Shown here: positions 1 through 64,000 of the stretch, one piece after another | How the letters are laid out: every line of letters starts with the position of its first letter | Position numbering within the stretch: position 1 is the first letter of the stretch | Source of the DNA: Actinoalloteichus hoggarensis | GTDB taxonomy: Bacteria; Actinomycetota; Actinomycetes; Mycobacteriales; Pseudonocardiaceae | Length of the DNA stretch: 64,000 bases | Assembly (NCBI RefSeq): GCF_002234535.1 | Contig: NZ_CP022521.1 | Coordinates: forward strand, 6,494,001-6,558,000 | Reading direction: 5' to 3' | Translations under genes and position numbers: made by a program | The notes under the pieces: model-generated | Databases searched by the model: none | The model's input: the letters and a program-made list of their open reading frames with translations, nothing else | What the model was told of the DNA's origin: nothing

Positions 1-689
1 AGGCGGGTGAACCGGCCGCGCACCCCAACTCGCGGTACTGCACTCCGATGAACCAGTGTCCGGTGCTCGCCCCCGAGTGGGACGATCCGCAGGGCGTCCC
101 GATCTCGGCGATCCTGTTCGGCGGCAGGCGGGCCACCACCGTTCCGCTGGTGGCGCAGGCACGGGACTGGCAGCACGGCGTGTTCCTCGGCGCCACGCTG
201 TCGAGTGAGAAGACCGCGGCGGCGACCGGCGCGGTCGGGCAGGTACGGCGCGACCCGATGGCCATGCTGCCCTTCATCGGCTACAACGCGGGCGACTACT
301 TCCAGCACTGGGTCGATCTCGGCAAGCAGGCCGACGCCGGCGCCCTGCCGTCGATCTTCTACGTGAACTGGTTCCGCCGCGGCGAGGACGGCCGGTTCCT
401 GTGGCCCGGATTCGGCGAGAACTCCCGCGTGCTCAAGTGGATCGTCGAGCGGCTCGACGGAGACGCGACGGCGGCCGAGACCGCCGTGGGTCTGGTCCCC
501 GGCGCCGACGCCCTCGATCTGAGCGGCCTGGACGTGCGGCAGGCGGACGTCGAGGCGGCGCTGGCCGTCGACGCCGAGGAGTGGCGAGCCGAGCTGCCGC
601 TGATCGAGGAGTGGTTCGACACCATCGGGCCCGCGCTGCCGAGCACGATGCGCGACGAGCTGGCCGCGCTGCGGCAGCGGCTCGGCTGA
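1..689 (+). CDS. pckG: Phosphoenolpyruvate carboxykinase (GTP), 3' end only
   Basis: This is the C-terminal 228 residues of a GTP-dependent PEP carboxykinase, which converts oxaloacetate and GTP to PEP, GDP and CO2 in gluconeogenesis. The reading frame is open from base 3, and the upstream codons read [11 protein letters not shown], a segment conserved in this family, so the ATG at 48 is internal and the gene is cut by the window edge. The visible part contains [14 protein letters not shown] and [19 protein letters not shown], both typical of the cytosolic GTP enzyme, and ends in a helical tail. The full protein is normally about 600 residues, so roughly 60 percent lies outside. The P-loop and the active-site cysteine are not visible. 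A GC-rich hairpin follows the stop directly. Confidence 0.96.
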
Positions 690-697
690 GCGACGGG

Positions 698-735
698 CGG
701 GGCGGGCGACGGGCGATCCAGCGCCGTCCGCCCCG
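698..735 (+). terminator. Terminator hairpin after pckG
   Basis: CGGGGCGG (698-705) and ACGG (709-712) pair with CCGTCCGCCCCG (724-735), leaving a 3-nt bulge and an 11-nt loop. The hairpin starts 9 nt after the pckG stop. There is no U-tract, as is common in actinomycetes. Confidence 0.6.
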
Positions 736-1143
736 GCTCGGCCGACTCGATCCCGTGCCACCAGGCGCCGACGGCGGCCATGCCGGGGGCGGGGCACGGT
801 CGCCGTCCGTGGCGCCAGGCTCGAGCCCGGCGACTCGGACAGGCCGGGGGCGGCCTCCCCGCGAACCGGCCGCCGGACCGACGTCTTCTCCGGCGTGGGG
901 GGGCGGGTGGCCCTGCGCGACGGCGTGTCCGTCCGAACACGCGGCACCGGGAGACACCCACCGCTCGCCGACGCCGGAGCCGACGGCGATTCCCCGCGTC
1001 GCCGCGGCGACCACCCGTCCTCGCGTCGAGGGGGCATCCCACCGAAACGGAGCAGCCTCTCGACACGCGGTCTCCTCCTGGGAACCCGCCCCACCCCCCG
1101 CGCGTCCTAGTAACGTAGATCACATCTGGGAGACCGGGGGTGG
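736..1143. other. Intergenic region without a recognisable gene
   Basis: All reading frames here are open only because of the high GC content, and none encodes a recognisable protein. A weak promoter-like element, TAACGT near 1111-1116, lies about 30 nt before the small gene that follows. Confidence 0.5.
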
Positions 1144-1329
1144 ATGACGATGTATGCGGGAATCGCGATGACGGCGCTGGCGACGGGGGCGGTGCTGCTG
1201 ACCGTGCTCACCGGTTCGCTGCGTCCGCACGCTGAGAGCGCGGAGCGGCTCGACGAGGAATCGGAGGCGCGGACGACGGCGGACGACGGCTCGCTCGAGG
1301 CCGCACAACGGGTTCGCCTGACGCCGTGA
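1144..1329 (+). CDS. Small single-pass membrane protein, unknown function
   Basis: A 61-residue reading frame. Residues 3-25 (YAGIAMTALATGAVLLTVL) form one hydrophobic segment. The rest is hydrophilic and acidic, with a basic C-terminus, so the topology is probably one N-terminal membrane anchor with a short tail. A purine-rich GGGGGTGG runs directly into the ATG at 1144, so the ATG two codons later (1150) is an equally good start. I do not recognise a family. The gene stands alone, 94 nt before the end of a convergent gene. The frame could be spurious, but the clean hydrophobic block and the polar tail argue for a real small protein. Confidence 0.45.
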   Translation: MTMYAGIAMTALATGAVLLTVLTGSLRPHAESAERLDEESEARTTADDGSLEAAQRVRLTP

Positions 1330-1422
1330 CGAGCGGCGAGACGATGATCTGACCGCTCCGACGAGAGACGAGATCGGCGGGCTCAGCCCGCCTGAGGACC
1401 TGCCGGAGTGGCCCGGAGGAGA

Positions 1423-2337
1423 TCACTCCGGCAGCGGACGGTCCCCGATGCCCAGCAGCCGTCCGCCGACCTCCTCGACCGTCGACACGTAACAGACGAC
1501 CGTGTTCGCGCCGCGCCGCCAGTCGGCAGGCTCGGGAACCCGCCAGCTCAGCGCGATGTCGTCCCGCCGGTCGCCACCCAGATACGCCGCCCGAGCCTGT
1601 TCACAGTGCGGCGCGGCGATCTCCTCGATCTCCTCTGCGCCGGGCATCGGATCGTTCGGACCGCCCGGCAGCGGCAGCACGCCGGGCAGCGCCTCGGCGC
1701 GATGCGGCTCGTCGCAGGGGACGTAGCGCAGCTCGTCGGTCTCGGCCGCGGAGTCGGGCAGGCAGGCCTGGAAGTCGTAGAACGGCTCGCCGACCAGCGC
1801 GTCGCGTACCGATCCCGTGCGGCTGACGGGCACCAGGTCGGAGCCCAGCTCGGCGAGGCCGCAGACCAGCCACCGTTCGTCCTTGGCCCAGCCGTCCTGC
1901 GAGGGCCACACCGTCCAGGGGTGCAGCCGCGTCGCGTCGATGTCGCCGCTGCCCACATAGTCGGCCACCGGCTCGGCGCACTCCTGCGTCGTCAGCCGCA
2001 GCATCTCGTCGTCCTCCGGCCGCATCCGGGGGAGGTCGGCGGACAGTTCGCCGACCGCGGCGATCTCCATCGTGTGCGGCTCCGCGCAGTCGACGGGACG
2101 GAAGTCGGCCAGCACCATGCAGTCGCCCGCGGCGGGCAGCCCGTCCGCGGGCACGACGCCGGGGCCGCCGGTCTCGCCGTCGGCGATCTCGGGTTCGGCG
2201 GAGGGCGGCAGCTCGACGCGGGACGGCGGAACGATCCGCGATCCGTCGTCCGTCGGCTCGTCGGGCGACTGAGTGCAGGCGCCGAGGAGCACGGCGGCGG
2301 CCGATACCACGCCGATCATCGACAAGCGTCGCGACAC
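1423..2337 (-). CDS. Septum-formation-family lipoprotein
   Basis: A 304-residue exported lipoprotein. The GTG start at 2337 is chosen because GGGAGG lies 8-9 nt upstream; in-frame codons further upstream have no ribosome site. The product begins VSRRLSMIGVVSAAAVLLGAC, a short lipoprotein signal with lipobox LGAC, so Cys21 would be acylated. A Pro/Glu/Asp-rich linker follows, then two copies of a cysteine-containing module: GDCMVL..DCAEPHTMEIAAV near 80-100, and FQACLPD..YVPCDEPHRAEAL near 200-230. This CxEPHxxE pattern is the hallmark of the Septum_form domain of actinobacterial lipoproteins. The paired cysteines suggest disulfides outside the membrane. The biochemical role is unknown. The gene stands alone on the minus strand. 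Confidence 0.8.
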   Translation of the reverse strand: MSRRLSMIGVVSAAAVLLGACTQSPDEPTDDGSRIVPPSRVELPPSAEPEIADGETGGPGVVPADGLPAAGDCMVLADFRPVDCAEPHTMEIAAVGELSADLPRMRPEDDEMLRLTTQECAEPVADYVGSGDIDATRLHPWTVWPSQDGWAKDERWLVCGLAELGSDLVPVSRTGSVRDALVGEPFYDFQACLPDSAAETDELRYVPCDEPHRAEALPGVLPLPGGPNDPMPGAEEIEEIAAPHCEQARAAYLGGDRRDDIALSWRVPEPADWRRGANTVVCYVSTVEEVGGRLLGIGDRPLPE

Positions 2338-2653
2338 GGCCTTCGCCTCCCGGTCTTCACTGTCCCCATTCGACACGGTACCGAGCGACATCCCGGCGAG
2401 GCTCACGCCCTCGTCGATCGATGCCGGATCGCCGCCCGGCCGGACCCCGATACGGGTGGTGCCACCGCCATGCCGCCGCCTGCCCTTTACGAGGCCCGGG
2501 ACCGCCCGAAGGGCGTCGTCGGCCGGAATCGACGCGACACTCCGCCCGGTGCGGCCGGGCGGCACGGGCCACCGGCCGCACGGTTCACCGGCGACACGGC
2601 TCGGCGGCGGTGGACGGAGGTCCTCGGACCGGCCGCGGGCCTCCCCGACCGCG

Positions 2654-2815
2654 CTACCGCCCGAGGCCGTGCAGGAACGTCGCGATCGACTCGGCCGCCG
2701 TCCGCAGCCAGGACAACAGGCACAGCACCAGTCCCGACGCCCAGTCCGGGTCCACGAGCACCGCGTACGCCCCGAGAGCGATCAGGAGCAACGGCACCAG
2801 CTTGTTGATCTTCAC
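2654..2815 (-). CDS. Small membrane protein (53 aa)
   Basis: A short gene starting at GTG 2815 and ending at the TAG at 2654. The start is the earliest possible because an in-frame TAA lies two codons upstream. The product begins VKINKLVPLLLIALGAYAVL, so residues 6-21 are a membrane segment. A short VDPDW turn follows, then a second hydrophobic stretch (SGLVLCLLSW), and the protein ends in an amphipathic helix with HGLGR. A basic N-terminus, a hydrophobic helix and an ExPxW-like turn are common in small conserved actinobacterial membrane proteins, but I cannot name a family. The ribosome site is weak. It lies between the septum-formation lipoprotein and a divergent SDR. Confidence 0.55.
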   Translation of the reverse strand: MKINKLVPLLLIALGAYAVLVDPDWASGLVLCLLSWLRTAAESIATFLHGLGR

Positions 2816-2955
2816 GGCTTATTGTTCATGCAGGACCGTGACGGAAGGATCGAGGACCCGGGCGGCGGCGATGTCGTCGTTCTTCGCCAGACCGCCCGAC
2901 GTCGCGGGTGGTCCAGACGCCATCCACCGTCGACGACGAGGGAGAGACACCGCTC

Positions 2956-3804
2956 ATGCGACCGATGAACGAACAGACGATGCTCATCACCGGGGCGACC
3001 GACGGGCTGGGCAGGCGGTTGGCCGAGCGGCTCGCCGCCGCGGGTGCCCGAGTCGTCATGCACGGCAGGGACGCCCGGCGCATCGCGCGCGCCCACGATG
3101 AGGTCGTCGCCGCCACCGGCAACGAGAAGACGGAGACGGTGCTGGCGGATCTCGCGAGCCTGGCGGCGGTGGACTCGTTGGCGACCGAGCTCGAACGGCG
3201 GTTCTCCCGACTGGACGTCCTGGTCAACAACGCGGGCATCGGCGCGGGCCCGGACATCGAGACCCGGCAGGAGAGCCCGGACGGCATCGAACTGCGCTTC
3301 GCGGTGAACTATCTCGCAGGCGCCCACCTGAGCCGCAGGCTGATACCGCTGATCACGCGCTCGGCGCCTGCCCGCATCGTCAACATCGCCTCGGCGGGGC
3401 AGTCCGCGATCGACTTCGATGACCCGCTGATCACCGATGCCTACAGCGGCGTCCGCGCCTACCGGCAGAGCAAGCTCGCTCAGGTCATGCTCACCCTCGA
3501 CCTGGCCGAGGAGCTGCGCGAGCGGGGCGTCACCGTCAACGCGATCCATCCGGCGACGTTCATGAACACCACGATGGTCCGGGACTGGAACGTCACCCCG
3601 GTCAGCACCGTCGAGGAGGGCGTCGAGGCGACGATGCGGCTGATCGGCGACGAGCGGTTCGGGCAGCTCAGCGGCTGTTACGTCAACACGACCCGGGAGG
3701 ATCGTGCCGACCCGCAGGCCTACGATCTCGAAGCGCGACGCAGGCTGCGCGCCCTGTCCGAGGACCTGATCGCACGGGCGCTGCACCCTCGCGCCGCAGG
3801 CTGA
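2956..3804 (+). CDS. Short-chain dehydrogenase/reductase
   Basis: A 282-residue classical SDR, an NAD(P)H-dependent oxidoreductase of unknown substrate. The cofactor motif is TGATDGLG (Rossmann TGxxxGxG) near residues 11-18. The structural motif is NNAGIG near 93, followed by a serine region (NIASAGQS) and the catalytic YRQSK (YxxxK) near 172. The ATG at 2956 is used because GGGAGAG stands 9 nt upstream; an earlier in-frame ATG (2908) adds 16 residues of non-SDR sequence. RxxARR after the second strand suggests NADP(H) use. It converges on the AbgT gene with 34 nt between the stops and has no operon partner. Confidence 0.9.
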   Translation: MRPMNEQTMLITGATDGLGRRLAERLAAAGARVVMHGRDARRIARAHDEVVAATGNEKTETVLADLASLAAVDSLATELERRFSRLDVLVNNAGIGAGPDIETRQESPDGIELRFAVNYLAGAHLSRRLIPLITRSAPARIVNIASAGQSAIDFDDPLITDAYSGVRAYRQSKLAQVMLTLDLAEELRERGVTVNAIHPATFMNTTMVRDWNVTPVSTVEEGVEATMRLIGDERFGQLSGCYVNTTREDRADPQAYDLEARRRLRALSEDLIARALHPRAAG

Positions 3805-3838
3805 GGGCACCGGCACGGGCACGGTCGGGGCCGGGCGA

Positions 3839-5488
3839 TCAGTCCGCCAGATGAACGCCCATCCCCGGCCCCAGCGGCAGGTCGAAGAAGTAGAAGATCG
3901 TGAGGATGCCTGCCCAGAACACCCAGAACGGCACCACGAACGGCAGCATCTTCGCGATCAGGGTCCCCAGGCCCGCGTTGGGCTGGTAACGCCGGACGAA
4001 GGTCAGCAGCACGATCATGTACGGGTTGAGCGGCGTGATCACCTGCGTGGCGGAGTCGCCGACGCGGAAGGCGGCCTGCGTGAACCCGGGTTCGAAGCCG
4101 ATCAGCAGGAACATCGGCACGAACACGCTCGCCATCAACGTCCACAGGCTCGACCCGGAGATGATGAACAGGTTCAGCAGCGAGGCCAGCACCATGAAGC
4201 CGAAGACCGCCGGATACCCGGTGAGGCCGATGCCCTCCAACAGGGTCGCGCCCGAGACCGCGAGCCAGGCGCCGATGTTGGTCCACGCGAACAGGGCGAT
4301 GAACTGGCCGAGCACGAACGCCAGCACGATGAAGCCGGACAGGTCCTTGAGCGCCCGCCCCATCAGCAACGGCACGTCCGCGCCCCGCCGGATCGCGCCC
4401 ACGACCATCCCGTAGGCGAGGGCGGGCACGAAGAACGCGAGGAACACCAGGGTGGTGACCGAGCCCAGCAGCGGCGAGGAGGGCAGGTATCCGCCGTCCT
4501 CGTTGCGCAGCGGCGAACCGGGGACCGACGCCAGTGTGAGGACCGCGGCGGTCAGCACGAGCAAAGTGCCGCCCGCCCACCGCAGGCCGCGACGTTCCAG
4601 GTCCGAGACCTCGGCGGTCAGTTCACCCGCGCCGGACGTTCGGGACTCGTCCAACTCCTCGGCCGCCTCCACGGTGCGCGGTGCCGACGCGGGGCCGGGC
4701 GTCGCGGCGGGAGCCGGGGCCGCCGCGGCGCCGACCTCCTCGCGGGGGAAGTTCGAACGTTCCAGCCCCGGCTCGACCACCTTGGCGATGACGACGCCCG
4801 CGATCAGACTCAGCACGATCGCCGAGACGAGGTTGAAGAAGTAGTTCGACACCGGATTGACCTCGGTGCCCGCGAACGGCAGCGTGGCCGCCACCGCGTT
4901 GGTGATGCCGGAGAACAAGGCGTCCAGGCTGGTGACCAGCATCGACGTCGAGTAGCCCGCGCCCGCCGCCGCGAAGCCGCCCAGCAGCCCCGCCACCGGA
5001 TGCCTGCCCGCCGCCGTGAAGACCATCGCCGCGAGCGGCGGGATGATGATGAACGCGCTGTCGGACATGATGCTGCCGGTGACGCCGATGAAGCCCAGTG
5101 CGTAGGGCAGGAGCCGCTTCGGCGCGTTGCCGAAGGCCAGCCTGATCAGGGCCGCCAGCAGACCCGTCCGCTCCGCGAGGCCGACGCCGAGCATGATGGT
5201 GACCACCGTCTGCAAGGGCGGGAACTCGATGAAGTTCGCGGCCAGGCCGGTGAACATGAACTCGACGCCCTCACCGGTGAAGGCACCCCGGATCGGCGTC
5301 GGCTCCGCCTCGCCGGGGATGAGGATCGAGACGTCGAGGCCCGCCATCACCGTCGACACGACGGCGACGACGAGGGTGAGCAACACGAAGAGGATGAACG
5401 GCTCCGGCAGCCGATTGCCTGCCCGTTCGATCCAGTCCAGCACTCGATCGAGCCGATTGCCCTTGGCCGAGGTCGCGGTGTCGGTCAC
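3839..5488 (-). CDS. AbgT-family transporter (p-aminobenzoyl-glutamate type)
   Basis: A 549-residue polytopic membrane protein of the AbgT family. In E. coli AbgT imports p-aminobenzoyl-glutamate, while the gonococcal MtrF exports sulfonamides or folate-type substrates. The N-terminus RLDRVLDWIERAGNRLPEP leads into the first membrane helix. About 12 membrane segments, re-entrant loops (GVTGSIMSDSAF; ASLLNLFIISGSS) and a conserved C-terminal QVITPLNPYMIVLLTF segment are visible. A long Ala/Pro/Glu-rich cytoplasmic loop sits near residues 235-300. The GTG at 5488 is preferred because AGGAGG lies 8 nt upstream; a GTG three codons earlier would overlap that ribosome site. An M20 amidohydrolase gene follows the pattern of abgA/abgB next to abgT and lies 180 nt upstream on the same strand, so uptake and hydrolysis may be coupled. 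Confidence 0.9.
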   Translation of the reverse strand: MTDTATSAKGNRLDRVLDWIERAGNRLPEPFILFVLLTLVVAVVSTVMAGLDVSILIPGEAEPTPIRGAFTGEGVEFMFTGLAANFIEFPPLQTVVTIMLGVGLAERTGLLAALIRLAFGNAPKRLLPYALGFIGVTGSIMSDSAFIIIPPLAAMVFTAAGRHPVAGLLGGFAAAGAGYSTSMLVTSLDALFSGITNAVAATLPFAGTEVNPVSNYFFNLVSAIVLSLIAGVVIAKVVEPGLERSNFPREEVGAAAAPAPAATPGPASAPRTVEAAEELDESRTSGAGELTAEVSDLERRGLRWAGGTLLVLTAAVLTLASVPGSPLRNEDGGYLPSSPLLGSVTTLVFLAFFVPALAYGMVVGAIRRGADVPLLMGRALKDLSGFIVLAFVLGQFIALFAWTNIGAWLAVSGATLLEGIGLTGYPAVFGFMVLASLLNLFIISGSSLWTLMASVFVPMFLLIGFEPGFTQAAFRVGDSATQVITPLNPYMIVLLTFVRRYQPNAGLGTLIAKMLPFVVPFWVFWAGILTIFYFFDLPLGPGMGVHLAD

Positions 5489-5668
5489 CGTGGCCACCTC
5501 CTGCGCTGCGCTGTGGGGGCTGTCTGATGGCGAGCCGCCGAGCCGTCCGGTTCGCCGACTCAGTGGTCGAACAGGTGCCCGGCGCGGCTCGCGACGGGTC
5601 CGACGACTGCCGAGGCTGTCGAACCGCCAGGCCGTCGCGGCGTGAACCGTCGAGGAGGTGAGCGGAGA

Positions 5669-7009
5669 TCAGTCGAAGTACGCGGGCACGTCGATCGCAC
5701 CGCCCGCCGCCGCGAACTCGGCGTGCACGGCGGCACGCAGTTCGGCGTCGGCGAGGTAGTCCGCAGCCGTCAGCGCCAGTCCGAGCGCGCCGTCGAGCAC
5801 CGCCTGATCCCCGGCCGTGCTGCCCGCGGCGGCGGCGAAGTCGGTGGTGTGCAGCGCGCCGGTCGGCCCGGACACCGCGATCATCGGATGGATGGCGGGC
5901 ATCCGGAAGCTGAGGTTGCCCAGGTCGGTGGAGCCGGTGAGGAAGTCGGGCACCACACCGGGCGGCAGCGGTCTGCGCCCGCACGGCTCCTGGTTGACCG
6001 CCCAGCGGCCGGCCAGCGTGGCGTTGTGTCGGATCGGCAGGTAGGGCAGCTGGGTGTCCCAGCGCAGTTCGACGCCGCAGCCCGTGAGCTCGGCGGCGCC
6101 CTCGGCGATCCGCTCCAGCCGGGCGGCCAGGTCGCGCAGCGTCTCGGGCTCGGCGGAGCGCAGATAGAACAGCACGGCGGCCCGGTCGGGCACGATGTTG
6201 GGGCGCGCGCCGCCGTCGGTGAAGACGCCGTGCACCCGGTCCCCCGGCGGGATGTGCTGCCGCAGCGCGGCGACGCCCTGGTAGGCGGCGACGGCGGCGT
6301 CCACGGCGTTGCGCCCCATGAAGGGCTGCGCCGAGGCGTGCGCGGCGACCCCGTGGAAGATCATCTCCAGCTGACGCCTGCCCAGGAACGGATGCATGGC
6401 GAGGTCGTGGGTGAAGGGATGCAGCATGATCACGGCGTCGACGTCGTCGAACACGCCCTGCCTGGCCAGGATCTCCTTGCCGCCGCCGCCCTCCTCGGCG
6501 GGCGTGCCGATCAGCGAGACCCGGCCGCCGAGCGTGCCGATCGCCGAGGCGGCGCCGAGGAAGCCGCCCACGCCCGCGGCACAGATGACGTTGTGGCCGC
6601 AGCCGTGCCCGATGCCGGGCAGCGCGTCGTACTCGGCGAGCACCGCCACGTGCGGGCCGTCGCCGGAGCCGCCGGTGGCCAGCAGCGCCGTGTCCAGTCC
6701 GCCGACGCCGACCTCGGCCCGATGGCCGTGGGCGGCGAGCAGGTCGGCGACCGCGCGCACCGAACGATGCTCGACGAACCCCTCCTCGGGGTGGGCGTGC
6801 AGGTCCCGGCTCAACGCCACCAGGTCCGGGCCCGCCTGCGTCGAGGCCGTCGTGATCGCCGCGCGGACACTCTCGGCGACTCCGCCATGCGCCGAGCCGA
6901 GCGGTTCGGCCGCCGCGACCGCGCGGGCGGTGGCGGCGGTCATCGATCGCAGATAGGCCGCGTCTGGCGTGGTGGGCCGGGTCGGGTCGACGTCATCGGG
7001 GGTGCTCAC
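5669..7009 (-). CDS. M20 family amidohydrolase (AbgB / PM20D2-like)
   Basis: A 446-residue metallo-amidohydrolase of the M20 family, predicted to cleave an N-acyl amino acid or aminobenzoyl-glutamate-like amide in the cytoplasm. Visible motifs: HAHPEEGF near residue 51; metal-binding EYDALPGIGHGCGHN near 95-109; catalytic GTPAEEGGGG near 150; a lid/dimerisation domain with FHGVAAHASAQPFMGRNAVDA near 190-210; and a distal metal histidine in SGPTGALHTTDF near 395. Start GTG 7009 lies after AGGGTG; an upstream in-frame extension lacks family sequence. It is followed downstream by the AbgT transporter. The pair resembles the abg locus and suggests uptake followed by release of glutamate or another amino acid. 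Confidence 0.88.
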   Translation of the reverse strand: MSTPDDVDPTRPTTPDAAYLRSMTAATARAVAAAEPLGSAHGGVAESVRAAITTASTQAGPDLVALSRDLHAHPEEGFVEHRSVRAVADLLAAHGHRAEVGVGGLDTALLATGGSGDGPHVAVLAEYDALPGIGHGCGHNVICAAGVGGFLGAASAIGTLGGRVSLIGTPAEEGGGGKEILARQGVFDDVDAVIMLHPFTHDLAMHPFLGRRQLEMIFHGVAAHASAQPFMGRNAVDAAVAAYQGVAALRQHIPPGDRVHGVFTDGGARPNIVPDRAAVLFYLRSAEPETLRDLAARLERIAEGAAELTGCGVELRWDTQLPYLPIRHNATLAGRWAVNQEPCGRRPLPPGVVPDFLTGSTDLGNLSFRMPAIHPMIAVSGPTGALHTTDFAAAAGSTAGDQAVLDGALGLALTAADYLADAELRAAVHAEFAAAGGAIDVPAYFD

Positions 7010-7213
7010 GGCCGGCACCCTAACTCGAAAGGAGCAGCCTGCGAAGGGCTCGCGAACCGCGACCAGGACGTTTGACACGCAAGTAGACCGGTCGCCCACA
7101 GAGTGGGAGACGGAGGTCGGGGGCCTGAGCGGGAAGATCGGCGCGGAACGGCCGAACAGCGCACGGCGGCCGAGGCGCGGGCGGGCGAGAAGAACCGGCC
7201 CGAATTCACTCCA

Positions 7214-7260
7214 GCGAGTGTGGTGCCGGCTCCGCCCGGCAGCGCAGGCACCACACTCGC
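7214..7260 (-). terminator. Strong terminator after the glutamate-type ABC operon
   Basis: A perfect 14-bp stem, GCGAGTGTGGTGCC (7214-7227) with GGCACCACACTCGC (7247-7260), encloses a 19-nt loop that can itself pair (GCCGG/CCGGC). It lies 26 nt after the stop of the ATPase gene in the leftward direction and separates this operon from the M20-abgT pair. Confidence 0.85.
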
Positions 7261-7286
7261 CCGCCCGGATGCGCGGGAGCGGGACC

Positions 7287-8102
7287 TCAGATCGCCGGGT
7301 CGCGCGGACCGTGGTGCGTCGGGTCCAGCACCCGCGCCAGGAACTCCCGCGTGCGGGTCTCCCTCGGCGCGCCGATGACCTGCGCGGGATCGCCCTGCTC
7401 GACGACGACGCCGCCGTCCATGAACAGCACCGTGTCGGCGACCTCACGGGCGAACTGCATCTCGTGGGTGACCACGAGCATGGTCATCCCCTCCTCGGCC
7501 AGGCCGCGCATCACGCCGAGGACGTCGCCGACCAGCTCCGGGTCCAGCGCCGAGGTGGGCTCGTCGAAGAGCATCACGTCCGGATTCATCGACAACGCCC
7601 TGGCGATCGCGGCACGCTGCTGCTGGCCGCCGGAGAGCTGGGCGGGCATCGCCGAGGCCTTGTCCGAGAGGCCGACGCGGTCGAGGTTGGCGCGGGCGAT
7701 CTTCTCGGCCTCGGCCTTGTCGCGGCGAAGGACCTTGCGCTGGGCGACGGTCAGGTTCTCCAGCACCGAGAGGTGTGCGAACAGGTTGAACTGCTGGAAC
7801 ACCATGCCGATGCCGGTCCGCGCCGCGTCGATGTCGCAGTCGGGGTCGGTCAGCTCCGTGCCGTTGACGACGATGCGCCCGCCGCTGGGCTGCTCCAACA
7901 GGTTCACGCAGCGCAGCAGCGTCGACTTCCCGGAGCCGGACGGCCCGATGACGCAGACCACCTCGCCCCGCCGGACGTTCAGGTCGACGCCCTTGAGCAC
8001 CTGAAGGTCGCCGAAGGACTTGTGCAGGTCGCCGACCTCGATCACCGGCGCCGCACGATCGGCGGCGGGTCCCGAGGTGGCATCGCTCTCGGGCTTCGTC
8101 AT
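7287..8102 (-). CDS. Polar amino acid (glutamate-type) ABC transporter, ATPase
   Basis: A 271-residue cytoplasmic ATPase of the GlnQ/GluA type, which energises amino acid import. Walker A is GPSGSGKST near residue 54, the Q-loop is MVFQQFNLF near 102, the signature is LSGGQQQR near 158, Walker B is [13 protein letters not shown] near 178, and the H-switch is VVTHEM near 213. The ATG at 8102 overlaps the stop of the permease gene by four bases (ATGA), which indicates translational coupling. It is the last gene of a leftward operon: binding protein, permease, ATPase. A 14-bp terminator follows. A 20-residue N-terminal extension before the domain is variable in this family. Confidence 0.95.
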
Positions 8103-9034
8103 GTCGCTGCCCCTCCGGTCCGCGTCCTGCTGATCTTCCCTGGTTTCCTGGCGGCTCCCTTGCCGAATCGTTTCTCCAGGCCTCGGGAGACGAACGACAG
8201 CGGGATGGTGATGATCAGATAACACAGCCCGACCACCAGCACCGGGGTCATGCTCTGGTTGGTGTTCAGCGCCTCGCGGCCGAACTGGGCCAACTCCTGC
8301 TGGGCCAGCGTGCTGCCGAGGAAGAAGGCCAGCGAGGAGTCCTTGGTGAGCAGGATCAGCTCGTTGGTCAGCGGCGGCAGGATGATGCGGAACGCCTGCG
8401 GGATGACCACCGTGATCATCGTCCGGGTGGGCGACATGCCCAGCGATCGGGCCGCCTCGATCTGTCCCTTCGGCACCGCCTGGATGCCTGCGCGGATGGT
8501 CTCGGCGATGTAGGCGGCGCCGACCAGGCCGAGGGCCACCATGATCTGGACGTTGCGGTCGAGCCGGGTGTCGAAGGCGTACGGGATGCCGACGCCGACG
8601 GCGAGGAAGACCAGCATCGCGGGCAGACCGCGGAAGAACTCGATGTAGATGCCCGCGATCCAGCGGTAGGGCCCCACCGAGGAGAGCCGCATCAACGCCA
8701 GCACCAGGCCGAGTCCGAGACCGAGCGCGAAGCCGAGCACCGTGTAGAAGATGGTGTTGCCCAGCGCGACGGTGATCACGGTCGGGAACAGGTTGGCGGC
8801 CACCTCCATGTTGAAGAAGGCCCGCCGGATCTGACCCCAGTCGGCCGCCAGTACCAGGGCGACGACGGCTGCGATCAAGACCAGATACTGCACGCCGCGG
8901 AACAGTCTGGCCCGCTGCCGCTTGCTCATCCGGCGTCGCGGCTGCCCGCCCGGCGTCTCTCCGCCCACCGGCCGAGGCGGCGCCGTCGGGGGATCGCCCC
9001 CGACGCCCCGGCCTGCCGTCTTGTTTCCCGCCAT
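8099..9034 (-). CDS. Polar amino acid ABC transporter, permease
   Basis: A 311-residue inner-membrane permease of the His/Glu/Gln/Arg family. After a 50-residue Gly/Pro/Arg-rich cytoplasmic N-terminus there are about five to six membrane segments, with an EAA loop near [20 protein letters not shown] that contacts the ATPase. The start ATG 9034 follows AGGAG; an upstream in-frame codon (9085) is less likely. Glutamate systems such as gluABCD have two permease genes. Only one is present here, so it either forms a homodimer or pairs with a subunit encoded elsewhere. The gene is translationally coupled to the ATPase. Confidence 0.93.
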
Positions 9035-9112
9035 GGTCTCTCGTGCTCCTGTGAGGTGTGCTGCGAAGGTCGATGCGGCAGGCACGACGTCGGCTGCCGT
9101 TGGCGAATGCGA

Positions 9113-9141
9113 GGGGCCGGCGCGCTGTGCACGCCGGCCCC
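9113..9141 (-). terminator. Intercistronic hairpin between binding protein and permease
   Basis: A perfect 10-bp stem, GGGGCCGGCG (9113-9122) with CGCCGGCCCC (9132-9141), has a 9-nt loop. It lies 15 nt after the stop of the binding-protein gene and before the permease. Such elements often act as partial terminators or 3' stabilisers that keep binding protein in excess over permease; that role is inferred here. Confidence 0.65.
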
Positions 9142-9156
9142 GTCAGGTCTGCTCGA

Positions 9157-10092
9157 TCAGTCGCCCGAGGTCTCGGTCGGCTCCGGCTCGGACTCCTCGG
9201 CGTCGGTGTCCTCGGCCTCGGCGTCGTCACCCTCGGCGTCGTCACCCTCGGCGTCCTCGGTCTCCTCGGCGTCAGCGGGGGCCGCGGGCGCCGTACCGAA
9301 CCACTTCTCGTAGATCTCGTCGTACCGGCCGTCCTCACGGGCGGCGGCCAGGACCTCGTTGATCCGCTCCCGCAGCGCGTCGTTGCCGGTGCGCACCGCG
9401 ACGCCGTACTGCTCGCCGGTGGCGAACTCCGCGACGACCTCGACGTCGGGGTTGTCGCTCGCGAAGTCGTAGAGGACGCCGTTGTCGTTGATGCCCGCGT
9501 CGACGTCGCCGTTCTGCACGGCGGCGGTCAGCAGCGCAAGGTCCTCATAGGTGACGAGGTCGGCGTCGGTGAGGTTCTCGTTCGCCCAGGACTGACCGGT
9601 GGTGCCGGTCTGCACCGCGACCCGCAGGCCGTCGAGGTCGGACTCGCCCGCGATGCCGGAGTCCGCCGCCACCAGCAGGGCCTGGGTCGCGTCGAAGTAC
9701 GGGTCGCTGAAGTCGATGTTCTCTTCGCGCGTCGGGGTGATGGTCATGCCCGCCGCGGCCACGTCGCACTTGCCGGTGTCCAGGTCGGCACCCGACTGGA
9801 TCGTGTCGAACGGGGTGTCGACGATCGCCTGGTCGAGGCCGAGGTCCTCGGCCACCAGGTCCACCAGGTCGACGTCGAAGCCGACGACCTCGTCGCCCTC
9901 CCGGAACTGGAACGGCTGGTAGGGCAGGTGGGTGCAGGTCGTCAGCGTGCCCTCGGCGACCAGCTCGATGCCGTCGACGGTGGTGCCCTGACCGGCGCCC
10001 TCGCTGTCGCCACCGCAGGCCGCCAGGGTCAGCGCCAGAGCGGGCGCGAGCGCGACGGCCGGGTGGAAGATCCTTCTACTACGCCGTTCCAA
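9157..10092 (-). CDS. Amino acid ABC transporter substrate-binding lipoprotein with acidic tail
   Basis: A 311-residue periplasmic-type binding protein (SBP_bac_3 family), anchored outside the membrane as a lipoprotein. The TTG at 10092 is chosen because AGGA lies 8 nt upstream and because it gives a compact signal, [19 protein letters not shown] then LTLAAC. Ligand-domain landmarks are [46 protein letters not shown] and VQTGTTGQ. The end is unusual: after the last conserved motif ([12 protein letters not shown]) there is a tail of about 40 residues made almost only of Asp, Glu, Ala, Thr and Pro. The sequence closely matches the neighbouring binding protein at 10188, so the pair arose by duplication. 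Glutamate or aspartate is the likely ligand, by family only. Confidence 0.9.
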
Positions 10093-10158
10093 TGTCCTGA
10101 TCCTTCGGTTCCGGTGAGCGGGGGCGAGATGGGCACCGTAGCCGGTGTCCGTGGAGAC

Positions 10159-10173
10159 GCCGTCGAGGACGGC
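10159..10173 (-). terminator. Small hairpin between the two binding-protein genes
   Basis: GCCGTC (10159-10164) and GACGGC (10168-10173) form a 6-bp stem with a 3-nt loop. It lies 15 nt after the stop of the upstream binding-protein gene. It may be a weak terminator or a processing element within the operon. Confidence 0.4.
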
Positions 10174-10187
10174 CCTGACCTGCGAGA

Positions 10188-11021
10188 TCACCACTGATTC
10201 GGCGTGACGCCGAACCACTTCAGATGAATCTCTTCATACCTGCCGTCGGTGCGAGCCTCTTCGAGCACCCGGTTCACGACGTCCAGGAGCTCGGTGTTGC
10301 CCTTGCGGACCGCGAGCCCGTACTGCTCGCCGGTGTCGAACTCGGCGACGACCTCGGTGTCGCGGTAGACCTCGGCGAACTCGTGCAGCGGCCCGTTGTC
10401 GGAGACCACGCCGTCGGTCTCGTCGGAGCGCAGGCTCTGCGTCAACGCGCTGAGATTGCTGTAGTAGACGAGCTCGATCGGGTCACCGTGCTCGGCGTTG
10501 TACTGCTCGACGAACTCGGCTCCGGTGGTGCCCGTCTGAATGGCCAGGCGCATGCCGTGCATCCCGTCCAGGCCCCGGACGGGCGATGCGCGCTCCACCA
10601 GCAGTGCCTGGGCGGCGTTGAAATAGGGATAGGCGAAGTCGATCACCTCGCCCCTCGGCCCGGTGATCGTCATCGCCGCCGCGGCGATGTCGCATTCCCC
10701 CGCGTCGAGCGCCTCGCCGTTCTGGATTCCCTCGAAGGGCATGTCGACGATCGCCTGTTCGACGCCCAGCTCGTCGGCGATCAGGTCGACGATGTCGACG
10801 TCGAAGCCGACCACCTCGCCACCCTCCTCGTACTGGAAGGGCTGGTACGGCAGGTGCGTACAGGTCAACAGCCTGCCCTCGGAGACGAGGTCGACGTCGG
10901 GGACGACCCGTTCCTCGGTCGGCTCGGCGGCATCCGTGGTCGATCCGCACGCGGCAAGTCCGAGGGACACGGCCAGTGTGCAGGCCGCGACCACCATGGC
11001 CCGCGGTCGAGTCCGCTGCAC
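10188..11021 (-). CDS. Second amino acid substrate-binding lipoprotein (paralogue)
   Basis: A 277-residue SBP_bac_3 lipoprotein. The signal ends in LGLAAC, so the cysteine near residue 25 should be lipidated. Motifs match the downstream paralogue almost word for word ([47 protein letters not shown]), but the acidic C-terminal tail is absent and the protein ends at GVTPNQW. GTG 11021 and the adjacent TTG 11024 are both acceptable starts, since GGAGGG precedes both. It is probably the first gene of the operon that continues with the second binding protein, the permease and the ATPase. The two receptors sharing one membrane complex may differ in ligand or affinity. Confidence 0.9.
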   Translation of the reverse strand: MQRTRPRAMVVAACTLAVSLGLAACGSTTDAAEPTEERVVPDVDLVSEGRLLTCTHLPYQPFQYEEGGEVVGFDVDIVDLIADELGVEQAIVDMPFEGIQNGEALDAGECDIAAAAMTITGPRGEVIDFAYPYFNAAQALLVERASPVRGLDGMHGMRLAIQTGTTGAEFVEQYNAEHGDPIELVYYSNLSALTQSLRSDETDGVVSDNGPLHEFAEVYRDTEVVAEFDTGEQYGLAVRKGNTELLDVVNRVLEEARTDGRYEEIHLKWFGVTPNQW

Positions 11022-11292
11022 CAAAACGTCGCCCTCCGATCACTATCCGTATCGAACGGAAGGCATCATTCCACTACTGGGCGAAATTGAATGTAACCAT
11101 TGGATTAAGGGACCGAACCATCCGTAGAGATGTGACGCATGTGGGTGCAATTGATCCGCCAGGTGGACTAGGGCGTTCGCGCCTCACCGGGTCCAGCCGA
11201 ATTCGGTGATCCCTTCCCGGAGTCCGCCACGTCCGACACCCGCCGCCGACTCACCTGCGGTGACACCTCGGTCACCGCAGGCGAGCGGTTCC

Positions 11293-12714
11293 TCAATCCC
11301 GCCGGGCGTGCGCGTCCAGCACCACGGCCACCGCCGCAGTGATCTTCGCCGCATAGTCCAGCTGGAGCGACTCGTCCGGTACGTGCGCGTTGCTGCCCGG
11401 ACCGAGCGCTCCGGTCACCACGAACTGCGCCGAGGGATAGGCCGCGTGCAGCAGCCCCATGAAGGGGATCGAGCCGCCGATGCCCATCGTCCGCCACGGC
11501 GCGGCGAACACCTCGTCGCTCGCCGTCGCCAACGCGCTCGCCAGCCACGGCGCCACCTCGGGGGCGTTCCAGCCGGGGGCGCACTCGCTGCGCTCCAGCT
11601 CCACGCGGGCTCCGTACGGCACGTCCGAGGTCAGCGCCGTGCGCAGCGCCGCCAGCGCGGCCTCCGGGTCGGCCGTCGGCGGCAGGCGGAAGCTCAGCGC
11701 CAGGGTCGTCGACGGCCGCAGGACGTTGCCCGCCTCGTCGGGATCCGGCAGACCGGCCGCCCCGATCACCGACAACGTCGGCCGCCAGGTGTTGTTCAAC
11801 GCCTGCTCCACCGGGTCGTCGACGATCGGCCGGACGTCGGCGGGCATCGGGATGCCGTCGGAGACCAGGTTCGGCACCGCCTCGATCGCCTCCCGGACCT
11901 CCTCGACACGGTTCGCGGGCACCTCGACGGACAGCTCCGGCAGCAGCAGCCGTCCGGTCTCGGCGTCCTCGATCCGGTCCAGCAGCACCCGCAGGACTCG
12001 GAAGGAGCTGGGCACGACCCCGCCGGCCATGCCCGAGTGCTGGCCCGCGTCGAGCACCGTCACCCGCACCCGCAGCTGCGCCATCCCCCGCAGCGAGGTC
12101 GTCAGCCATATGCGCCGGTAGTCGCCCGCGCCCGAGTCGAGACAGACCACCAGGCTGACCTCGCCGAGCTCCTCGCTCAGCTCCGCGAGGTAGGCGGGCA
12201 GATCGGGCGAGCCGGACTCCTCGCCGGTCTCCAGCAGGATGACCGCCCTCGCGTGGGCGCCGCCGGTGGCCCGCAGCGCCTCCACGGCCGTCGTCGCCGC
12301 ATAGGCCGCGTAGCCGTCGTCGGCGGCGCCGCGCCCGTAGAGCCTGCCGTCCTTGACGACCGGCGTCCACGGGCCGAGGCCCTCCGACCAGCCGCCGACG
12401 GGCGGCTGCTTGTCGAGATGTCCGTACAACAGGACGGTCCCGGCGTCCTCGGCACCCGAGGTCGCGGGGACGTCCACCACCAGTAACGGGGTCCGACCGG
12501 GCAGCCGCAGGACCCGAGTGGTCGCCCCCGCCAGTCCCCGGTCGGCGATCCAGGTCTCGACATGCGCGATCGCCGCGTCCAGGTGTCCGGAGGCGGCCCA
12601 GTCCGGATCGAAGGCTGGTGAGAGGGCCGGGATCTCGACCAGCCGCTCCAGGCTCGGCTGGACCGCCGAGTCCCACTGTCGTTGCACCGTCGTCATCAGG
12701 TCTTCGTGCGTCAC
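11293..12714 (-). CDS. M20 family dipeptidase
   Basis: A 473-residue cytoplasmic zinc peptidase of the M20 dipeptidase/carboxypeptidase type. Motifs: metal-binding LLYGHLDKQPP near residue 96; GRGAADDGYA near 128, with the bridging Asp; catalytic LLETGEESGSPD near 162; a dimerisation lid with DAGQHSGMAGGVVPSSF near 222; and a late metal histidine in LGPGSNAHVPDE near 442. GTG 12714 is the start, and an ATG six codons later is possible. It lies upstream of the glutamate-type transporter on the same strand, separated by 271 nt of AT-richer sequence. Together with the other M20 enzyme it supports a peptide or amino-acid-conjugate utilisation theme. Confidence 0.9.
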   Translation of the reverse strand: MTHEDLMTTVQRQWDSAVQPSLERLVEIPALSPAFDPDWAASGHLDAAIAHVETWIADRGLAGATTRVLRLPGRTPLLVVDVPATSGAEDAGTVLLYGHLDKQPPVGGWSEGLGPWTPVVKDGRLYGRGAADDGYAAYAATTAVEALRATGGAHARAVILLETGEESGSPDLPAYLAELSEELGEVSLVVCLDSGAGDYRRIWLTTSLRGMAQLRVRVTVLDAGQHSGMAGGVVPSSFRVLRVLLDRIEDAETGRLLLPELSVEVPANRVEEVREAIEAVPNLVSDGIPMPADVRPIVDDPVEQALNNTWRPTLSVIGAAGLPDPDEAGNVLRPSTTLALSFRLPPTADPEAALAALRTALTSDVPYGARVELERSECAPGWNAPEVAPWLASALATASDEVFAAPWRTMGIGGSIPFMGLLHAAYPSAQFVVTGALGPGSNAHVPDESLQLDYAAKITAAVAVVLDAHARRD

Positions 12715-13311
12715 GCCCGCATCCTGTCATCGGATCGCCCGACCATCGGCCGATGCGGGGCGGACGGGGTCGGGGCGCGGGGCAGGACGTAGCGGGTCCG
12801 CGCGGGTGCGGCGTGCGCTTGGGGGCGCGGCGGCGGGCCGCCGAGAAGGACACCAGCGGCGGGATCGCTGAGAGAGGCCCCTGCGGCAAGCCACGAGGAA
12901 GCCCCGGCGGGGAACCGCCCGAGGCGCCGGAAGCAGCCGCACGATGAGCCGACGGACGCCGCCGCGCATCGGTCGGCTCGGCATCCGATCGACGCAGGCA
13001 GGCACCCGCCTGATCATCCTCGCGAACGCGATCGCCGTTCACGCCCACGAGATCGGTGACCACAGGTGACCGACGAACACGGTGTGTCGCCGAACGTGCA
13101 GCTAGGGACGGTCCCCACCACAAACCCGGAGCATCTTTAGCAACCATCGATACTCTTGCGCGCCCAGCGGCCGTGCAAGTATTGCTGGAGCGAACCGTCA
13201 GTGCCGACGGTCGATGTCGCAGTCCCAAAGGACGGTGGCGGCGCCCGGCGGTGCGTCCGCGTTCCGTCATCACAAGTGGTGAGCGCGGGCCTCAAGACTG
13301 AGGAGACAGGC
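12715..13311. other. Divergent intergenic region upstream of the 2-oxoacid dehydrogenase operon
   Basis: No gene is recognisable in these 597 bases. A relatively AT-rich stretch at 13120-13200 contains ATACTCTTGC and, 18 nt on, GCAAGTAT, an imperfect inverted repeat. It probably holds the operon promoter and perhaps a regulator site. GGGACGGTCCC near 13104-13114 is a short palindrome. Confidence 0.4.
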
Positions 13312-14550
13312 ATGTCGTCGCCCGAATACTGGACCAAGCCTTGGCCGAGTTCCTCGGCCGACATACCGCCGCCATCGGAGAGCGCCCCGGCCGCCGTGGC
13401 GGCTCGACCCACGGCGGAGCAGGTGATCGCTGGACTGCGCGCCACCTCGGAAGGTGGCCCCGACCTGGTGCAGCTCCTCACCCCCGAAGGTGAGCGAGTC
13501 GCGCACCCGCACTTCGACCTCGACATCACTCCCGAAGGCCTGCGTGACCTCTACCGGGACATGGTCCTGGTCCGACGCGCCGACCGCGAGTGCAACGCCC
13601 TCCAGCGCCAGGGACAGCTCGGCATCTGGGTGCCGCTCCTCGGTCAGGAGGCAGCGCAGATCGGCGCGGGCCGCGCGATGCGCCCCACCGACATGGCGTT
13701 TCCCAGTTACCGGGAACACGGGGTCGCCTGGTGCCGAGGCATCGATCCGACGGAGCTGCTGGGCATCTTCCGCGGCACCGATCACGGCACGTGGGACCCG
13801 CTGGAGAAGCGGTTCCACCCCTACACCATCGTCATCGGCAACCAGGTCCTCAACGCGACCGGCTACGCGATGGGGCAGCGGCTCGACGGCAAGGTCGGCG
13901 ACGACCATCAGGACGACGAGGCGACCATCGTCTTCTTCGGTGACGGCGCCACCAGCCAGGGCGACGTGAACGAGGCGTTCGTCTGGGGCGCGGTGTACGA
14001 CGCGCCCGTCGTCTTCTTCTGTCAGAACAACCAGTGGGCGATCTCCGAGCCGATGGAACGGCAGAGCCGCATCCCGCTGTATCAGCGGGCGAACGGCTTC
14101 GGCTTCCCCGGCATCCGGGTGGACGGCAACGACGTGCTCGCCACGCTCGCGGTCACCCGCTGGGCGTTGGAGGAGTGTCGCAGCGGCAACGGCCCCGTCC
14201 TCATCGAGGCCTTCACCTATCGGATGGACGCCCACACGACGTCGGACGACCCCACTCGCTACCGCCTCTCCGACGAGCTCGAGGCGTGGAAGCTGAAGGA
14301 CCCCATCGAGCGGGTCCGGGTGCATCTGGTGCGCGGTCAGTTCGCCGACGCGGACTTCTTCGCCCACGTGGACGCCGAGTCCGACGCCCTCGCCGAACGA
14401 CTCCGCGCGTACTGCGTCGACATGCCCACCCCGCCCGCCGAGCGGATCTTCTCGAACGTCTACGCCGAGAGCAGTCCGCCGTTGGATCGGCAGCGCGACG
14501 AGTTCCTCACCTACCTGGCCGACTTCGATCACTCGGGGGGTGCGCACTGA
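13312..14550 (+). CDS. pdhA: 2-oxoacid dehydrogenase E1 component, alpha subunit
   Basis: A 412-residue thiamine diphosphate-binding E1 alpha subunit. With E1 beta it decarboxylates pyruvate or a branched-chain 2-oxoacid and passes the acyl group to lipoyl-E2. The TPP motif starts at GDGATSQGDVNEAF near residue 205 and ends about 30 residues later in CQNNQWA. The phosphorylation-loop-like YRMDAHTTSDDPTRYR near 303 and the early YREHGVAW near 127 are typical. The ATG at 13312 follows GAGGAGACAGGC; the upstream extension is not family sequence. The stop overlaps the E1 beta start (TGATG). Separate alpha and beta subunits and the absence of an E3 gene favour a branched-chain-type complex using a shared E3, but pyruvate cannot be excluded. 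Confidence 0.94.
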   Translation: MSSPEYWTKPWPSSSADIPPPSESAPAAVAARPTAEQVIAGLRATSEGGPDLVQLLTPEGERVAHPHFDLDITPEGLRDLYRDMVLVRRADRECNALQRQGQLGIWVPLLGQEAAQIGAGRAMRPTDMAFPSYREHGVAWCRGIDPTELLGIFRGTDHGTWDPLEKRFHPYTIVIGNQVLNATGYAMGQRLDGKVGDDHQDDEATIVFFGDGATSQGDVNEAFVWGAVYDAPVVFFCQNNQWAISEPMERQSRIPLYQRANGFGFPGIRVDGNDVLATLAVTRWALEECRSGNGPVLIEAFTYRMDAHTTSDDPTRYRLSDELEAWKLKDPIERVRVHLVRGQFADADFFAHVDAESDALAERLRAYCVDMPTPPAERIFSNVYAESSPPLDRQRDEFLTYLADFDHSGGAH

Positions 14551-15626
14551 TGGCCGAGACGAGATCCCGGACGACGGCACAGGGCACCGACACGGCGGGC
14601 GACGGGTCCACGCGACAGGCGGCGGGCGCGGCAGGCGGCCCTGCGGGCACGACGCAGAAGGTGACCATCGCCAAGGCCCTCAACCTGGGCCTGCGCGCGG
14701 CGATGGAACGGGACCCCAAGGTCGTGCTGCTCGGTGAGGACATCGGCAAGCTCGGCGGCGTCTTCCGCATCACCGACGGGCTCCAGAAGGACTTCGGCGA
14801 ACAGCGGGTGATGGACACCCCGCTGGCCGAGTCGGGCATCATCGGCACGGCGATCGGTCTGGCCATCCGAGGTTATCGACCGGTCTGCGAGATCCAGTTC
14901 GACGGCTTCATCTTCCCCGGCTTCGACCAGATCGTGAGCCAGCTGGCCAAGCTGCACTTCCGCACCCAGGGCCGGATCAAGGTGCCCGTGGTGATCCGAG
15001 TGCCCTTCGGCGGCGGCATCGGCGCGGTGGAGCACCACTCGGAGTCGCCGGAGTCCTACTTCGCCCACACCGCGGGCCTGAAGGTCGTGGCCTGCGGCGA
15101 TCCGGTGGACGCCTACTGGATGATCCAGCAGGCCATCGCCTCCGATGACCCGGTCCTGTTCTTCGAACCGAAGCGGCGCTACCAGGAGAAGGCGGAACTC
15201 GACACGAGTGCGACGCCCTTCCCGCTGCATGCCTCGCGGGTGCTTCAGCAGGGGTCGGACGCCACCGTCGTCTGTTATGGGCCGATGGTGCGCACCTGCA
15301 CCGACGCGGTCCGGGTCGCGGCGGAGGACGGGCATCGACTGGAGCTGATCGACCTGCGGTCGCTGTCGCCGTTGGATCTGGCCCCCGTCTTCGAGTCGGT
15401 GCGTCGCACCGGCAGGCTGATCGTGGTCAGCGAGGCACCGGGCGAGTCCTCGATCGCGGCGGAGATCGCCGCCCAGGTGCAGCAGGAGTGCTTCTACTCG
15501 CTGGAGGCTCCCGTGCTGCGTGTCACGGGCTTCGACACTCCCTACCCGCCCGCCAAGTTGGAGGAGGAGTTCCTCCCCGATCTGGATCGGGTGCTGGATG
15601 CCGTCGAACGTTCGCTGCGCTGGTAG
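14550..15626 (+). CDS. 2-oxoacid dehydrogenase E1 component, beta subunit
   Basis: A 358-residue E1 beta subunit, partner of the preceding gene. After a low-complexity N-terminal stretch of about 36 residues (Gly/Ala/Thr-rich, not seen in all homologues) the domain begins with VTIAKALNLGLRAAMERDP, then GEDIGKLGGVFR and DTPLAESGIIGTAIG, the TPP-pyrimidine-binding side. The C-terminal transketolase domain ends with VTGFDTPYPPAKLEEEFLPD. The ATG shares its A with the upstream TGA, so translation is probably coupled. It is followed by E2 after 12 nt. Confidence 0.94.
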   Translation: MAETRSRTTAQGTDTAGDGSTRQAAGAAGGPAGTTQKVTIAKALNLGLRAAMERDPKVVLLGEDIGKLGGVFRITDGLQKDFGEQRVMDTPLAESGIIGTAIGLAIRGYRPVCEIQFDGFIFPGFDQIVSQLAKLHFRTQGRIKVPVVIRVPFGGGIGAVEHHSESPESYFAHTAGLKVVACGDPVDAYWMIQQAIASDDPVLFFEPKRRYQEKAELDTSATPFPLHASRVLQQGSDATVVCYGPMVRTCTDAVRVAAEDGHRLELIDLRSLSPLDLAPVFESVRRTGRLIVVSEAPGESSIAAEIAAQVQQECFYSLEAPVLRVTGFDTPYPPAKLEEEFLPDLDRVLDAVERSLRW

Positions 15627-15638
15627 GGGGAGGCCGCA

Positions 15639-17024
15639 ATGCCACGACTGAAGCACTTCCCGCTGCCGGACACCGGCGAGGGACTCACCGAAGCGGAGAT
15701 CATCACCTGGCACGTCGCCGCGGGCGACACGGTGACGGTCAACCAGATCATCGTCGAGATCGAGACGGCGAAGGCCGTGGTCGAGCTGCCCTGCCCGTTC
15801 GCGGGGCAGGTGTCGCAACTGCTGGTCGAGGTCGGCGAGACCGTCGAGGTCGGCGTGCCGATCATCGCCATCGACGTCGATCCGCACGGCTCGGCGGACG
15901 GGGAATCGACAGACGAGCAGGCCGTCAACGGCGCGAAGCCCGCCGAGGCGGAGGGCCGGGTGTCGAACCTGGTCGGATACGGGCCTCGTACCGGGGCGGC
16001 GACGCGCAGGCCCCGCAAGAAGTCCGGTGCCTCGGCACCGCAGGCGGCACCGCCCGCGCCCGTTCCCCAGCCGGTGGCGGCCGTGCCCGCCACACCCGCC
16101 CCCAAGCCTGCGGCTCCGGCGGCGATGCCTGCGGGCGGTGCGCAGCCTCGCACCACCGGACGGGTGCCGCTCGCCAAGCCCCCGGTGCGCAAACTCGCCA
16201 AGGACGCGGGCATCGACCTCCGCACCATCGTCGGCAGCGGCGCGAACGGCGTGATCACCCGCGAGGACGTCACCGGCGCCGTCGCGGCGGCAGCGGTTCC
16301 GGCCACGCCGACGCGGGGGCAGCCTGCCCGCGAGGAGCGGGTGCCGATCCGCGGCGTGCGACGTGCCACCGCCCAGGCCATGGTGCAGAGCGCCTTCACC
16401 GCGCCGCACGTCACGGAGTTCCTCACCGTCGACGTCACGCCGATGATGGAGCTGCGGGCCAGACTGAAGACGCATCCGGAGTTCCAGGGCGTGAAGATCA
16501 CGCCGTTGGCCTTCGCCGCGAAGGCGCTGTGTCTCGCGGTGCGTCGGACGCCGGACGTCAACGCGACCTGGGACGAGCAGGCAGGCGAGATCGTCTACAA
16601 GTCCTACGTGCACCTGGGCATCGCCGCGGCCACCCCGCGTGGGCTGGTCGTGCCGAAGGTGCGTGAGGCGCAGGACATGTCGCTGCGTGAGCTGGCCGAG
16701 GCGCTGGACGCGCTGGCCACGACCGCGCGGGAGGGTCGCACCACCCCGGCGGACATGGTCGACGGCACCATCACCATCACCAACGTCGGGGTGTTCGGCG
16801 TCGACACCGGGACGCCCATCCTGAATCCGGGCGAGTCGGCGATCCTGGCGCTGGGCGCCATTCGCGACATGCCGTGGGTGGTCGACGGCCAGGTCGTGCC
16901 GCGCAAGGTGTGTCAGCTGGCGTTGAGCTTCGATCACCGGGTGGTCGACGGCCAGCAGGGCTCGCGGTTCCTCGCCGACATCGGGGCGCTGCTCGCCGAT
17001 CCCGGCCTGGCGATGACCTACTGA
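15639..17024 (+). CDS. Dihydrolipoamide acyltransferase, E2 component
   Basis: A 461-residue E2 core protein. Residues 1-80 are a lipoyl domain with lysine in ETAKAVVELP near 46. A long Ala/Pro linker at about 120-170 gives mobility. The peripheral subunit-binding domain follows near 180-215 (PPVRKLAKDAGIDLRTIVGSG). The catalytic domain ends in LSFDHRVVDGQQGSRFL near 430, with the active-site His and Asp. GGGGGAGGCC precedes the ATG by a few bases. It has only one lipoyl domain, as in branched-chain-type E2. It is the last gene of the operon, and a perfect terminator begins 4 nt after its stop. E3 must be supplied from elsewhere. Confidence 0.94.
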   Translation: MPRLKHFPLPDTGEGLTEAEIITWHVAAGDTVTVNQIIVEIETAKAVVELPCPFAGQVSQLLVEVGETVEVGVPIIAIDVDPHGSADGESTDEQAVNGAKPAEAEGRVSNLVGYGPRTGAATRRPRKKSGASAPQAAPPAPVPQPVAAVPATPAPKPAAPAAMPAGGAQPRTTGRVPLAKPPVRKLAKDAGIDLRTIVGSGANGVITREDVTGAVAAAAVPATPTRGQPAREERVPIRGVRRATAQAMVQSAFTAPHVTEFLTVDVTPMMELRARLKTHPEFQGVKITPLAFAAKALCLAVRRTPDVNATWDEQAGEIVYKSYVHLGIAAATPRGLVVPKVREAQDMSLRELAEALDALATTAREGRTTPADMVDGTITITNVGVFGVDTGTPILNPGESAILALGAIRDMPWVVDGQVVPRKVCQLALSFDHRVVDGQQGSRFLADIGALLADPGLAMTY

Positions 17025-17027
17025 ACC

Positions 17028-17070
17028 GGGCCCCGTCCTCCCGCCGCCGCGCGCCGGGAGGACGGGGCCC
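17028..17070. terminator. Bidirectional terminator between E2 and SIMPL genes
   Basis: A perfect 16-bp stem, 17028-17043 with 17055-17070 (arms GGGCCCCGTCCTCCCG and its complement), has an 11-nt loop. It lies between the convergent stops at 17024 and 17082 and can serve both genes. Confidence 0.92.
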
Positions 17071-17081
17071 GTCGGCGGCGT

Positions 17082-17714
17082 CTAGTCCGTCAGCGTCCAG
17101 TGCGTCACGCAGCGGACGGTGCTCACGATGTCCTGTGGTTCGAGGTTGAGTCGACGGACGTCCGCGGCGGTGCTCCGACCCGCGGGCGCGATGCCCGCGG
17201 CCTCCGCTCCGCCGTAGGCGCCGCGTGCGGCCGAGCCGCTCGCCTCCGCGTCGCTGATCCGCAGCAGCGGTCCGAGCGACCGGCCGAGTGCGTCGGCGTA
17301 TCCGACGGCCTTGGATCTCGCGTCGTCGACGGCGGCGCGCTGCGCGGCGTTGCGGGCCGCCGTGTCGTCCCGCAACGACCAGGTGGGTCCGTCCAGCCGC
17401 TCCGGTTCGGCGGCCAGCAGCACCCCGGCGAGGTCGGCCAGCACCTCGGGGTCGGTCACCTCCAGGTTGTAATGCTGCTCGGCCCGGCAGCCGACCTGCC
17501 GCTGTCGCTGCCAGTCGGCATGGACTCCGAGTCGCCGAGACCGCACCACCACGCCCGCGCGGTCCAGCAGCGGCTCGACGCCGTCCACTCGCTCGCCCAG
17601 CAGTGCCACCGCCTCGGCACGCGTCCTGGCCGTACTGCTGAACGTCACCCGCAGCATCGCCTGATCGGCCCGCGCCGTGGCCCTGCCCGTCCCCTGTGTC
17701 ACGACTTCGGTCAC
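17082..17714 (-). CDS. SIMPL domain-containing protein (DUF541)
   Basis: A 210-residue SIMPL/DUF541 protein. It begins VTEVVTQGTGRATARADQAML, the usual first strand of the domain, and carries the DARSKAVGYADALGRSLGPLL helix near 145-165 that is diagnostic for the family. It ends with TVRCVTHWTLTD (the V-x-V-x-V final strand). There is no signal peptide, although many homologues are exported, so this one may be cytoplasmic. GTG 17714 is preferred by domain start; a TTG at 17750 would add 12 residues. The function of the family is poorly known (oxidative stress or signalling roles have been proposed). It is divergent from the small gene at 18134. Confidence 0.8.
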   Translation of the reverse strand: MTEVVTQGTGRATARADQAMLRVTFSSTARTRAEAVALLGERVDGVEPLLDRAGVVVRSRRLGVHADWQRQRQVGCRAEQHYNLEVTDPEVLADLAGVLLAAEPERLDGPTWSLRDDTAARNAAQRAAVDDARSKAVGYADALGRSLGPLLRISDAEASGSAARGAYGGAEAAGIAPAGRSTAADVRRLNLEPQDIVSTVRCVTHWTLTD

Positions 17715-18013
17715 GCGGCCCAGCCAACCCCGTGAATCCTCCGGTGGCAAGGAGCCCAGGCCGCCGCACCGTCCTGGGCACCGTGTCCGCCGACCTACGC
17801 GGCGCGGCTGTGCCGATCCGAAGGTGCGAGCCGCCGACCGGGCGGGCGCCGATCGGCAGGCGACCGCTCGCCGAGGATTCGCCGGCCGGGGCCATGTTGC
17901 GGATTCGTGATCGGCCGTACCGATTCAGTAGGCGCCCCGGTGGCGGGCACGTGTCCGGAAGATGACGGGTGGCTATTTCCAGTTCCATCGCATCGGCGGC
18001 CTCAAGCGTTAGC

Positions 18014-18056
18014 CACCGGACAATCATCGGCGTGTGCCGCTCCTCACCGGACAATC
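18014..18056. promoter_or_regulatory. Twelve-base direct repeat, possible regulator site
   Basis: CACCGGACAATC occurs at 18014-18025 and again at 18045-18056. The repeat centres are 31 bp apart, about three helical turns, so a protein could bind both on the same DNA face. It lies in the divergent interval between the SIMPL gene and the small conserved gene. The regulator is unknown. Confidence 0.45.
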
Positions 18057-18133
18057 GGGTGCAATCTCGCGATCAATGGGGCATACTTGAGTCGTACCGA
18101 GAAGTCAAGAATAACGAAGGTGATGGACACCCG

Positions 18134-18289
18134 ATGAATCTCGCCGCCCGCCTGCGTCTCCGTAGGAACAGCAGCACCCGCCCTCGGACGAACAAGGCCC
18201 TCCAGGAGGCGATCGACTCGGCATCGAGCCCGGCGCTTCGTGACGAGCTGCTGATCATCGCTCAGCGTCACAACCTGTTGAACCGCTGA
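18134..18289 (+). CDS. Small conserved actinobacterial protein (51 aa)
   Basis: A 51-residue basic protein beginning MNLAARLRLRRNSSTRPRTNK, then an acidic-amphipathic helix ALQEAIDSASSPALRDELLIIAQR. Short proteins of this layout, with an Arg-rich N-terminus followed by a conserved SxxxRDELxxIAQR helix, are widespread in actinomycetes, but no function is known to me. The ATG at 18134 follows AAGGTGAT by about 10 nt, and an AT-rich promoter-like CATACT lies near 18083. It stands alone, with a terminator about 90 nt downstream. Confidence 0.7.
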   Translation: MNLAARLRLRRNSSTRPRTNKALQEAIDSASSPALRDELLIIAQRHNLLNR

Positions 18290-18381
18290 GCCGACAGGCA
18301 CCGCACCGGCAGTCACGGTGTCGCGCGTCACATCCAGACAGGGTGTAACACGTTTGGATGTACCGACGATGAACCAAGTGA

Positions 18382-18428
18382 CCCTGCGGTGCTGGCGGAC
18401 CCCCGACCTGGCAGCACTGCGGGGTTTT
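18382..18428 (+). terminator. Rho-independent terminator with T-run
   Basis: CCCTGCGGTGCTG (18382-18394) pairs with CAGCACTGCGGGG (18412-18424) as a 13-bp stem with two G-U pairs and a 17-nt loop. TTTT follows at 18425-18428, which is rare at this GC content. It probably ends the transcript of the small gene at 18134. Confidence 0.8.
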
Positions 18429-18444
18429 CCAATTCCAAAGCCCG

Positions 18445-18470
18445 AAGCCTCACCCATGTGGGTGAGGCTT
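18445..18470. terminator. Second hairpin, 12-bp perfect arms
   Basis: AAGCCTCACCCA and TGGGTGAGGCTT are perfectly complementary around a 2-nt centre (a slightly shorter stem with a 4-6 nt loop in RNA). It sits 17 nt after the first terminator and is symmetric, so it can act on either strand. It could be a back-up terminator or a protein-binding palindrome. The remaining bases to 18946 contain no recognisable gene. Confidence 0.6.
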
Positions 18471-18946
18471 CTCGCGTCTCTGGCCGTCGCTCCGTAACCG
18501 GCGAGTCCAGCGATCGGCCGCCCGTTCCGCCCCGGCACCGCCCGGCGGCCCTTGGCGACGACCTCACAGCGTGACCACCACCGAGCCGCGCAGGCGGTGC
18601 ATCGCAGATCATCCGCGATGTCCACGTGGACGTGCCCGGTCGAGATCCTCATCCCGGCCCCCGCTGTCGGTCGTCCGACAGCACCGCACCACGGCTCGAC
18701 GCGCCTCCGCTCGTTGGCCTGCCCGCCACGCACACCTGAGCCGCGCCCCGCACCGACAGCGGAGAGGCAGCGCGCATCGAGGCGGACGAGGCCGTCAGGT
18801 CCCGACACCGGGGCGTCTGCTCATGCCCATACCGGCGATGCCGCGGACCGAGCACACCGGCCGTCCCCGTGGCTCCTCCGCTTCGACGCACCCCGCGTCA
18901 GCTCCGGAGAAACCGACGACGACCGCCGAATGCCCGCCGAAGGCGG

Positions 18947-19633
18947 CTACGAACGCGGCCGCAGGACGATCTCGTTGAGCTGACCGTCGGCGGGGAGTCG
19001 TACGGCCGTCGCGACCACGTCGGCGACCGTCTGCGGGCGCAGATAGCGCTCCGGCTCGAAGTCGCCGCCCTCGGCGGCCCGGACCGCCCGCTGCATGTCC
19101 GTGGCGACCCGGCCCGGATGCACCGAGGTCACCCGGACTCCCGCGTCGGCCTCCTCCGCCCGCAGCACGTCGGCGAAGGCACGCAGGGCGAACTTGCCGG
19201 CCGCGTACGAACCCCAGCCCGGGTTCGCTCGCAGGCCTGCGCCGGAGTTGACGAGCACGACGTGGCCTCGTGCGGACCGCAGCGCGGGCAGGAGCAGACG
19301 GGTCAGCTCGGCGACGGCGATCACGTTGACGTCGAAGGTACGACGCCACGAGTCGGCGGACGTCTCCGCGATCGAGCCGAGCTCGACGATCCCCGCGCTG
19401 TGCACCAGGACGTCCAACGAGGCGATGTCGGCGACGGCCTCGGCCACGGCTGCCCCGTCGGTCAGCTCCACGATCCAGGGATCGGCGGTGGGCAGCTCCT
19501 CGACGAGCGGAAGGAGCCGCTGCCGATCGCGGCCGCCCAACAACAGATCGTGCGTCGGCGCCAGCGCCCTGGCCACGGCGGCCCCCACCCCTCGGGAGGC
19601 GCCGGTGACCAGGGCAAGAGGTCGTGAAGTCAT
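18947..19633 (-). CDS. Short-chain dehydrogenase/reductase
   Basis: A 228-residue classical SDR. The cofactor motif is TGASRGVG near residue 9, HSAGIVELG stands in for the NNAG motif near 77, and the catalytic serine is in LVNSGAG near 125. The active-site SYAAGKFAL (YxxxK) is near 139, and a typical VHPGRVATDM follows near 172. The ATG at 19633 is chosen because the 16 codons before it are Arg-rich non-SDR sequence. The protein is short for the family because the substrate-binding C-terminus is compact. Substrate unknown. It is followed upstream by the phoX gene on the same strand, 200 nt away, so they are probably separate units. Confidence 0.88.
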   Translation of the reverse strand: MTSRPLALVTGASRGVGAAVARALAPTHDLLLGGRDRQRLLPLVEELPTADPWIVELTDGAAVAEAVADIASLDVLVHSAGIVELGSIAETSADSWRRTFDVNVIAVAELTRLLLPALRSARGHVVLVNSGAGLRANPGWGSYAAGKFALRAFADVLRAEEADAGVRVTSVHPGRVATDMQRAVRAAEGGDFEPERYLRPQTVADVVATAVRLPADGQLNEIVLRPRS

Positions 19634-19811
19634 GCGCGCGAGCCTAGACCGCACGGGCCCGCGTTCCCGGCTCCGCCGCACGGCCGAGGCGGATGTCGGA
19701 GGCCCGCCTGCGGCGGCGGCGACTTCTCAGACCGGCGACGGCGCCGGGCAGGGACGCGTCACCGGGCGACGGGGGCGTCGTACAGCGTTCGACGAGCCCC
19801 CGCCGACCGAA

Positions 19812-19839
19812 CTCGGCGTACGTCACTCGGCGTACGTCA
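19812..19839. repeat. Tandem 14-bp duplication at the phoX stop
   Basis: CTCGGCGTACGTCA is repeated exactly at 19812-19825 and 19826-19839, with a partial third copy after it. The second copy contains the stop codon of the minus-strand phosphatase. It looks like a recent replication-slippage duplication. Confidence 0.85.
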
Positions 19840-21975
19840 CTCGCCGATGCGTCCCACTCCGCGCCCGCCCCGGCCGGTGCGCCAGACGCTGACCACCGAC
19901 GGCCGAGGCTGAGAGTCACCCCGGTCCGGCCAGTTCGACGCGGGGTTCTCCACGGTGGCGCCGTCGACCTCGCCGGGATGCTGCACGCACACCGTGACCA
20001 GGTCCTCGGTGATGATCGGACCGCAGGTCTCACCGCCGCGTGGCACGGTGAGGAAGAGCTTCAGATGTCCGCGTTCCCGGCCTTGCACGGGCACCGAGTA
20101 CAGGCCGTCGTTGATGCCGAGCGCACCCGTCGAGTCGGTGGAGATCCACAGGTTGCCGTGCGGGTCGAAGGCGACGTTGTCCGGGCTGGTGATCGGGCTG
20201 ACCTGGCTCTTGTCGAAGCCGCCGAAGTAGGTGTCCGGCGACTCCGGGTCACCGCAGACCAGCAGCAGGTTCCACGTGAAACGTGTGGCGGTGGGGTCGT
20301 TGCGGTGTTCCGTCCACTCCAGGACGTGGCCGTGCTTGTTGTCGTTCCTGGGATTGGCCTCGTCCGCCGCGGCGGCGCCGGTCGCTCCCCGGTTGGTGTT
20401 GTTGGTCAACGCCGCGTAGACGCTGCCGGTCACCGGGTTCGGCTCGATGTCCTCCGGCCGGTCCATCTTCGTGGCGCCGACCCGGTCCCCCGCGAGCCGC
20501 GTGTAGACGTAGACCTCCTCCGCCGTCATCCCCGGTACGAAGGACCGGTCGCCGTCGGCGAGCGGAATCCACTCGCCGGTCCCGCCGAACTCGCCGTCCG
20601 AGGGAAGATCACCGGAGCCGTCGATCTCCTCGACCGGGCTGTCGCCGGTGAAGCGGGCCACGTAAAGCGTTCCCTCGTCGAGGAGGCGCATGTTGTGCCT
20701 GCGGGCGTGCCTGCTCTCGCCCTTCTTCACCCGGCCCTTCGAGACGAACTTGTAGATGTAGTCGAACCGCTCGTCGTCCCCGGAGTACGCGACCACCCGC
20801 CCGTCGCGGGCGACCCGCACGGCGGCTCCCTCGTGCTTGAACCGGCCCAACGCCGTGTGCTTGACCGGAGTCGAGTCCGGGTCGTGCGGGTCGATCTCGA
20901 CGACCCAGCCGAACCGATGCGTCTCGTTCAGCTCCTGAGCCACGTCGAAGCGCGGGTCGAACTGCTCCCAGCGCCGTTCGCTCGCCCCGCCCGAGATGCC
21001 GTATCTGGCGAGCTTCGCGGCCTGGTCCGGGTCGGTGATCCGCTCGGCGTTGCCGAAGTACTGGTTGAAGTTCTCCTCACCGGAGAGCACCGTGCCCCAC
21101 GGGGTGACGCTGCCCGCGCAGTTGTTCAGCGTGCCGAGGACCTTGGTTCCGGTGGGGTCCGCGGCCGTCTTGAGCAGGTCGCTGCCCGCCGCGGGCCCGC
21201 GCACCTCGAACTCGGTGGTGGCGGTGATCCGTCGGTTGTAGCGACTGGGTCCCGTGCTCAGCCCGCCTCGGTGCCTGTCCCGCTCGGCGAACACGACGCT
21301 GAGGCCGTGGGCGGCCCAGGCGATCTCGACCTGCTCCCGAGTGGGGTTCTCCGCGTCGTAGCCGCGGAACATGAACGGCTCGGTGGTGTACTCGTGGTTG
21401 ACCACGAGCAGGTTGCGCCGTCCGCTGCCGTCCAGCGGGATCAGGCCCGCGAAGTCGCAGTTGTAGCCGAACTGGCGTGCCTGCGCGGCGGCCGTCTGGT
21501 TCTCGAAGTCGAACTCCGGGGCGCCGTCGAGCACCGCGTCGCCCCAGCGGATGACGACGTTCTGCCGGTAGCCGTCCGGGATGACCACCGCGTCCTCGGT
21601 GTTCGGTGCGACGGGTGAGTAGTCGGTGCCGGGGGCCGGTCTGCCGGTCCTGTCCGGCGCCCCGCCCTGGCCGGGACCGTGGCCGGGTCCCCGTCCCTGC
21701 GTCGCGATCGTCTCGGCGGCGGCCGTCCCGCTCAGTGCTCCGACGGCACCGCCCGCGATGGTGACCACGGCGGCGGCACGCAGCGCGCCCCGACGGCTCA
21801 TCACCTGCTTGACGACGTCGCCGAAGTAGGGGTTCGAGGAGGTGTTGGGCGCCTCGTGGCCGCAGGCGTCGCCGCAGCGGTATCGGCAGGTGATCGAGGA
21901 TCGGTTTCCGTGGTGGTCGGTGGCGAGCAGGGGCAGCGGGATGACGCGGCGGTCTTCCGCGGGTGGAGTCGACAC
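19837..21975 (-). CDS. PhoX family phosphatase, Tat-exported
   Basis: A 712-residue alkaline-phosphatase-like protein of the PhoX (DUF839) family. These are calcium- and iron-dependent phosphatases exported folded by the Tat system. The GTG at 21975 follows GGAGGTCAGC. An N-terminal leader with RYRCGDACGHEAPNTSSNPYF, a conserved PhoX feature, precedes the Tat motif SRRGALRAAAVV near residue 60 and an Ala/Gly-rich hydrophobic core. Downstream are LLVVNHEYTTEPFMF, NCAGSVTPWGTVLSGEENF, KHTALGRFKHEGAAV and MDRPEDIEPNPVTGSVYAAL, matching metal-site regions of the family. It ends in an Arg/Gly-rich tail. Phosphate release from organic phosphate outside the cell is the likely role. No Pho box was identified in the upstream 436 bases by eye. 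Confidence 0.92.
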   Translation of the reverse strand: MSTPPAEDRRVIPLPLLATDHHGNRSSITCRYRCGDACGHEAPNTSSNPYFGDVVKQVMSRRGALRAAAVVTIAGGAVGALSGTAAAETIATQGRGPGHGPGQGGAPDRTGRPAPGTDYSPVAPNTEDAVVIPDGYRQNVVIRWGDAVLDGAPEFDFENQTAAAQARQFGYNCDFAGLIPLDGSGRRNLLVVNHEYTTEPFMFRGYDAENPTREQVEIAWAAHGLSVVFAERDRHRGGLSTGPSRYNRRITATTEFEVRGPAAGSDLLKTAADPTGTKVLGTLNNCAGSVTPWGTVLSGEENFNQYFGNAERITDPDQAAKLARYGISGGASERRWEQFDPRFDVAQELNETHRFGWVVEIDPHDPDSTPVKHTALGRFKHEGAAVRVARDGRVVAYSGDDERFDYIYKFVSKGRVKKGESRHARRHNMRLLDEGTLYVARFTGDSPVEEIDGSGDLPSDGEFGGTGEWIPLADGDRSFVPGMTAEEVYVYTRLAGDRVGATKMDRPEDIEPNPVTGSVYAALTNNTNRGATGAAAADEANPRNDNKHGHVLEWTEHRNDPTATRFTWNLLLVCGDPESPDTYFGGFDKSQVSPITSPDNVAFDPHGNLWISTDSTGALGINDGLYSVPVQGRERGHLKLFLTVPRGGETCGPIITEDLVTVCVQHPGEVDGATVENPASNWPDRGDSQPRPSVVSVWRTGRGGRGVGRIGE

Positions 21976-22411
21976 GCTGACCTCCGGGAGGTGGCGGGTG
22001 GGAACGCGCCGACCGTAGGAGCGCATTCCGACTCCGAGGTGAACGTGAGTCGAACAACCGCCGCCGGTGTGGTGCGGGAAGCGGGCGCAGGCACGAATTC
22101 CGGCGCGCGGGCCGGCGACGAGGAGCACGGAACCTCACAAGGAGCACACCTGGACGTCGTCGGACCGGAGGCGGTCGGCTGCTCGGCGAGCACCGGCCGG
22201 TGACGGCCCCGTCGCGCCTCCCGCGACGGGCACCGGGGATACGTCGGCCGACCGCGCCGCTTCCCGCCGATCGCGGGCGTCGTCGCTGTTAACGTCTCCG
22301 CACGACTGATCCGGCGTCCGCCGACCCACGTCACCGCGGCGACGGAACCCGCCGCGTCGTCGGCCGCTGCCGACGACGAACCCGCCGCCCGCGAACCGAG
22401 GACAGACGACC
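21976..22411. other. Divergent promoter region, phoX / erythromycin-esterase-like gene
   Basis: 436 bases between two divergent genes. No gene or clear operator is visible. A less GC-rich stretch near 22280-22300 (CGCTGTTAACGTCTC) may hold the rightward promoter. Confidence 0.35.
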
Positions 22412-23746
22412 ATGGGTGTCGACCGCACTGAGCACGACCCTCCGCCGGACTGGTCTCGTCACCACACGACGACCCTGACCAGCCTGGACCCGGACGCGCC
22501 ACTGGACGACCTGGAGCCTCTGCGAGAGATCGTCGGCGACGCTCGCGTCGTCGCCGTCGGAGAGAACGCGCACTTCGTCCAGGAGTTCGGCCTTCTCCAG
22601 CAACGGATCGTCCGATTCCTCGCCGAACGCTGCGGATTCACCGTCCTGGCCGTCGAGTTCGGCTTCAGCGAGGGCGTCGTCGCCGACGCCGGACTCGCCG
22701 CCGAGACGTCGCGGACAGCCGAGACCACCGACGCCGGGCGGACTTCCGCCCACCGCACCGACTCCGAGCCGCTCGGCGGCCGAGTCGTCGACGGAGTGGG
22801 TGGCGCGGTGCTGCGCCGACTGCGGCGGCACAACCGCACCAGCACGGCGACGCTGCGGTTCGCGGGCATCGACATCCCACAGGCCGGAGGCTCACTACGA
22901 CCCGCGCTCGACCCGGTCGCCGACTATCTGCGTGCCGTCGACCCGGACGCCCTGCCCCTGGTCATCGCCGCACTGGAGATCTCGGACCGGATCGCCGGAG
23001 CGTCCGCCGCGGCGGCGGCCCCAGCCTGGGGCCGACTCGCCTCCGCCGAGCAGGACGCGCTGACCGCGGCGCTGCGGCGTCTGCTGCTGCGCTTCACAGC
23101 CGCCGCCCCGATGTACGAGGCACGCGGCGACCGGCATCGATACGACGTGGCGCTGCGCCGGGTGGAGGCGGCCTGCCACGCCGACCACATGTTCCGGGCC
23201 ATGCACGGCCTCTTCGCGGGCGTGCCGCAGCCCGCCGACCTCTCGGTGCGCGAGTCGTTCATGGCCGAATCCGTGCGCTGGCACCTGGAACGCTCAGATC
23301 CCGAGGCCCGCCTCGTGTTGGTCGCGCACAACAACCACGTGCAACGAACCCCGGTGAGCTTCGACGGCGTGCTCACCGCGCTGCCGATGGGTCTGTATCT
23401 GCATCGGATGCTCGGCCGGGACTACCGGGTGATCGCCCTGACCCACACCGCCGACCACGCCCCCGAGATGTATCCGGACGAGACGGCCGACCTCGGTTTC
23501 ACCGTGGCCGACACTCGGCTGGTGCCACCGGCCGAGGGGAGCATCGAGGCCGCGCTTCTCGCGGCGGGGCGCGGGGACGAGCCGACCCTGACCGACCTGC
23601 GGCCGACCGCCGACACCGCCACGAACGGACCCGCGCTGGACGGCATCCGGACGCAGTCCGCGTTGCTGCGCACCCCACTGGCCGAGGCCTTCGACGCCGT
23701 CGTGTGCACTCCCACCGCGACCGTCGATCCGGACATCCGTCTCTGA
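22412..23746 (+). CDS. Erythromycin esterase family protein
   Basis: A 444-residue cytoplasmic hydrolase of the erythromycin esterase (Ere) / succinoglycan-biosynthesis-like family. True Ere enzymes open the macrolide lactone, but most chromosomal members have unknown substrates. Family landmarks are VVAVGENAHFVQEFG near residue 46, with the conserved Glu and His, FTVLAVEFGFSEG near 78, and RLVLVAHNNHVQRTP near 305, corresponding to the GHNxH motif. The C-terminal FDAVVCTPTATVDPD also fits. The ATG at 22412 has GAGGACAG upstream. It stands alone and converges on the DUF1232 gene. Macrolide resistance cannot be inferred from the sequence alone. Confidence 0.85.
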   Translation: MGVDRTEHDPPPDWSRHHTTTLTSLDPDAPLDDLEPLREIVGDARVVAVGENAHFVQEFGLLQQRIVRFLAERCGFTVLAVEFGFSEGVVADAGLAAETSRTAETTDAGRTSAHRTDSEPLGGRVVDGVGGAVLRRLRRHNRTSTATLRFAGIDIPQAGGSLRPALDPVADYLRAVDPDALPLVIAALEISDRIAGASAAAAAPAWGRLASAEQDALTAALRRLLLRFTAAAPMYEARGDRHRYDVALRRVEAACHADHMFRAMHGLFAGVPQPADLSVRESFMAESVRWHLERSDPEARLVLVAHNNHVQRTPVSFDGVLTALPMGLYLHRMLGRDYRVIALTHTADHAPEMYPDETADLGFTVADTRLVPPAEGSIEAALLAAGRGDEPTLTDLRPTADTATNGPALDGIRTQSALLRTPLAEAFDAVVCTPTATVDPDIRL

Positions 23747-23780
23747 CCGACAGGCGGGGATCGAGGGGGCGCTGCGCGGG

Positions 23781-24293
23781 TCAGGACGCCGGCGGTTCCG
23801 ACTCGTCCCGCCCGGCCTCGGGCCTCGACCCCGCCGAGATCTCCGTGGACGGTCCCCGGCGCCGTTCCCAGTTCAAGAAGCGTCCCGAGTGGGCGGAGAC
23901 GTCGCCGAGCAGCCAGAACAGCAGCGCCGCGTCGTCGGTGAACCCGATGATCGGCAGAAACGCGGGGATGAGGTCGACGGGCGAGATCAGATAGACGACC
24001 GCCAGGGCCCACAGGGCGAGGTGCCGACGCCGCATGCCGGGATACTCCCGGCCCGCCGAGCGGATCAGCCGGGGGACGGCACGCAGCCTGCGCACCGGGC
24101 CGCCGATCGGCTCCGTCTCCGGGGAGTCACGGCGCGCCCGGACCCGCCGCGCCACGGCGACGGCCAGCACCACGCCGCCGAGCACGAGAAGCGACAGACC
24201 GACGACGTCCGGCTCGAGGCCGAACACCGCCGTCTCACCCATGAAGTAGGAGAACAGCCCCGCCAGGACGAGCACCGCGCCGAAGAGGATCAT
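23781..24293 (-). CDS. YkvA/DUF1232 membrane protein with N-terminal two-helix domain
   Basis: A 170-residue membrane protein. Residues 1-48 form two hydrophobic helices separated by GLEPDVVGL, resembling small DUF6458-type membrane modules. An Arg-rich loop follows, then the DUF1232 (YkvA) domain at about 92-130 with the conserved LISPVDLIPAFLPIIGFTDD motif. The tail is hydrophilic. The ATG at 24293 follows GGAGG by 10 nt and lies after the end of the inositol phosphate synthase gene. Function of DUF1232 proteins is unknown. The N-terminal membrane module before it is a less usual arrangement. Confidence 0.8.
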   Translation of the reverse strand: MILFGAVLVLAGLFSYFMGETAVFGLEPDVVGLSLLVLGGVVLAVAVARRVRARRDSPETEPIGGPVRRLRAVPRLIRSAGREYPGMRRRHLALWALAVVYLISPVDLIPAFLPIIGFTDDAALLFWLLGDVSAHSGRFLNWERRRGPSTEISAGSRPEAGRDESEPPAS

Positions 24294-24427
24294 GGCCGAT
24301 CGACCTCCGAAGTCCGCGTGCGGGCGGCTCCACCGCGTCGCGAAAGGCGCGGCCCTGCGTGCCTCGCCGAGCAGGCGGACACCGCCGAGGTGGTGCGGGC
24401 GGAGCCGAACGGCCCGCCCGCCCGACG

Positions 24428-25519
24428 TCAACGCTCCACGTCGCCTCGAATGAAGTCCTCGACCCGCTGCCGCGCCACCGAGTCCGCGTACTGCTCCGGC
24501 GGGGACTTCATGAAGTAGGAGGCGGCGGACAGGATCGGCCCGCCGACGCCCCGGTCCTTCGCGATCTTGGCCGCACGCACCGCGTCGATGATGATGCCCG
24601 CCGAGTTCGGCGAGTCCCACACCTCGAGCTTGTACTCCAGGTTCAACGGGACGTCGCCGAACGCGCGTCCTTCGAGCCGGACGTAGGCCCACTTGCGGTC
24701 GTCGAGCCACTGCACGTAGTCCGACGGACCGATGTGGACGTTGCGCTTGCCGAGGTCGCGGTCGACCTGGGAGGTCACGGCCTGCGTCTTGGAGACCTTC
24801 TTCGACTCCAGCCTGTCCCGCTCCAGCATGTTCTTGAAGTCCATGTTGCCGCCCACGTTGAGCTGCATGGTGCGGTCCAGGAGCACGCCCCGGTCTTCGA
24901 AGAGCCTGGCCATCACCCGGTGGGTGATCGTCGCGCCGACCTGCGACTTGATGTCGTCGCCGATGATCGGCACGCCCGCGGCACGGAACCGCTCGGCCCA
25001 CTCCGGGTCGGAGGCGATGAACACCGGCAGCGCGTTGACGAAGGCGACACCGGCCTCCAACGCGGCGGCGGCGTAGTACCGCGCGGCGTCCTCGGAGCCG
25101 ACGGGCAGGTAGCACACCAGCACGTCCGCCGCGCTCTCCCGCAGCACCGCGGCCACGTCGACCGGGGTCTCGTCGGACTCCTCGATCATCTCGCGGTAGT
25201 AGCGGCCCAGCCCGTCCAGCGTCGTGCCTCGCTGCACCGGCACGCCGAGCGGGGGCACGTCGCAGATCTTGATGGTGTTGTTCTCGCTGGCGACGATCGC
25301 CTCCGAGAGATCGCGACCGACCTTCTTGGCGTCCACGTCGAACGCGGCGACGAACTCGATGTCGCGGACGTGGTACTCGCCGAACTCCACGTGCATCAGG
25401 CCCGGGACCTGGGTGTCCGGCGCGGCGTCCTGGTAATACTGAACGCCCTGCACCAGCGATGCCGCGCAGTTGCCGACACCGACGATTGCCACCCGCACGC
25501 TACGACGATCTACGCCCAT
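24428..25519 (-). CDS. ino1: Inositol-3-phosphate synthase
   Basis: A 363-residue myo-inositol-1-phosphate synthase. It converts glucose 6-phosphate to inositol 3-phosphate with bound NAD+, the first step towards mycothiol and phosphatidylinositol. The NAD site is [18 protein letters not shown] near residues 9-26. The catalytic domain has [32 protein letters not shown] near 210 and [13 protein letters not shown] near 240, all family signatures, with lysines in SKKVSKT and [12 protein letters not shown]. The ATG at 25519 follows AAGGAGG at 9 nt; an extension to 25612 lacks a ribosome site. padR lies just upstream on the same strand, the same order as in mycobacteria (Rv0046c-Rv0047c). Confidence 0.97.
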
Positions 25520-25604
25520 TGCCGGGTCCTCCTTCTTCGAATCCTCAGGTACCGGGGAACGACTGCCAGTCGTCGCCGGCTGGACGCGGTGGTCCTTGCT
25601 TCTT

Positions 25605-26171
25605 CTAGTCACGCGGCCTCCCCGACGACGGCGGGTCCTCGTGCTCGGCTCGTTCGTGCGCGATCAACTCGTTGAGCCAGCGAACCTCGCGTTCGGAGCT
25701 CTCCAGACCCATGCGGTGCAGTTCGAGCGTGTAGCGGTCGATCTGTTCGCTCGCCCGCCCCAGGGTCGATCGGAATCCCTCTCGACGTTCCTCGACGTGG
25801 CGCCGTCGTCCCTCGAGGATCCGCATCCGCGCCTCCGCCGGGGTGCGCGAGAAGAACGCCAGGTGGATGCCGAACGAGCCGTCGTCCCAAGTCTGCGGGC
25901 CCACGTCGGCGACTAATTCGGCGAAGCGCTCCTTGCCGTCGGCGGTCAGCTTGTAGACCGTCTTGGCGCGTCGGTTCCAGGTCCGCTGCACCGCGTCCTG
26001 GGCAGACTCGTCGGTGATCAGCCCGGCGAGTTGAAGCCTGCGCAGAGTCGGGTAGAGCGAGCCGTACGAGAACGCACGGAAGGCACCCAGCAGAGCGTGG
26101 AGTCGTTTACGCAGCTCATAACCGTGCATCGGCGCCTCGTGCAGCAGACCGAGCACCGCCAGTTCGAGCAC
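25605..26171 (-). CDS. PadR family transcriptional regulator
   Basis: A 188-residue PadR regulator. The winged helix covers residues 1-85, beginning [21 protein letters not shown] and including the recognition region [20 protein letters not shown] and the wing [16 protein letters not shown]-terminal coiled helix at about 120-170 ([31 protein letters not shown]) would form the dimer. GTG 26171 follows GGGAGG at 7 nt. It is 85 nt upstream of ino1 and probably co-transcribed with it, so control of inositol synthesis is plausible. A TATCGG-t-CCGATA palindrome over its own promoter suggests autoregulation. Confidence 0.93.
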
Positions 26172-26244
26172 GTCGCACCTCCCAGCACCGTTCTTGAGCT
26201 CCGCAGACCCACCGCGCCACCGCGTCGCTGCGATGGATTACCCC

Positions 26245-26261
26245 ACTATATCGGTCCGATA
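26245..26261 (-). promoter_or_regulatory. Probable padR promoter and autoregulatory palindrome
   Basis: On the minus strand a TATAGT -10 element (26245-26250) overlaps the perfect palindrome TATCGG-t-CCGATA (26249-26261), about 75 nt upstream of the padR start. The AT content is clearly above the surroundings. Binding by PadR is inferred. Confidence 0.55.
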
Positions 26262-26358
26262 CATCTCCCTCACGCTGGGCGCGTGGAGTGACGACAGGCG
26301 CGGCCGCGCTCCCCGAACGGCCCATCGTCGGTGGGCCCACGACACGTACGCTGTCAAC

Positions 26359-26763
26359 GTGCGGACCCAACGACAGGTGGTCGACTACGCGCTGCAGCGC
26401 AGGGCGTTGCTCGCAGGCGTCCACTCCGGTCGGGTCGGGGTGATGGAGGTCTGCGACGCCAGTCCGTACCTGTTGCGGGCGGCGAAGTTTCATGGTCAGG
26501 CAAGCGATGTGACCTGCCCGGTGTGCCGCAAGGAGCCCCTGACCCAGGTGTCCTGGGTCTACGGCGACGAACTGAAGCACGCGGCGGGATCAGCAAGGAC
26601 GAATGACGAGCTCGCCAGGATGGCAACCCTCTTCGAGGAGTTCACCGTCTACGTGGTGGAGGTCTGCCGCACCTGTAGTTGGAACCACCTGGTGCAGTCA
26701 TACGTCTTGGGAACGCGCGGCATGGACGACGGACGCCCACGGCGGAGGACGGCCTCCGAGTGA
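26359..26763 (+). CDS. DUF5318 family protein, zinc-ribbon-like
   Basis: A 134-residue protein of the DUF5318 family, always found next to ponA in actinomycetes. It starts VRTQRQVVDYALQRRALLAGV at GTG 26359, then SGRVGVMEVCDASPYLLRAAKFHG. CPVC near residue 53 and CRTC near 103 form a likely zinc ribbon, and the family motif LTQVSWVYGDEL lies between them. The last residues are basic. The ponA start is 97 nt downstream, so the two are probably co-transcribed. Function unknown; the position suggests a link to cell wall synthesis. The order equals Rv0049-Rv0050 of M. tuberculosis. Confidence 0.9.
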   Translation: MRTQRQVVDYALQRRALLAGVHSGRVGVMEVCDASPYLLRAAKFHGQASDVTCPVCRKEPLTQVSWVYGDELKHAAGSARTNDELARMATLFEEFTVYVVEVCRTCSWNHLVQSYVLGTRGMDDGRPRRRTASE

Positions 26764-26860
26764 GTCCGTCGCCAGTGCGTGCGCGGGCGCGAGAGCGCCA
26801 GAGCACAGACGATCACCGGACTGCGTGCCCGTCGGGCACGTCGGTGTGGGAGGCCCACTC

Positions 26861-29800
26861 GTGAACGACGCACACAACGGCAGGCCGCCTGCCGGCCACA
26901 CCCCGAGGCCGCAGGTGGAGGGCCAGATGTCGTATGTCCCAGGCGAGGCGAGCAGCGCTCGTCCTCGATCGGCGGGTGAACCGTCGCCCCGGCCGGACGG
27001 CCCGCCGGACGCCCCGAGGCAGGGTCCGCCAGGGGGGATGCCCCCCGGTGGTCCGCCACCGCCCGGTGCCCCTCGGCCGAATCAGCCGCCGCCGGGCGGC
27101 TCCTTCGCCCCGCCGCCGAACGGCGCGGGGCCTCGCGGCGACGCGGGAAATCTCGGCGATCCTGGCGGTCTCCCCGGCAGGAACAGGCCCCGTGACGGAT
27201 CACACACTCCCATGGGTGCCGCCGAAGCAGGCCGCCCGGGTGCGACGCGCGTTCAGGAACGACCTGCCACGCCGCCGTCGGGCTTCCCCGGCGGGCCGGA
27301 GAACGGACGGCCGCCCGCGGGCAGGCCCGGCCCGAACGGCGCAGGCGGTCCGGCGGTGAACGGTGCCGACGGCGCAGGGCCGGACGGACGTCGCGGCCCG
27401 GCGAGCCAGCCGCCCTCGGGCAGCCCGAACGGCCACTCCGGCCCGAACGGTCATCCCGGCCCGAACGGCCATCCGGCGCCCAACGGCCATCCGGCGCCCA
27501 ACGGCTCGCCGCGCAACGGCCAGCCGCCGCCCGGCAGGCCCGCGAACGGGCAGGCGCCGGGCGGACGTCCCGCCGGCGGCCCGCCGCCGAACGGCCAACC
27601 GCCGAACGGGCAACCGCCGAACGGGCAGGCTCCCAACGGACGGCCGCCGGGAGGTGCGAACGGCCACCCTGGTCCGAACGGGGCAGGCGGCTCCCAGGGC
27701 TCGAACGGCCCCGCAGGCGCACCCGGCGCGGCCTCTCTGAGTGACAGGCTCGGCTCCGGCGACTCCCCTGCGGCAGGCGGACCCGGCGTGGGCGGTCCGG
27801 CGGGCCGAGCGCTTGGTCCGCGTCCGGACGGCGTGACCGGCGCAGGCTCCGGCGGCCGAGGACCCGGCGGGCCGCAGACAGGCGGCGCGGGCCCGAACGG
27901 TCACCCCGGCACGACCCGGTCGCAGCACGGCGCCCCGGCGGACGGCCGATCCGGACCGGCGGGCATGCCGCCGCAGAACGGCGAGCGCAGGCCACGCCAG
28001 GGCGGGCCGTCGCCCCTCGGCGCCGCGGCCGCGGGCGCCGCCCTCGGTGCGGCAGGCGGCGCCGCGGTCGCGGGTATGAACGCGGGAGCACCCCCGGGAC
28101 CGGGCACTCCTCCCGGCGGCGTCCCCGGTGTGGGCTCCCCCGGCGGTCCCGGCCCCGTCAACGGGTCCTCGGAGCTGCCGCCGCCCGCCCACACCCAGGC
28201 GCTGCGACAGGGCACAGGGCCGGGGCCACGCCGTCCCGGTGAGCAGCCGACGCCGATGATGCAGCCCTCCGACGAGCAGCCGACGACACAGATCGAGCCC
28301 CAGCTGCTGACGCATCACGAGCCCGTCCGGATCGACGACGACTACGACGAGGACGACTACTACGACGAGGACGACGCGGAGGAGTCGCCGGAGGCCGTGA
28401 AGAAGGCCAAGCGCAAGAAGATCTGGCGGCGGGTCCGACGAACCTGTTACGTGATGACGGGTCTGGCGATCCTCACCCCGGTGGTGGCCTTCGCCATCGG
28501 CTACCAGATGTGGGACGCCCCGTCGCCGGAGCAGATCCTCGCGAACCTCGACAAGACCGTCACGGTGACCTACGCCGACGGCAGCGAGATGCTGCGGATC
28601 GTTCCGAACGGCGAGGGCGAGGGCGACCGACGCTTCCTGAGCTACGAGGACATCCCCGAGGACTTCTACAACGGCGTCACCGCCACCGAGGACCCGTCGT
28701 TCGAGAACAACATGGGTTTCTCGCCCGTCGGCATCGTCCGAGCGGCCGTCACCGGCACCGGCGGCGGCTCCACCATCACCCAGCAGTACGTCAAGCTCTC
28801 CACCGGCAACGACGACGGGACCTACGCCCGGAAGTTCGAAGAGGTGGTGAAGGCCTTCAAGCTCACCCAGGAGGAGTCGAAGCCGTACATCTTCGAGTCC
28901 TACGCCAACCTCACCTCCTTCGGCCGCAACACCTACGGGTTGGAGGCGGGCGCGCAGACCTGGTTCGGCAAGTCGGCCCCCGAGCTGGAGCTCAACGAGT
29001 CGCTGTTCCTGGCGGGCATCCTCAATGCCCCGAGCCATTACGACCCGGACAACAACCGGGAAGGCATGGAGGCCCGCTTCGACTACGTCGTGAACAAGAT
29101 GGTCGAACGGGAGCACCTGTCCCAGGCCGAGGCCGACGCCGTCGAGTTCCCCGACTATCTGCCCCGGGGCGCGGGGGGCAACACCGGACGCAGCATCACC
29201 GACGTACACCTCCAGCAGCAGATCGAGAACGAGCTGGCGGGCCGGAACATCTCGATGGACGAGGTCCGCCGCCAGGGCATGGTCATCCGGACCAGCATCG
29301 ACAAGGCCGCCCAGGAGCACTCGGAGGCCGTCATGGCGGAGCACTTCGCGGGTCAGCCTGACGAGCTGCGAGGCGCGATGGTGGCCGTCGACCCCGCGAC
29401 CGGGGCGGTGCGGGCCTACAACGGCGGTGAGTGGAGCTCGGGCATCGACTTCGCGGCGTCCATGCAGCCGCCGGGCTCCTCGTTCAAGCCGTTCGTCGTC
29501 GCCGCCGGGCTTCAACGAGACCAGGGCATCGGCGAGTTCTACGACGGTCGCGAGACGATCGACATCGAGGGAACCGTCTTCAGCAATACGGCGCAATGCC
29601 CGACCGGAGCCAACGAACACTGTTCGGTGCGCAACGCGATGCTGGTGTCGGCGAACACCCCGTTCATCGACATGGCGCATCAGTTCGGGCCGAGTTCCGT
29701 CGCGGAGACCGCGCACGCGGCGGGCATCCCCGAGCAGATCGGCGAGACGAAGACCCTCGTGAACAGCGAGGGCTTCACCGCCGCGGGCATCGCGCTGGGC

Positions 29801-30721
29801 CAGTACGAGGTGCGGACCATCGACATGGCCGTCGCCTACGCCTCCTTCGCCAACGGCGGGATCCACCACGAGCCGTACTTCGTCGAGTTCGTCGGCCACG
29901 AGGGCGACGGGCCGGACGACGTGGTGCTGCTCGACCGAGCCAACGAGGGCCACGAGGGCGAGCAGGCGTTCGGCCCGAGGAGCAAGGCCGTCGCGGACAA
30001 CGTCACCGAGGTGCTCAAGCCGGTCGCCGCGCACACCAGTCACGACCTGCCCGGCCGGGAGGTGGCGGCCAAGACCGGCACCCACCAGTTCGGACAGAGC
30101 GCGGGCAACCAGGCGGGCTGGATGGTCGGCTACACGCCGCAGATCTCCGTGGCCGTCTGGGTCGGGTCCGAGGTGCCCGCGGCGCTGACGGTCAACGCCA
30201 CCGCGACCAATCCCGCCACCGAGCAGCTCTGGGGGCGTAACGTCCCCGCCTTCGCGTGGAAGGCCTTCATGGAGGGCTACCTCGCCGACAAGGACGCCGT
30301 GGGCTTCCCGACGGACATCGAGCGGATCGGCATCTTCGACGAGCAGCCCCGGCCCAGGCCGCCGGAGCCGCCCGAGGGGGATCGGGACCGCGACCGGGAC
30401 CGCGACGAGGACGACGAGGGCCGGGACGAGGACGAGGACGGCCGCGACGAGGACGACGAGGAGCCGGGCTGGTCCGATTCGCCCGATCCGGGCGACGGCA
30501 GCACGGATCCGGGTGACGGCGGGACGGACCCGTCCAGCCCGACGCCGCCCGACGGCAACTGCCCCCCCTGGGCCTGCGAGGACAACGGCGGCGGTGGTGG
30601 TGGCGGCGGCGACGGTCCGCCGCCCTGGGGCTTCACGCCCGAAACGGGATCCGGTCGCGACACCAGCAGCCGCGGCGGAGCAGACCCCGTTCCCACCCGG
30701 GACGTGCCGCTGCCCGACTGA
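26861..30721 (+). CDS. ponA: Class A penicillin-binding protein with very long N-terminal arm
   Basis: A 1286-residue bifunctional peptidoglycan synthase. GTG 26861 is chosen because GGGAGG stands 7-8 nt upstream. Residues about 30-460 are a cytoplasmic low-complexity arm of Pro, Gly, Asn and Arg with many PNG and NGxP units. A run of Asp/Glu/Tyr (near 490-510) and a basic KKAKRKKIWRRVRR precede the single membrane helix at about 529-549. The GT51 glycosyltransferase follows, with TATEDPSFENNMG near 611 and GGGSTITQQYVKL. The transpeptidase has SSFK (Ser873), SAN near 931 and KTGT near 1071. The C-terminus is an Asp/Glu/Arg-rich then Gly-rich tail of about 130 residues. Family members are usually 700-900 residues, so both tails are exceptional. 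Confidence 0.95.
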   Translation: MNDAHNGRPPAGHTPRPQVEGQMSYVPGEASSARPRSAGEPSPRPDGPPDAPRQGPPGGMPPGGPPPPGAPRPNQPPPGGSFAPPPNGAGPRGDAGNLGDPGGLPGRNRPRDGSHTPMGAAEAGRPGATRVQERPATPPSGFPGGPENGRPPAGRPGPNGAGGPAVNGADGAGPDGRRGPASQPPSGSPNGHSGPNGHPGPNGHPAPNGHPAPNGSPRNGQPPPGRPANGQAPGGRPAGGPPPNGQPPNGQPPNGQAPNGRPPGGANGHPGPNGAGGSQGSNGPAGAPGAASLSDRLGSGDSPAAGGPGVGGPAGRALGPRPDGVTGAGSGGRGPGGPQTGGAGPNGHPGTTRSQHGAPADGRSGPAGMPPQNGERRPRQGGPSPLGAAAAGAALGAAGGAAVAGMNAGAPPGPGTPPGGVPGVGSPGGPGPVNGSSELPPPAHTQALRQGTGPGPRRPGEQPTPMMQPSDEQPTTQIEPQLLTHHEPVRIDDDYDEDDYYDEDDAEESPEAVKKAKRKKIWRRVRRTCYVMTGLAILTPVVAFAIGYQMWDAPSPEQILANLDKTVTVTYADGSEMLRIVPNGEGEGDRRFLSYEDIPEDFYNGVTATEDPSFENNMGFSPVGIVRAAVTGTGGGSTITQQYVKLSTGNDDGTYARKFEEVVKAFKLTQEESKPYIFESYANLTSFGRNTYGLEAGAQTWFGKSAPELELNESLFLAGILNAPSHYDPDNNREGMEARFDYVVNKMVEREHLSQAEADAVEFPDYLPRGAGGNTGRSITDVHLQQQIENELAGRNISMDEVRRQGMVIRTSIDKAAQEHSEAVMAEHFAGQPDELRGAMVAVDPATGAVRAYNGGEWSSGIDFAASMQPPGSSFKPFVVAAGLQRDQGIGEFYDGRETIDIEGTVFSNTAQCPTGANEHCSVRNAMLVSANTPFIDMAHQFGPSSVAETAHAAGIPEQIGETKTLVNSEGFTAAGIALGQYEVRTIDMAVAYASFANGGIHHEPYFVEFVGHEGDGPDDVVLLDRANEGHEGEQAFGPRSKAVADNVTEVLKPVAAHTSHDLPGREVAAKTGTHQFGQSAGNQAGWMVGYTPQISVAVWVGSEVPAALTVNATATNPATEQLWGRNVPAFAWKAFMEGYLADKDAVGFPTDIERIGIFDEQPRPRPPEPPEGDRDRDRDRDEDDEGRDEDEDGRDEDDEEPGWSDSPDPGDGSTDPGDGGTDPSSPTPPDGNCPPWACEDNGGGGGGGGDGPPPWGFTPETGSGRDTSSRGGADPVPTRDVPLPD

Positions 30722-30744
30722 TCCGTCTGCCCGACTGATCCGTC
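30711..30744. repeat. Tandem 17-bp duplication over the ponA stop
   Basis: TGCCCGACTGATCCGTC occurs twice in tandem (30711-30727 and 30728-30744). The first copy contains the TGA stop of ponA and the second repeats it downstream, giving a duplicated stop context. Confidence 0.85.
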
Positions 30745-30757
30745 TGCTCGTCGACCG

Positions 30758-30788
30758 ACGGGGCGCCCTGACCTCCAGGGCGCCCCGT
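30758..30788 (+). terminator. Terminator after ponA
   Basis: A perfect 13-bp stem, ACGGGGCGCCCTG (30758-30770) with its complement at 30776-30788, has a 5-nt loop. It begins 37 nt after the ponA stop and separates it from the glycosyltransferase gene. Confidence 0.9.
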
Positions 30789-30883
30789 TCGTCGTCTCGG
30801 CACGTCCGCGCCCTCGGCGACACCCGGGCCCGCGCCTTCGGGGGATCACTGGAGGCCCGGACGCGGGCACGTACGATCCGCCC

Positions 30884-32662
30884 GTGCCCAGTGAGCGGGA
30901 GATCCGGTCCGCGTCGTCCGCCGACGACGTGTCGGATGTCGACGGCCACGCCGAGCACGGATCGACGGCGGACCGGCCGATTCCGGAGTCGTCGATGCCT
31001 GCGTCCGCCGACCAGGCGGTGCGGCACCCGGAGTCCGCTGGACCGGTCTCCGATCGACCGGGCTCCGATCGACTGGGCCCAGGCCGTCGAGTGGACACGG
31101 CGACACTGCCGCCCGAGGAGCGGATCGCTCCCACGCACACGGAAGGCCTCGCCCGCACCGCGAGTCGGATGTTCGGGGGACCGCTCGGTCGACACGCCGT
31201 CGTGGGACGGCACTGGTTCTGGAGCCCGCTGCGCGTCGGTCTGCTCCTGGCCGCGCTCGCGCTCACCCTGGGCTGGGGTCTCAAGGCGCCCTGCATCCAG
31301 CAGTACGTCGACGAACAGGGCGTCGCACAGCTCGACTGGAGCGGCAACCGGCAGTACGTCGCGATGTGCTATTCGGACATCGTGCCGCTCTACACTGCGG
31401 AGCATCTCGACGTCGGCGCCTTCCCCTACCGAGACTCCTGGGTGGAGGACGAGGGCACCGATCACGAGCAGGTCCGCTACATGGAGTACCCGGTGGTCAC
31501 CGGGATGTTCCAGTGGCTCAACGCCGAGCTGACCCGGGGTTGGCTCGGCATCGCGGAGACCGGCCTCGTGCCGACCGCGCTACCGGTGGCGGTGTACTTC
31601 ACCATCACCTCGCTGTGGCTGGCCGCGGGCTGGCTCGTCACCGTCTGGGCGGTCACGCTGCTGGCCCGCCGCAGGCCGTGGGACGCGGCGCTGGTCGCGA
31701 TCTCGCCGCTGGTCGTCGTCCACGCCTTCACGAACTTCGACACCATCGCCACCGCCTTCGCCACGGCGGGCATGCTCGCCTGGGCACGACGACGGCCTGT
31801 GCTCGCGGGGGTGTTGATCGGCCTCGGCGCCGCCGCGAAGCTGTATCCGTTGTTCCTGCTCGGGCCGCTGCTGATCCTGTGTCTGCGGGCGGGCAGGCTG
31901 AAGTCGTGGCTGCGCGCCGCCATCGCCGCCGTCGCCGTGTGGGTCGCGGTGAACCTGCCGATCGCGCTGGCGTATCCGGCGGGCTGGCGCGAGTTCTATC
32001 GCCTGAACAGCGAGCGCGTCGCCGATCCGGACTCGATCTACAACGTGATCAGCGGCTTCACGGGTTGGGCGGGCTTCGATGGTGCGTTGGAGCCAGGCCA
32101 GACGCCGGTCGTGCTGAACACGGTGACGGTGGTGCTCTTCCTGCTGGGGTGTGCGGGCATCGCCGTCGTCGGGCTCACCGCCGCGCGCAGGCCGAGGGTG
32201 GCGCAGCTGGCCTTCCTGGTCGTGGCGCTGTTCCTGCTGACCAACAAGGTGTGGAGTCCGCAGTACTCGCTGTGGCTGGTGCCGCTCGCGGTGCTGGCGC
32301 TGCCGCGCTGGCGACCGCTGCTCGCGTGGATGGCGCTGGACGCCCTGGTGTGGGTGCCCAGGATGTTCTTCTACCTCGGCGAGGAGAACAAGGGCCTGCC
32401 GATCGAGTGGTTCCTCGGCACCGTGGTGCTCCGTGACCTCGTGGTGGTCGCGCTCTGTGTGCTCGTGCTGCGCGACGTCTACCGGCCGGCAGGCGACCCG
32501 GTCAGGTCGTCCGGGACGGACGATCCCGCGGGCGGCGTGCTCGACGGCGCGTCCGACGTCGTGCGGTGGAAGCTCACCCGGCGTGCCGAGCCGAGGATCA
32601 CCGAACCGGCCAGCACCGCGGGCTCGGACTCGACGGGCTCCCCGCCGAGCGGCGTGCGCTGA
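30884..32662 (+). CDS. GT87-type polytopic membrane glycosyltransferase
   Basis: A 592-residue membrane protein of the GT87 / DUF2029 type, which includes polyprenyl-phosphate-mannose-dependent mannosyltransferases. Residues 1-110 are a disordered polar extension. Then come about ten hydrophobic helices, with an extracytoplasmic loop carrying [21 protein letters not shown] and the acidic [13 protein letters not shown]. Further landmarks are [20 protein letters not shown] and [17 protein letters not shown], then [20 protein letters not shown], all shared with the second GT87 gene here. GTG 30884 has no strong ribosome site. This gene follows ponA as Rv0051 follows ponA1. Its last 184 nt overlap an antisense reading frame with a DUF397 domain. 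Confidence 0.85.
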
Positions 32663-32904
32663 TCGGGCAGTCCCAGGACGTCGGTCCGCTCGACGGCGTC
32701 GGGCGCGTGGTCCGTGCCGGCGACCAGCTCGTCGGGCACGTCGAAGTCGAAGAACTCGTCGCGGCGCACCGCTCGGACGAACCGCAGCCAGGTCTCGGTG
32801 GTGACCAGCAGGGACGGGCCGCGAACCTTCTTCCGGTCCCGCACCCCGATGACGCCGTCTCCGAAGAGCACTCGAATGCCGCACCGTCTCTGATCACGCA
32901 TCAC
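32479..32904 (-). CDS. DUF397 domain protein, overlapping the GT87 gene tail
   Basis: A reading frame of 141 codons from GTG 32904 (the adjacent ATG 32901 is equally good). Its first half contains [18 protein letters not shown], then [19 protein letters not shown] and RRDEF, the core of the DUF397 family, small actinobacterial proteins usually paired with XRE regulators. The N-terminal Trp-Arg-Lys-Ser motif of the family is missing, so the domain is incomplete. A tail of about 75 residues with no family resemblance runs antisense into the end of the GT87 gene. Either the real protein is shorter and the tail is read-through after a mutation, or the two genes truly overlap tail to tail. No XRE partner is adjacent. 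Confidence 0.55.
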
Positions 32905-33157
32905 GTCACCGCCCCCGGTCGGCCTCTCGACCTCGCACACCCGCACAAACCTGAATCACGTTCGAACTAGAGCGTGGTACCCCGGTGAGAGTCCGGCAGT
33001 GCGAAAGCGGACGGTCGAGAGAAATTCACTCGATCGCCGGTGTCGAGGGCAGGAACCCCTTACGGAAACGGGTCGGATAGTCAACACTGAGCATCGGCGG
33101 CGGCGGGTTGGTACGCCCCCCGACCAATTCGCCGCCGCTCCGGCCCGCGCGCCGCCG

Positions 33158-34636
33158 CTAACCGGACATCGACGGCGCCGCACCTCGGCGGGGCCGTCGG
33201 GCTCTCGGCGGCACCTCGTGATCGACGGTGGAGCGCGCGGCGAGGAAGACGAAGAACAAGGCCACCAGCAGCGCCGCCCGTCCCCAGACTCCGATCATCA
33301 ACGCCTGTGGCGCGAAGCCGTCGTAGATCGTCGAGGGCAGCCCTTGATTGGTGATGTAGAGCCAGCGGAAGATCCCGATCCCGATCGCGAGATCGGCCAC
33401 GAAGTACGCCGCGATCCACTCCCAGCGAATCCGCAGCAGCACGAAGAACGGCAGCAGCCAGAGCGCGTACTGCGGCGAGTGGACCTTGTGCAGCAGGAGG
33501 AAGCCGCACAGCATCGCCGCCGAGACCTGAATCCACGGGAACGTGCCGTCGCGCTGCATCCGCCGCCAGCCCAGCCAGCAGGCCAGGACGAACGACAGGA
33601 GGACGGCGGCAGGCGAGATGACGTCCATCGCGCCCTGGAAGCCCGCGTTGTCGTTGTTCGACCACGGACGGAAGCCCCAGTACCAGATCGAGTTCGTCGT
33701 CACGTCGACGAACCGGTTGCCCTGGAACTCGAAGGACGCCAGCCAGCCCTCGTAACCGAGCACGGCGAACGGCAGGTTGACCGCGACGACCGTGACCATG
33801 GCGGCCAGGGCCACCTTGATCGTGCCGACGACGTCCCACCGGGACCCGCGCGCGGCGACGTCGGCGGGCAGCTCCCGCCCTCGGTAGCCGCCGGAGAGCA
33901 CGTACAGCATCAACGGCAGCACGAAGATGCCCGGATAGACCTTGAAGGCGAATCCGAGGCCGAGCAGCACCGAGGCGGCCACCGCGCGGTCGATCAGCGG
34001 GCGATCGGGCCCCGCCCGTCCCCAACCCCGCTGGAGGACGTAGACGGCGGCGACCGCACAGGCGACGACGGGGAGGTCCCAGTTGTGGAAGGCGTAGAGC
34101 ACGATGGGCGGCCCTAAGGCCCAGACGAGTGCTCGCCAGCGGGCGAGCTGACCCAGCAGCCAGGCCGTCAGCAGGCCGAACGGTGCCATCACCAGCGCGG
34201 AGCCCAGCAGGAACTGCGCGTCGTTGGATGCGAACAGCGCGCCCGCCCAGATCAACAGGCCGCTCAGGACGGGATACTCGACGACCCCGCCGACCAGCTG
34301 GCCGTCCTCGGTGATGCCGCCGCTGAGATAGGGGAAGACGTGCTGGTCGATGTCCCGGCCGAGCCAGAGGTGCTGGATGTCGGAGTAGCAGACGTCCCCG
34401 TCGATGCGCTCCTTGTAGTCCGGCTGGCTGCGGCCGAACTGGTCGAACTCCGGGCCGGTGCACCGTGCCTTGTTCGCGTATCCGAGGAAGAGGGTCACCC
34501 CGCTGATCAGCACCAGGAACGCGAGCGCGTACCTCGTCAGCGCGCGCACCCGACCCGCGCCGCCGGATCGTGGCGGTCGGCCCTGGGCGTCGTCTTGATC
34601 CCGTGCCTGCACGGTGTCCCGATCATCGCTCGGCAC
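33158..34636 (-). CDS. GT87-type polytopic membrane glycosyltransferase, second copy
   Basis: A 492-residue membrane protein related to the GT87 gene at 30884. Shared landmarks are CYSDIQHLWLGRDIDQHVFPY, GVVEYPVLSGLLIW, AFHNWDLPVVACAVAAVYVL, LGFAFKVYPGIFVLPLM and LLHKVHSPQYALWLLPFF, so the conserved acidic loop and the lipid-linked-sugar region are present. About ten membrane helices are visible. The N-terminal cytoplasmic part is short (about 32 residues, polar), unlike the first copy. GTG 34636 is the start. It lies 6 nt after the stop of the endonuclease IV gene on the same strand, which suggests co-transcription. It probably transfers a sugar from a polyprenyl phosphate donor to an envelope glycan. 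Confidence 0.85.
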   Translation of the reverse strand: MPSDDRDTVQARDQDDAQGRPPRSGGAGRVRALTRYALAFLVLISGVTLFLGYANKARCTGPEFDQFGRSQPDYKERIDGDVCYSDIQHLWLGRDIDQHVFPYLSGGITEDGQLVGGVVEYPVLSGLLIWAGALFASNDAQFLLGSALVMAPFGLLTAWLLGQLARWRALVWALGPPIVLYAFHNWDLPVVACAVAAVYVLQRGWGRAGPDRPLIDRAVAASVLLGLGFAFKVYPGIFVLPLMLYVLSGGYRGRELPADVAARGSRWDVVGTIKVALAAMVTVVAVNLPFAVLGYEGWLASFEFQGNRFVDVTTNSIWYWGFRPWSNNDNAGFQGAMDVISPAAVLLSFVLACWLGWRRMQRDGTFPWIQVSAAMLCGFLLLHKVHSPQYALWLLPFFVLLRIRWEWIAAYFVADLAIGIGIFRWLYITNQGLPSTIYDGFAPQALMIGVWGRAALLVALFFVFLAARSTVDHEVPPRARRPRRGAAPSMSG

Positions 34637-34642
34637 GGTGGA

Positions 34643-35413
34643 TCAGACTCCCAGTTCGCGACGTAGATGACTGATGTCGGCCGCCTGGCCCGCCCCGGGA
34701 GTCTCGACGATCACGGGGGCCCTGGCCTCGGCGCAGACCGCGACGAGCTGGGCCGCGTCGATCGTGCCGTCGGCGATGTTGGCGTGGCGATCTCGGAAGG
34801 AGCCGAAGGCGTCCCGCGAGCTGTTCAGATGCACCAGGTCGATCCGGCCGGTGATCGCCCGCACCCGCTCGACGAGGCCCGAGAGCTCCTCACCGGAGGC
34901 GAAGGCGTGGCAGGTGTCCAGGCAGAAGCCGGGCTCGAACTCGCCGACGGCGTCCCACAGCCGCGCGAGCGCGTCCAGGCCCTTGGCCATGGCGCCGTCC
35001 CCGCCCGCGGTGTTCTCGATCAGGACCGGCACGGCGAAGCCGCCCTCGGCAGCCTGCCGAGAGAGGAACTTGTGCCAGTTGGCCACGCCGACCGCCGGGT
35101 CCTCGCCCTGCCGGACATGCCCGCCGTGCACGATCAGCCCGAGGGCGTTCGTCTTCGCCGCGGCCTCCGCCTGCGCGATCACTGCCTTGCGGGACGGGAT
35201 GCGGATCCGATTGTTGGTGGATGCCACGTTGAGCACGTACGGGGCATGGATGAAGACCGAGACGCCCGCCGCACGCAGTTCCGCCGCCTGCGGATGGGGG
35301 GTCGGGGACTTCCAGGTCTGCGGATCGGACAGGAAGAACTGCACGACCTCCGCCCCACGTTCCCGAGCGGTGCCGAGCGGATCGTCGGCATCGACGTGCG
35401 CACCGATAGGCAT
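34643..35413 (-). CDS. nfo: Deoxyribonuclease IV (endonuclease IV)
   Basis: A 256-residue AP endonuclease of the xylose-isomerase-like TIM barrel type, which nicks DNA at abasic sites. The start ATG 35413 begins MPIGAHVD, the expected first strand. Zinc-ligand motifs are visible: HAPYVLNVAS near 57, VHGGHV near 98, PVLIENTAGG near 135, GFCLDTCHAFASG near 170, DLVHLNSSRDAFGSFRDRHANI near 193-213 and PVIVETPG near 238. Extension to 35596 has no ribosome site and would run into the divergent rpsF promoter. It is divergent from rpsF with 181 nt between the starts and leads a two-gene unit with the GT87 gene. Confidence 0.93.
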   Translation of the reverse strand: MPIGAHVDADDPLGTARERGAEVVQFFLSDPQTWKSPTPHPQAAELRAAGVSVFIHAPYVLNVASTNNRIRIPSRKAVIAQAEAAAKTNALGLIVHGGHVRQGEDPAVGVANWHKFLSRQAAEGGFAVPVLIENTAGGDGAMAKGLDALARLWDAVGEFEPGFCLDTCHAFASGEELSGLVERVRAITGRIDLVHLNSSRDAFGSFRDRHANIADGTIDAAQLVAVCAEARAPVIVETPGAGQAADISHLRRELGV

Positions 35414-35540
35414 GCGGTGAGGGTAACCAACGGACGGCGGATGAGTGAGGTCTGCGGTGGGGCCATGTGAGCTGGTGACGGGGGCCGAACGGCGCTCGGG
35501 CTCGACGCTGATAACGTAGTTCCGTTGTCGACGCGACGAC

Positions 35541-35583
35541 CCTCCTGCCACGGACAGCCCGTGGCCGATGAGACCACAGGAGG
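35541..35583 (+). promoter_or_regulatory. rpsF leader: structure that pairs the Shine-Dalgarno, S6:S18-type candidate
   Basis: CCTCCTG (35541-35547) is complementary to CAGGAGG (35577-35583), the rpsF ribosome site. Inside it GCCACGG (35547-35553) and CCGTGGC (35559-35565) form a 7-bp hairpin. An alternative small hairpin, GTGG-CCGATGAGA-CCAC (35561-35577), presents a CCG-containing loop. Leaders of rpsF in other bacteria are bound by an S6:S18 complex through a CCG-containing element, so translational feedback is plausible here. The pairing is seen directly. The ligand is inferred. Confidence 0.55.
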
Positions 35584-35594
35584 TGAGGTCTGTC

Positions 35595-35891
35595 ATGCGT
35601 CATTACGAGGTAATGGTCATCCTCGACCCCAGTCTCGACGAGCGCACCGTCGCTCCGTCCCTGGACACGTTCCTCAATGTCATCCGCACCGCGGGCGGCA
35701 ACGTGGAGAACGTCGACGTCTGGGGCAGGCGCCGGTTGGCCTTCGAGATCGACAAGCACGCCGAGGGCATCTACGCGCTGCTCAACGTGCACGCCGAGCC
35801 GGACACGGTGAAGGAACTCGACCGTCAGCTCACGCTTCAGGAGACGGTGCTGCGCACCAAGGTCCTGCGGCGCGACGCCGCCTCGAAGTGA
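35595..35891 (+). CDS. rpsF: 30S ribosomal protein bS6
   Basis: A 98-residue bS6. It begins [16 protein letters not shown] and contains [19 protein letters not shown] and [19 protein letters not shown], the ferredoxin-like fold that pairs with S18 on the platform of the 30S subunit. The ATG at 35595 follows AGGAGG, which is paired in the predicted leader. It is the first gene of rpsF-ssb-rpsR-rplI. The divergent nfo gene starts 181 nt upstream, and a TAACGT -10-like element lies near 35512. The length is normal for actinobacteria. Confidence 0.98.
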
Positions 35892-35909
35892 TCGGGCGGA
35901 GGTGCACTG

Positions 35910-36410
35910 ATGGCTGGTGAGACGACAATCACCGTGGTCGGGAACCTGACCGCAGACCCAGACCTTCGCTTCACCTCATCAGGTGCGGCGGTGGCGAACT
36001 TCACCGTGGCCTCCACTCCGCGCACCTTCGACAGGCAGTCGGGCGAGTGGAAGGACGGCGAGGCGCTGTTCCTCCGCTGCAGCCTGTGGCGTCAGGCGGC
36101 GGAGAACGCCGCCGAGTCGCTGAGCCGAGGCATGCGCGTCGTCGTGCAGGGCAGGCTGCGCCAGCGATCCTTCAAGACCAAGGAAGGCGAGGACCGGACC
36201 GTCGTCGAGCTCGAGGTCGACGAGATCGGCCCGTCGCTGCGGTACGCGACCGCCAAGGTCAACAAGGTGAGCCGAGGCGGCGGCGGTGGCGGCGGCTACG
36301 GATCAGGCGGCGGTGGCGGTACCGCTCCCGCCGACGACCCGTGGGGCTCCGCACCTCCGGCAGGCCCGAGTGGCGGCTCCGGCGGATACAGCGACGAGCC
36401 TCCGTTCTAG
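35910..36410 (+). CDS. ssb: Single-stranded DNA-binding protein
   Basis: A 166-residue SSB. The OB fold covers about residues 1-110, starting [20 protein letters not shown] and including [25 protein letters not shown] and [12 protein letters not shown] flexible Gly-rich linker with runs of six and five glycines follows. The acidic tip is DEPPF, a close variant of the usual DDxxPF that recruits repair and replication partners. The ATG follows GGAGGTGC. It is co-transcribed with rpsF, 18 nt after its stop, the conserved arrangement linking translation and replication genes. Confidence 0.97.
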
Positions 36411-36486
36411 GCGGTTCGGCCACCGGCGATTCCGGCCGACGAAGGACGATCGCGGCCGATGAGGATGACAACCAGGAGTAAGACCA

Positions 36487-36735
36487 ATGGCTAAGCCACC
36501 CGTACGCAAGCCGAAGAAGAAGGTCTGCGTCTTCTGCAAGGACGCCCGCAAGGGCCACCCGCAGAACATCGACTACAAGGACACCACACTGCTTCGGAAG
36601 TACATCTCCGACCGAGGCAAGATCCGGGCTCGTCGAGTGACCGGCAACTGCAGCCAGCATCAGCGGGACGTCGCCGTCGCGGTGAAGAACTCCCGTGAGA
36701 TGGCGCTGCTGCCCTACACGTCGACTGCTCGCTGA
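36487..36735 (+). CDS. rpsR: 30S ribosomal protein bS18, zinc-binding type
   Basis: An 82-residue bS18 that pairs with bS6 in the 30S platform. Cys14 and Cys17 (CVFC), Cys55 and His58 (CSQH) form a zinc site, so this is the C+ type rather than the zinc-independent paralogue made under zinc starvation. Core motifs [18 protein letters not shown] and [10 protein letters not shown] are present. AGGAGTAAGACC precedes the ATG. It is third in the operon, 76 nt after ssb. Confidence 0.97.
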
Positions 36736-36752
36736 GAGGGTAGGGAGCGAAG

Positions 36753-37208
36753 ATGAAGCTCATCCTCACCGCTGACGTCAGCGGTCTCGGCGGCCCCGGC
36801 GACATCGTCGAGGTCAAGGACGGCTACGGCCGCAACTTCCTGGTGCCGCGAGGCCTGGCCATCCTGGCCACGCGCGGCGCGGAGAAGCAGGTCGCCACGA
36901 TCCGCCGTTCCCAGGAGGGCAGGCGGATCCGCGACCTCGACCACGCCAAGGAGATCAAGTCGAGCCTGGAGGGCCTCGGTGCGGTACGTCACCAGGTCCG
37001 CGCCTCGCAGGACAGCGGCAAGCTGTTCGGCTCGGTGACGACGGCCGACGTGGTCACCGCGGTCAAGGCCGCGGGCGGCCCGCTGCTCGACAAGAGGGCG
37101 ATCCAGCTGCCCGGTCACATCAAGAAGACCGGCAAGCACCCGGTGAGCGTCCGGCTCCACCCGGAGGTCACCGTGTCGTTCAACCTCGAGGTCGCCCCGG
37201 CCGAGTGA
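36753..37208 (+). CDS. rplI: 50S ribosomal protein bL9
   Basis: A 151-residue bL9. The N-terminal domain has [24 protein letters not shown] and [17 protein letters not shown], both signatures. A long connecting helix follows ([19 protein letters not shown]), then the C-terminal domain with [22 protein letters not shown] and [25 protein letters not shown] precedes the ATG. It is the last gene of the operon, with a strong terminator 24 nt after its stop. dnaB follows after a long non-coding interval. Confidence 0.98.
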
Positions 37209-37232
37209 TCGGCCCGACGACTGCTGCACCGG

Positions 37233-37271
37233 CCGCGGCGTCGCTCCTGTCTCGACAGGGCGGCGTCGCGG
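37233..37271 (+). terminator. Terminator of the rpsF-ssb-rpsR-rplI operon
   Basis: The arms 37233-37250 and 37255-37271 form a stem of about 17 bp with a CTCG tetraloop, one bulged base and two G-U pairs. It starts 24 nt after the rplI stop and is followed by GTCTGTTT. Transcription of dnaB therefore probably starts anew downstream. Confidence 0.85.
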
Positions 37272-37299
37272 TCGTCTGTTTCGGGTCCGATCGGAGCGT

Positions 37300-37373
37300 G
37301 AAGTGCCTCTAACCCGACACTCGGCGAGGTGAGTCGTGTTGCCCCCTGTCGGGTCGAGCACTTCGCCGAGTGT
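37300..37373. promoter_or_regulatory. Pair of mutually exclusive stems upstream of dnaB
   Basis: Fold A pairs GAAGTGC (37300-37306) with GCACTTC (37358-37364) and ACCCGACA (37312-37319) with TGTCGGGT (37347-37354). Fold B pairs ACACTCGGCGA (37317-37327) with TCGCCGAGTGT (37363-37373), an 11-bp perfect stem. The two share bases at 37317-37319 and 37363-37364, so only one can exist fully at a time. Such arrangements occur in attenuators and riboswitches, but also by chance in repeats. No known RNA family is recognised. Confidence 0.5.
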
Positions 37374-37565
37374 GATGAGCCGAGTGCCGTGCGCCGTGCG
37401 CCCCGCCCGTCACCGCGCCGATCGGCCCAGTGTTATCACTCAGAAGCACTAGTGGACAGCTTGGCCGGCCCCTGTGGATCATTTCGCCCGATCCAGTCGA
37501 ACGACACGCCGAAGGATCAGATTTCGCGACACGCCGATTGGTGTCCCGAGTAGTTTCCCCACACA

Positions 37566-37683
37566 TTATCCACAGGCGCTGACCTGGCCATTTCATCAAG
37601 GCCACCCAAGTTATCCACAGGTTGTCCCCAGGCTTGCCGCAGGCTGTGGTCAGTTCGCCGGACACATCCCCAGGTTATCCACA
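37566..37683 (+). promoter_or_regulatory. Cluster of DnaA boxes upstream of dnaB
   Basis: TTATCCACA, a perfect match to the DnaA box TTATNCACA, occurs at 37566-37574, 37611-37619 and 37675-37683, all in the same orientation. Near matches flank them: TTGTCCCCA at 37622-37630, ACGTCCACA at 37687-37695, and TGATCCACA on the minus strand at 37473-37481. The stretch 37430-37690 is less GC-rich than its surroundings. It lies 320-430 nt before the dnaB start. DnaA control of dnaB, DnaA titration or an origin-like role are possible; no dnaA or dnaN gene is in the window. Confidence 0.8.
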
Positions 37684-38000
37684 GGCACGTCCACAGGAGT
37701 GTTTGCCTGCTCCAGAAGAGGGATCTAGCGTTCGGTCTCCGGGTGCCGGCGCCCGGGTCCGGCAGGCGGCGTGGGGCCGCCGCGCCGCAGCGGCAGGCCG
37801 ACGGGTCGTCCTCGGGCGAACCGGCTCCGGGGCGACTCGCTCTCGGCGACTGGGCTTCGGCGATGACCCTGTTCCGGCGTGGACCCGGTTCGGTCGGAGA
37901 GCGGCGACGGGCGGGTCACCGGAGCCGGGTTCGATCCGACCGGGGTGGCGGGGATCGACTACGGCGGCAGGAATCGCGGAGCAAGGACCGGAGGGAACAG

Positions 38001-39365
38001 GTGGCTCTGACCGACGATCGCGGAGCGGCGGCGGACAACACGTTCGACCGCCAGCCGCCGCAGGATCTGGCCGCCGAGCAGTCCGTCCTCGGCGGGATGC
38101 TGCTCAGCAAGGACGCCATCGCCGACGTCGTGGAGGTGGTCCGCCCGGACGACTTCTACCGACCCGCGCACCAGGCGATCTACGACTGCATCCTGGACCT
38201 GTACGGCCGGGGCGAACCCGCCGACGCCATCACGGTGTCCGCCGAGCTGGAACGACGGTCCGAGCTGCCCCGGATCGGCGGGGCGCCCTACATGCACACC
38301 CTGATCGCCACCGTGCCCACCGCCGCCAACGCCGGGTACTACGCCGAGATCGTCGCGGAGAAGGCGGTGCTCCGGCGGCTCGTCGAGGCGGGGACCCGCA
38401 TCGTCCAGCTCGGATACCACGGCGCGGAGGGCGCCGCGATCGATGAGGTCGTCGACCGGGCGCAGGCCGCGATCTACGAGGTCACCGAGCGTCGGACCAG
38501 CGAGGACTACGTCGCCCTCGAACACCTGTTGCAGCCGACGATGGACGAGATCGACGCCATCGCCTCGCGCGACGGGCAGTCGCTGGGTGTGCCGACCGGG
38601 TTCACCGACCTGGACGCGGTCACCAACGGCCTGCATCCCGGGCAGATGATCATCGTCGCGGCACGGCCCGGCGTCGGCAAGTCGACGCTCGGCCTCGACT
38701 TCGCCCGCTCCTGCTCCATCAAGCACGGGTTCAGCAGCGTCATCTTCTCCCTGGAGATGAGCAAGACGGAGATCGTGATGCGGATGCTCTCCGCCGAGGC
38801 ACGCATCCGCCTCGGGGACATGCGCGGCGGGAAGATGACCGACGACGACTGGACCAGGCTGGCCAGGAGGATGGGCGAGGTCAGCGAGGCGCCGCTGTTC
38901 GTCGACGACTCCCCGAACCTCACGATGATGGAGATCCGAGCCAAGGCCAGAAGGCTGAAACAGCGCAACGACCTCAAGCTGGTCGTGGTGGACTACCTCC
39001 AGCTGATGAGCTCCGGCAAGCGCGTCGAGTCACGGCAGCAGGAGGTCTCCGAGTTCTCCCGGCATCTCAAGCTGCTCGCCAAGGAGCTGGAGGTCCCCGT
39101 CGTGGCGATCAGCCAGCTCAACCGTGGTCCCGAGCAGCGCACCGACAAGCGGCCGATGCTCTCCGACCTCCGTGAGTCGGGTTCGTTGGAGCAGGACGCG
39201 GACATGGTGCTGCTGATCCATCGACCGGACGCCTTCGAGCGCGACGACCCCCGGATGGGTGAGGCGGACCTGATCCTGGCCAAGCACCGTGCGGGCCCCA
39301 CCACGACCGTCACCCTGGCCCACCAGCTCCACTACAGCCGCTTCGTCGACATGGCACAGAGCTGA
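38001..39365 (+). CDS. dnaB: Replicative DNA helicase DnaB
   Basis: A 454-residue replicative helicase that unwinds DNA ahead of the polymerase as a hexameric ring. GTG 38001 follows GGAGGG at 5 nt; longer frames upstream carry no family sequence. The N-terminal domain begins RQPPQDLAAEQSVLGGMLLS. The RecA-like core has Walker A ARPGVGKST near 222-230, IFSLEMSKTEIVMRML, Walker B LVVVDYLQLM near 330, the SQLNRGPEQR region near 371 and LRESGSLEQDADMVLLIHR near 390. No intein interrupts the Walker A or other motifs, unlike many mycobacterial dnaB genes. It is preceded by a 790-nt non-coding region containing DnaA boxes. Confidence 0.98.
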   Translation: MALTDDRGAAADNTFDRQPPQDLAAEQSVLGGMLLSKDAIADVVEVVRPDDFYRPAHQAIYDCILDLYGRGEPADAITVSAELERRSELPRIGGAPYMHTLIATVPTAANAGYYAEIVAEKAVLRRLVEAGTRIVQLGYHGAEGAAIDEVVDRAQAAIYEVTERRTSEDYVALEHLLQPTMDEIDAIASRDGQSLGVPTGFTDLDAVTNGLHPGQMIIVAARPGVGKSTLGLDFARSCSIKHGFSSVIFSLEMSKTEIVMRMLSAEARIRLGDMRGGKMTDDDWTRLARRMGEVSEAPLFVDDSPNLTMMEIRAKARRLKQRNDLKLVVVDYLQLMSSGKRVESRQQEVSEFSRHLKLLAKELEVPVVAISQLNRGPEQRTDKRPMLSDLRESGSLEQDADMVLLIHRPDAFERDDPRMGEADLILAKHRAGPTTTVTLAHQLHYSRFVDMAQS

Positions 39366-39387
39366 CGCGACGTCGTCAGGGTCGCGT
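39365..39387. terminator. Short hairpin after dnaB
   Basis: ACGCGAC (39365-39371) pairs with GTCGCGT (39381-39387) around a 9-nt loop, starting at the dnaB stop. It may terminate dnaB and the convergent tetR unit, but it is short. Confidence 0.4.
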
Positions 39388-39533
39388 GGCCTGCGTCGTC
39401 TCCGCACCACCGGCCTCCTCCGGGCTTCGTCCGCGCGGTGCGGTCGAGACACGTCGCGGCCTGTCCGCGACCGGAAGACACGCCCCCTCCACCGATGCTC
39501 GACGCCACGCGTCGGGCTGCCTGCCCTGTCGGA

Positions 39534-40142
39534 TCAGCTGATGCCGTTCAGCACGGCGGTGACCACGGACTCGACAGCGGGGGCCCCCGACGCCGTGCCC
39601 GACGGCAGCAGCGCGGACAGCACGGTCTCGTGGCAGACGCCGACGAGCATCGCCGCCGCGGCGTCCACCTGTGCGTCCGCCGCCAACCGTCCCGACTCCC
39701 GCTCGGCGCGCAGGTAGCCGAGCAGCTTGTCGCGCCAGTGCTCGCCGTGGTCGCGGAGTTCCGCGAACCTGGCGAGCACGACAGGCTGGGCGAGCAGCCC
39801 GGTGAACGCGGGCAGGATCGCCCTGTGCAGGGCCAGGCCGTAGGCGAGGTGGACGCGGAGGCCCGCCTCGACGGTGCCGACACCGGGCTCGGGGAGCGGA
39901 CCCAGGCCGCGTTCGACCGACCGGACATACCTGTACAGGGCGTTCGCCAGGAGCTCCTCCTTGTCGGCGAAGTGGTTGTACAGCACGCCGTCGGCCACTC
40001 CCGCCTCGCGCGCGATCGCGCGAACGGTCAGCCCCGCCGTTCCCCGGTCGGCGATGAGGTGTTCGGCGGTGGCGATCAGATGTTCGCGCAGGCTTCGTCC
40101 GTCGTCCTCGCCGCGCAGGACCGCCGCTCTTCTCGGTGCCAT
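39534..40142 (-). CDS. TetR family transcriptional regulator
   Basis: A 202-residue TetR regulator. The DNA-binding domain is at 17-65: LREHLIATAEHLIADRGTAG, then TVRAIAREAGVADGVLYNHFADKEELL. The C-terminal part is a helical ligand and dimer domain with TetR_C features (VLARFAELRDHGEHWRDKLLGYL). The ATG at 40142 lies 7 nt after the stop of the methyltransferase gene, so the two form one unit. Two overlapping palindromes just before the methyltransferase gene are probably its operator, giving negative autoregulation. The inducer is unknown. Confidence 0.92.
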   Translation of the reverse strand: MAPRRAAVLRGEDDGRSLREHLIATAEHLIADRGTAGLTVRAIAREAGVADGVLYNHFADKEELLANALYRYVRSVERGLGPLPEPGVGTVEAGLRVHLAYGLALHRAILPAFTGLLAQPVVLARFAELRDHGEHWRDKLLGYLRAERESGRLAADAQVDAAAAMLVGVCHETVLSALLPSGTASGAPAVESVVTAVLNGIS

Positions 40143-40149
40143 CAGGGGT

Positions 40150-40983
40150 TCATCGTAGAGCCGTCACCAGCCACGCTGTTCCGCGCAGGCGAACGGCCGT
40201 CTCCTCGGCGAACGGCCGCAGCGCGACCGTGAGGGCGTCCACGGCACGGGCCGCGTCGTCCGGAGCGACCTGATCGAGATGGTGCTTCACCGGCCCCCAG
40301 CCGCCGATGAACTCGGCGGCGTCGTCGACGTCGCGGCCCCAGATCTGGTCGGCCTCCACCCGGGTGCAGGCGATGTCCCGGAACCCGGCGTCGGACAGCA
40401 CGGAGCGGGTGCGAGCGGGATCCGCGAACGAGGTGGGGCCGGTCCCGTCCGGCCCGGTCGGGCGCGGCAGGTGGGGCGCCATCGCATCGAGCACCGTGCC
40501 GAGGTCGGTCCCGGACAGCTCGGTCATGCACACGAACGCGAGCCGGCCGCCGGGCCGCAGCGCGCGGCCGATGTTCGCGAAGGCCGCGACCGGATCGGCG
40601 AAGAACATGGCCCCGAACCTGCTCAGCGCGATGTCGAACGAGCCGTCCCGGAACGGGTACACCTGCACGTCGCCCTGCTGGAACGACACGTTGGCCACCT
40701 TCTCGACGTCCGCGCGGTCACGCGCCCTGGCGAGCATGGGCTCGGACAGATCGACCCCGGTGACCTGACCGAGCGGGGCCCGGCGGGCCGCCGCACGGGT
40801 CATCTGCCCGTTTCCGCAGCCCACGTCAAGCACTCGAGCGTGCTCACCGAGCCGGGCCGCGTCGAACAGCGCCTCGTTGAACCCGCCGTTCACGGCGTCG
40901 TAGCGGTCGTAGTGGGCAGCCCAGTGCTCGCCCTCGTATCCATTCCAGGCCTGCGCCTGCGCGGTGTTGACGACGCTCGTCAT
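40150..40983 (-). CDS. SAM-dependent methyltransferase, class I
   Basis: A 277-residue methyltransferase of the UbiE/COQ5-like type. It starts TSVVNTAQAQAWNGYEGEHWAAHYDRYD, a common N-terminus in actinobacterial members. Motif I is VLDVGCGNGQMTRAAA near residue 48, with TGVDLSEPML as the ribose-binding acidic strand. FQQGDVQVYPF, FDIALSRFGAMFFADP and LRPGGRLAFVCM are further core motifs. The ATG at 40983 follows GGAGGCTTCG. The substrate is unknown. It leads the unit with tetR, and the double palindrome lies 14 nt before the start codon. Confidence 0.92.
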   Translation of the reverse strand: MTSVVNTAQAQAWNGYEGEHWAAHYDRYDAVNGGFNEALFDAARLGEHARVLDVGCGNGQMTRAAARRAPLGQVTGVDLSEPMLARARDRADVEKVANVSFQQGDVQVYPFRDGSFDIALSRFGAMFFADPVAAFANIGRALRPGGRLAFVCMTELSGTDLGTVLDAMAPHLPRPTGPDGTGPTSFADPARTRSVLSDAGFRDIACTRVEADQIWGRDVDDAAEFIGGWGPVKHHLDQVAPDDAARAVDALTVALRPFAEETAVRLRGTAWLVTALR

Positions 40984-40996
40984 CGAAGCCTCCAAT

Positions 40997-41026
40997 ATGA
41001 ACACGTGTTCATGAACGAGCGTTCAT
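40997..41026. promoter_or_regulatory. Double palindromic operator for the TetR unit
   Basis: ATGAACACGTGTTCAT (40997-41012) is a perfect 16-bp palindrome. ATGAACGAGCGTTCAT (41011-41026) is a second one with 7-bp arms and shares its first two bases with the end of the first. Their centres are 14 bp apart. The site is unusually AT-rich for this genome and sits directly before the methyltransferase start, as TetR operators do. Confidence 0.8.
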
Positions 41027-41383
41027 GATGGCTCCGCGGCGATGCTTCCGTCAAGGGATGTACGGCGCCCCCGCGACGTGACGCAGGCGGGTGTCCACTC
41101 GCGCGGCCCGCGCGGGAGCCTTCCCGGCAGCACCGGGGCGGCCCGCCCGATCGAGACCCGCGTGCGGCGGGCGCCGCCGAGGAAGCCTCGCGAGACCGCG
41201 ACCGATCGAGCCGCGTCGGAGAGCGACGACTCGACACCCGAAGATCGAGAGTGGATCGGCAGCTCGGGCACCAGGTCACCAGCGGCGAGCCCACCGACGC
41301 CTTCGCCGCCCGCAGGCGATCCGCGCCGGCCGCGGCCGTCTGTCGGCCCGAGGCCGGGGGTCCGGGGCGACCCCGTGACCGGG
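41027..41383. other. Intergenic region without a recognisable gene
   Basis: 357 bases between the operator of the methyltransferase unit and the stop of the XRE regulator gene. High-GC sequence in which I see no gene, clear terminator or repeat. Confidence 0.4.
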
Positions 41384-42238
41384 TCAGGCGGTGAACTGTT
41401 CGAGACCTGTCACCCGGAGGAGTTCCAGCGCCGACGCGGTCGGGGTCCCCGCCGCGGCCGAATAGATCACGACGGTCTGGTCGTCCTCCGGCACCAGCAG
41501 CACGTCGCCGTCCAGGGTGAGGCGGCCGAACTCCGGGTGGTCGATGGTCGTGCTCTTCGCGCGCAGCCTGCCGGAGCGACTGGACCGCCACAGGGCGTCG
41601 AACCGGGGGCTGCCCGACCGCAGGTCGGCGATGAGCCGGGCCAGGTCCGGATCGTCCGGATAGCGTGCCTGAGCATTGCGCAGGCAGCCGACACAGCCTG
41701 GCGAATCCGAGTCCGTGTCCGCCCCTCCCGTGTCCGCCGAGGACGTGCCTGCTCGGGCGTCCGCACCGAGGAAACGACGGCGGATGAAGTTGCGCTGATC
41801 CGGCGGCTGCGCGGAGAAGTCGCCGAACAACGCGGCGGCGAGCGGATTCCAGGCGAGCACGTCGGACTTGGCGGACAGCACGAGCACCGGCAGATCCGAC
41901 ATCCGGTCCAGCATCCGCAGGACGTTCGGCCGGACGAGCATCGGCACGTGTCCCGCCTGCGGGGGAGCGGAGCCTGCCAGCCGGAAGAGCGTGTCCCGAT
42001 CGTCGTCGCCGAGCCGCAACGCCCGAGCCAGAGCCCGCAACACCTGGGTCGAAGGCCGGGGTCCGCGGCCCTGTTCCAACCGGATCACGTAGTCGATGCC
42101 CAGACCCGCGAGCTGTGCGACCTCCTCGCGACGCAGCCCCGGTACCTGCCTGCGCCGACCAGCGGGCAGGCCGACGTCGGCAGGCGAGAGACGGGCCCGC
42201 GCGGCCCGCAGGACGACGGCGAGTTCGGCTCGGTCCAT
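41384..42238 (-). CDS. XRE regulator with MmyB-like ligand domain
   Basis: A 284-residue regulator. The N-terminal helix-turn-helix lies at about 25-85, with RRRQVPGLRREEVAQLAGLGIDY then VIRLEQGRGPRP, typical of the MmyB-like XRE group. The C-terminal domain has LPVLVLSAKSDVLAWNPLAAALFGDF, FIRRRFL and RRLTLDGDVLLVPEDDQTVVIYSA patterns common to its PAS-like ligand fold, where fatty acids are bound in studied members. Cys-x-x-Cys near residue 178 (GCVGCLR) is a possible metal or redox site. ATG 42238 is chosen; an ATG three codons earlier is possible. It is divergent from an SDR with 103 nt between starts. In this group the neighbouring SDR is often the target. Confidence 0.9.
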   Translation of the reverse strand: MDRAELAVVLRAARARLSPADVGLPAGRRRQVPGLRREEVAQLAGLGIDYVIRLEQGRGPRPSTQVLRALARALRLGDDDRDTLFRLAGSAPPQAGHVPMLVRPNVLRMLDRMSDLPVLVLSAKSDVLAWNPLAAALFGDFSAQPPDQRNFIRRRFLGADARAGTSSADTGGADTDSDSPGCVGCLRNAQARYPDDPDLARLIADLRSGSPRFDALWRSSRSGRLRAKSTTIDHPEFGRLTLDGDVLLVPEDDQTVVIYSAAAGTPTASALELLRVTGLEQFTA

Positions 42239-42341
42239 ACCGTCCATCCTGCCGAACCGACGACTGCCGCGGGGTGGTACCGCCGATCCCATGCCCCGAC
42301 GGTCCTGGCGACGGTCGGCGCTCCGATGGACCCTTCATGAC

Positions 42342-43058
42342 ATGGTGAAGACGACTGCCCTGGTCACCGGGGCGAACAAGGGACTAGGACGCGAGGCCGT
42401 GCGCCGCCTCGCGGGCCTCGGCTGGACGGTGTTCCTCGGGGCCAGGGATGCCGAACGCGGCACCGAGGCGGCGCGGGCGCTGGCGAAGGAGGGGCTGGAC
42501 GTGCGGTTCGTCGAGCTCGACGTGCGGTCCGACGAGTCCGTGGCGGCGGCGGCGAAGACCGTGTTCACCGAGGCGGGCAGCCTGGACGTGCTGGTGAACA
42601 ACGCGGGCATCGGCGGCCCGGGCCTGGCGCCTGCCGACACCGGGGCGGACGAACTGCGGGAGGTGTTCGAGGTGAACACCTTCGGGCCGGTCCGGGTGAT
42701 GCGGTCCTTCCTGCCGCTGCTGCGCGCGGCCGAACAGCCCAGGGTCGTGATGGTGTCCAGCGGAATGGGGTCGTTCGGCGTGGCCGAGGACCCTCGCCAC
42801 GCCGGCATCGTGCCGCCGCAGCTCGGCTATCCGGCCTCGAAGACGGCGCTGAACATGATCACCGTCCAGTACGCCCACGCGATGGACGACATCCGGATCA
42901 ACGCCGTGGACCCCGGCTACACCGCGACCGACCTCAACGGCCATACGGGTTTCCAGAGCCTGACCGAGGGGACGGACGCGATCGTCCGGCTGGCGTGTGT
43001 CGACGCGGACGGCCCGACCGGCGGCTTCTTCGATCGTCACGGGAAGGCGGCCTGGTGA
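42342..43058 (+). CDS. Short-chain dehydrogenase/reductase
   Basis: A 238-residue classical SDR. Cofactor motif TGANKGLG near residue 9; RDAERGTEAARAL follows strand 2 and favours NADP(H). NNAGIGGPG is near 88, the catalytic serine is in VMVSSGMGSFG near 138, and YPASKTALN (YxxxK) is near 167. The C-terminus is short. The family includes carbonyl reductase-like enzymes with unknown substrate here. The start ATG 42342 has only a weak ribosome site, and the next codon is a GTG alternative. It is controlled presumably by the divergent XRE regulator, and its stop overlaps the next start (GTGA). Confidence 0.92.
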   Translation: MVKTTALVTGANKGLGREAVRRLAGLGWTVFLGARDAERGTEAARALAKEGLDVRFVELDVRSDESVAAAAKTVFTEAGSLDVLVNNAGIGGPGLAPADTGADELREVFEVNTFGPVRVMRSFLPLLRAAEQPRVVMVSSGMGSFGVAEDPRHAGIVPPQLGYPASKTALNMITVQYAHAMDDIRINAVDPGYTATDLNGHTGFQSLTEGTDAIVRLACVDADGPTGGFFDRHGKAAW

Positions 43059-43462
43059 CCGGCATCCTCTCGCTCGGTCTGCACCCGAGCGTCCTCGACT
43101 ACAGCAGGCATCCGGATCTGGACGAGGCGACGCTGACGGCTCGGATCGCCGCAGGCGAAGCCGCACTGCGTGCGGCGGGCTTCGACATCGTGCCGTGCCT
43201 GGTCGACACCGACCCGACGGAGGCGGCGGCGGCGATCCGTGCCTGTGTCGCCGCGCACCCGGTGCGGGTCGTGATGATCGGCGCGGGGGTGCGGATATTC
43301 ACCGAGCACACCCTGCTGTTCGAACAGGTGGTGAACCTGCTCGTCGAGCTGGTCCCCGACGTCGTGTTCTGCTTCAACACCTCGCCGGAGACGACGATCG
43401 ACGCGATCCGCCGCGGGACACGGACTGCCGCCGAGGCGGATCAGGATCGCACCGCACCCTGA
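43055..43462 (+). CDS. Conserved protein of unknown function, translationally coupled to SDR
   Basis: A 135-residue protein. GTG 43055 overlaps the SDR stop by four bases, so translation is coupled. It begins TGILSLGLHPSVLDYSRHPDL. A helical segment with repeated acidic residues and the core FDIVPCLVDTDPTEAAAAIR and VRVVMIGAGVRIFTEHTLLFEQVVNL follows, then VVFCFNTSPETTIDAIRR. The alternation of hydrophobic strands and helices suggests a small Rossmann-like alpha/beta fold. Related proteins of about 130 residues occur in many bacteria, without known function as far as I can tell. Two cysteines (near 49 and 108) have no obvious partner. Confidence 0.75.
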   Translation: MTGILSLGLHPSVLDYSRHPDLDEATLTARIAAGEAALRAAGFDIVPCLVDTDPTEAAAAIRACVAAHPVRVVMIGAGVRIFTEHTLLFEQVVNLLVELVPDVVFCFNTSPETTIDAIRRGTRTAAEADQDRTAP

Positions 43463-43601
43463 GCCGGCGGCGACCCGTCGGCCGACCGGCAGGCCGCGTC
43501 GGACCGATCGATGTCGGCCGACTCGCCCGGAATCACGACGTCGCGCTGTCGGAGCCGTCGCGCTGACCAGCAGTTTCGCGTACGCGAGCCATATCTGAGC
43601 C

Positions 43602-43649
43602 AAAGTGATGCCATCCAAGTGCCGATTCCCCTTGCGATGGCATCACTTT
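43602..43649. promoter_or_regulatory. Inverted-repeat operator before the ribbon-helix-helix gene
   Basis: AAAGTGATGCCATC (43602-43615) and GATGGCATCACTTT (43636-43649) form a 14-bp perfect inverted repeat with a 20-nt spacer. It lies 17 nt before the ATG of the RHH gene, whose product probably binds it. The arms are AT-rich relative to the genome. The related TGGCGTCATGG lies just beside it and overlaps the start codon. Confidence 0.8.
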
Positions 43650-43666
43650 CGTGCCATTGTGGCGTC

Positions 43667-44215
43667 ATGGACTTGACCCCGCATGTGAGCAGTCTCGGAC
43701 GGGAGTTCGCCGCGCTCGCCGAGGTCGGCGGCGACGACGCTCGCGCGTTGGTCGAGCGGCTCAGCGGCCCGCTGGAGTCGGCCATCCGGATGGCTCTGCT
43801 GGATGCGCTGTCCACCGCGAGCGAGGAGATCACGCGCGAGCTGGCACCCGGTTCGGTGGAACTGCGACTGCGCGGCCGCGATCCGAACTTCGTCGTGACC
43901 ACACCGCCCGCCGAAGCAGGCCCGGACACGGGGCGAGACGACCCGGCCGACGAGGGCGACACGCCGATCGTCGAGGACGGGCCGAGCCTGCGGATCAACG
44001 TGCGGCTTCCCGAGCAGCTCAAGGCCGCCATCGAGGAGGCCGCGGCCAAGGAGGGCCGCTCGATCAACGCCTGGCTCGTGCGCGCGGCCGCGGCCGCGCT
44101 GCGGCGCTCGGATACACCGCAGCGGTCGACCGAGGCGACGTCGCACCACCCCGAGCACGCTTCGCGGACCGGCGGCGGGCGAGCCCGACAACGCCTCACC
44201 GGCTGGGTGCGCTGA
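43667..44215 (+). CDS. Ribbon-helix-helix DNA-binding protein (HicB/Arc-like)
   Basis: A 182-residue protein with a C-terminal ribbon-helix-helix domain. SLRINVRLPEQLKAAIEEAAAKE (residues 105-127) is the beta strand and first helix, then GRSINAWLVRAAAAALRR is the second helix. This is typical of HicB- and Arc-like repressors. The N-terminal 70 residues are an acidic helical region (LGREFAALAEVGGDDARALV) that probably dimerises or senses a ligand. A polar linker sits near 80-100. The start ATG 43667 lies next to the 14-bp inverted repeat. It is the first gene of a unit with the DUF4097 protein and ABC transporter. No toxin gene is adjacent, so an autoregulator role is more likely than an antitoxin. 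Confidence 0.85.
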   Translation: MDLTPHVSSLGREFAALAEVGGDDARALVERLSGPLESAIRMALLDALSTASEEITRELAPGSVELRLRGRDPNFVVTTPPAEAGPDTGRDDPADEGDTPIVEDGPSLRINVRLPEQLKAAIEEAAAKEGRSINAWLVRAAAAALRRSDTPQRSTEATSHHPEHASRTGGGRARQRLTGWVR

Positions 44216-44286
44216 CCGCCCCCGCTTCGGACCATCACGCCCCGACCTGCGGGGATTCACCACCGACCCACGATGAGGGGACAGCC

Positions 44287-45132
44287 ATGCCCGAATTCAG
44301 CACCCCGGAACCGATCTCCGTCGTCCTCGAACTCGCCGTCGGCGCCGTCCTGATCGCCGCGAGCGACCGCGCCGACACCACGGTCGACGTGCGACCGACC
44401 GATGCGACCGACGAGTCGGACGTGCGCGCCGCCCAGCAGGTCCGTGTGGACCACACGAACGGCATGCTGCGCATCTCGGGGCCCCGACAGCGACTCTTCG
44501 ACTTCTCTCGACGGAGCAGCTCGGTCATCGTGTCCCTCGGCCTGCCGAGCGGCTCGCAGTTGTCCGCCGACGTGCAGGTGGGCGACCTCACCGGCACGGG
44601 CAGGCTCGGAGGGTGCCGCTTCAAGACCTCGGCAGGCGACGTCGACGTCGAACGGACGGGATCGTTCCGAGTGCACACCGAGGCGGGGAACGTCACGGCG
44701 GCGACGGTCGACGGCGACGTCGACGTCCACACCGGGTCCGGACGAGTCCGCGTCGGCACGGTGGCCGGGACCGTCGTCGTGAAGAACTCCAACGGCGGCA
44801 CCGAGATCGGTTCGGCCACGGGCGACGTCCGGGTCCGCTCGGCCAACGGCGACATCCTCGTCGAGCAGGCGAGCGCGAACGTCGAGGCGAAGACGTCGAA
44901 CGGCGGTATCCGCATCGGCGAGGTCGCGCAGGGCTCGGTCGAGCTGGCGACCGCGATGGGCGATCTGGAGATCGGCATCGCCGAGGGCACCGCCGCCTGG
45001 CTCGACGTGCACACCGGATTCGGCCAGGTGCACAACCTCCTGGACACCGCCGACCGACCGGAGCAGTCCGACGAGACCGTCGAGATCCGAGCGAAGACCT
45101 CGTTCGGCGGCGTCACCGTCCGACGTTCGTAA
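44287..45132 (+). CDS. DUF4097 family beta-repeat protein
   Basis: A 281-residue DUF4097 protein. After about 90 residues with strand patterns (VVLELAVGAVLIAASDRADT) it consists of short repeated beta motifs, each ending in G-D/N-V or S-x-N-G (SAGDVDVER, EAGNVTAATVDGDVDVHTGSGRV, SNGGTEIGSATGDVRVRSANGD, SNGGIRIGEV). This is a right-handed beta-helix-like solenoid. It lacks a signal peptide or membrane helix, so it is probably cytoplasmic. GGGGACAGCC lies before the ATG. It sits between the RHH regulator and a DrrAB-type ABC exporter, an arrangement I have seen in many actinomycetes. Its role is unknown. Confidence 0.85.
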   Translation: MPEFSTPEPISVVLELAVGAVLIAASDRADTTVDVRPTDATDESDVRAAQQVRVDHTNGMLRISGPRQRLFDFSRRSSSVIVSLGLPSGSQLSADVQVGDLTGTGRLGGCRFKTSAGDVDVERTGSFRVHTEAGNVTAATVDGDVDVHTGSGRVRVGTVAGTVVVKNSNGGTEIGSATGDVRVRSANGDILVEQASANVEAKTSNGGIRIGEVAQGSVELATAMGDLEIGIAEGTAAWLDVHTGFGQVHNLLDTADRPEQSDETVEIRAKTSFGGVTVRRS

Positions 45133-45140
45133 GGAGAGCC

Positions 45141-46100
45141 ATGACCACCACACGAATCACGCCTGCGATCGTGGCGACCGGGTTGCGCAAGTCGTTCGGC
45201 GACCAGGTCGTGCTCGACGGCATCGACCTGACCATCCCACCGGGAACGGTCTACTCACTGCTCGGCGCGAACGGCGCGGGGAAGACCACCACGGTCAAGA
45301 TTCTGACCACGTTGATCCGTGCCGATGGCGGCGACATCCGCGTCGCAGGCCACGACCTGACAGCCGAACCCGCGGCGGTGCGCGCCGCGATCGGTGTCAC
45401 CGGCCAGTTCTCGGCGGTGGACAACCTGCTCACCGGCCGAGAGAACCTGCTTCTGATGGCGGACCTGCATCACCTCGCCAGAAGCGAGGGCAGGCGGCGC
45501 GTCACCGGACTGCTGGAACGGTTCGATCTGGTCGAGGCGGCAGAGAAGCCGGCCTCGACGTACTCCGGGGGCATGCGGCGTCGACTCGACCTGGCGATGA
45601 CCCTGGTCGGCAGGCCGCGAGTGATCTTCCTCGACGAGCCGACCACCGGCCTGGACCCGCGCAGCCGCCTGAGCATGTGGCAGATCGTCCGAGAGCTGGT
45701 GGCCGAGGGCGTCACCATCTTCCTGACCACGCAGTACCTGGCGGAAGCCGATGAGCTGTCCGATCGGATCGCGGTCCTCGACCACGGTCGACTGGTCGCC
45801 GAAGGCACCCCGGACGAGTTGAAGCGCCGCATCCCCGGCGGCCATGTCCGTCTGCGGTTCGGCGATCAGCACAGCCTTGACGCAGCCGTGCGAGTGCTGG
45901 ATCAGTTCTCCTACGACGGGGACGCGCTCGCCCTGCGGGTCCCCGGCGACGGCAGCCTGCACTCGCTGAAGACCCTGCTCGACCAGCTGACAGCCGGTGC
46001 CGTCGAGGTCGAAGAACTCTCGGTGCACACCACCGACCTGGACGACGTCTTCCTCTCCCTCACCCACGGCTCCCCCGACTCGAAGGCGGCCTCCCGATGA
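45141..46100 (+). CDS. DrrA-type ABC exporter ATPase
   Basis: A 319-residue ATPase of the daunorubicin-resistance (DrrA) type. Walker A GANGAGKTTTVK near residue 38, Q-loop VTGQFSAVDNLLTGRENL near 84, signature YSGGMRRRLDLA near 140, Walker B IFLDEPTTGLDP near 161, and the H-loop residue is replaced by Gln in TTQYLAEADEL near 194, as is common in this family. The C-terminal 80 residues are the DrrA extension with VHTTDLDDVFLSLT. The start follows AAGGAGAGCC and is 8 nt after the DUF4097 stop. The stop overlaps the permease start (ATGA). Confidence 0.95.
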   Translation: MTTTRITPAIVATGLRKSFGDQVVLDGIDLTIPPGTVYSLLGANGAGKTTTVKILTTLIRADGGDIRVAGHDLTAEPAAVRAAIGVTGQFSAVDNLLTGRENLLLMADLHHLARSEGRRRVTGLLERFDLVEAAEKPASTYSGGMRRRLDLAMTLVGRPRVIFLDEPTTGLDPRSRLSMWQIVRELVAEGVTIFLTTQYLAEADELSDRIAVLDHGRLVAEGTPDELKRRIPGGHVRLRFGDQHSLDAAVRVLDQFSYDGDALALRVPGDGSLHSLKTLLDQLTAGAVEVEELSVHTTDLDDVFLSLTHGSPDSKAASR

Positions 46101-46927
46101 GTGACTCTGGCCATGCCCTCGCCGGGCGAGCACCGGCGAGCATCCGATTCCATCCGCTGCGCGACTCGGCGACGATGCTGCGCCGCAACCTCAAGCACAT
46201 GCTGCGATACCCGTCGATGACCGTGATGCTCGTCGGGATGCCGATCGTGATGCTGCTGTTGTTCGTCTCCGTATTCGGCGGAACGCTGGGCGCGGGACTA
46301 GGCGGCGGATCGGGCGGACGCGCCGAGTACCTCGACTACGTCACCCCCGCGATCATCCTGCTGACCATCACGACCACGGTGCAGGGGACCGCGATATCGA
46401 TCGCCATGGACATGGCCGAGGGCATCATCACCCGATTCCGCACCATGCACATCGCCCGCGTCTCGGTGCTCACCGGGCACGTGTTGGGCAGCGTCATCCA
46501 GGCCATGCTCAGCGTGGCGGTCGTCATCGGCGTGGCGATGCTGATCGGCTTCCGGTCCACCGCGGGCCTGGTCGAGTGGCTGGCCGCGGCCGGGCTTCTC
46601 CTGGCGACGACGTTCGCGCTCGTCTGGCTCTGCGTGGCACTCGGCCAGGTGAGCAAGAGCGTGGAGACCGCGAGCAACCTGCCCATGCCGCTGATGCTGC
46701 TGACATTCTTCGGCAGTGGCTTCGTCCCCACTGACTCCATGCCCGGCGGGCTGCGCTGGTTCGCCGAATATCAGCCGTTCACGTCGATGATCGAGACCCT
46801 ACGTGGCCTGCTGACGGGCGGGCCGATCGGCGACAATGCGTGGATCGCCCTCACCTGGTGCGCGGTCATCGCTCTCGGCGGTTACCTGTGGTCGAAGAGG
46901 CTGTTCGACCGCGAGGATTCGCGTTGA
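46097..46927 (+). CDS. DrrB-type ABC-2 exporter permease
   Basis: A 276-residue ABC-2 membrane protein. The N-terminal cytoplasmic part contains RRNLKHMLRYPSMTVMLVGMP, the coupling helix typical of DrrB. About six membrane helices follow, with a long loop carrying GGTLGAGLGGGSGGRAEYLDYVTPAI. Family signature patterns are FRTMHIARVSVLTGHVL and QPFTSMIETLRGLL. The ATG overlaps the ATPase stop by four bases. The pair forms an exporter of a hydrophobic compound. The substrate is unknown, and adjacent P450 and desaturase genes may or may not be related. Confidence 0.94.
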   Translation: MSDSGHALAGRAPASIRFHPLRDSATMLRRNLKHMLRYPSMTVMLVGMPIVMLLLFVSVFGGTLGAGLGGGSGGRAEYLDYVTPAIILLTITTTVQGTAISIAMDMAEGIITRFRTMHIARVSVLTGHVLGSVIQAMLSVAVVIGVAMLIGFRSTAGLVEWLAAAGLLLATTFALVWLCVALGQVSKSVETASNLPMPLMLLTFFGSGFVPTDSMPGGLRWFAEYQPFTSMIETLRGLLTGGPIGDNAWIALTWCAVIALGGYLWSKRLFDREDSR

Positions 46928-47265
46928 CCCCGTAGTCGGAATAAACAGTGCAACACAGAACGTCGGTGATCAGCCCCGCGAGGTCGGCCGACCCGACAGC
47001 AGAAGAAACGGCCTTTCGCAATTCATGGTGATCACTATGTGCTGATCACGGCGCAGACCATCACGAATCCACCCGATCGGCGACGACTGCGTCATCATCT
47101 ACCGCGCGACATCCGTCGCCACATTCCGACGTTCGTCACGATATCAACCACCGCGACAACGCACCCTGGGTCAACCATGCCTCCATCATCGCCGGTATCC
47201 GGGTCCGTCGGCGCTCGGAAACAACGGCGATCGTGCTCGGCATTCATCGCCATGAGAGGAAACTC
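46928..47265. other. Intergenic region before the P450 gene
   Basis: 338 bases of lower GC content than the flanks, with no gene recognised. GTGATCAC (47028-47035) and CTGATCAC (47042-47049) are repeated with a 14-bp spacing and may be a regulator site. The sequence continues AT-rich up to the P450 start. Confidence 0.45.
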
Positions 47266-48483
47266 ATGAATCATCCGGTCGCCATTCCGCACGGTCTACC
47301 CATGGAACGCGATGCCGGGCCCTTCGATCCGCCCCGCGCCATCACCCGGCTACGGGAGGCTCGTCCCGTCAGCCCCATGGTCTTCCCCGACGGTCACGAG
47401 GGCTGGCTCGTCACCGGCTACGACGCCGTCCGCAAGGTCATGGCGGACACGCGATTCAGTTCCCGCCAGGACATCGGCGTCCTTCACGTGCCGTGGGAGA
47501 TCCCCGGCATGCCCGTCTTCACCGAACCGCCGCCGCAGCCGCCGGGCATGTTCATCGCCATGGACCCGCCGGACCACACCCGGCTGCGACGCAGGCTCAC
47601 CGGCGCCTTCACCGTCAGACGGATGAAGCAGCTCGAGGCGCACGTCGCCGAGATCGTCGAGCATCGGCTGGACGCGATGGCTCGCCTTACGCCGCCGGTC
47701 GACCTGGTGACGGAATTCGCGGTGCCGGTGCCGCTGTTGGTGATCTGCGAGCTCCTCGGCGTCCCCTACGCGGACCGGCAGGAATTTCAGGCCCGCTCCG
47801 CGCGATTCCTCGTCAAGGACCTGCCGCTCGAGGAGAAGACGGCGGTACACGGCGCGCTGCACAGCTATCTGGCCGAACTGGTCACGCGCACTCGCACCGC
47901 TCCCGGCGAGAACATCCTGTCCGACCTGGCCTGCCAGGAGGACCTCACCATCGACGAACTGACCGGTATCGCCTTCCTGCTGCTGCTCGCGGGCCACGAG
48001 ACCACCGCCAACATGCTGGGGCTGGGCACCTTCGCGCTCTTGGAAGACCCCGAGCAGGCTGAAGAACTGCGTGCCCGTCCCGAGCTGGTACCCGATGCCG
48101 TCGAGGAACTCCTGCGCTCGCTGTCCGTCGTCGACATCCTTCTTCGCTATGCCACGGAGGACATCGAGCTCGGCGGGGAGACGATCAGCAGAGGGTCGAG
48201 CGTCGTCGTCTCCGTGCTGGCCGCCAACCGTGATCCCGGACGCTTCGAAGATCCCGACGCACTGGACATCCGCCGCCGGGCCCGCGGTCATCTCTCCTTC
48301 GGCCACGGCGTCCACCAGTGTCTTGGCCAGCAGCTGGCCCGTATCGAGATGCGCGCCGGTTTCGAGGGACTCCTGCATCGCTTCCCGACCTTGGCACTCG
48401 CCGTCCCCGCCGATGCGGTGCGGCTCAAGACCGATATGAACATCTACGGCGTCCATGAACTGCCGGTCACCTGGGATCAGTGA
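47266..48483 (+). CDS. Cytochrome P450
   Basis: A 405-residue soluble bacterial P450 (CYP105/107-like layout). The I-helix oxygen-activation motif is LLAGHETTAN near residue 243, the ExxR is in AVEELLRSL near 282, and the heme loop is SFGHGVHQCLGQQLAR near 345, with the cysteine ligand. The N-terminal PFDPPRAITRLREARPVSP and MDPPDHTRLRRRL are usual. The ATG at 47266 follows GAGAGGAAACTC. No ferredoxin gene is beside it, so electron partners are elsewhere. The substrate is unknown. It lies between the DrrAB-type exporter and a MerR regulator. Confidence 0.95.
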   Translation: MNHPVAIPHGLPMERDAGPFDPPRAITRLREARPVSPMVFPDGHEGWLVTGYDAVRKVMADTRFSSRQDIGVLHVPWEIPGMPVFTEPPPQPPGMFIAMDPPDHTRLRRRLTGAFTVRRMKQLEAHVAEIVEHRLDAMARLTPPVDLVTEFAVPVPLLVICELLGVPYADRQEFQARSARFLVKDLPLEEKTAVHGALHSYLAELVTRTRTAPGENILSDLACQEDLTIDELTGIAFLLLLAGHETTANMLGLGTFALLEDPEQAEELRARPELVPDAVEELLRSLSVVDILLRYATEDIELGGETISRGSSVVVSVLAANRDPGRFEDPDALDIRRRARGHLSFGHGVHQCLGQQLARIEMRAGFEGLLHRFPTLALAVPADAVRLKTDMNIYGVHELPVTWDQ

Positions 48484-48698
48484 CGGTCGCCGGTCGGCCC
48501 GCCGGTGTTCACCGACGGCGTTCGGCCGCCGCACGATTCCGAGGGACCCCGCGGACCAGGGCTCGCCTCATTCGGGCGAGCGGCGCGTCGCCACATCGAC
48601 CGACGTGGCGGCGTCGTCGGTACAGCGGCGTGGGGGCGGCGTGGTCGCGGCTGCCGCCTGGCCCGCTTCTCGCCGGCGCCTCGAACCGCGCGACGGGC

Positions 48699-48729
48699 TT
48701 GATTCTCAAGTGGCTTGAGACGACATAGT
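48699..48729 (+). promoter_or_regulatory. MerR-type promoter with 19-bp spacer and operator
   Basis: The -35 element TTGATT (48699-48704) and -10 CATAGT (48724-48729) are 19 bp apart, the spacing characteristic of MerR-controlled promoters. The palindrome TCTCAAG-tgg-CTTGAGA (48704-48720) fills the spacer. Transcription would begin near 48735-48737, at the start codon of the MerR gene. Confidence 0.85.
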
Positions 48730-48736
48730 GACGCCC

Positions 48737-49810
48737 ATGGACGACAACGAGCTGTACCCCATCGGGGATGCGGCCCGGCGGACCGGTCTGAGTGTCAGCG
48801 CCATCAGGTTCTACTCCGATGCGGGGATCACCCCGCCCGCCGGCCATACCAGCGCGGGCCATCGGCTCTACGACGTAGAGTCGATCGCCCGGCTGGAGCT
48901 CGTCCGGACTCTTCGTGAGCTGGGCGCCGGGCTGGACGACATCCGGAGCCTGCTCGCCGAGGAGACCACGCTGCACGACCTGGCCATCACGCATCTCGGC
49001 ATCGTCGAACGCCAGACGCACCGCCTTCAGGTCAGGCGAGCAGTCCTGCGCACCATCGTCAGGCAACACAGCGCGACCGAACGGATCGGCCTCATGCACA
49101 AGCTCGCCTCCATGTCCGACGACGACCGAGACCGCCTCATCGACGAATTCTGGGACGAGGTCAGCGAAGACCTGCCCGTGCACCCCGGCTACATCACCAT
49201 GTTGCACCAGATGCGGCCCACGCTTCCGGAGGAGCCCACGACCGAACAGCTCGAAGCCTGGTTGGAGCTGGCCGACATGGTCCGCGACGCGGACTTCCGC
49301 CGCGAGGTCCGTCAGTTCTTCCATGACAGCTTCGCGGGCAGCTCCCTGGCGCAGCAGGTGACCTCGCCCGCGATGCTGAAACAGATCGAGAAGCATGGGC
49401 TGATCATGGCGGAGGTCGGGGAGGCACGCCGGTCCGGAATGCCGGTGGACTCCCCCGCGGCCGGCGAGATCGTCGAGCGGCTCGTGGTGGCGACGGCCGA
49501 AGTCACCGCCGAGGCCACCGGGGAGTACGACGTCGACGAGACCCGTCGACACCTCACCGAGGCCCCAGAGGATCACTCCGAACCCACCGAGGCCGCCGAG
49601 AGGTTCACCTCCCGTTTCACGAGCGTGCTCGACCGGTATCTCACGCTGACGGCGACGATCAGCGGCGGCCCGCAGCCGGACCCGGACGACGGTGACAAGG
49701 ACGAGAAGTGGATCGCCGCCGTGCTCGCACACGCCGCGGCGAACCGGGTGTCGGACTCCGCCGATGCACGGGCGGACGGTGTGACGGCGGAGCCGCCCGC
49801 CGCGCCCTAG
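48737..49810 (+). CDS. MerR family transcriptional regulator, probably leaderless
   Basis: A 357-residue MerR-family protein. The winged helix lies at residues 1-75: LYPIGDAARRTGLSVSAIRFYSDAGI, then TSAGHRLYDVESIARLELVRTLRELG and ADDIRSLL-like helix (GAGLDDIRSLLAEE). A long C-terminal helical domain of about 250 residues resembles the ligand-sensing half of larger MerR proteins (HXXQMRPTLPEEP, FHDSFAGSSLAQQV). ATG 48737 is chosen over GTG 48728 because the latter lies inside the -10 element; the ATG would be at the 5' end of the mRNA. It probably activates or represses its own promoter. Other targets could be the nearby P450 or desaturase. Confidence 0.92.
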   Translation: MDDNELYPIGDAARRTGLSVSAIRFYSDAGITPPAGHTSAGHRLYDVESIARLELVRTLRELGAGLDDIRSLLAEETTLHDLAITHLGIVERQTHRLQVRRAVLRTIVRQHSATERIGLMHKLASMSDDDRDRLIDEFWDEVSEDLPVHPGYITMLHQMRPTLPEEPTTEQLEAWLELADMVRDADFRREVRQFFHDSFAGSSLAQQVTSPAMLKQIEKHGLIMAEVGEARRSGMPVDSPAAGEIVERLVVATAEVTAEATGEYDVDETRRHLTEAPEDHSEPTEAAERFTSRFTSVLDRYLTLTATISGGPQPDPDDGDKDEKWIAAVLAHAAANRVSDSADARADGVTAEPPAAP

Positions 49811-50053
49811 ACCCGAGCCGCCGCCGGGGTGGCGGAGGAGACACCGCCACCCGACGCGGCAGTCGGAACGGGAGCCTGCGGACTCCGCCCGCTGCTCAGG
49901 CACGTGGCCGATGCCGATCGGGGCAGACCGCCACCGGACGACATGACGACGAAACGGACTTTCCGCCGATGACCTCGGTGCTCGCCGGTCCGATGCACGA
50001 ATCGGCGCAGAAGTCCAGACGTCTACCACGACTGTATCCAACACGCATCTCCG

Positions 50054-50067
50054 TAGAATCAGCTCAC
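50054..50067 (+). promoter_or_regulatory. Possible -10 element of the desaturase gene
   Basis: TAGAAT at 50054-50059 lies 8 nt before the ATG at 50068, so this transcript may also be leaderless. The matching -35 is weak (CTGTAT near 50032-50037). Confidence 0.4.
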
Positions 50068-51183
50068 ATGACTAACGCAGTCCCCTCAGGCGGGGCAGCC
50101 GCGCGGAGCGACTCGAACGACGGGTCTCCGACCGCCCTGATGGCAGCCCGACCGGAGGCGCAGGACGCGACGGAGGCGACGTCGAGCAACGACTTCGCCC
50201 AACTCGCTCGCCGGATCAACGACGCAGGTCTGCTCGACCGACGGCCTGTCTACTACGCCGTTCGTCTCAGCATCGTCGCGACGCTGTTCGTCGGCGGCTG
50301 GGTGGCCTTCTTCCTCGTCGGCGACTCCTGGTGGCAGATCGCCGTCGCCGTCTACCTTGCGATCATCTTCGGCCAGGTGGCGCTGGTCGCCCATGACCTC
50401 GCGCATCGGCAGGTCTTCCGGAAGCGGCGGATCAGCGCGTTCAGCGGCAGGCTCGCGGGCAACGTCGGCATCGGCATGAGTTACGGCTGGTGGATGGACA
50501 AGCACACCCGCCATCACGCCAACCCCAACCACGAGGAACTGGACCCGGACGTCTCGCCGGAGCTGCTCATCTGGTCGGAGCGCCAGGCACGGCAGAGCAG
50601 CGGGATCGCGAAGTTCATCGGCCGCAGGCAGGCCTTCCTCTTCTTCCCGCTGCTCACGCTGGAGGGCTTCAACCTCCACGTCGCCAGCGTCCGTGCCCTC
50701 TTCCGCCGTGACCTGCGCGGGCGAGGTGTGGAGGCGGTGACGTTGATCGGCCACTTCGTGCTCTATCTCGCGGCGTTGTTCACCGTGCTGCCGGTGGGCA
50801 AGGCGATCGTGTTCATGCTCGTCCATCAGGCGCTCTTCGGCGTCTACCTCGGCAGCATCTTCGCGCCGAACCACAAGGGGATGCCGACGCTGACCAAGGA
50901 GGACGAGCTGGACTTCCTCCGTCGCCAGGTGCTCACCTCGCGCAACGTCACCGGCGGCCTGGTGACCGACGTGGCGTTGGGCGGCCTGAACTACCAGATC
51001 GAGCATCACCTGTTCCCGCACATGCCCAGCCCCAATCTGCGTAAGGCCAAGCCCATCGTCCGGGACTACTGCCGAGAACTCGGCGTGCCCTATCAGGAGA
51101 CGAGTCTGATCACCTCCTATGCGATGGCCTTGAAGCACATGCACGAGGTCGGCGAGCCGATCCGCGCGGCAGCCAAGGGGTAG
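50068..51183 (+). CDS. Acyl-lipid fatty acid desaturase
   Basis: A 371-residue integral membrane di-iron desaturase. The three histidine boxes are HDLAH near residue 112 (HxxxH), HTRHH near 147 (HxxHH) and QIEHH near 311 (QxxHH). The Gln-type third box and the LFPHMPSPNLRKAKPIVRDYC that follows are typical of front-end and DesA3-like acyl desaturases. Several membrane helices lie between them. The N-terminus of 45 residues is polar. It introduces a double bond into acyl chains of membrane lipids, using ferredoxin or a DesA-reductase partner not found here. It converges on an alpha/beta hydrolase gene through a shared terminator. Confidence 0.94.
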   Translation: MTNAVPSGGAAARSDSNDGSPTALMAARPEAQDATEATSSNDFAQLARRINDAGLLDRRPVYYAVRLSIVATLFVGGWVAFFLVGDSWWQIAVAVYLAIIFGQVALVAHDLAHRQVFRKRRISAFSGRLAGNVGIGMSYGWWMDKHTRHHANPNHEELDPDVSPELLIWSERQARQSSGIAKFIGRRQAFLFFPLLTLEGFNLHVASVRALFRRDLRGRGVEAVTLIGHFVLYLAALFTVLPVGKAIVFMLVHQALFGVYLGSIFAPNHKGMPTLTKEDELDFLRRQVLTSRNVTGGLVTDVALGGLNYQIEHHLFPHMPSPNLRKAKPIVRDYCRELGVPYQETSLITSYAMALKHMHEVGEPIRAAAKG

Positions 51184-51206
51184 TACCGCTTTCGATCTGG
51201 TGTCTC

Positions 51207-51234
51207 GTGCATCGCCGCCTCAGCGGCGATGCAC
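51207..51234. terminator. Bidirectional terminator overlapping the hydrolase stop
   Basis: GTGCATCGCCGC (51207-51218) pairs perfectly with GCGGCGATGCAC (51223-51234), a 12-bp stem with a 4-nt loop. The loop contains most of the stop codon of the leftward hydrolase gene, and the right arm codes for its last four residues. It lies 23 nt after the desaturase stop. Confidence 0.88.
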
Positions 51235-52020
51235 CTCGCCGAGGAACTCGTGGATCAGCGTGGACCACTGCTCCGGTTGTTCGACGAACGGCAGGTGTCC
51301 GGTGTCGATGTCGACCAGCCGGGCGTCGGGGATGCCCTCGGCGAGTTCACGCTGACCAGCCGGGGTGGCAAGCAGGTCCCCGGTGGTCACGACGACCAGC
51401 GTGGGCACCGCGACGTGGGCCAGGTCGTCCCGTACGTCCATCCGGCCCGCCAGGTCGACGTGCTCCGGGGTACCGGGCGGCACGGTGCTCGCCGAGTGGG
51501 CCGCGATCCCGTCGACCTGTTCCCCGGACAGGCCCTCGAGGTAGGGGATGCCGCCCCCGTTGATCGCCAGGAAGCTGCCGAGCAGGGCCTCGTCACCGTG
51601 CGACAGCAGGCCCTGCCACAGCCGCACCGCATGCCGCAGCCGAGGCCCGGCCGCCGCGAAGCCAGCGGTCAGCACGAGCGCCCGGACCCGATTCGGATGC
51701 CTGCGCGCCGCCCGGATCGCCAACGGCACGCCCATCGAGTAGCCGACGACGGCGAAGGAGCTCAGCCCCTCCTCGACGGCGGCGGCCACCAGCTGATCGG
51801 CTAGGACGTCGACGTCCAGGGGGAACGACGACCTCGGCGTCAGCCCCGCACCGGGGTAGTCGGGCCCGACGACCGTGTACTTCGCCGCCAAGCCGTCGAG
51901 GATCGGACCGAAGTTCGCCTCGACACCGCCGCCGCCGCCGTGGGCTAGCAGCACGCCGGGGCCCGCGCCGCGTACGACTCGGGCCAACGCGGAGGTGTCC
52001 GGTCGGGAGAGGGACGTCAT
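51220..52020 (-). CDS. Alpha/beta hydrolase
   Basis: A 266-residue alpha/beta hydrolase. The oxyanion-hole strand is GVLLAHGGGGGVEANF near residue 23, the nucleophile elbow is VVGYSMGVPLA (Ser near 94), an acid residue is in VVTTGDLLATP near 214, and the catalytic histidine is in DTGHLPFVEQPEQW near 242. This is a full triad. The ATG at 52020 follows AAGGAGTACAG. Substrate unknown (esterase, lactonase or peroxidase are possible). It is downstream of an MFS transporter on the same strand, 123 nt away, so the two may be coupled. Confidence 0.92.
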   Translation of the reverse strand: MTSLSRPDTSALARVVRGAGPGVLLAHGGGGGVEANFGPILDGLAAKYTVVGPDYPGAGLTPRSSFPLDVDVLADQLVAAAVEEGLSSFAVVGYSMGVPLAIRAARRHPNRVRALVLTAGFAAAGPRLRHAVRLWQGLLSHGDEALLGSFLAINGGGIPYLEGLSGEQVDGIAAHSASTVPPGTPEHVDLAGRMDVRDDLAHVAVPTLVVVTTGDLLATPAGQRELAEGIPDARLVDIDTGHLPFVEQPEQWSTLIHEFLGEVHRR

Positions 52021-52054
52021 CTCTGTACTCCTTACTGTTGATGGCAGCGCTTTC

Positions 52055-52099
52055 GTGCAGGCGCTGTCGGTGCAGGCGCTGTCGGTGCAGGCGCTGTCG
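52055..52099. repeat. Three-copy 15-bp tandem repeat
   Basis: GTGCAGGCGCTGTCG is repeated exactly three times (52055-52069, 52070-52084, 52085-52099) between the hydrolase start and the MFS stop. It lies upstream of the hydrolase start and is not translated by any recognised gene. Confidence 0.95.
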
Positions 52100-52143
52100 G
52101 TGCGGGGGTTCGCCGCGACGAGGACGGCCGGAGTCGGGGCCGA

Positions 52144-53394
52144 TCAAGGGAGGCTCGGTCGGCGAGAACGCCGCGGAGGCGACGGGCGGCGGCCGCCCGA
52201 CGGGCCTGTCGTCGTCTCGGCAGGCCGGGCGCGTAGCCGGTAGACGAGCAGGACGGCGAGGGCGAAACCGACCAGGACCAGCGTCGACGCCGTCACCGAC
52301 AGGCTGATCAGGCTCGATCCCGCGTCCAGCTGCCTGGCGCCGAGCCAGGAGCCCGCCGCGATGCCGAGGTTGAAGCCGGAGGTGTTGGTCGCGACCGCGA
52401 GGGTCGGGGCTGCGGCTGCCAGCGCGGCGACCCGTGTCTGGAGAACCGGGACCAGCGCGAACGCCGCCGTCCCGAGCAGGACCAGTGCCACCGTGACGGC
52501 GGGTCGGCTGGTGGCGGTCACCAGGAAGGCCGCCGAGGTCGCCGCGAGCGCGCCGGTCAGCAGGAGCAGAGAATTCCACGGGCTGTGGTCGGCCAGGCTG
52601 CCGCCGAGCAGGTTCCCGACGAGCGCGCCCGCACCGAAGAGCAGGAGCAACGAGGCGATCGCCCGGGCGTCGAAGCCGCTGACCTCGGTGAGCAGTGGAG
52701 CGATGTAGGTGTACAGCGTGAACAGCCCGGCCTGAGTGAACACGGTGATCAACAGCAGGGTTGCGACACGAGCGTCGAGCAGGGCGCGGACCTCACCGCG
52801 AAGACCGGATGGAGACGCCGCGGCGCCTCGTACCGCGAAGGGCAGCACGATCGCCACCGCCACACCGAGGATCGCGATCGCCCAGAACGTCGCCCGCCAG
52901 CCGTGGCCGGCGCCGAGCCAGGTCCCGGCCGGAGCGCCGAGGACGGTGGCGAGGTTGAAACCCGAGGACACCACGGCGACGGCGAGACCACGACGTCCGG
53001 CAGGCACCAACGCCACGGCGGTGACCAGCGCGACGGCGAAGAAGGTGCTGTGCGTCAGGGCCGTCACCGTCCTCGCGACGACCAGCAGCCGATACGTGTC
53101 CGCGGTCGCCGCGACGAGATTGCCCAGCGCGAAGACGAGTGCGGCGAGGGGCAGCAGCAGGCGGCGCGGTAGACGCAGGGTCGCGACGGTGACGAGCGGC
53201 CCCCCGACCGTGACGGTGAGTGCGTACCAGGTGACGAGCATCCCCGCCGTCGGCACCGAGACGTCGAGATCATCGGAGAGCTGCGGAAGCAGTCCGACGA
53301 CGACGTACTCGGCCGTGCCGATGACGAACACTCCCGCCGTCAGCACCGACAGCGACACCGCTCCGCCGGCTCCTGTCGTGTGGCTGCCGAGCAT
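52144..53394 (-). CDS. MFS transporter (drug/sugar efflux type)
   Basis: A 416-residue major facilitator with 12 hydrophobic helices, of the AraJ/CmlA-like drug:proton antiporter layout. Helix 1 carries GVFVIGTAEYVVVGLLPQLSDDLDVSV, a typical first-helix signature. Loop 2-3 has the short basic RLPRR, and FNLATVLGAPAGTWLGAGHGWRATF is the family motif in helix 5. The second half is YIAPLLTEVSGFDARAIASL and later FNLGIAAGSWLGARQLDAG, the pseudo-repeat of the helix-5 motif. The C-terminus is an Arg/Pro-rich tail of about 28 residues. An AT-rich palindrome 45 nt upstream is a probable operator. Confidence 0.92.
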   Translation of the reverse strand: MLGSHTTGAGGAVSLSVLTAGVFVIGTAEYVVVGLLPQLSDDLDVSVPTAGMLVTWYALTVTVGGPLVTVATLRLPRRLLLPLAALVFALGNLVAATADTYRLLVVARTVTALTHSTFFAVALVTAVALVPAGRRGLAVAVVSSGFNLATVLGAPAGTWLGAGHGWRATFWAIAILGVAVAIVLPFAVRGAAASPSGLRGEVRALLDARVATLLLITVFTQAGLFTLYTYIAPLLTEVSGFDARAIASLLLLFGAGALVGNLLGGSLADHSPWNSLLLLTGALAATSAAFLVTATSRPAVTVALVLLGTAAFALVPVLQTRVAALAAAAPTLAVATNTSGFNLGIAAGSWLGARQLDAGSSLISLSVTASTLVLVGFALAVLLVYRLRARPAETTTGPSGGRRPSPPRRSRRPSLP

Positions 53395-53438
53395 CCGCGC
53401 ACCATCCCGCCGGTGACCGCGCTCCCCGACGGGTCGCC

Positions 53439-53462
53439 TTTATTTATCGATCACTAAATAAA
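53439..53462. promoter_or_regulatory. AT-rich palindrome upstream of the MFS gene
   Basis: TTTATTTA (53439-53446) and TAAATAAA (53455-53462) are perfect 8-bp arms with an 8-nt spacer (TCGATCAC). An almost fully AT pair of arms is extreme in this genome. It lies 44 nt upstream of the MFS start. MarR- and TetR-type repressors use similar sites. No regulator gene is adjacent. Confidence 0.75.
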
Positions 53463-53558
53463 GACGCTAGCACGGCACCCTCGTCGTCCCGGGACGGCCC
53501 GTGACCTTCGAGAGGTCGCGACGGCCGAATCTCACCGACCCGCGACGATCCACGCAGC

Positions 53559-53677
53559 CATCCGGCATCCGGCATCCGGCATCCGGCATCCGGCATCCGG
53601 CATCCGGCATCCGGCATCCGGCATCCGGCATCCGGCATCCGGCATCCGGCATCCGGCATCCGGCATCCGGCATCCGG
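53559..53677. repeat. Heptanucleotide tandem repeat, 17 copies
   Basis: CATCCGG is repeated 17 times without interruption (119 bases), followed by a partial copy. On the minus strand it can be read as repeating Met-Pro-Asp-Ala-Gly-Cys-Arg. It begins 15 nt downstream of the stop of the Tat-exported protein gene and lies in the non-coding interval before the MFS operator. Confidence 0.97.
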
Positions 53678-53691
53678 CATCGAGGAGTGTC

Positions 53692-54768
53692 CTACCGCCA
53701 GGGTCGCCGGGTGATCCGCTCCCAGCCGTCGAAGAGTCGTCGGGCGGAGCCGCCGACCGGACCGACCACGTCGCGTCGGGTCCGCGCGTCGACGGGTTCG
53801 GCCTGTTCCACCGCAGCCACGACGTCGGCCGCGTCGTCGACGGTCGACGAGCACACCCGCAGCAGATGCTCCGGCACCGCCAGCGCCGGATCGACGCAGC
53901 CGACGATCGGCGTCCCCACGGCCGCCACCAGGGGGAACACCGATCCGGGGATGCCGACGGCCGCCTCCACCCGCGCCGAGGCCTCGACCGAGGCGAGCGA
54001 GCTGATCTCGTAGTCGTCCCACAGCGCGGGGTCCTCACGAGGATGCAGCCCGACGACGACCCGCCTGCCCGACTCGGCCAGCCGCGCGGCCGAGGCAAGC
54101 AGCAGCTCGGCGCCCGGCGCCGCGCCACCGGTCTCGTCCGGGTGCGTGACGCTGGTCAGGATGAGTACCGTGTTCGGTTCCGGCCGCCGCGCCGGAAGAT
54201 CGTCGGTCTGCGGAGACCCGACCGGCCAGACTCGCGGTCGGTATCCGAGGTACTCCCGGAACGCACGCGCCTCGGCAGGCGAGCCGGCCGAGGCCCACCG
54301 CACGCGCCCCCGAAACTCCCCCGCCCGAGTCGCCTCCTCGGCGGGCAGATACGCCAGCGAGGCCGCCGCCACCGGCAGTCGGCGCAGCCGACGAGCACAG
54401 TCGGCGGGCCAGTCCTCCGCACCGTTGAGCACCAGCAGATCCGCAGGCGGGGCGTTCCCCGGTGTGACGACCTGGACCGGGTCCTCCGGCGCGATGTTCG
54501 AGAGATCGGGCACCAGCTGGATCAGTTCCCAGCCACGTCGCCGAGCCTCGGTGAGCAGTGGACGCACGTGGTAGGTGCCCCACGGCTCGTTGGTCGCGAG
54601 CAGCACGCGACGGCGACCGGACCCGGGCGGCCGCCACGGCCCGAAGGAGGCGGACCGGGCTTCGGCTGTCGCGGCGGCACCGCCGAGCAAGGTGGCACCC
54701 ACGCCGAGAGCGGCGCCGAGGACCGCGCGCCGGGATGCCTGCCGTCGGGGGGTGGGATGGCTGTCCAT
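53692..54768 (-). CDS. Tat-exported protein of unknown function
   Basis: A 358-residue protein with a twin-arginine signal: RRQASRRAVLGAALGVGATLL then GGAAATAEARS, so cleavage is near residue 38. The mature part begins with RRRVLLATNEPWGTYHVRPLLTEARRRG and continues as alternating strands and helices (LVLNGAEDWPADCARRL, RVVVGLHPREDPALWDDYE, VGTPIVGCVDPALAVPEHLL). GLHPRED and VAAVGTPIVG resemble nucleotide-sugar-binding folds such as capsule polysaccharide or CDP-glycerol transferases, but that is a weak likeness and a transferase outside the membrane would be unusual. The ATG at 54768 begins the gene; a 17-copy repeat follows its stop. Confidence 0.7.
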   Translation of the reverse strand: MDSHPTPRRQASRRAVLGAALGVGATLLGGAAATAEARSASFGPWRPPGSGRRRVLLATNEPWGTYHVRPLLTEARRRGWELIQLVPDLSNIAPEDPVQVVTPGNAPPADLLVLNGAEDWPADCARRLRRLPVAAASLAYLPAEEATRAGEFRGRVRWASAGSPAEARAFREYLGYRPRVWPVGSPQTDDLPARRPEPNTVLILTSVTHPDETGGAAPGAELLLASAARLAESGRRVVVGLHPREDPALWDDYEISSLASVEASARVEAAVGIPGSVFPLVAAVGTPIVGCVDPALAVPEHLLRVCSSTVDDAADVVAAVEQAEPVDARTRRDVVGPVGGSARRLFDGWERITRRPWR

Positions 54769-55125
54769 GGGCGGACGCTAACCAGGCAGGTCGACGGGGA
54801 GGTGAACGCCGGATGCCACGCTGCCGTCCGCGGACCCACCACGGCCCCGTGACGACGGCCCCGTGATGCGGACGAGCGCACGCCGTCCGACCCCCGCCCC
54901 GATCCCCATCCCGGCGGGCGAATGAGACTGACGGATGGGCCGGAGCCCCGATCCGAACGAGCGTCGCCACCGAGTCGGGACTACTCGACCACCGCTCCAT
55001 TTCACTCAGCGTTCATCGGTGGCCGAGAAAACCACCCGTCTGAGCGCCCCGGCGGACTTGAACTGGGGCGAAGTGCAGGGAAGGCTCAGCTCCAGTGCTC
55101 CGTTCGGCGGAAGGTATGGGGCCAA
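54769..55125. other. Divergent intergenic region, Tat protein / GGDEF-like gene
   Basis: 357 bases. A less GC-rich part at 54985-55050 (CTCCATTTCACTCAGCG and GAGAAAACCACCCG) probably holds the promoter of the rightward gene. No repeat, operator or riboswitch is recognised. Confidence 0.35.
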
Positions 55126-55983
55126 ATGAGTGCCGTGAGGACGGCGGCACAACGAGAACTCGGCTCGGTCTGGGGCGATGTCGTCGCGGAGCTGCCGGTC
55201 GGAGTGCTGCTACAGAATGCGGGCGGCGAGGTGCTCGCCGCCAACGAACTCGCAGCGATGCTGCTCGGCCGCTCCAGACCGGAGCTGATCACGGGCGGCC
55301 TGCGAGTCGAGCACGTGCTGCGTGATGAAGCAGGCGCGCCGGTGCCCCGCAGCCACCAGCTCATCGGCCAGCTGACGCGCAGACCGGGATTGCTGCGACT
55401 ACCCCTGGTACGAGTCGGTGCCCACGGCATCGAGACCAGACTGTGGATGAGCTTTCAGGTCATCAGCCTGCACGGATCTCCTGTGCTGTTGTCGTTCCTG
55501 CAACCTGTCGACGGCGAACCCGCCCGCCGGGCGGGCGTGATCGACCCGTTGACCGGCCTGCCCAACCGGGTGTTGCTGCTCGACCGGCTCCACGAGAGTC
55601 TTGTTCGAGCGGACATCAGGGGCACCATGGTCACCCTGGTACTGGTGGACATCTGCCGGCTGGCGGAGGTGAACGCCGTCCATGGCTTCGAACGCGGTGA
55701 CGACCTGCTCATCCTGCTGGCCGATCGCCTCAAGGCGGGTCTTCGTGCCGACTACACCGTCGCCCGTTACGGCAGCGACGAGTTCGCAATCGTCGCCGAG
55801 CATCCCAGGGGCAGCGGCACCGCCATCGCCGCGCGGGTGAACGACGTCGTGGGCAGCCCGGTGTTCCTCGGCCGCGTCCGGCTGCGGCCCGAACTGCGCA
55901 CCGCCTGGGTTACCAGCGACGGGACCCTGCCGTCGGTCGCGATGCTCGACCGGGCCGAGACGATCCTGCGTCGACGTGGCTGA
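55126..55983 (+). CDS. PAS-like and GGDEF domain protein
   Basis: A 285-residue protein with an N-terminal PAS-like sensor (residues about 15-135; ELPVGVLLQNAGGEVLAANELAAMLLGRS is its first half) and a C-terminal GGDEF domain that starts DPLTGLPNRVLLLDRL near 142. The signature loop reads RYGSDEFAIV near 215, that is GSDEF instead of GGDEF, and the metal-binding DIDxFK region is VDICRLAEVNAVHGFERGDDLL, with the second Asp replaced by Cys. This leaves catalytic activity as a diguanylate cyclase uncertain; it may only bind GTP. No membrane segment is seen. A GTG/ATG choice is not a problem, since ATG 55126 fits GGAAGGTATGG upstream. Confidence 0.85.
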   Translation: MSAVRTAAQRELGSVWGDVVAELPVGVLLQNAGGEVLAANELAAMLLGRSRPELITGGLRVEHVLRDEAGAPVPRSHQLIGQLTRRPGLLRLPLVRVGAHGIETRLWMSFQVISLHGSPVLLSFLQPVDGEPARRAGVIDPLTGLPNRVLLLDRLHESLVRADIRGTMVTLVLVDICRLAEVNAVHGFERGDDLLILLADRLKAGLRADYTVARYGSDEFAIVAEHPRGSGTAIAARVNDVVGSPVFLGRVRLRPELRTAWVTSDGTLPSVAMLDRAETILRRRG

Positions 55984-56799
55984 CCGGTAATCAGTCCGCA
56001 TCCCGCCAGGCGGCGAGTCGGGCGTCCGCACCCCTCGCCCCCGGCCGTGACCGGTCCGCGGCCTCGCCGAGGTTCGTCGCACCGACCGGGCACGCTGCCG
56101 GCCGGGCCCTCGCCAGGGGCGTCGGGAGGCCTGGAGCATCCGGCGATGCCACGGAAGTTCGGGAGCACCGGGACCCTGGAGAGCCGGGCTGCACTGGAGC
56201 TTCCGAAGCGCTGGAGGGCTGGGGACGCCCGGAAACGCCGGAAACGAGGAGAATCCGGCGGCGCGGCGGGCCGGGAAACGTCGGGAGTCCGCAGGCACCG
56301 CGCCGGGAAGGCATCGGGAGGGCGGCCCTGCAGGGGAAGCCGGCATGAGCGGCCGGCAGCCCACGCACCTGCCGACGTGCTGAGCAGGCGCGGTGCGGCG
56401 GCGCGAGGGCGGGTGAGAAGACCGACGCGGCAGACCGGAGTGCGTGCCTGCCGGGCGAGCACAGGCGAAAGGGGTAACGGAGCGCATGCGACGCGACGGC
56501 TCCTTCGGAAGGGCACCGATCTTCGGCGGCTTCCCGATGCGCTTCAGACTCCCGGATGCGCCCCAGGCCCCGAACACGCTCCACTCCCGGTCCACCGACG
56601 CCGCCGATTCCCGGCGGCGCTCCATCGCCTCGACCGACGCGGACAGCCGCCACCGAGCGGACGACTCCACCGACAGCGCCCGTGGACACAGGCTCGTCGA
56701 CACGGCCCCGCGCGATGCCACCGGGACTACCGGCCGACCCCGCCTCCCAGCTCGTCGGTCGACCACACCCGACAGTCGGTCATCGGCCGACACGACGGA
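55984..56799. other. Long region without a recognisable gene
   Basis: About 820 bases of high-GC sequence after the GGDEF-like gene. Several long frames are open on both strands, but none gives a protein with recognisable motifs; they are Arg/Pro/Gly-rich as expected for shadow frames. The sequence near 56150-56300 has many GGAGC, CCGGAAAC and CCGGGAAAC words, a mild internal repetitiveness. I see no RNA gene. Confidence 0.4.
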
Positions 56800-56836
56800 A
56801 GCGGGTCGCCGGAGGCCTTGGCCTCGACGACCCGCT
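56800..56836 (-). terminator. Hairpin downstream of the exported protein gene
   Basis: AGCGGGTCG (56800-56808) pairs with CGACCCGCT (56828-56836), with a 19-nt loop that can pair further (GGAGGCC/GGCCTC). It lies 32 nt after the stop at 56868 in the leftward direction. Confidence 0.65.
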
Positions 56837-56867
56837 CCTGTCGAACCGGGCGAACTCTCCGTCGGAG

Positions 56868-58898
56868 TCAGTGTCGTGCCGCGAGGTCGCCGGACTCCTC
56901 GCCGGTGACGTCTCGCAGCAGCACGGCGGTGTCCAGTGTGCTCAGGGCGGGAGCCTCCCGGCCGAGCAGCGGAAGTTCGTTCATGCCGTTGAGCGCATCG
57001 AACTCCAGGGACGCGCCAGGCCGGCCGAGCGGCAGACCGTCACCGAGGCCGAGCCCCTCCAGGCCGCGCTGCCGGGAGTCGTCGGAATCCGCAAGAGCCG
57101 CTGTCCCGGACCCGGCCGCGCTCTGCTCGCCTGCGGCAAAAGCGCCCGTCTCGCTTGATCCCTCCTCGGCGGCCGGCCGAGTGGTCGCCTCTGTCCCGTC
57201 GGCGCCCCCGGCAACACTCGCGGGCAGCCGGACCACGACGGCGCCGCCCTCGGCGACCGTGTCGCCAGTCGGCGCCGTCGGTGTGGGCAGGCTCACCATC
57301 ACCATCGCCGGGTCGCTCAGCGACACCGAGCCGAACTCGTCGGCCAGCTCAGGAATCTCCGGCAGATCGGTCGGACCGGGCAGTCCCCACGACTTGGCCT
57401 GGATCGCGGGCAGCATCGGCAGATCGGCAGGCTCCTCGGCGAGCGCCCACACCCGGGGCAGCTCCACCGTCGGCCGGTCGTCGCCCTCGATCCGAACGGC
57501 GGCATCGGACGCGCCCGAGTCGGCCGGCTGCGCGGCGGCGAACTCCGCGGGCGTCGCCGCGTCCATGCCCTCGACGGCGGGCGCGGGAGCGGGCAGCGCG
57601 ACCGCAGGAGGCATGGTCACCCCGAGACCGCCGAGCCTGCCCATCTCCGGCAGTACGCTCACCGGAGAGAGCGATGCGCTGCGCACGAACTCGATCAGCT
57701 CCGGGATACGCGGCAGATCTCCCGCACCGGGCAGGAGCTCGCCCCACACCGCGAGCGGATCGACGTCCCCGGCGACGGGAGCGGCGGCCAGCGGGCCTCG
57801 GCTCAGGCTCGCACGAATCACCTCGGTGGGAACCGACGACAGCCGAAGCATCGAGCCGTCGGGCAGGACGCTCTCGGCGTGTCCGGGCAGTTCGACCTGA
57901 TCCGTCGAGCGCGCGGTGCCGATGCCCGCCGCGGTGACGTGATCGCCGACGGCGGAGTCGTCCGCGTTCCTGGTCAGCTCGGTGATCCTCGGCAGCTCCG
58001 TCGTCACCGACGAGTCCAGCACCGACGCCTGATGAAGCCTGCCCGCGAGCTCACGTGACGAGAACTCGGTCGTCTCCGCCGTCGTGTCCACGCCCCGAGG
58101 CGCCGACGGGGCCGGCTCGGTGAGGATCTGCCCGGTCATCACCCGGTGCAGGCCGTGGAAGAGCGGTCCGACGGGCAGCCGGTCGAGGGTCTGGGCGGAC
58201 AGCGTCCCGGTGGACGAGTTGACATCGGCCCAGACATCCCAGTACTCGGCGATCTGGCGGTGCTGGCTGAAACGAGGCTGGTCGTAGTCGGGGAGCGCCG
58301 CGTCGTCGGCCGCAGGCATCGTCATGGTGTTCCTGCTTTCCTGCTGAACGGGAAGGTCGGGGGAGCCGCTGCTGATGCGGGGGAACGCGGCGGCGGGGCT
58401 GGTCTCGGAACCGGACACCTCGGCGGCGATTCCGGTGGGCGGTGCGGTCTGCGGAACGAGGAATCCGGTGAAGAAGCCGGCCGAGCTCGCGGGGATCGCC
58501 TCCGCCGTGCGGTCCGGGCAGCATTCGAGTGCCCCGGAGACGGCATCGGTGACGGGCGACTCGATCTCGGCCGACGCCATCCCCGGTCCGGCGATCAACA
58601 GGCCGCCGGTCACGAGTGCGGCGCGCACGCCTCGGTGAATGCCGTCACGAAAGGAGAATGCATCGCGGTACGGTCCGTTCTCCGCGATGCGACGCGGGGC
58701 GGAATCACGGAGGGAATGCGCGCCGAATGAAGGCTGTTCATCGCGCCGGGCGTGAGTGCCGGTGGAGTGAGAACGACTCTCGCGTCGAGTTCCGCACTCG
58801 TCCGATACGTCACGAGCGTCGGGAACGGCCTGGCTGTGGTCTCCGCCTGCACCTCCGGCGGGAAGCTCATCTCTGCGGTGCTTCGCCCAAGTCTGCAT
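56868..58898 (-). CDS. Large exported low-complexity protein, unknown function
   Basis: A 676-residue protein. ATG 58898 follows a strong GGAAGGAG at 7 nt. The N-terminal 84 residues are polar, with many His, Arg and Ser, and only then comes a hydrophobic stretch GVRAALVTGGLLIAGPGMASA that looks like a signal peptide. Either the cytoplasmic extension is real, making a late-inserted signal, or a start further in (GTG before VRAAL) is used. The rest is Ala/Pro/Ser/Asp-rich with repeated short motifs of the form LPxIPELxE (ELPRITELTRN, DLPRIPELIEFV, DLPEIPELADEF) about every 100-130 residues, and mostly without cysteine. No family is recognised. It is next to another exported low-complexity protein. 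Confidence 0.7.
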   Translation of the reverse strand: MQTWAKHRRDELPAGGAGGDHSQAVPDARDVSDECGTRRESRSHSTGTHARRDEQPSFGAHSLRDSAPRRIAENGPYRDAFSFRDGIHRGVRAALVTGGLLIAGPGMASAEIESPVTDAVSGALECCPDRTAEAIPASSAGFFTGFLVPQTAPPTGIAAEVSGSETSPAAAFPRISSGSPDLPVQQESRNTMTMPAADDAALPDYDQPRFSQHRQIAEYWDVWADVNSSTGTLSAQTLDRLPVGPLFHGLHRVMTGQILTEPAPSAPRGVDTTAETTEFSSRELAGRLHQASVLDSSVTTELPRITELTRNADDSAVGDHVTAAGIGTARSTDQVELPGHAESVLPDGSMLRLSSVPTEVIRASLSRGPLAAAPVAGDVDPLAVWGELLPGAGDLPRIPELIEFVRSASLSPVSVLPEMGRLGGLGVTMPPAVALPAPAPAVEGMDAATPAEFAAAQPADSGASDAAVRIEGDDRPTVELPRVWALAEEPADLPMLPAIQAKSWGLPGPTDLPEIPELADEFGSVSLSDPAMVMVSLPTPTAPTGDTVAEGGAVVVRLPASVAGGADGTEATTRPAAEEGSSETGAFAAGEQSAAGSGTAALADSDDSRQRGLEGLGLGDGLPLGRPGASLEFDALNGMNELPLLGREAPALSTLDTAVLLRDVTGEESGDLAARH

Positions 58899-59136
58899 GG
58901 GAGTTCTCCTTCCGTCATTCATGGCCCGAGAGCGATGAGAAGGGGGATGGCCGAGCCGGTCCGAGAAGGCGGACTGATCACGCTGCGGACCCGACCACCC
59001 TGTTCAGGGACGGGTGTGGACGCGCTGCGGCGACGACACCCGAGGATGGGCAGGAACGGCATCGGCGGAGAGAACTCGGACACGCAGGAGAACCACCCGC
59101 AGCGACGAGCCGGAAGGCCGATACCGCGTGCGGGAT

Positions 59137-60126
59137 TCAGTCAGGAGTGGTGCCGGGCTGCTCGGCGAATTCAGCCGAGGAGCCGATGGCGGCAGGCTGC
59201 ACGGCCGAGCCGGCCGTACGCAGCGGGGAGTGCGCGACGGGGACCACGTAACCGGGGATGACGCCGCCCGCGAGATTGGCGCCGGAGTGCGCGGACGACG
59301 CGGAATGCGGCGCGATGCCCGTGCTCGGCAGCCGACCCGCACCGGACGCCACGCGCGCCTCCGCGTCGGCGGCATCGATCGAGACCGCCTCGGCGACGAA
59401 CAACGGCGCAGACCGGGGCATCACGGAGAAGATGGACGCAGGACCGCCCGCGCCGACGCCTTTCGACACGTCGCCACGCTCGGCCTCGTCGGTCCTCTCC
59501 TCGTCGGACCCCGATTCCGATCCGTCCTGCTCATGGAGCGGTAGATCGGTGGGCCGGTCGAGAGGGCGCAACGGCCCCGAGGCCGGGGGACTCCCGACGG
59601 GACCCGGCTCCGAGGCGGCGGAGCCGCCCGAGCCGTCGAGACCGATCAGTGGCAGCAGCGAGGGCGCCTCCGGCAGCAGGCCGTCGTCGGAGTCGTCCTC
59701 CGAGCGCACCAGGCCGGTGATCCCGTCGGCCGCCTCGCCGATCGGCCGGATGACCGTGCGAAGCGGTCCGTCTTCGTCGTTCCCGTCGGCTTCCTGCGCG
59801 GCGGACTCGTCCGCATGAGGCACTGACAGAAGCCGGCCCGCACCCTCGAGGGGCACCTCGACGACCTGGTCGACCGTGTCGATCAGCTCGAGGTCGGTGA
59901 GCCGAGAGACGCCGCCGTCGGTGAGACCGCCCAGCAGACCGGCCGGGCGGCCGGACTCCGGATACGACGACGGGTGCGCAGAGGCCGAGTCCGCGCTGGC
60001 GGCACTGGAGAACGTCCACGCCGCTGCGGTGCAGGCCGCCGTGCCGCCCAGGATCAGCAGGGCACGCGACAGGGCATGCCGCAGGCGGCGTGCTCCCGTC
60101 TGTGACCGCCGATCGGATCCGGACAC
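59137..60126 (-). CDS. Exported low-complexity protein, unknown function
   Basis: A 329-residue protein. The GTG at 60126 follows GAGAGGCGAACCG. Residues 1-46 form a signal: SDRRSQTGARRLRHALSRALLILGG then hydrophobic TAACTAAAWTFSSAASA. The mature part is acidic and rich in Ser, Gly, Ala, Pro and Glu, with DLELIDTVDQVVEVPLEGAG near 75 and repeated DExDDG-type acidic patches. The C-terminus is Ser/Ala/Gly-rich without a sortase motif. It resembles no known family. It shares composition with the protein at 56868 and lies 239 nt upstream of it, so the two may be co-expressed, perhaps as surface or spore-coat-like components, but this is only inference. Confidence 0.65.
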   Translation of the reverse strand: MSGSDRRSQTGARRLRHALSRALLILGGTAACTAAAWTFSSAASADSASAHPSSYPESGRPAGLLGGLTDGGVSRLTDLELIDTVDQVVEVPLEGAGRLLSVPHADESAAQEADGNDEDGPLRTVIRPIGEAADGITGLVRSEDDSDDGLLPEAPSLLPLIGLDGSGGSAASEPGPVGSPPASGPLRPLDRPTDLPLHEQDGSESGSDEERTDEAERGDVSKGVGAGGPASIFSVMPRSAPLFVAEAVSIDAADAEARVASGAGRLPSTGIAPHSASSAHSGANLAGGVIPGYVVPVAHSPLRTAGSAVQPAAIGSSAEFAEQPGTTPD

Positions 60127-60402
60127 CGGTTCGCCTCTCGTCGACTGGAAAATCACCGCACATGACGGATTCCGTTGAATCCGGGGAACGTCTGTTCCCT
60201 CGTGCTGTGGTGATCACAGTACCCAGTAGGAATGCCTCGACGTTAGACCCGCACCCGAAGATCACCGGACCGGATGAATGATCGCCAGTAGAGATCACCT
60301 GTCGTTCTCGTCGTCCGGAAATACTGTGGCGTCGAACTCCCTCGGATGAGTGGGACTGCCGGTTATCGTGACGCATAGCCGACATCGAGACGGACGACGC
60401 GA

Positions 60403-62628
60403 TCAGCCGCGTTTCAGGACTCGCGTGGTCCCCGCCGCGGCCGTGGACGCCAGAATCCAGCCGGCGGCGGTCAACACGCCCGCCGTCCACTGCGAGGAAC
60501 CGTCGATACGCCAGACACCGTCATGACCGAGATTCACCACCGGTAACAGCAGATCCGCCGACAGCAGCCACGGATTCCACACCGGATTCTGCCCGTCGTC
60601 GAGCTTGTCCATCCGGTGACCCTCGAACCACCAGGCGCCGCCGAGCCAGAACAGCACCAGCCAACACCCCGCCAACCAGGGTCGATAGCCGTATCCGACG
60701 GTGAACTCCTGCAGTCTGCCCCACAGGCGGCCGACCGGACCCAACGCGGCGAATCGTCGCTTCTGTTTGGCGAACAGCACCCGGTCGGCCTGCTCGTCGT
60801 CCCCGGACTCCCGATAGGACCTCGCCAGCTGCTCATACGGCCACGGCAGATAGCTCGGCAGCACGCGGCGCAGCCAGCCGAGTCGCGTCCGCACCGTCAC
60901 GGGCGGCGCCGCCGCGATGGACTCGAACGCGAAGTCCTCCAGCTCCACGCCGCCCTCCGCCGCCCACAGCTCCGGGGCGTCGGATACCGACGTGGCCTTC
61001 GCCCTGGTCAGGATCACCGATCCCTTCGGCGGCACACCGAACCGGAACACGAAGCGCGGAGCCGACAGGCCGTAGGCGTTCAGGGCGGGCGTGGCGGTGC
61101 TCTGCCGGCCCCGGTCGACGGCGCCGCCCAAGGTCGCCTCGTGGAAGCTCACCCGTTTGCCCGCCTCGACGAGCCGGACCCGGACGCCGCCCGTCGCGAC
61201 GAAGCCCCTGCTGCACAACAGGTCCTTGCCCACGACCGCCACTCGCGCGTCCAGCGACGGCTTGATCGTGCCGTCCTGCCTGCATCGAGGCATGGTGAGC
61301 CGGGCTCCGGTGCAGTCGAGGCTCGAACCGATCTGCGCGTTCTGCAGTCGTACCGAGCCCTCCGCCACGAGGTGCTGGAGGAACAGGCTGCCGCCGACGT
61401 GAAGCCGATCGGCCAGCAGCACGTCCAGCCCTCGGCCGTGCAGTCGTCCGCCGGTGAGTCGGGCGTTGCCCCGGATGCTCGCGTCGACGAGCCGAACCTG
61501 GCCGTAGGCGGTCAGCGGTGACTCGTTGCCGTTCGCCGCGCCGACGCGGGCTCGCGCCTCCAGGTCGCCGCCGATCCGGACCCCGTCGGCCAGCAGCGCC
61601 ACCGGGATGCGCGGCGAGTCGGCCGAGGGGCCGACGGCGGGCGGCGTCGCGACGCTCGCGGGCCGCCCCAGTGTGGCGCCGGAGAGGTGCAGGTGACCAC
61701 CGATCTCGGCCGAGGGCAGCCGGAGGGAGCCGACCACCCGCAGGTCGTCGTCCAGTTCGAGGTTGCCCTCGATGCGGATCCGGTCGGCCACCAGGGCGGC
61801 GTCGGCATCGAGCTCCCCGCTGGGGATGACCGTCATGTGGCGCTCCGAGGTCACCGGGATCGCCAGCCGCGCTCCGGAGAACACGGCGTCTCCGCCGATC
61901 CTCGCGCCGGTCAGCATGATCCGACCCTGGGAGACGAAGCGGTTCCGGCCGGTGTCGCAGAAGAGGTTGCCCGTCACCACCAGCCCGGACGCCTCCAACG
62001 CACAGCCCGCCATGTTGCCGAGCCGCGCACCGGTCAGATGGAGACTGCCGCCGATCTCGGCGCCGCGCAGCCGGACCTCGCCGAACGCCTGCAGCCGAGT
62101 GGCCTGGACGGAGCCTGAGACCTTCAGCCGGGCCGCGAGCAGCGCGTGATCGGGGCTGCCGCGCAGGACGGCGTCGGCCAGCCGAAGGGTGCCGCGGACC
62201 TCTCCGTCGGTGAGGTCGACCACGCCGTCGCTGCGGAATCCGCCCTCCAGCACCAGATCGCTGTCCACGCACATGTTCCGGCCCGACAGCGCGGGCATCC
62301 GGCAGCCTGTCATCCGCAGCCCGGTGATCCGTGACATCTGAAGTTCCACGGGCCCGTCGAACCGGCAGTCCCGGAGGTCGATGAGGTGCCGTACCTCGGC
62401 GGCCTCCAGGTTCAGCTCACCGGTCACCCGGGCACCGATGAGCCGTAAGGCCGGTATGCCCGTCGGCCTGACCCGGTAGAGCCCGGTGAGCAGTCCGCTG
62501 AGGAACGCGCCCCGGATCGACCGGGTGCCGTCGCCGTCGGGCAGCCGTAGGACGTCGCCGCCCGCGAAGCAGCGCAGCACCGCCAGTTCCGGTTCGGTGA
62601 GATCGGCGTGCTTGACGTGATCCGCCAT
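60403..62628 (-). CDS. Beta-helix repeat membrane protein (pentapeptide-like)
   Basis: A 741-residue protein. Residues about 50-560 are a right-handed beta-helix built of irregular coils with patterns such as RLIGARVTGELNLEAAEV, DLTDGEVRGTLRLADAVLRG and RLRGAEIGGSLHLTGARLGN, repeating every 20-40 residues; they resemble pentapeptide and bactofilin-type repeats. Then comes a short helical linker with PWPYEQLARSYRESGDDEQADRVLFAKQKRRFAALG, and the C-terminus has two membrane helices (WLAGCWLVLFWLGGAWWF, LTAAGWILASTAAAG). Homologues in Streptomyces are called membrane-associated oxidoreductase without evidence. ATG 62628. It is divergent from the AI-2E-family gene. The helix may be a scaffold facing the cytoplasm. 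Confidence 0.8.
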   Translation of the reverse strand: MADHVKHADLTEPELAVLRCFAGGDVLRLPDGDGTRSIRGAFLSGLLTGLYRVRPTGIPALRLIGARVTGELNLEAAEVRHLIDLRDCRFDGPVELQMSRITGLRMTGCRMPALSGRNMCVDSDLVLEGGFRSDGVVDLTDGEVRGTLRLADAVLRGSPDHALLAARLKVSGSVQATRLQAFGEVRLRGAEIGGSLHLTGARLGNMAGCALEASGLVVTGNLFCDTGRNRFVSQGRIMLTGARIGGDAVFSGARLAIPVTSERHMTVIPSGELDADAALVADRIRIEGNLELDDDLRVVGSLRLPSAEIGGHLHLSGATLGRPASVATPPAVGPSADSPRIPVALLADGVRIGGDLEARARVGAANGNESPLTAYGQVRLVDASIRGNARLTGGRLHGRGLDVLLADRLHVGGSLFLQHLVAEGSVRLQNAQIGSSLDCTGARLTMPRCRQDGTIKPSLDARVAVVGKDLLCSRGFVATGGVRVRLVEAGKRVSFHEATLGGAVDRGRQSTATPALNAYGLSAPRFVFRFGVPPKGSVILTRAKATSVSDAPELWAAEGGVELEDFAFESIAAAPPVTVRTRLGWLRRVLPSYLPWPYEQLARSYRESGDDEQADRVLFAKQKRRFAALGPVGRLWGRLQEFTVGYGYRPWLAGCWLVLFWLGGAWWFEGHRMDKLDDGQNPVWNPWLLSADLLLPVVNLGHDGVWRIDGSSQWTAGVLTAAGWILASTAAAGTTRVLKRG

Positions 62629-62695
62629 CGAGCCCCCATCGCGGCGAGAGACCGATCCGTGCAGGACGCTCGGACCGGCGAGCTACCGTAAGTAT

Positions 62696-63922
62696 GTGAC
62701 TGAGATGAAGCAGACCAGCCAAGATCCGGTGGATTCGTCGGTACCACGCGGTCTGCAGGTTGCCGGTGCGGTCTGTTGGCGGCTGCTCATCATCGCCGCG
62801 GCGCTGTGGGTGTTGATGTGGATCGTGGTGGCGACGAGAGTCGTCGTGATCCCCATCGCGGTGGCGCTGCTGCTCTCCGCGTTAATGGCGCCCGCCGTCA
62901 ACCGATTGACCAGATCGGGGGTCCCCAGGGGGCTGGCGGCGGGATTCGTCCTGATCGCGGGACTGGCGATCGTGGCGGGCGTGCTGACCTTCGTGATCAG
63001 CGCGTTCACCGATGGCCTGCCCGAGATGGTCGTCCGGCTGACGGCGAGCGTGGAGACGATCCGCAGCTGGCTGATCAACGGCCCGCTCAACCTGGAGCAG
63101 GAGCAGATCGACCAGTTCCTGGCCGGTCTGATCGACATGATCCAGGAGAATCAGGAGATCATCACCTCCGGCGCGCTGTCGACCGCGGCGACGGTCGGCG
63201 AGCTGATGGCGGGCATCCTCCTGACGCTGTTCACCTTGATCTTCTTCCTCTACGACGGTGAGAAGATCTGGTCCTACCTGGTCAAGATCGTGCCTCCGAA
63301 CGTCCGCGCCCGTGTGCACACGGCGGGCACCCGGTCCTTCCGCACGCTGGTCGGCTATGTCCGAGCGACCGCGCTGGTCGCCGTCGTCGACGCGGTGGGC
63401 ATCGGCATCGGTCTGTTGATCCTCGACGTGCCGCTGGCGATCCCGCTGGCCGCACTGGTCTTCCTCGCCGCCTTCGTGCCGATCATCGGCGCCGTGCTCT
63501 CCGGCTCGGTCGCCGTGCTGGTCGCGCTGGTGACGGTGAATCCGGTGACCGCGCTGCTGGTGCTGCTGGTCGTGCTGCTGGTGCAGCAGCTCGAAGGTCA
63601 TGTGCTCCAGCCGCTGCTGCTCGGCAGGGCGGTGCGACTGCACCCGCTCGCGGTGGTCCTCGCCATCGCCGTCGGCGTCGTGCAGGCGGGGATCGCAGGC
63701 GCGTTGCTGGTGGTCCCGCTGCTGGCCGTGCTGAACGCCGCCTTCAAGTCACTTCGGCAGGACGCCGCGAACGAGCCGGAGGAGGAGCCGCAGCGGCCGC
63801 GGCTGACACTGCCCAAGCTGCACCGGCTGAACCCGGGCAGGGCACGCGCCGTGCTGCCCAGGATCCGCAGGCCCGGCACCCGACGTCAGTCGCCCAAGAA
63901 CACGGAGCAGAACGAGAGCTGA
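62696..63922 (+). CDS. AI-2E family transporter
   Basis: A 408-residue AI-2E-family (PerM-like) membrane protein. The usual layout is visible: two N-terminal membrane helices with VVVIPIAVALLLSALMAPAVNRL, a periplasmic-like helical region at about 105-160 (EQEQIDQFLAGLIDMIQENQE), then six more helices with FVPIIGAVLSGSVAVLVAL and QQLEGHVLQPLLLGRAVRLHPLAVVLAI, the family signature. The C-terminal 50 residues are basic and hydrophilic. GTG 62696 lies 6 nt after TACCGT, which could be a -10 element, so the mRNA may be leaderless. Some members export sodium or autoinducers; the substrate here is unknown. Confidence 0.93.
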   Translation: MTEMKQTSQDPVDSSVPRGLQVAGAVCWRLLIIAAALWVLMWIVVATRVVVIPIAVALLLSALMAPAVNRLTRSGVPRGLAAGFVLIAGLAIVAGVLTFVISAFTDGLPEMVVRLTASVETIRSWLINGPLNLEQEQIDQFLAGLIDMIQENQEIITSGALSTAATVGELMAGILLTLFTLIFFLYDGEKIWSYLVKIVPPNVRARVHTAGTRSFRTLVGYVRATALVAVVDAVGIGIGLLILDVPLAIPLAALVFLAAFVPIIGAVLSGSVAVLVALVTVNPVTALLVLLVVLLVQQLEGHVLQPLLLGRAVRLHPLAVVLAIAVGVVQAGIAGALLVVPLLAVLNAAFKSLRQDAANEPEEEPQRPRLTLPKLHRLNPGRARAVLPRIRRPGTRRQSPKNTEQNES

Positions 63923-64000
63923 CCGAGCGCCGCGATCGCGGAGTCGTCCCGAGTCCGCCGGGGTCGTCGGCCGAGGGCGCCGGGAGATCAGGCCATGGTG

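Follow-up and report, generated by a model that had tools for sequence, protein, structure and literature searches.

DnaA boxes in helical register with a predicted dnaB promoter in Actinoalloteichus hoggarensis and other Actinomycetes

The rplI-dnaB region and its boxes

The window, by which is meant the whole 64-kb stretch of Actinoalloteichus hoggarensis DNA that was analysed, carries a block of genes whose order, judged from open reading frames and Pfam matches, is rpsF, ssb, rpsR, rplI, a gap of 792 bp, and dnaB. The gap is bounded by rplI (36753..37208, forward strand; ribosomal protein L9, with Pfam Ribosomal_L9_N and Ribosomal_L9_C) and by dnaB (38001..39365, forward strand, GTG start; Pfam DnaB and DnaB_C), which encodes the replicative helicase. 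By DnaB, the closest named relative is Actinoalloteichus caeruleus DSM 43889, with 90% identity. In many members of the family dnaB appears as separate matches within one long open frame (for example in genomes G007, G008, G023, G029 and G033), a pattern such as inteins would be expected to give.

The gap holds a cluster of DnaA boxes, which had been picked out in the first-pass annotation. The three exact copies of TTATCCACA reported there, at 37566, 37611 and 37675, are indeed present, all on the forward strand and within a span of 118 bp, and no further exact copy occurs in the 64-kb window. They form part of a row of six forward positions, R1 to R6. R1 (37555..37563, TTCCCCACA) has two mismatches in the window and R2 (37566..37574) is exact; R3 (37611..37619), also exact, is followed 11 bp on by R4 (37622..37630, TTGTCCCCA, one mismatch); R5 (37675..37683), the third exact box, starts 28 bp 5' of the predicted -35 element, and R6 (37687..37695, ACGTCCACA, two mismatches) starts 16 bp 5' of it, at what is grid position 16 in the relatives. 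An outer DnaA-box-like site with one mismatch (TGATCCACA, 37473..37481) lies on the reverse strand, 230 bp 5' of the -35. The near matches listed earlier, at 37473, 37622 and 37687, were recovered with these mismatch counts, and the cluster is less GC-rich than its surroundings, as had been said: 0.574 over 37473-37695, against 0.704 for the window. Two more forward-strand elements between the boxes, TGACCTGG (37580..37587) and CTGTGGTCAG (37644..37653), fall in conserved columns of the family alignment and may be bound by a second protein; the former is not a box, while the latter could be a weak reverse one. A later family alignment, in which the rows of G002 and G001 are too short, was used for such conserved elements only.

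Downstream of R6 are a predicted -35 element, TTGCCT (37703..37708), and, after a spacer of 17, a predicted -10 element, TAGCGT (37726..37731), both motif matches on the forward strand. Between R6, the last of the box positions, and the -35 there are 7 bp, and the boxes stand upstream of the -35 without overlapping the promoter motif. We infer that TTGCCT-17-TAGCGT is the dnaB promoter. It was found with the actinobacterial TANNNT form of the -10, whereas a scan with the E. coli consensus preferred TGGACA-18-GATCAT (37453-37482), a promoter-like site that lies upstream of the box array and overlaps the reverse box, with none expected in shuffles; the same scan of the region found no terminator. 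The stretch from the predicted dnaB transcription start to the start codon (37732-38000) would be a GC-rich leader of about 260 nt, with an in-frame GTG at 37743.

Conservation of the boxes and their register with the promoter motif

In the 700 bp upstream of dnaB we counted boxes that depart from TTRTCCACA at no more than one position. The sample comprises 34 of 36 genomes of the window's own family (all except G013 and G030), 31 of 33 from other families of the order (G048 and G059 having no usable start), 94 of 135 from other orders of the class (in the other 41 the dnaB match was lacking, split, at a contig edge or not retrieved) and 25 of 73 from other classes, for which 26 loci were retrieved and the incomplete L194 was dropped. 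At least three boxes occur in 33/34, 20/31 and 71/94 genomes of the first three groups, making 124 of 159 in the class; 3 of the 25 genomes of other classes have as many, so the class boundary is not sharp. At least two boxes are found in 34/34, 27/31, 84/94 and 7/25 genomes, respectively, and none at all in 0/34, 1/31, 3/94 and 11/25. Dinucleotide shuffles of the same single regions hold a mean of 0-0.62 boxes, and the 700 bp upstream of crgA, taken as a negative control, hold at least two boxes in none of 30 family genomes. The mean in the window's family is 5.1 boxes, and in the 159 class genomes 490 boxes point forward and 110 in reverse. Among the named relatives (79 of 80 counted, one having no upstream DNA), 61 have at least three boxes and 77 at least two; within the same 79, Pseudonocardia kujensis and Tsukamurella ocularis have no boxes upstream of dnaB. 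Absence from close relatives, which the first-pass annotation had named as a ground for giving up its proposal, is thus not what is seen.

Within the family the box starts follow a template of 0, 11, 56, 67, 120 and 132, some positions being poor boxes in some genomes, and R1 lies 204-460 bp from the dnaB match (449 bp in the window). Of 60 relatives, 20 carry a head-to-tail pair whose boxes are 11 bp apart, TTRTCCMCANNTTRTCCMCA, with 27 copies between them; the reversed control is absent from all 60. Fifteen genomes account for the 19 copies that precede the dnaB match, at a distance of 139-393 bp; one other copy is upstream of dnaN (in G007) and seven are elsewhere.

A promoter motif of the form TTGNNN-16..18-TANNNT starts between +135 and +165 from R1 in 31 of the 34 family genomes, as against 0.006 in base shuffles. 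For the class as a whole it was sought more strictly, with a spacer of 17-18 and a position 10-40 bp after a forward box of no more than two mismatches. So defined, it lies next to a box in 87 of the 159 genomes, belonging to 20 families, where shuffles lead one to expect about 6 (1.6, 1.4, 0.3 and 3.0 in the four groups) and the reversed motif, as a control, gives 2 hits; the other 72 genomes have no motif next to a box. Reverse boxes 229-232 bp before the -35 number 12 among the 87 promoter-bearing loci, that at 37473 in the window included. In family f31, which appears to be Streptomyces-like, all 11 of 11 genomes have the dnaB cluster, 11/11 have a box at 28 bp from the -35, and 11/11 have an exact reverse TTATCCACA about 14 bp before it.

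The distance from the start of a box to the start of the -35 is 16/17, 27-29 or 38/39 bp in 86 of the 87 loci, that is, it moves in steps of about one helical turn. The sole outlier, at 12 bp, belongs to family f32, and 19 of the 20 families are without exception. When forward boxes of at most one mismatch within 180 bp of the motif are taken (n=285, from the 87 genomes and 20 families, with families weighted equally), their positions, measured from the motif, show a 10.9-bp period with a resultant of 0.877, against a maximum of 0.394 in 300 trials with random positions per family; with a random promoter phase per family the observed value was reached in 0 of 20,000. Genomes in which the motif is not recognised have the same box-to-box period (mean cosine 0.71, 20 families), and a spacing near 11 bp is likewise seen among the family's oriC boxes (mean cosine 0.56-0.59), so that phasing among boxes is by itself no proof of a promoter role. 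What the dnaB locus shares with DnaA-regulated promoters is that its boxes stand at a promoter motif in a constrained position.

DnaA boxes elsewhere in the genome

Exact TTATCCACA occurs 9 times in the whole single-contig genome of 6,606,717 bp, and 3 of the 9 are at rplI-dnaB, the only place where the whole-genome scan finds more than one of them close together. The degenerate form TTRTCCMCA occurs 43 times, against 40 for its reversed control; single boxes are thus at background frequency, and it is their clustering that is the signal. A looser search, for at least three boxes of at most one mismatch within 300 bp, covered the window and 20 further stretches, which together make up a small fraction of this genome, and yielded oriC, C1:23529, C1:6427635 and rplI-dnaB. 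Equal clusters at many unrelated loci, raised at the outset as a possible objection, are not seen with exact TTATCCACA or TTRTCCMCA genome-wide or with the looser definition in the scanned stretches; the others are few, and most are near the origin.

At C1:6427635-6427874 the cluster's six boxes (at most one mismatch) lie between two genes that converge on them; by eye, one would encode a sodium:amino-acid carrier and the other an MFS transporter. Two reverse boxes (TTATCCCCA and TTATCCACA) lie at C1:6526-6555, in what by eye is the start of a small gene after a recF-like gene. Far from the origin, at C1:1845344/1845361, 1898675/1898692 and 5847595/5847612, exact TTGTCCACA is paired three times at a spacing of exactly 17 bp; these pairs may be sites of another regulator or a repeat. 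The genome also encodes a second, diverged DnaN-like protein (C1:262980-263960, 35% identity), with similar ones in a number of relatives.

The remaining cluster, at C1:23529-23607, is between crgA and a rhomboid gene that is next to a cyclophilin gene; in this genome it lies between the 3' ends of two genes and not at a promoter. In the 30 of 36 family genomes sampled for it, at least two boxes, mostly 13 bp apart, are present within 700 bp downstream of crgA in 30/30. We take the mycobacterial gene Rv0011c to be crgA. The site is probably the counterpart of the Rv0010c-Rv0011c DnaA site of mycobacteria described in the available passages of Hicks et al. (PMC7738170). As both the dnaB site and the crgA site match, at least two of the mycobacterial DnaA sites other than oriC seem to be common to the window's family.

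Functional readings and known systems

The cluster is quite probably the upstream control region of a DnaA-controlled dnaB promoter. Control of the promoter is the best reading because of the register seen in 20 families: a regulated promoter needs one, and a sink for DnaA does not. Since the boxes share one direction and are whole helical turns apart, DnaA bound to them would form an array along a single side of the DNA, reaching to just before the -35, and would most likely assist RNA polymerase carrying the housekeeping sigma factor in starting transcription of dnaB. The supply of helicase would thus follow the level or the nucleotide state of DnaA, with a possible role for ATP-DnaA. The part of PMC6344877 available counts dnaB of S. 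coelicolor among the members of the HrdB regulon.

According to the accessible passages of Hicks et al. 2020, DnaA binds five M. tuberculosis regions in vitro, namely oriC, Rv0010c-Rv0011c, Rv0057 upstream of dnaB, Rv3843c-RVnc0040 and rpmH-dnaA, and ChIP-seq in M. smegmatis finds the homologs of the same five, that upstream of dnaB included, bound in vivo; the DnaA mutant I282T binds more weakly upstream of dnaB and has lower dnaB expression, with 113 genes altered in all (PMC7738170). The position of the boxes upstream of the -35 and this mutant both favour activation, which is probably the effect of DnaA on dnaB. The activation step comes from that one mutant, in another genus, with its 113 altered genes, and against promoter control as such stand the rival promoter-like site at 37453-37482, the fact that the predicted promoter is a motif match, the 72 class genomes that show no motif next to a box, and the crgA site, which is conserved as well and is not at a promoter. 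Of the three functions first suggested for the cluster, coupling of dnaB to DnaA is the best supported, by the motif in register, by the mycobacterial DnaA binding upstream of dnaB and by the mutant; DnaA titration may be a second role, and a replication element is the part that did not hold up.

A reading in which the cluster serves above all as an origin-proximal sink for DnaA, comparable to E. coli datA or to the clusters known from S. coelicolor and B. subtilis, and its placement at dnaB is secondary, is unlikely. Early duplication of such a cluster would leave less free or ATP-bound DnaA and so prevent re-initiation, and the locus does have several consensus boxes outside oriC and close to the origin, as a titration locus of the datA type has. 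With dnaA starting at C1:1 and dnaN at C1:2966, both outside the window as had been stated at first, oriC can be placed between them, and the cluster lies about 78 kb from it, before dnaA; in the 23 family genomes with dnaB and dnaN on one contig, and the interval not crossing its ends, the two are 43-219 kb apart. DnaA-box clusters of B. subtilis and S. coelicolor are cited beside datA, which works with IHF, in the available passages of PMC5742627. Comparison with oriC, possible in 28 of 36 family genomes (30 loci, two of them unusable), cuts both ways: exact boxes are more numerous in the 700 bp at dnaB than in the 1200 bp at oriC in 18 of 28 genomes, equal in 6 and fewer in 4, a difference too modest for dnaB to be claimed as the generally stronger site, but boxes of at most one mismatch are on average fewer at dnaB, 5.4 against 6.3. 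A sink would not be expected to keep helical step with a promoter motif across 20 families, and in two members of the order, G038 and G053, where dnaB and dnaN are about 385 and 435 kb apart, the boxes (3 each) are still at dnaB.

In E. coli the dnaA promoter is repressed by DnaA itself, and the box positions here reach within 7 bp of the -35, yet repression of dnaB by DnaA from these boxes seems improbable. The boxes of the window keep upstream of the -35 and leave the promoter motif free, and in the mycobacterial mutant less binding went with less, not more, dnaB expression, as far as the accessible text reports (PMC7738170).

A second replication origin, or the remnant of one, is very improbable, even though the phased multi-box array is like that of oriC. 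In 28 of 28 family genomes the most AT-rich 30-bp stretch of the 600 bp upstream of dnaB has less AT than that of the 900 bp upstream of dnaN (means 0.577 and 0.696), and neither dnaA nor dnaN adjoins. An ectopic origin was accordingly rejected, there being neither an AT-rich unwinding element comparable to that of oriC nor a location at dnaA-dnaN, and the earlier suggestion of an ectopic replication element finds no support. With phasing like that of oriC and lower AT, the dnaB array looks like an origin that has its binding part and lacks its unwinding part. The two sites of this genome are alike in box type, and the family's oriC boxes share the phasing near 11 bp; they differ in the AT-rich stretch and in exact TTRTCCACA boxes, one at oriC against three at dnaB. 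Nine of the 28 family genomes have no exact box at oriC; what the available part of PMC4210621 says of the Kutzneria albida oriC, namely that classic boxes are lacking, thus holds for only part of the family. Chance clustering, or an effect of coding sequence, is scarcely credible, for although single boxes are at background frequency genome-wide, the Poisson probability of two more exact sites within 118 bp is about 1e-8, in keeping with the very low chance first estimated, the register is conserved across families, and the boxes are present in relatives.

Beyond DnaA control of dnaB in the window, we would put forward a broader proposal as possible rather than probable: in much of the class Actinomycetes an orisome-like DnaA array, helix-phased in the manner of oriC but without an unwinding element, may be docked at a fixed distance in whole turns, about 16, 28 or 39 bp, from the dnaB promoter, with feed-forward and sink functions combined. 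If that is true, the array would read the DnaA signal that fires oriC and raise the helicase supply at the same moment, while also acting as a DnaA sink, and would provide a built-in feed-forward link between the start of replication and helicase production. Phasing between a DnaA array and the dnaB promoter motif, seen in 20 families, offers a concrete, testable link between initiator and helicase, and the window, with three exact boxes, is a strong case.

Among known systems, E. coli datA and the B. subtilis clusters are alike in being multi-box DnaA sites outside oriC; to our knowledge datA is not a helicase promoter. In S. coelicolor, work of Smulczyk-Krawczyszyn from 2006 reportedly found that clusters near but outside oriC, said to be named H69, H24 and D78, bind DnaA and that their loss leads to more initiation, the function proposed reportedly being titration and not control of dnaB. 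We suspect that H24 is the dnaB region. According to the passages available of PMC8743542, 20 streptomycetes have a conserved origin island, one end of which is marked by dnaB.

DnaA-controlled promoters are already a known kind, and DnaA binding upstream of dnaB is already known in mycobacteria. The phased architecture, a turn-quantised register with the dnaB promoter, was not found described in the accessible text of the literature searched, which covers mostly papers outside subscription, and the passages available of PMC4285127, PMC3411110, PMC13152386, PMC6275241, PMC13270200 and PMC10148868 make no mention of DnaA at dnaB; a term search of PMC5835720 also gave no hit. The published account of the mycobacterial dnaB site differs from ours in that its available passages are without box spacing, promoter register or conservation beyond mycobacteria at dnaB (PMC7738170). 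That site has the same location upstream of dnaB as the present one and, as those passages have it, is bound by DnaA both in vitro and in vivo (PMC7738170), and the Mycobacterium, Mycolicibacter and Mycolicibacterium loci counted here (n=13) have 2-4 boxes, against the mean of 5.1 in the window's family.
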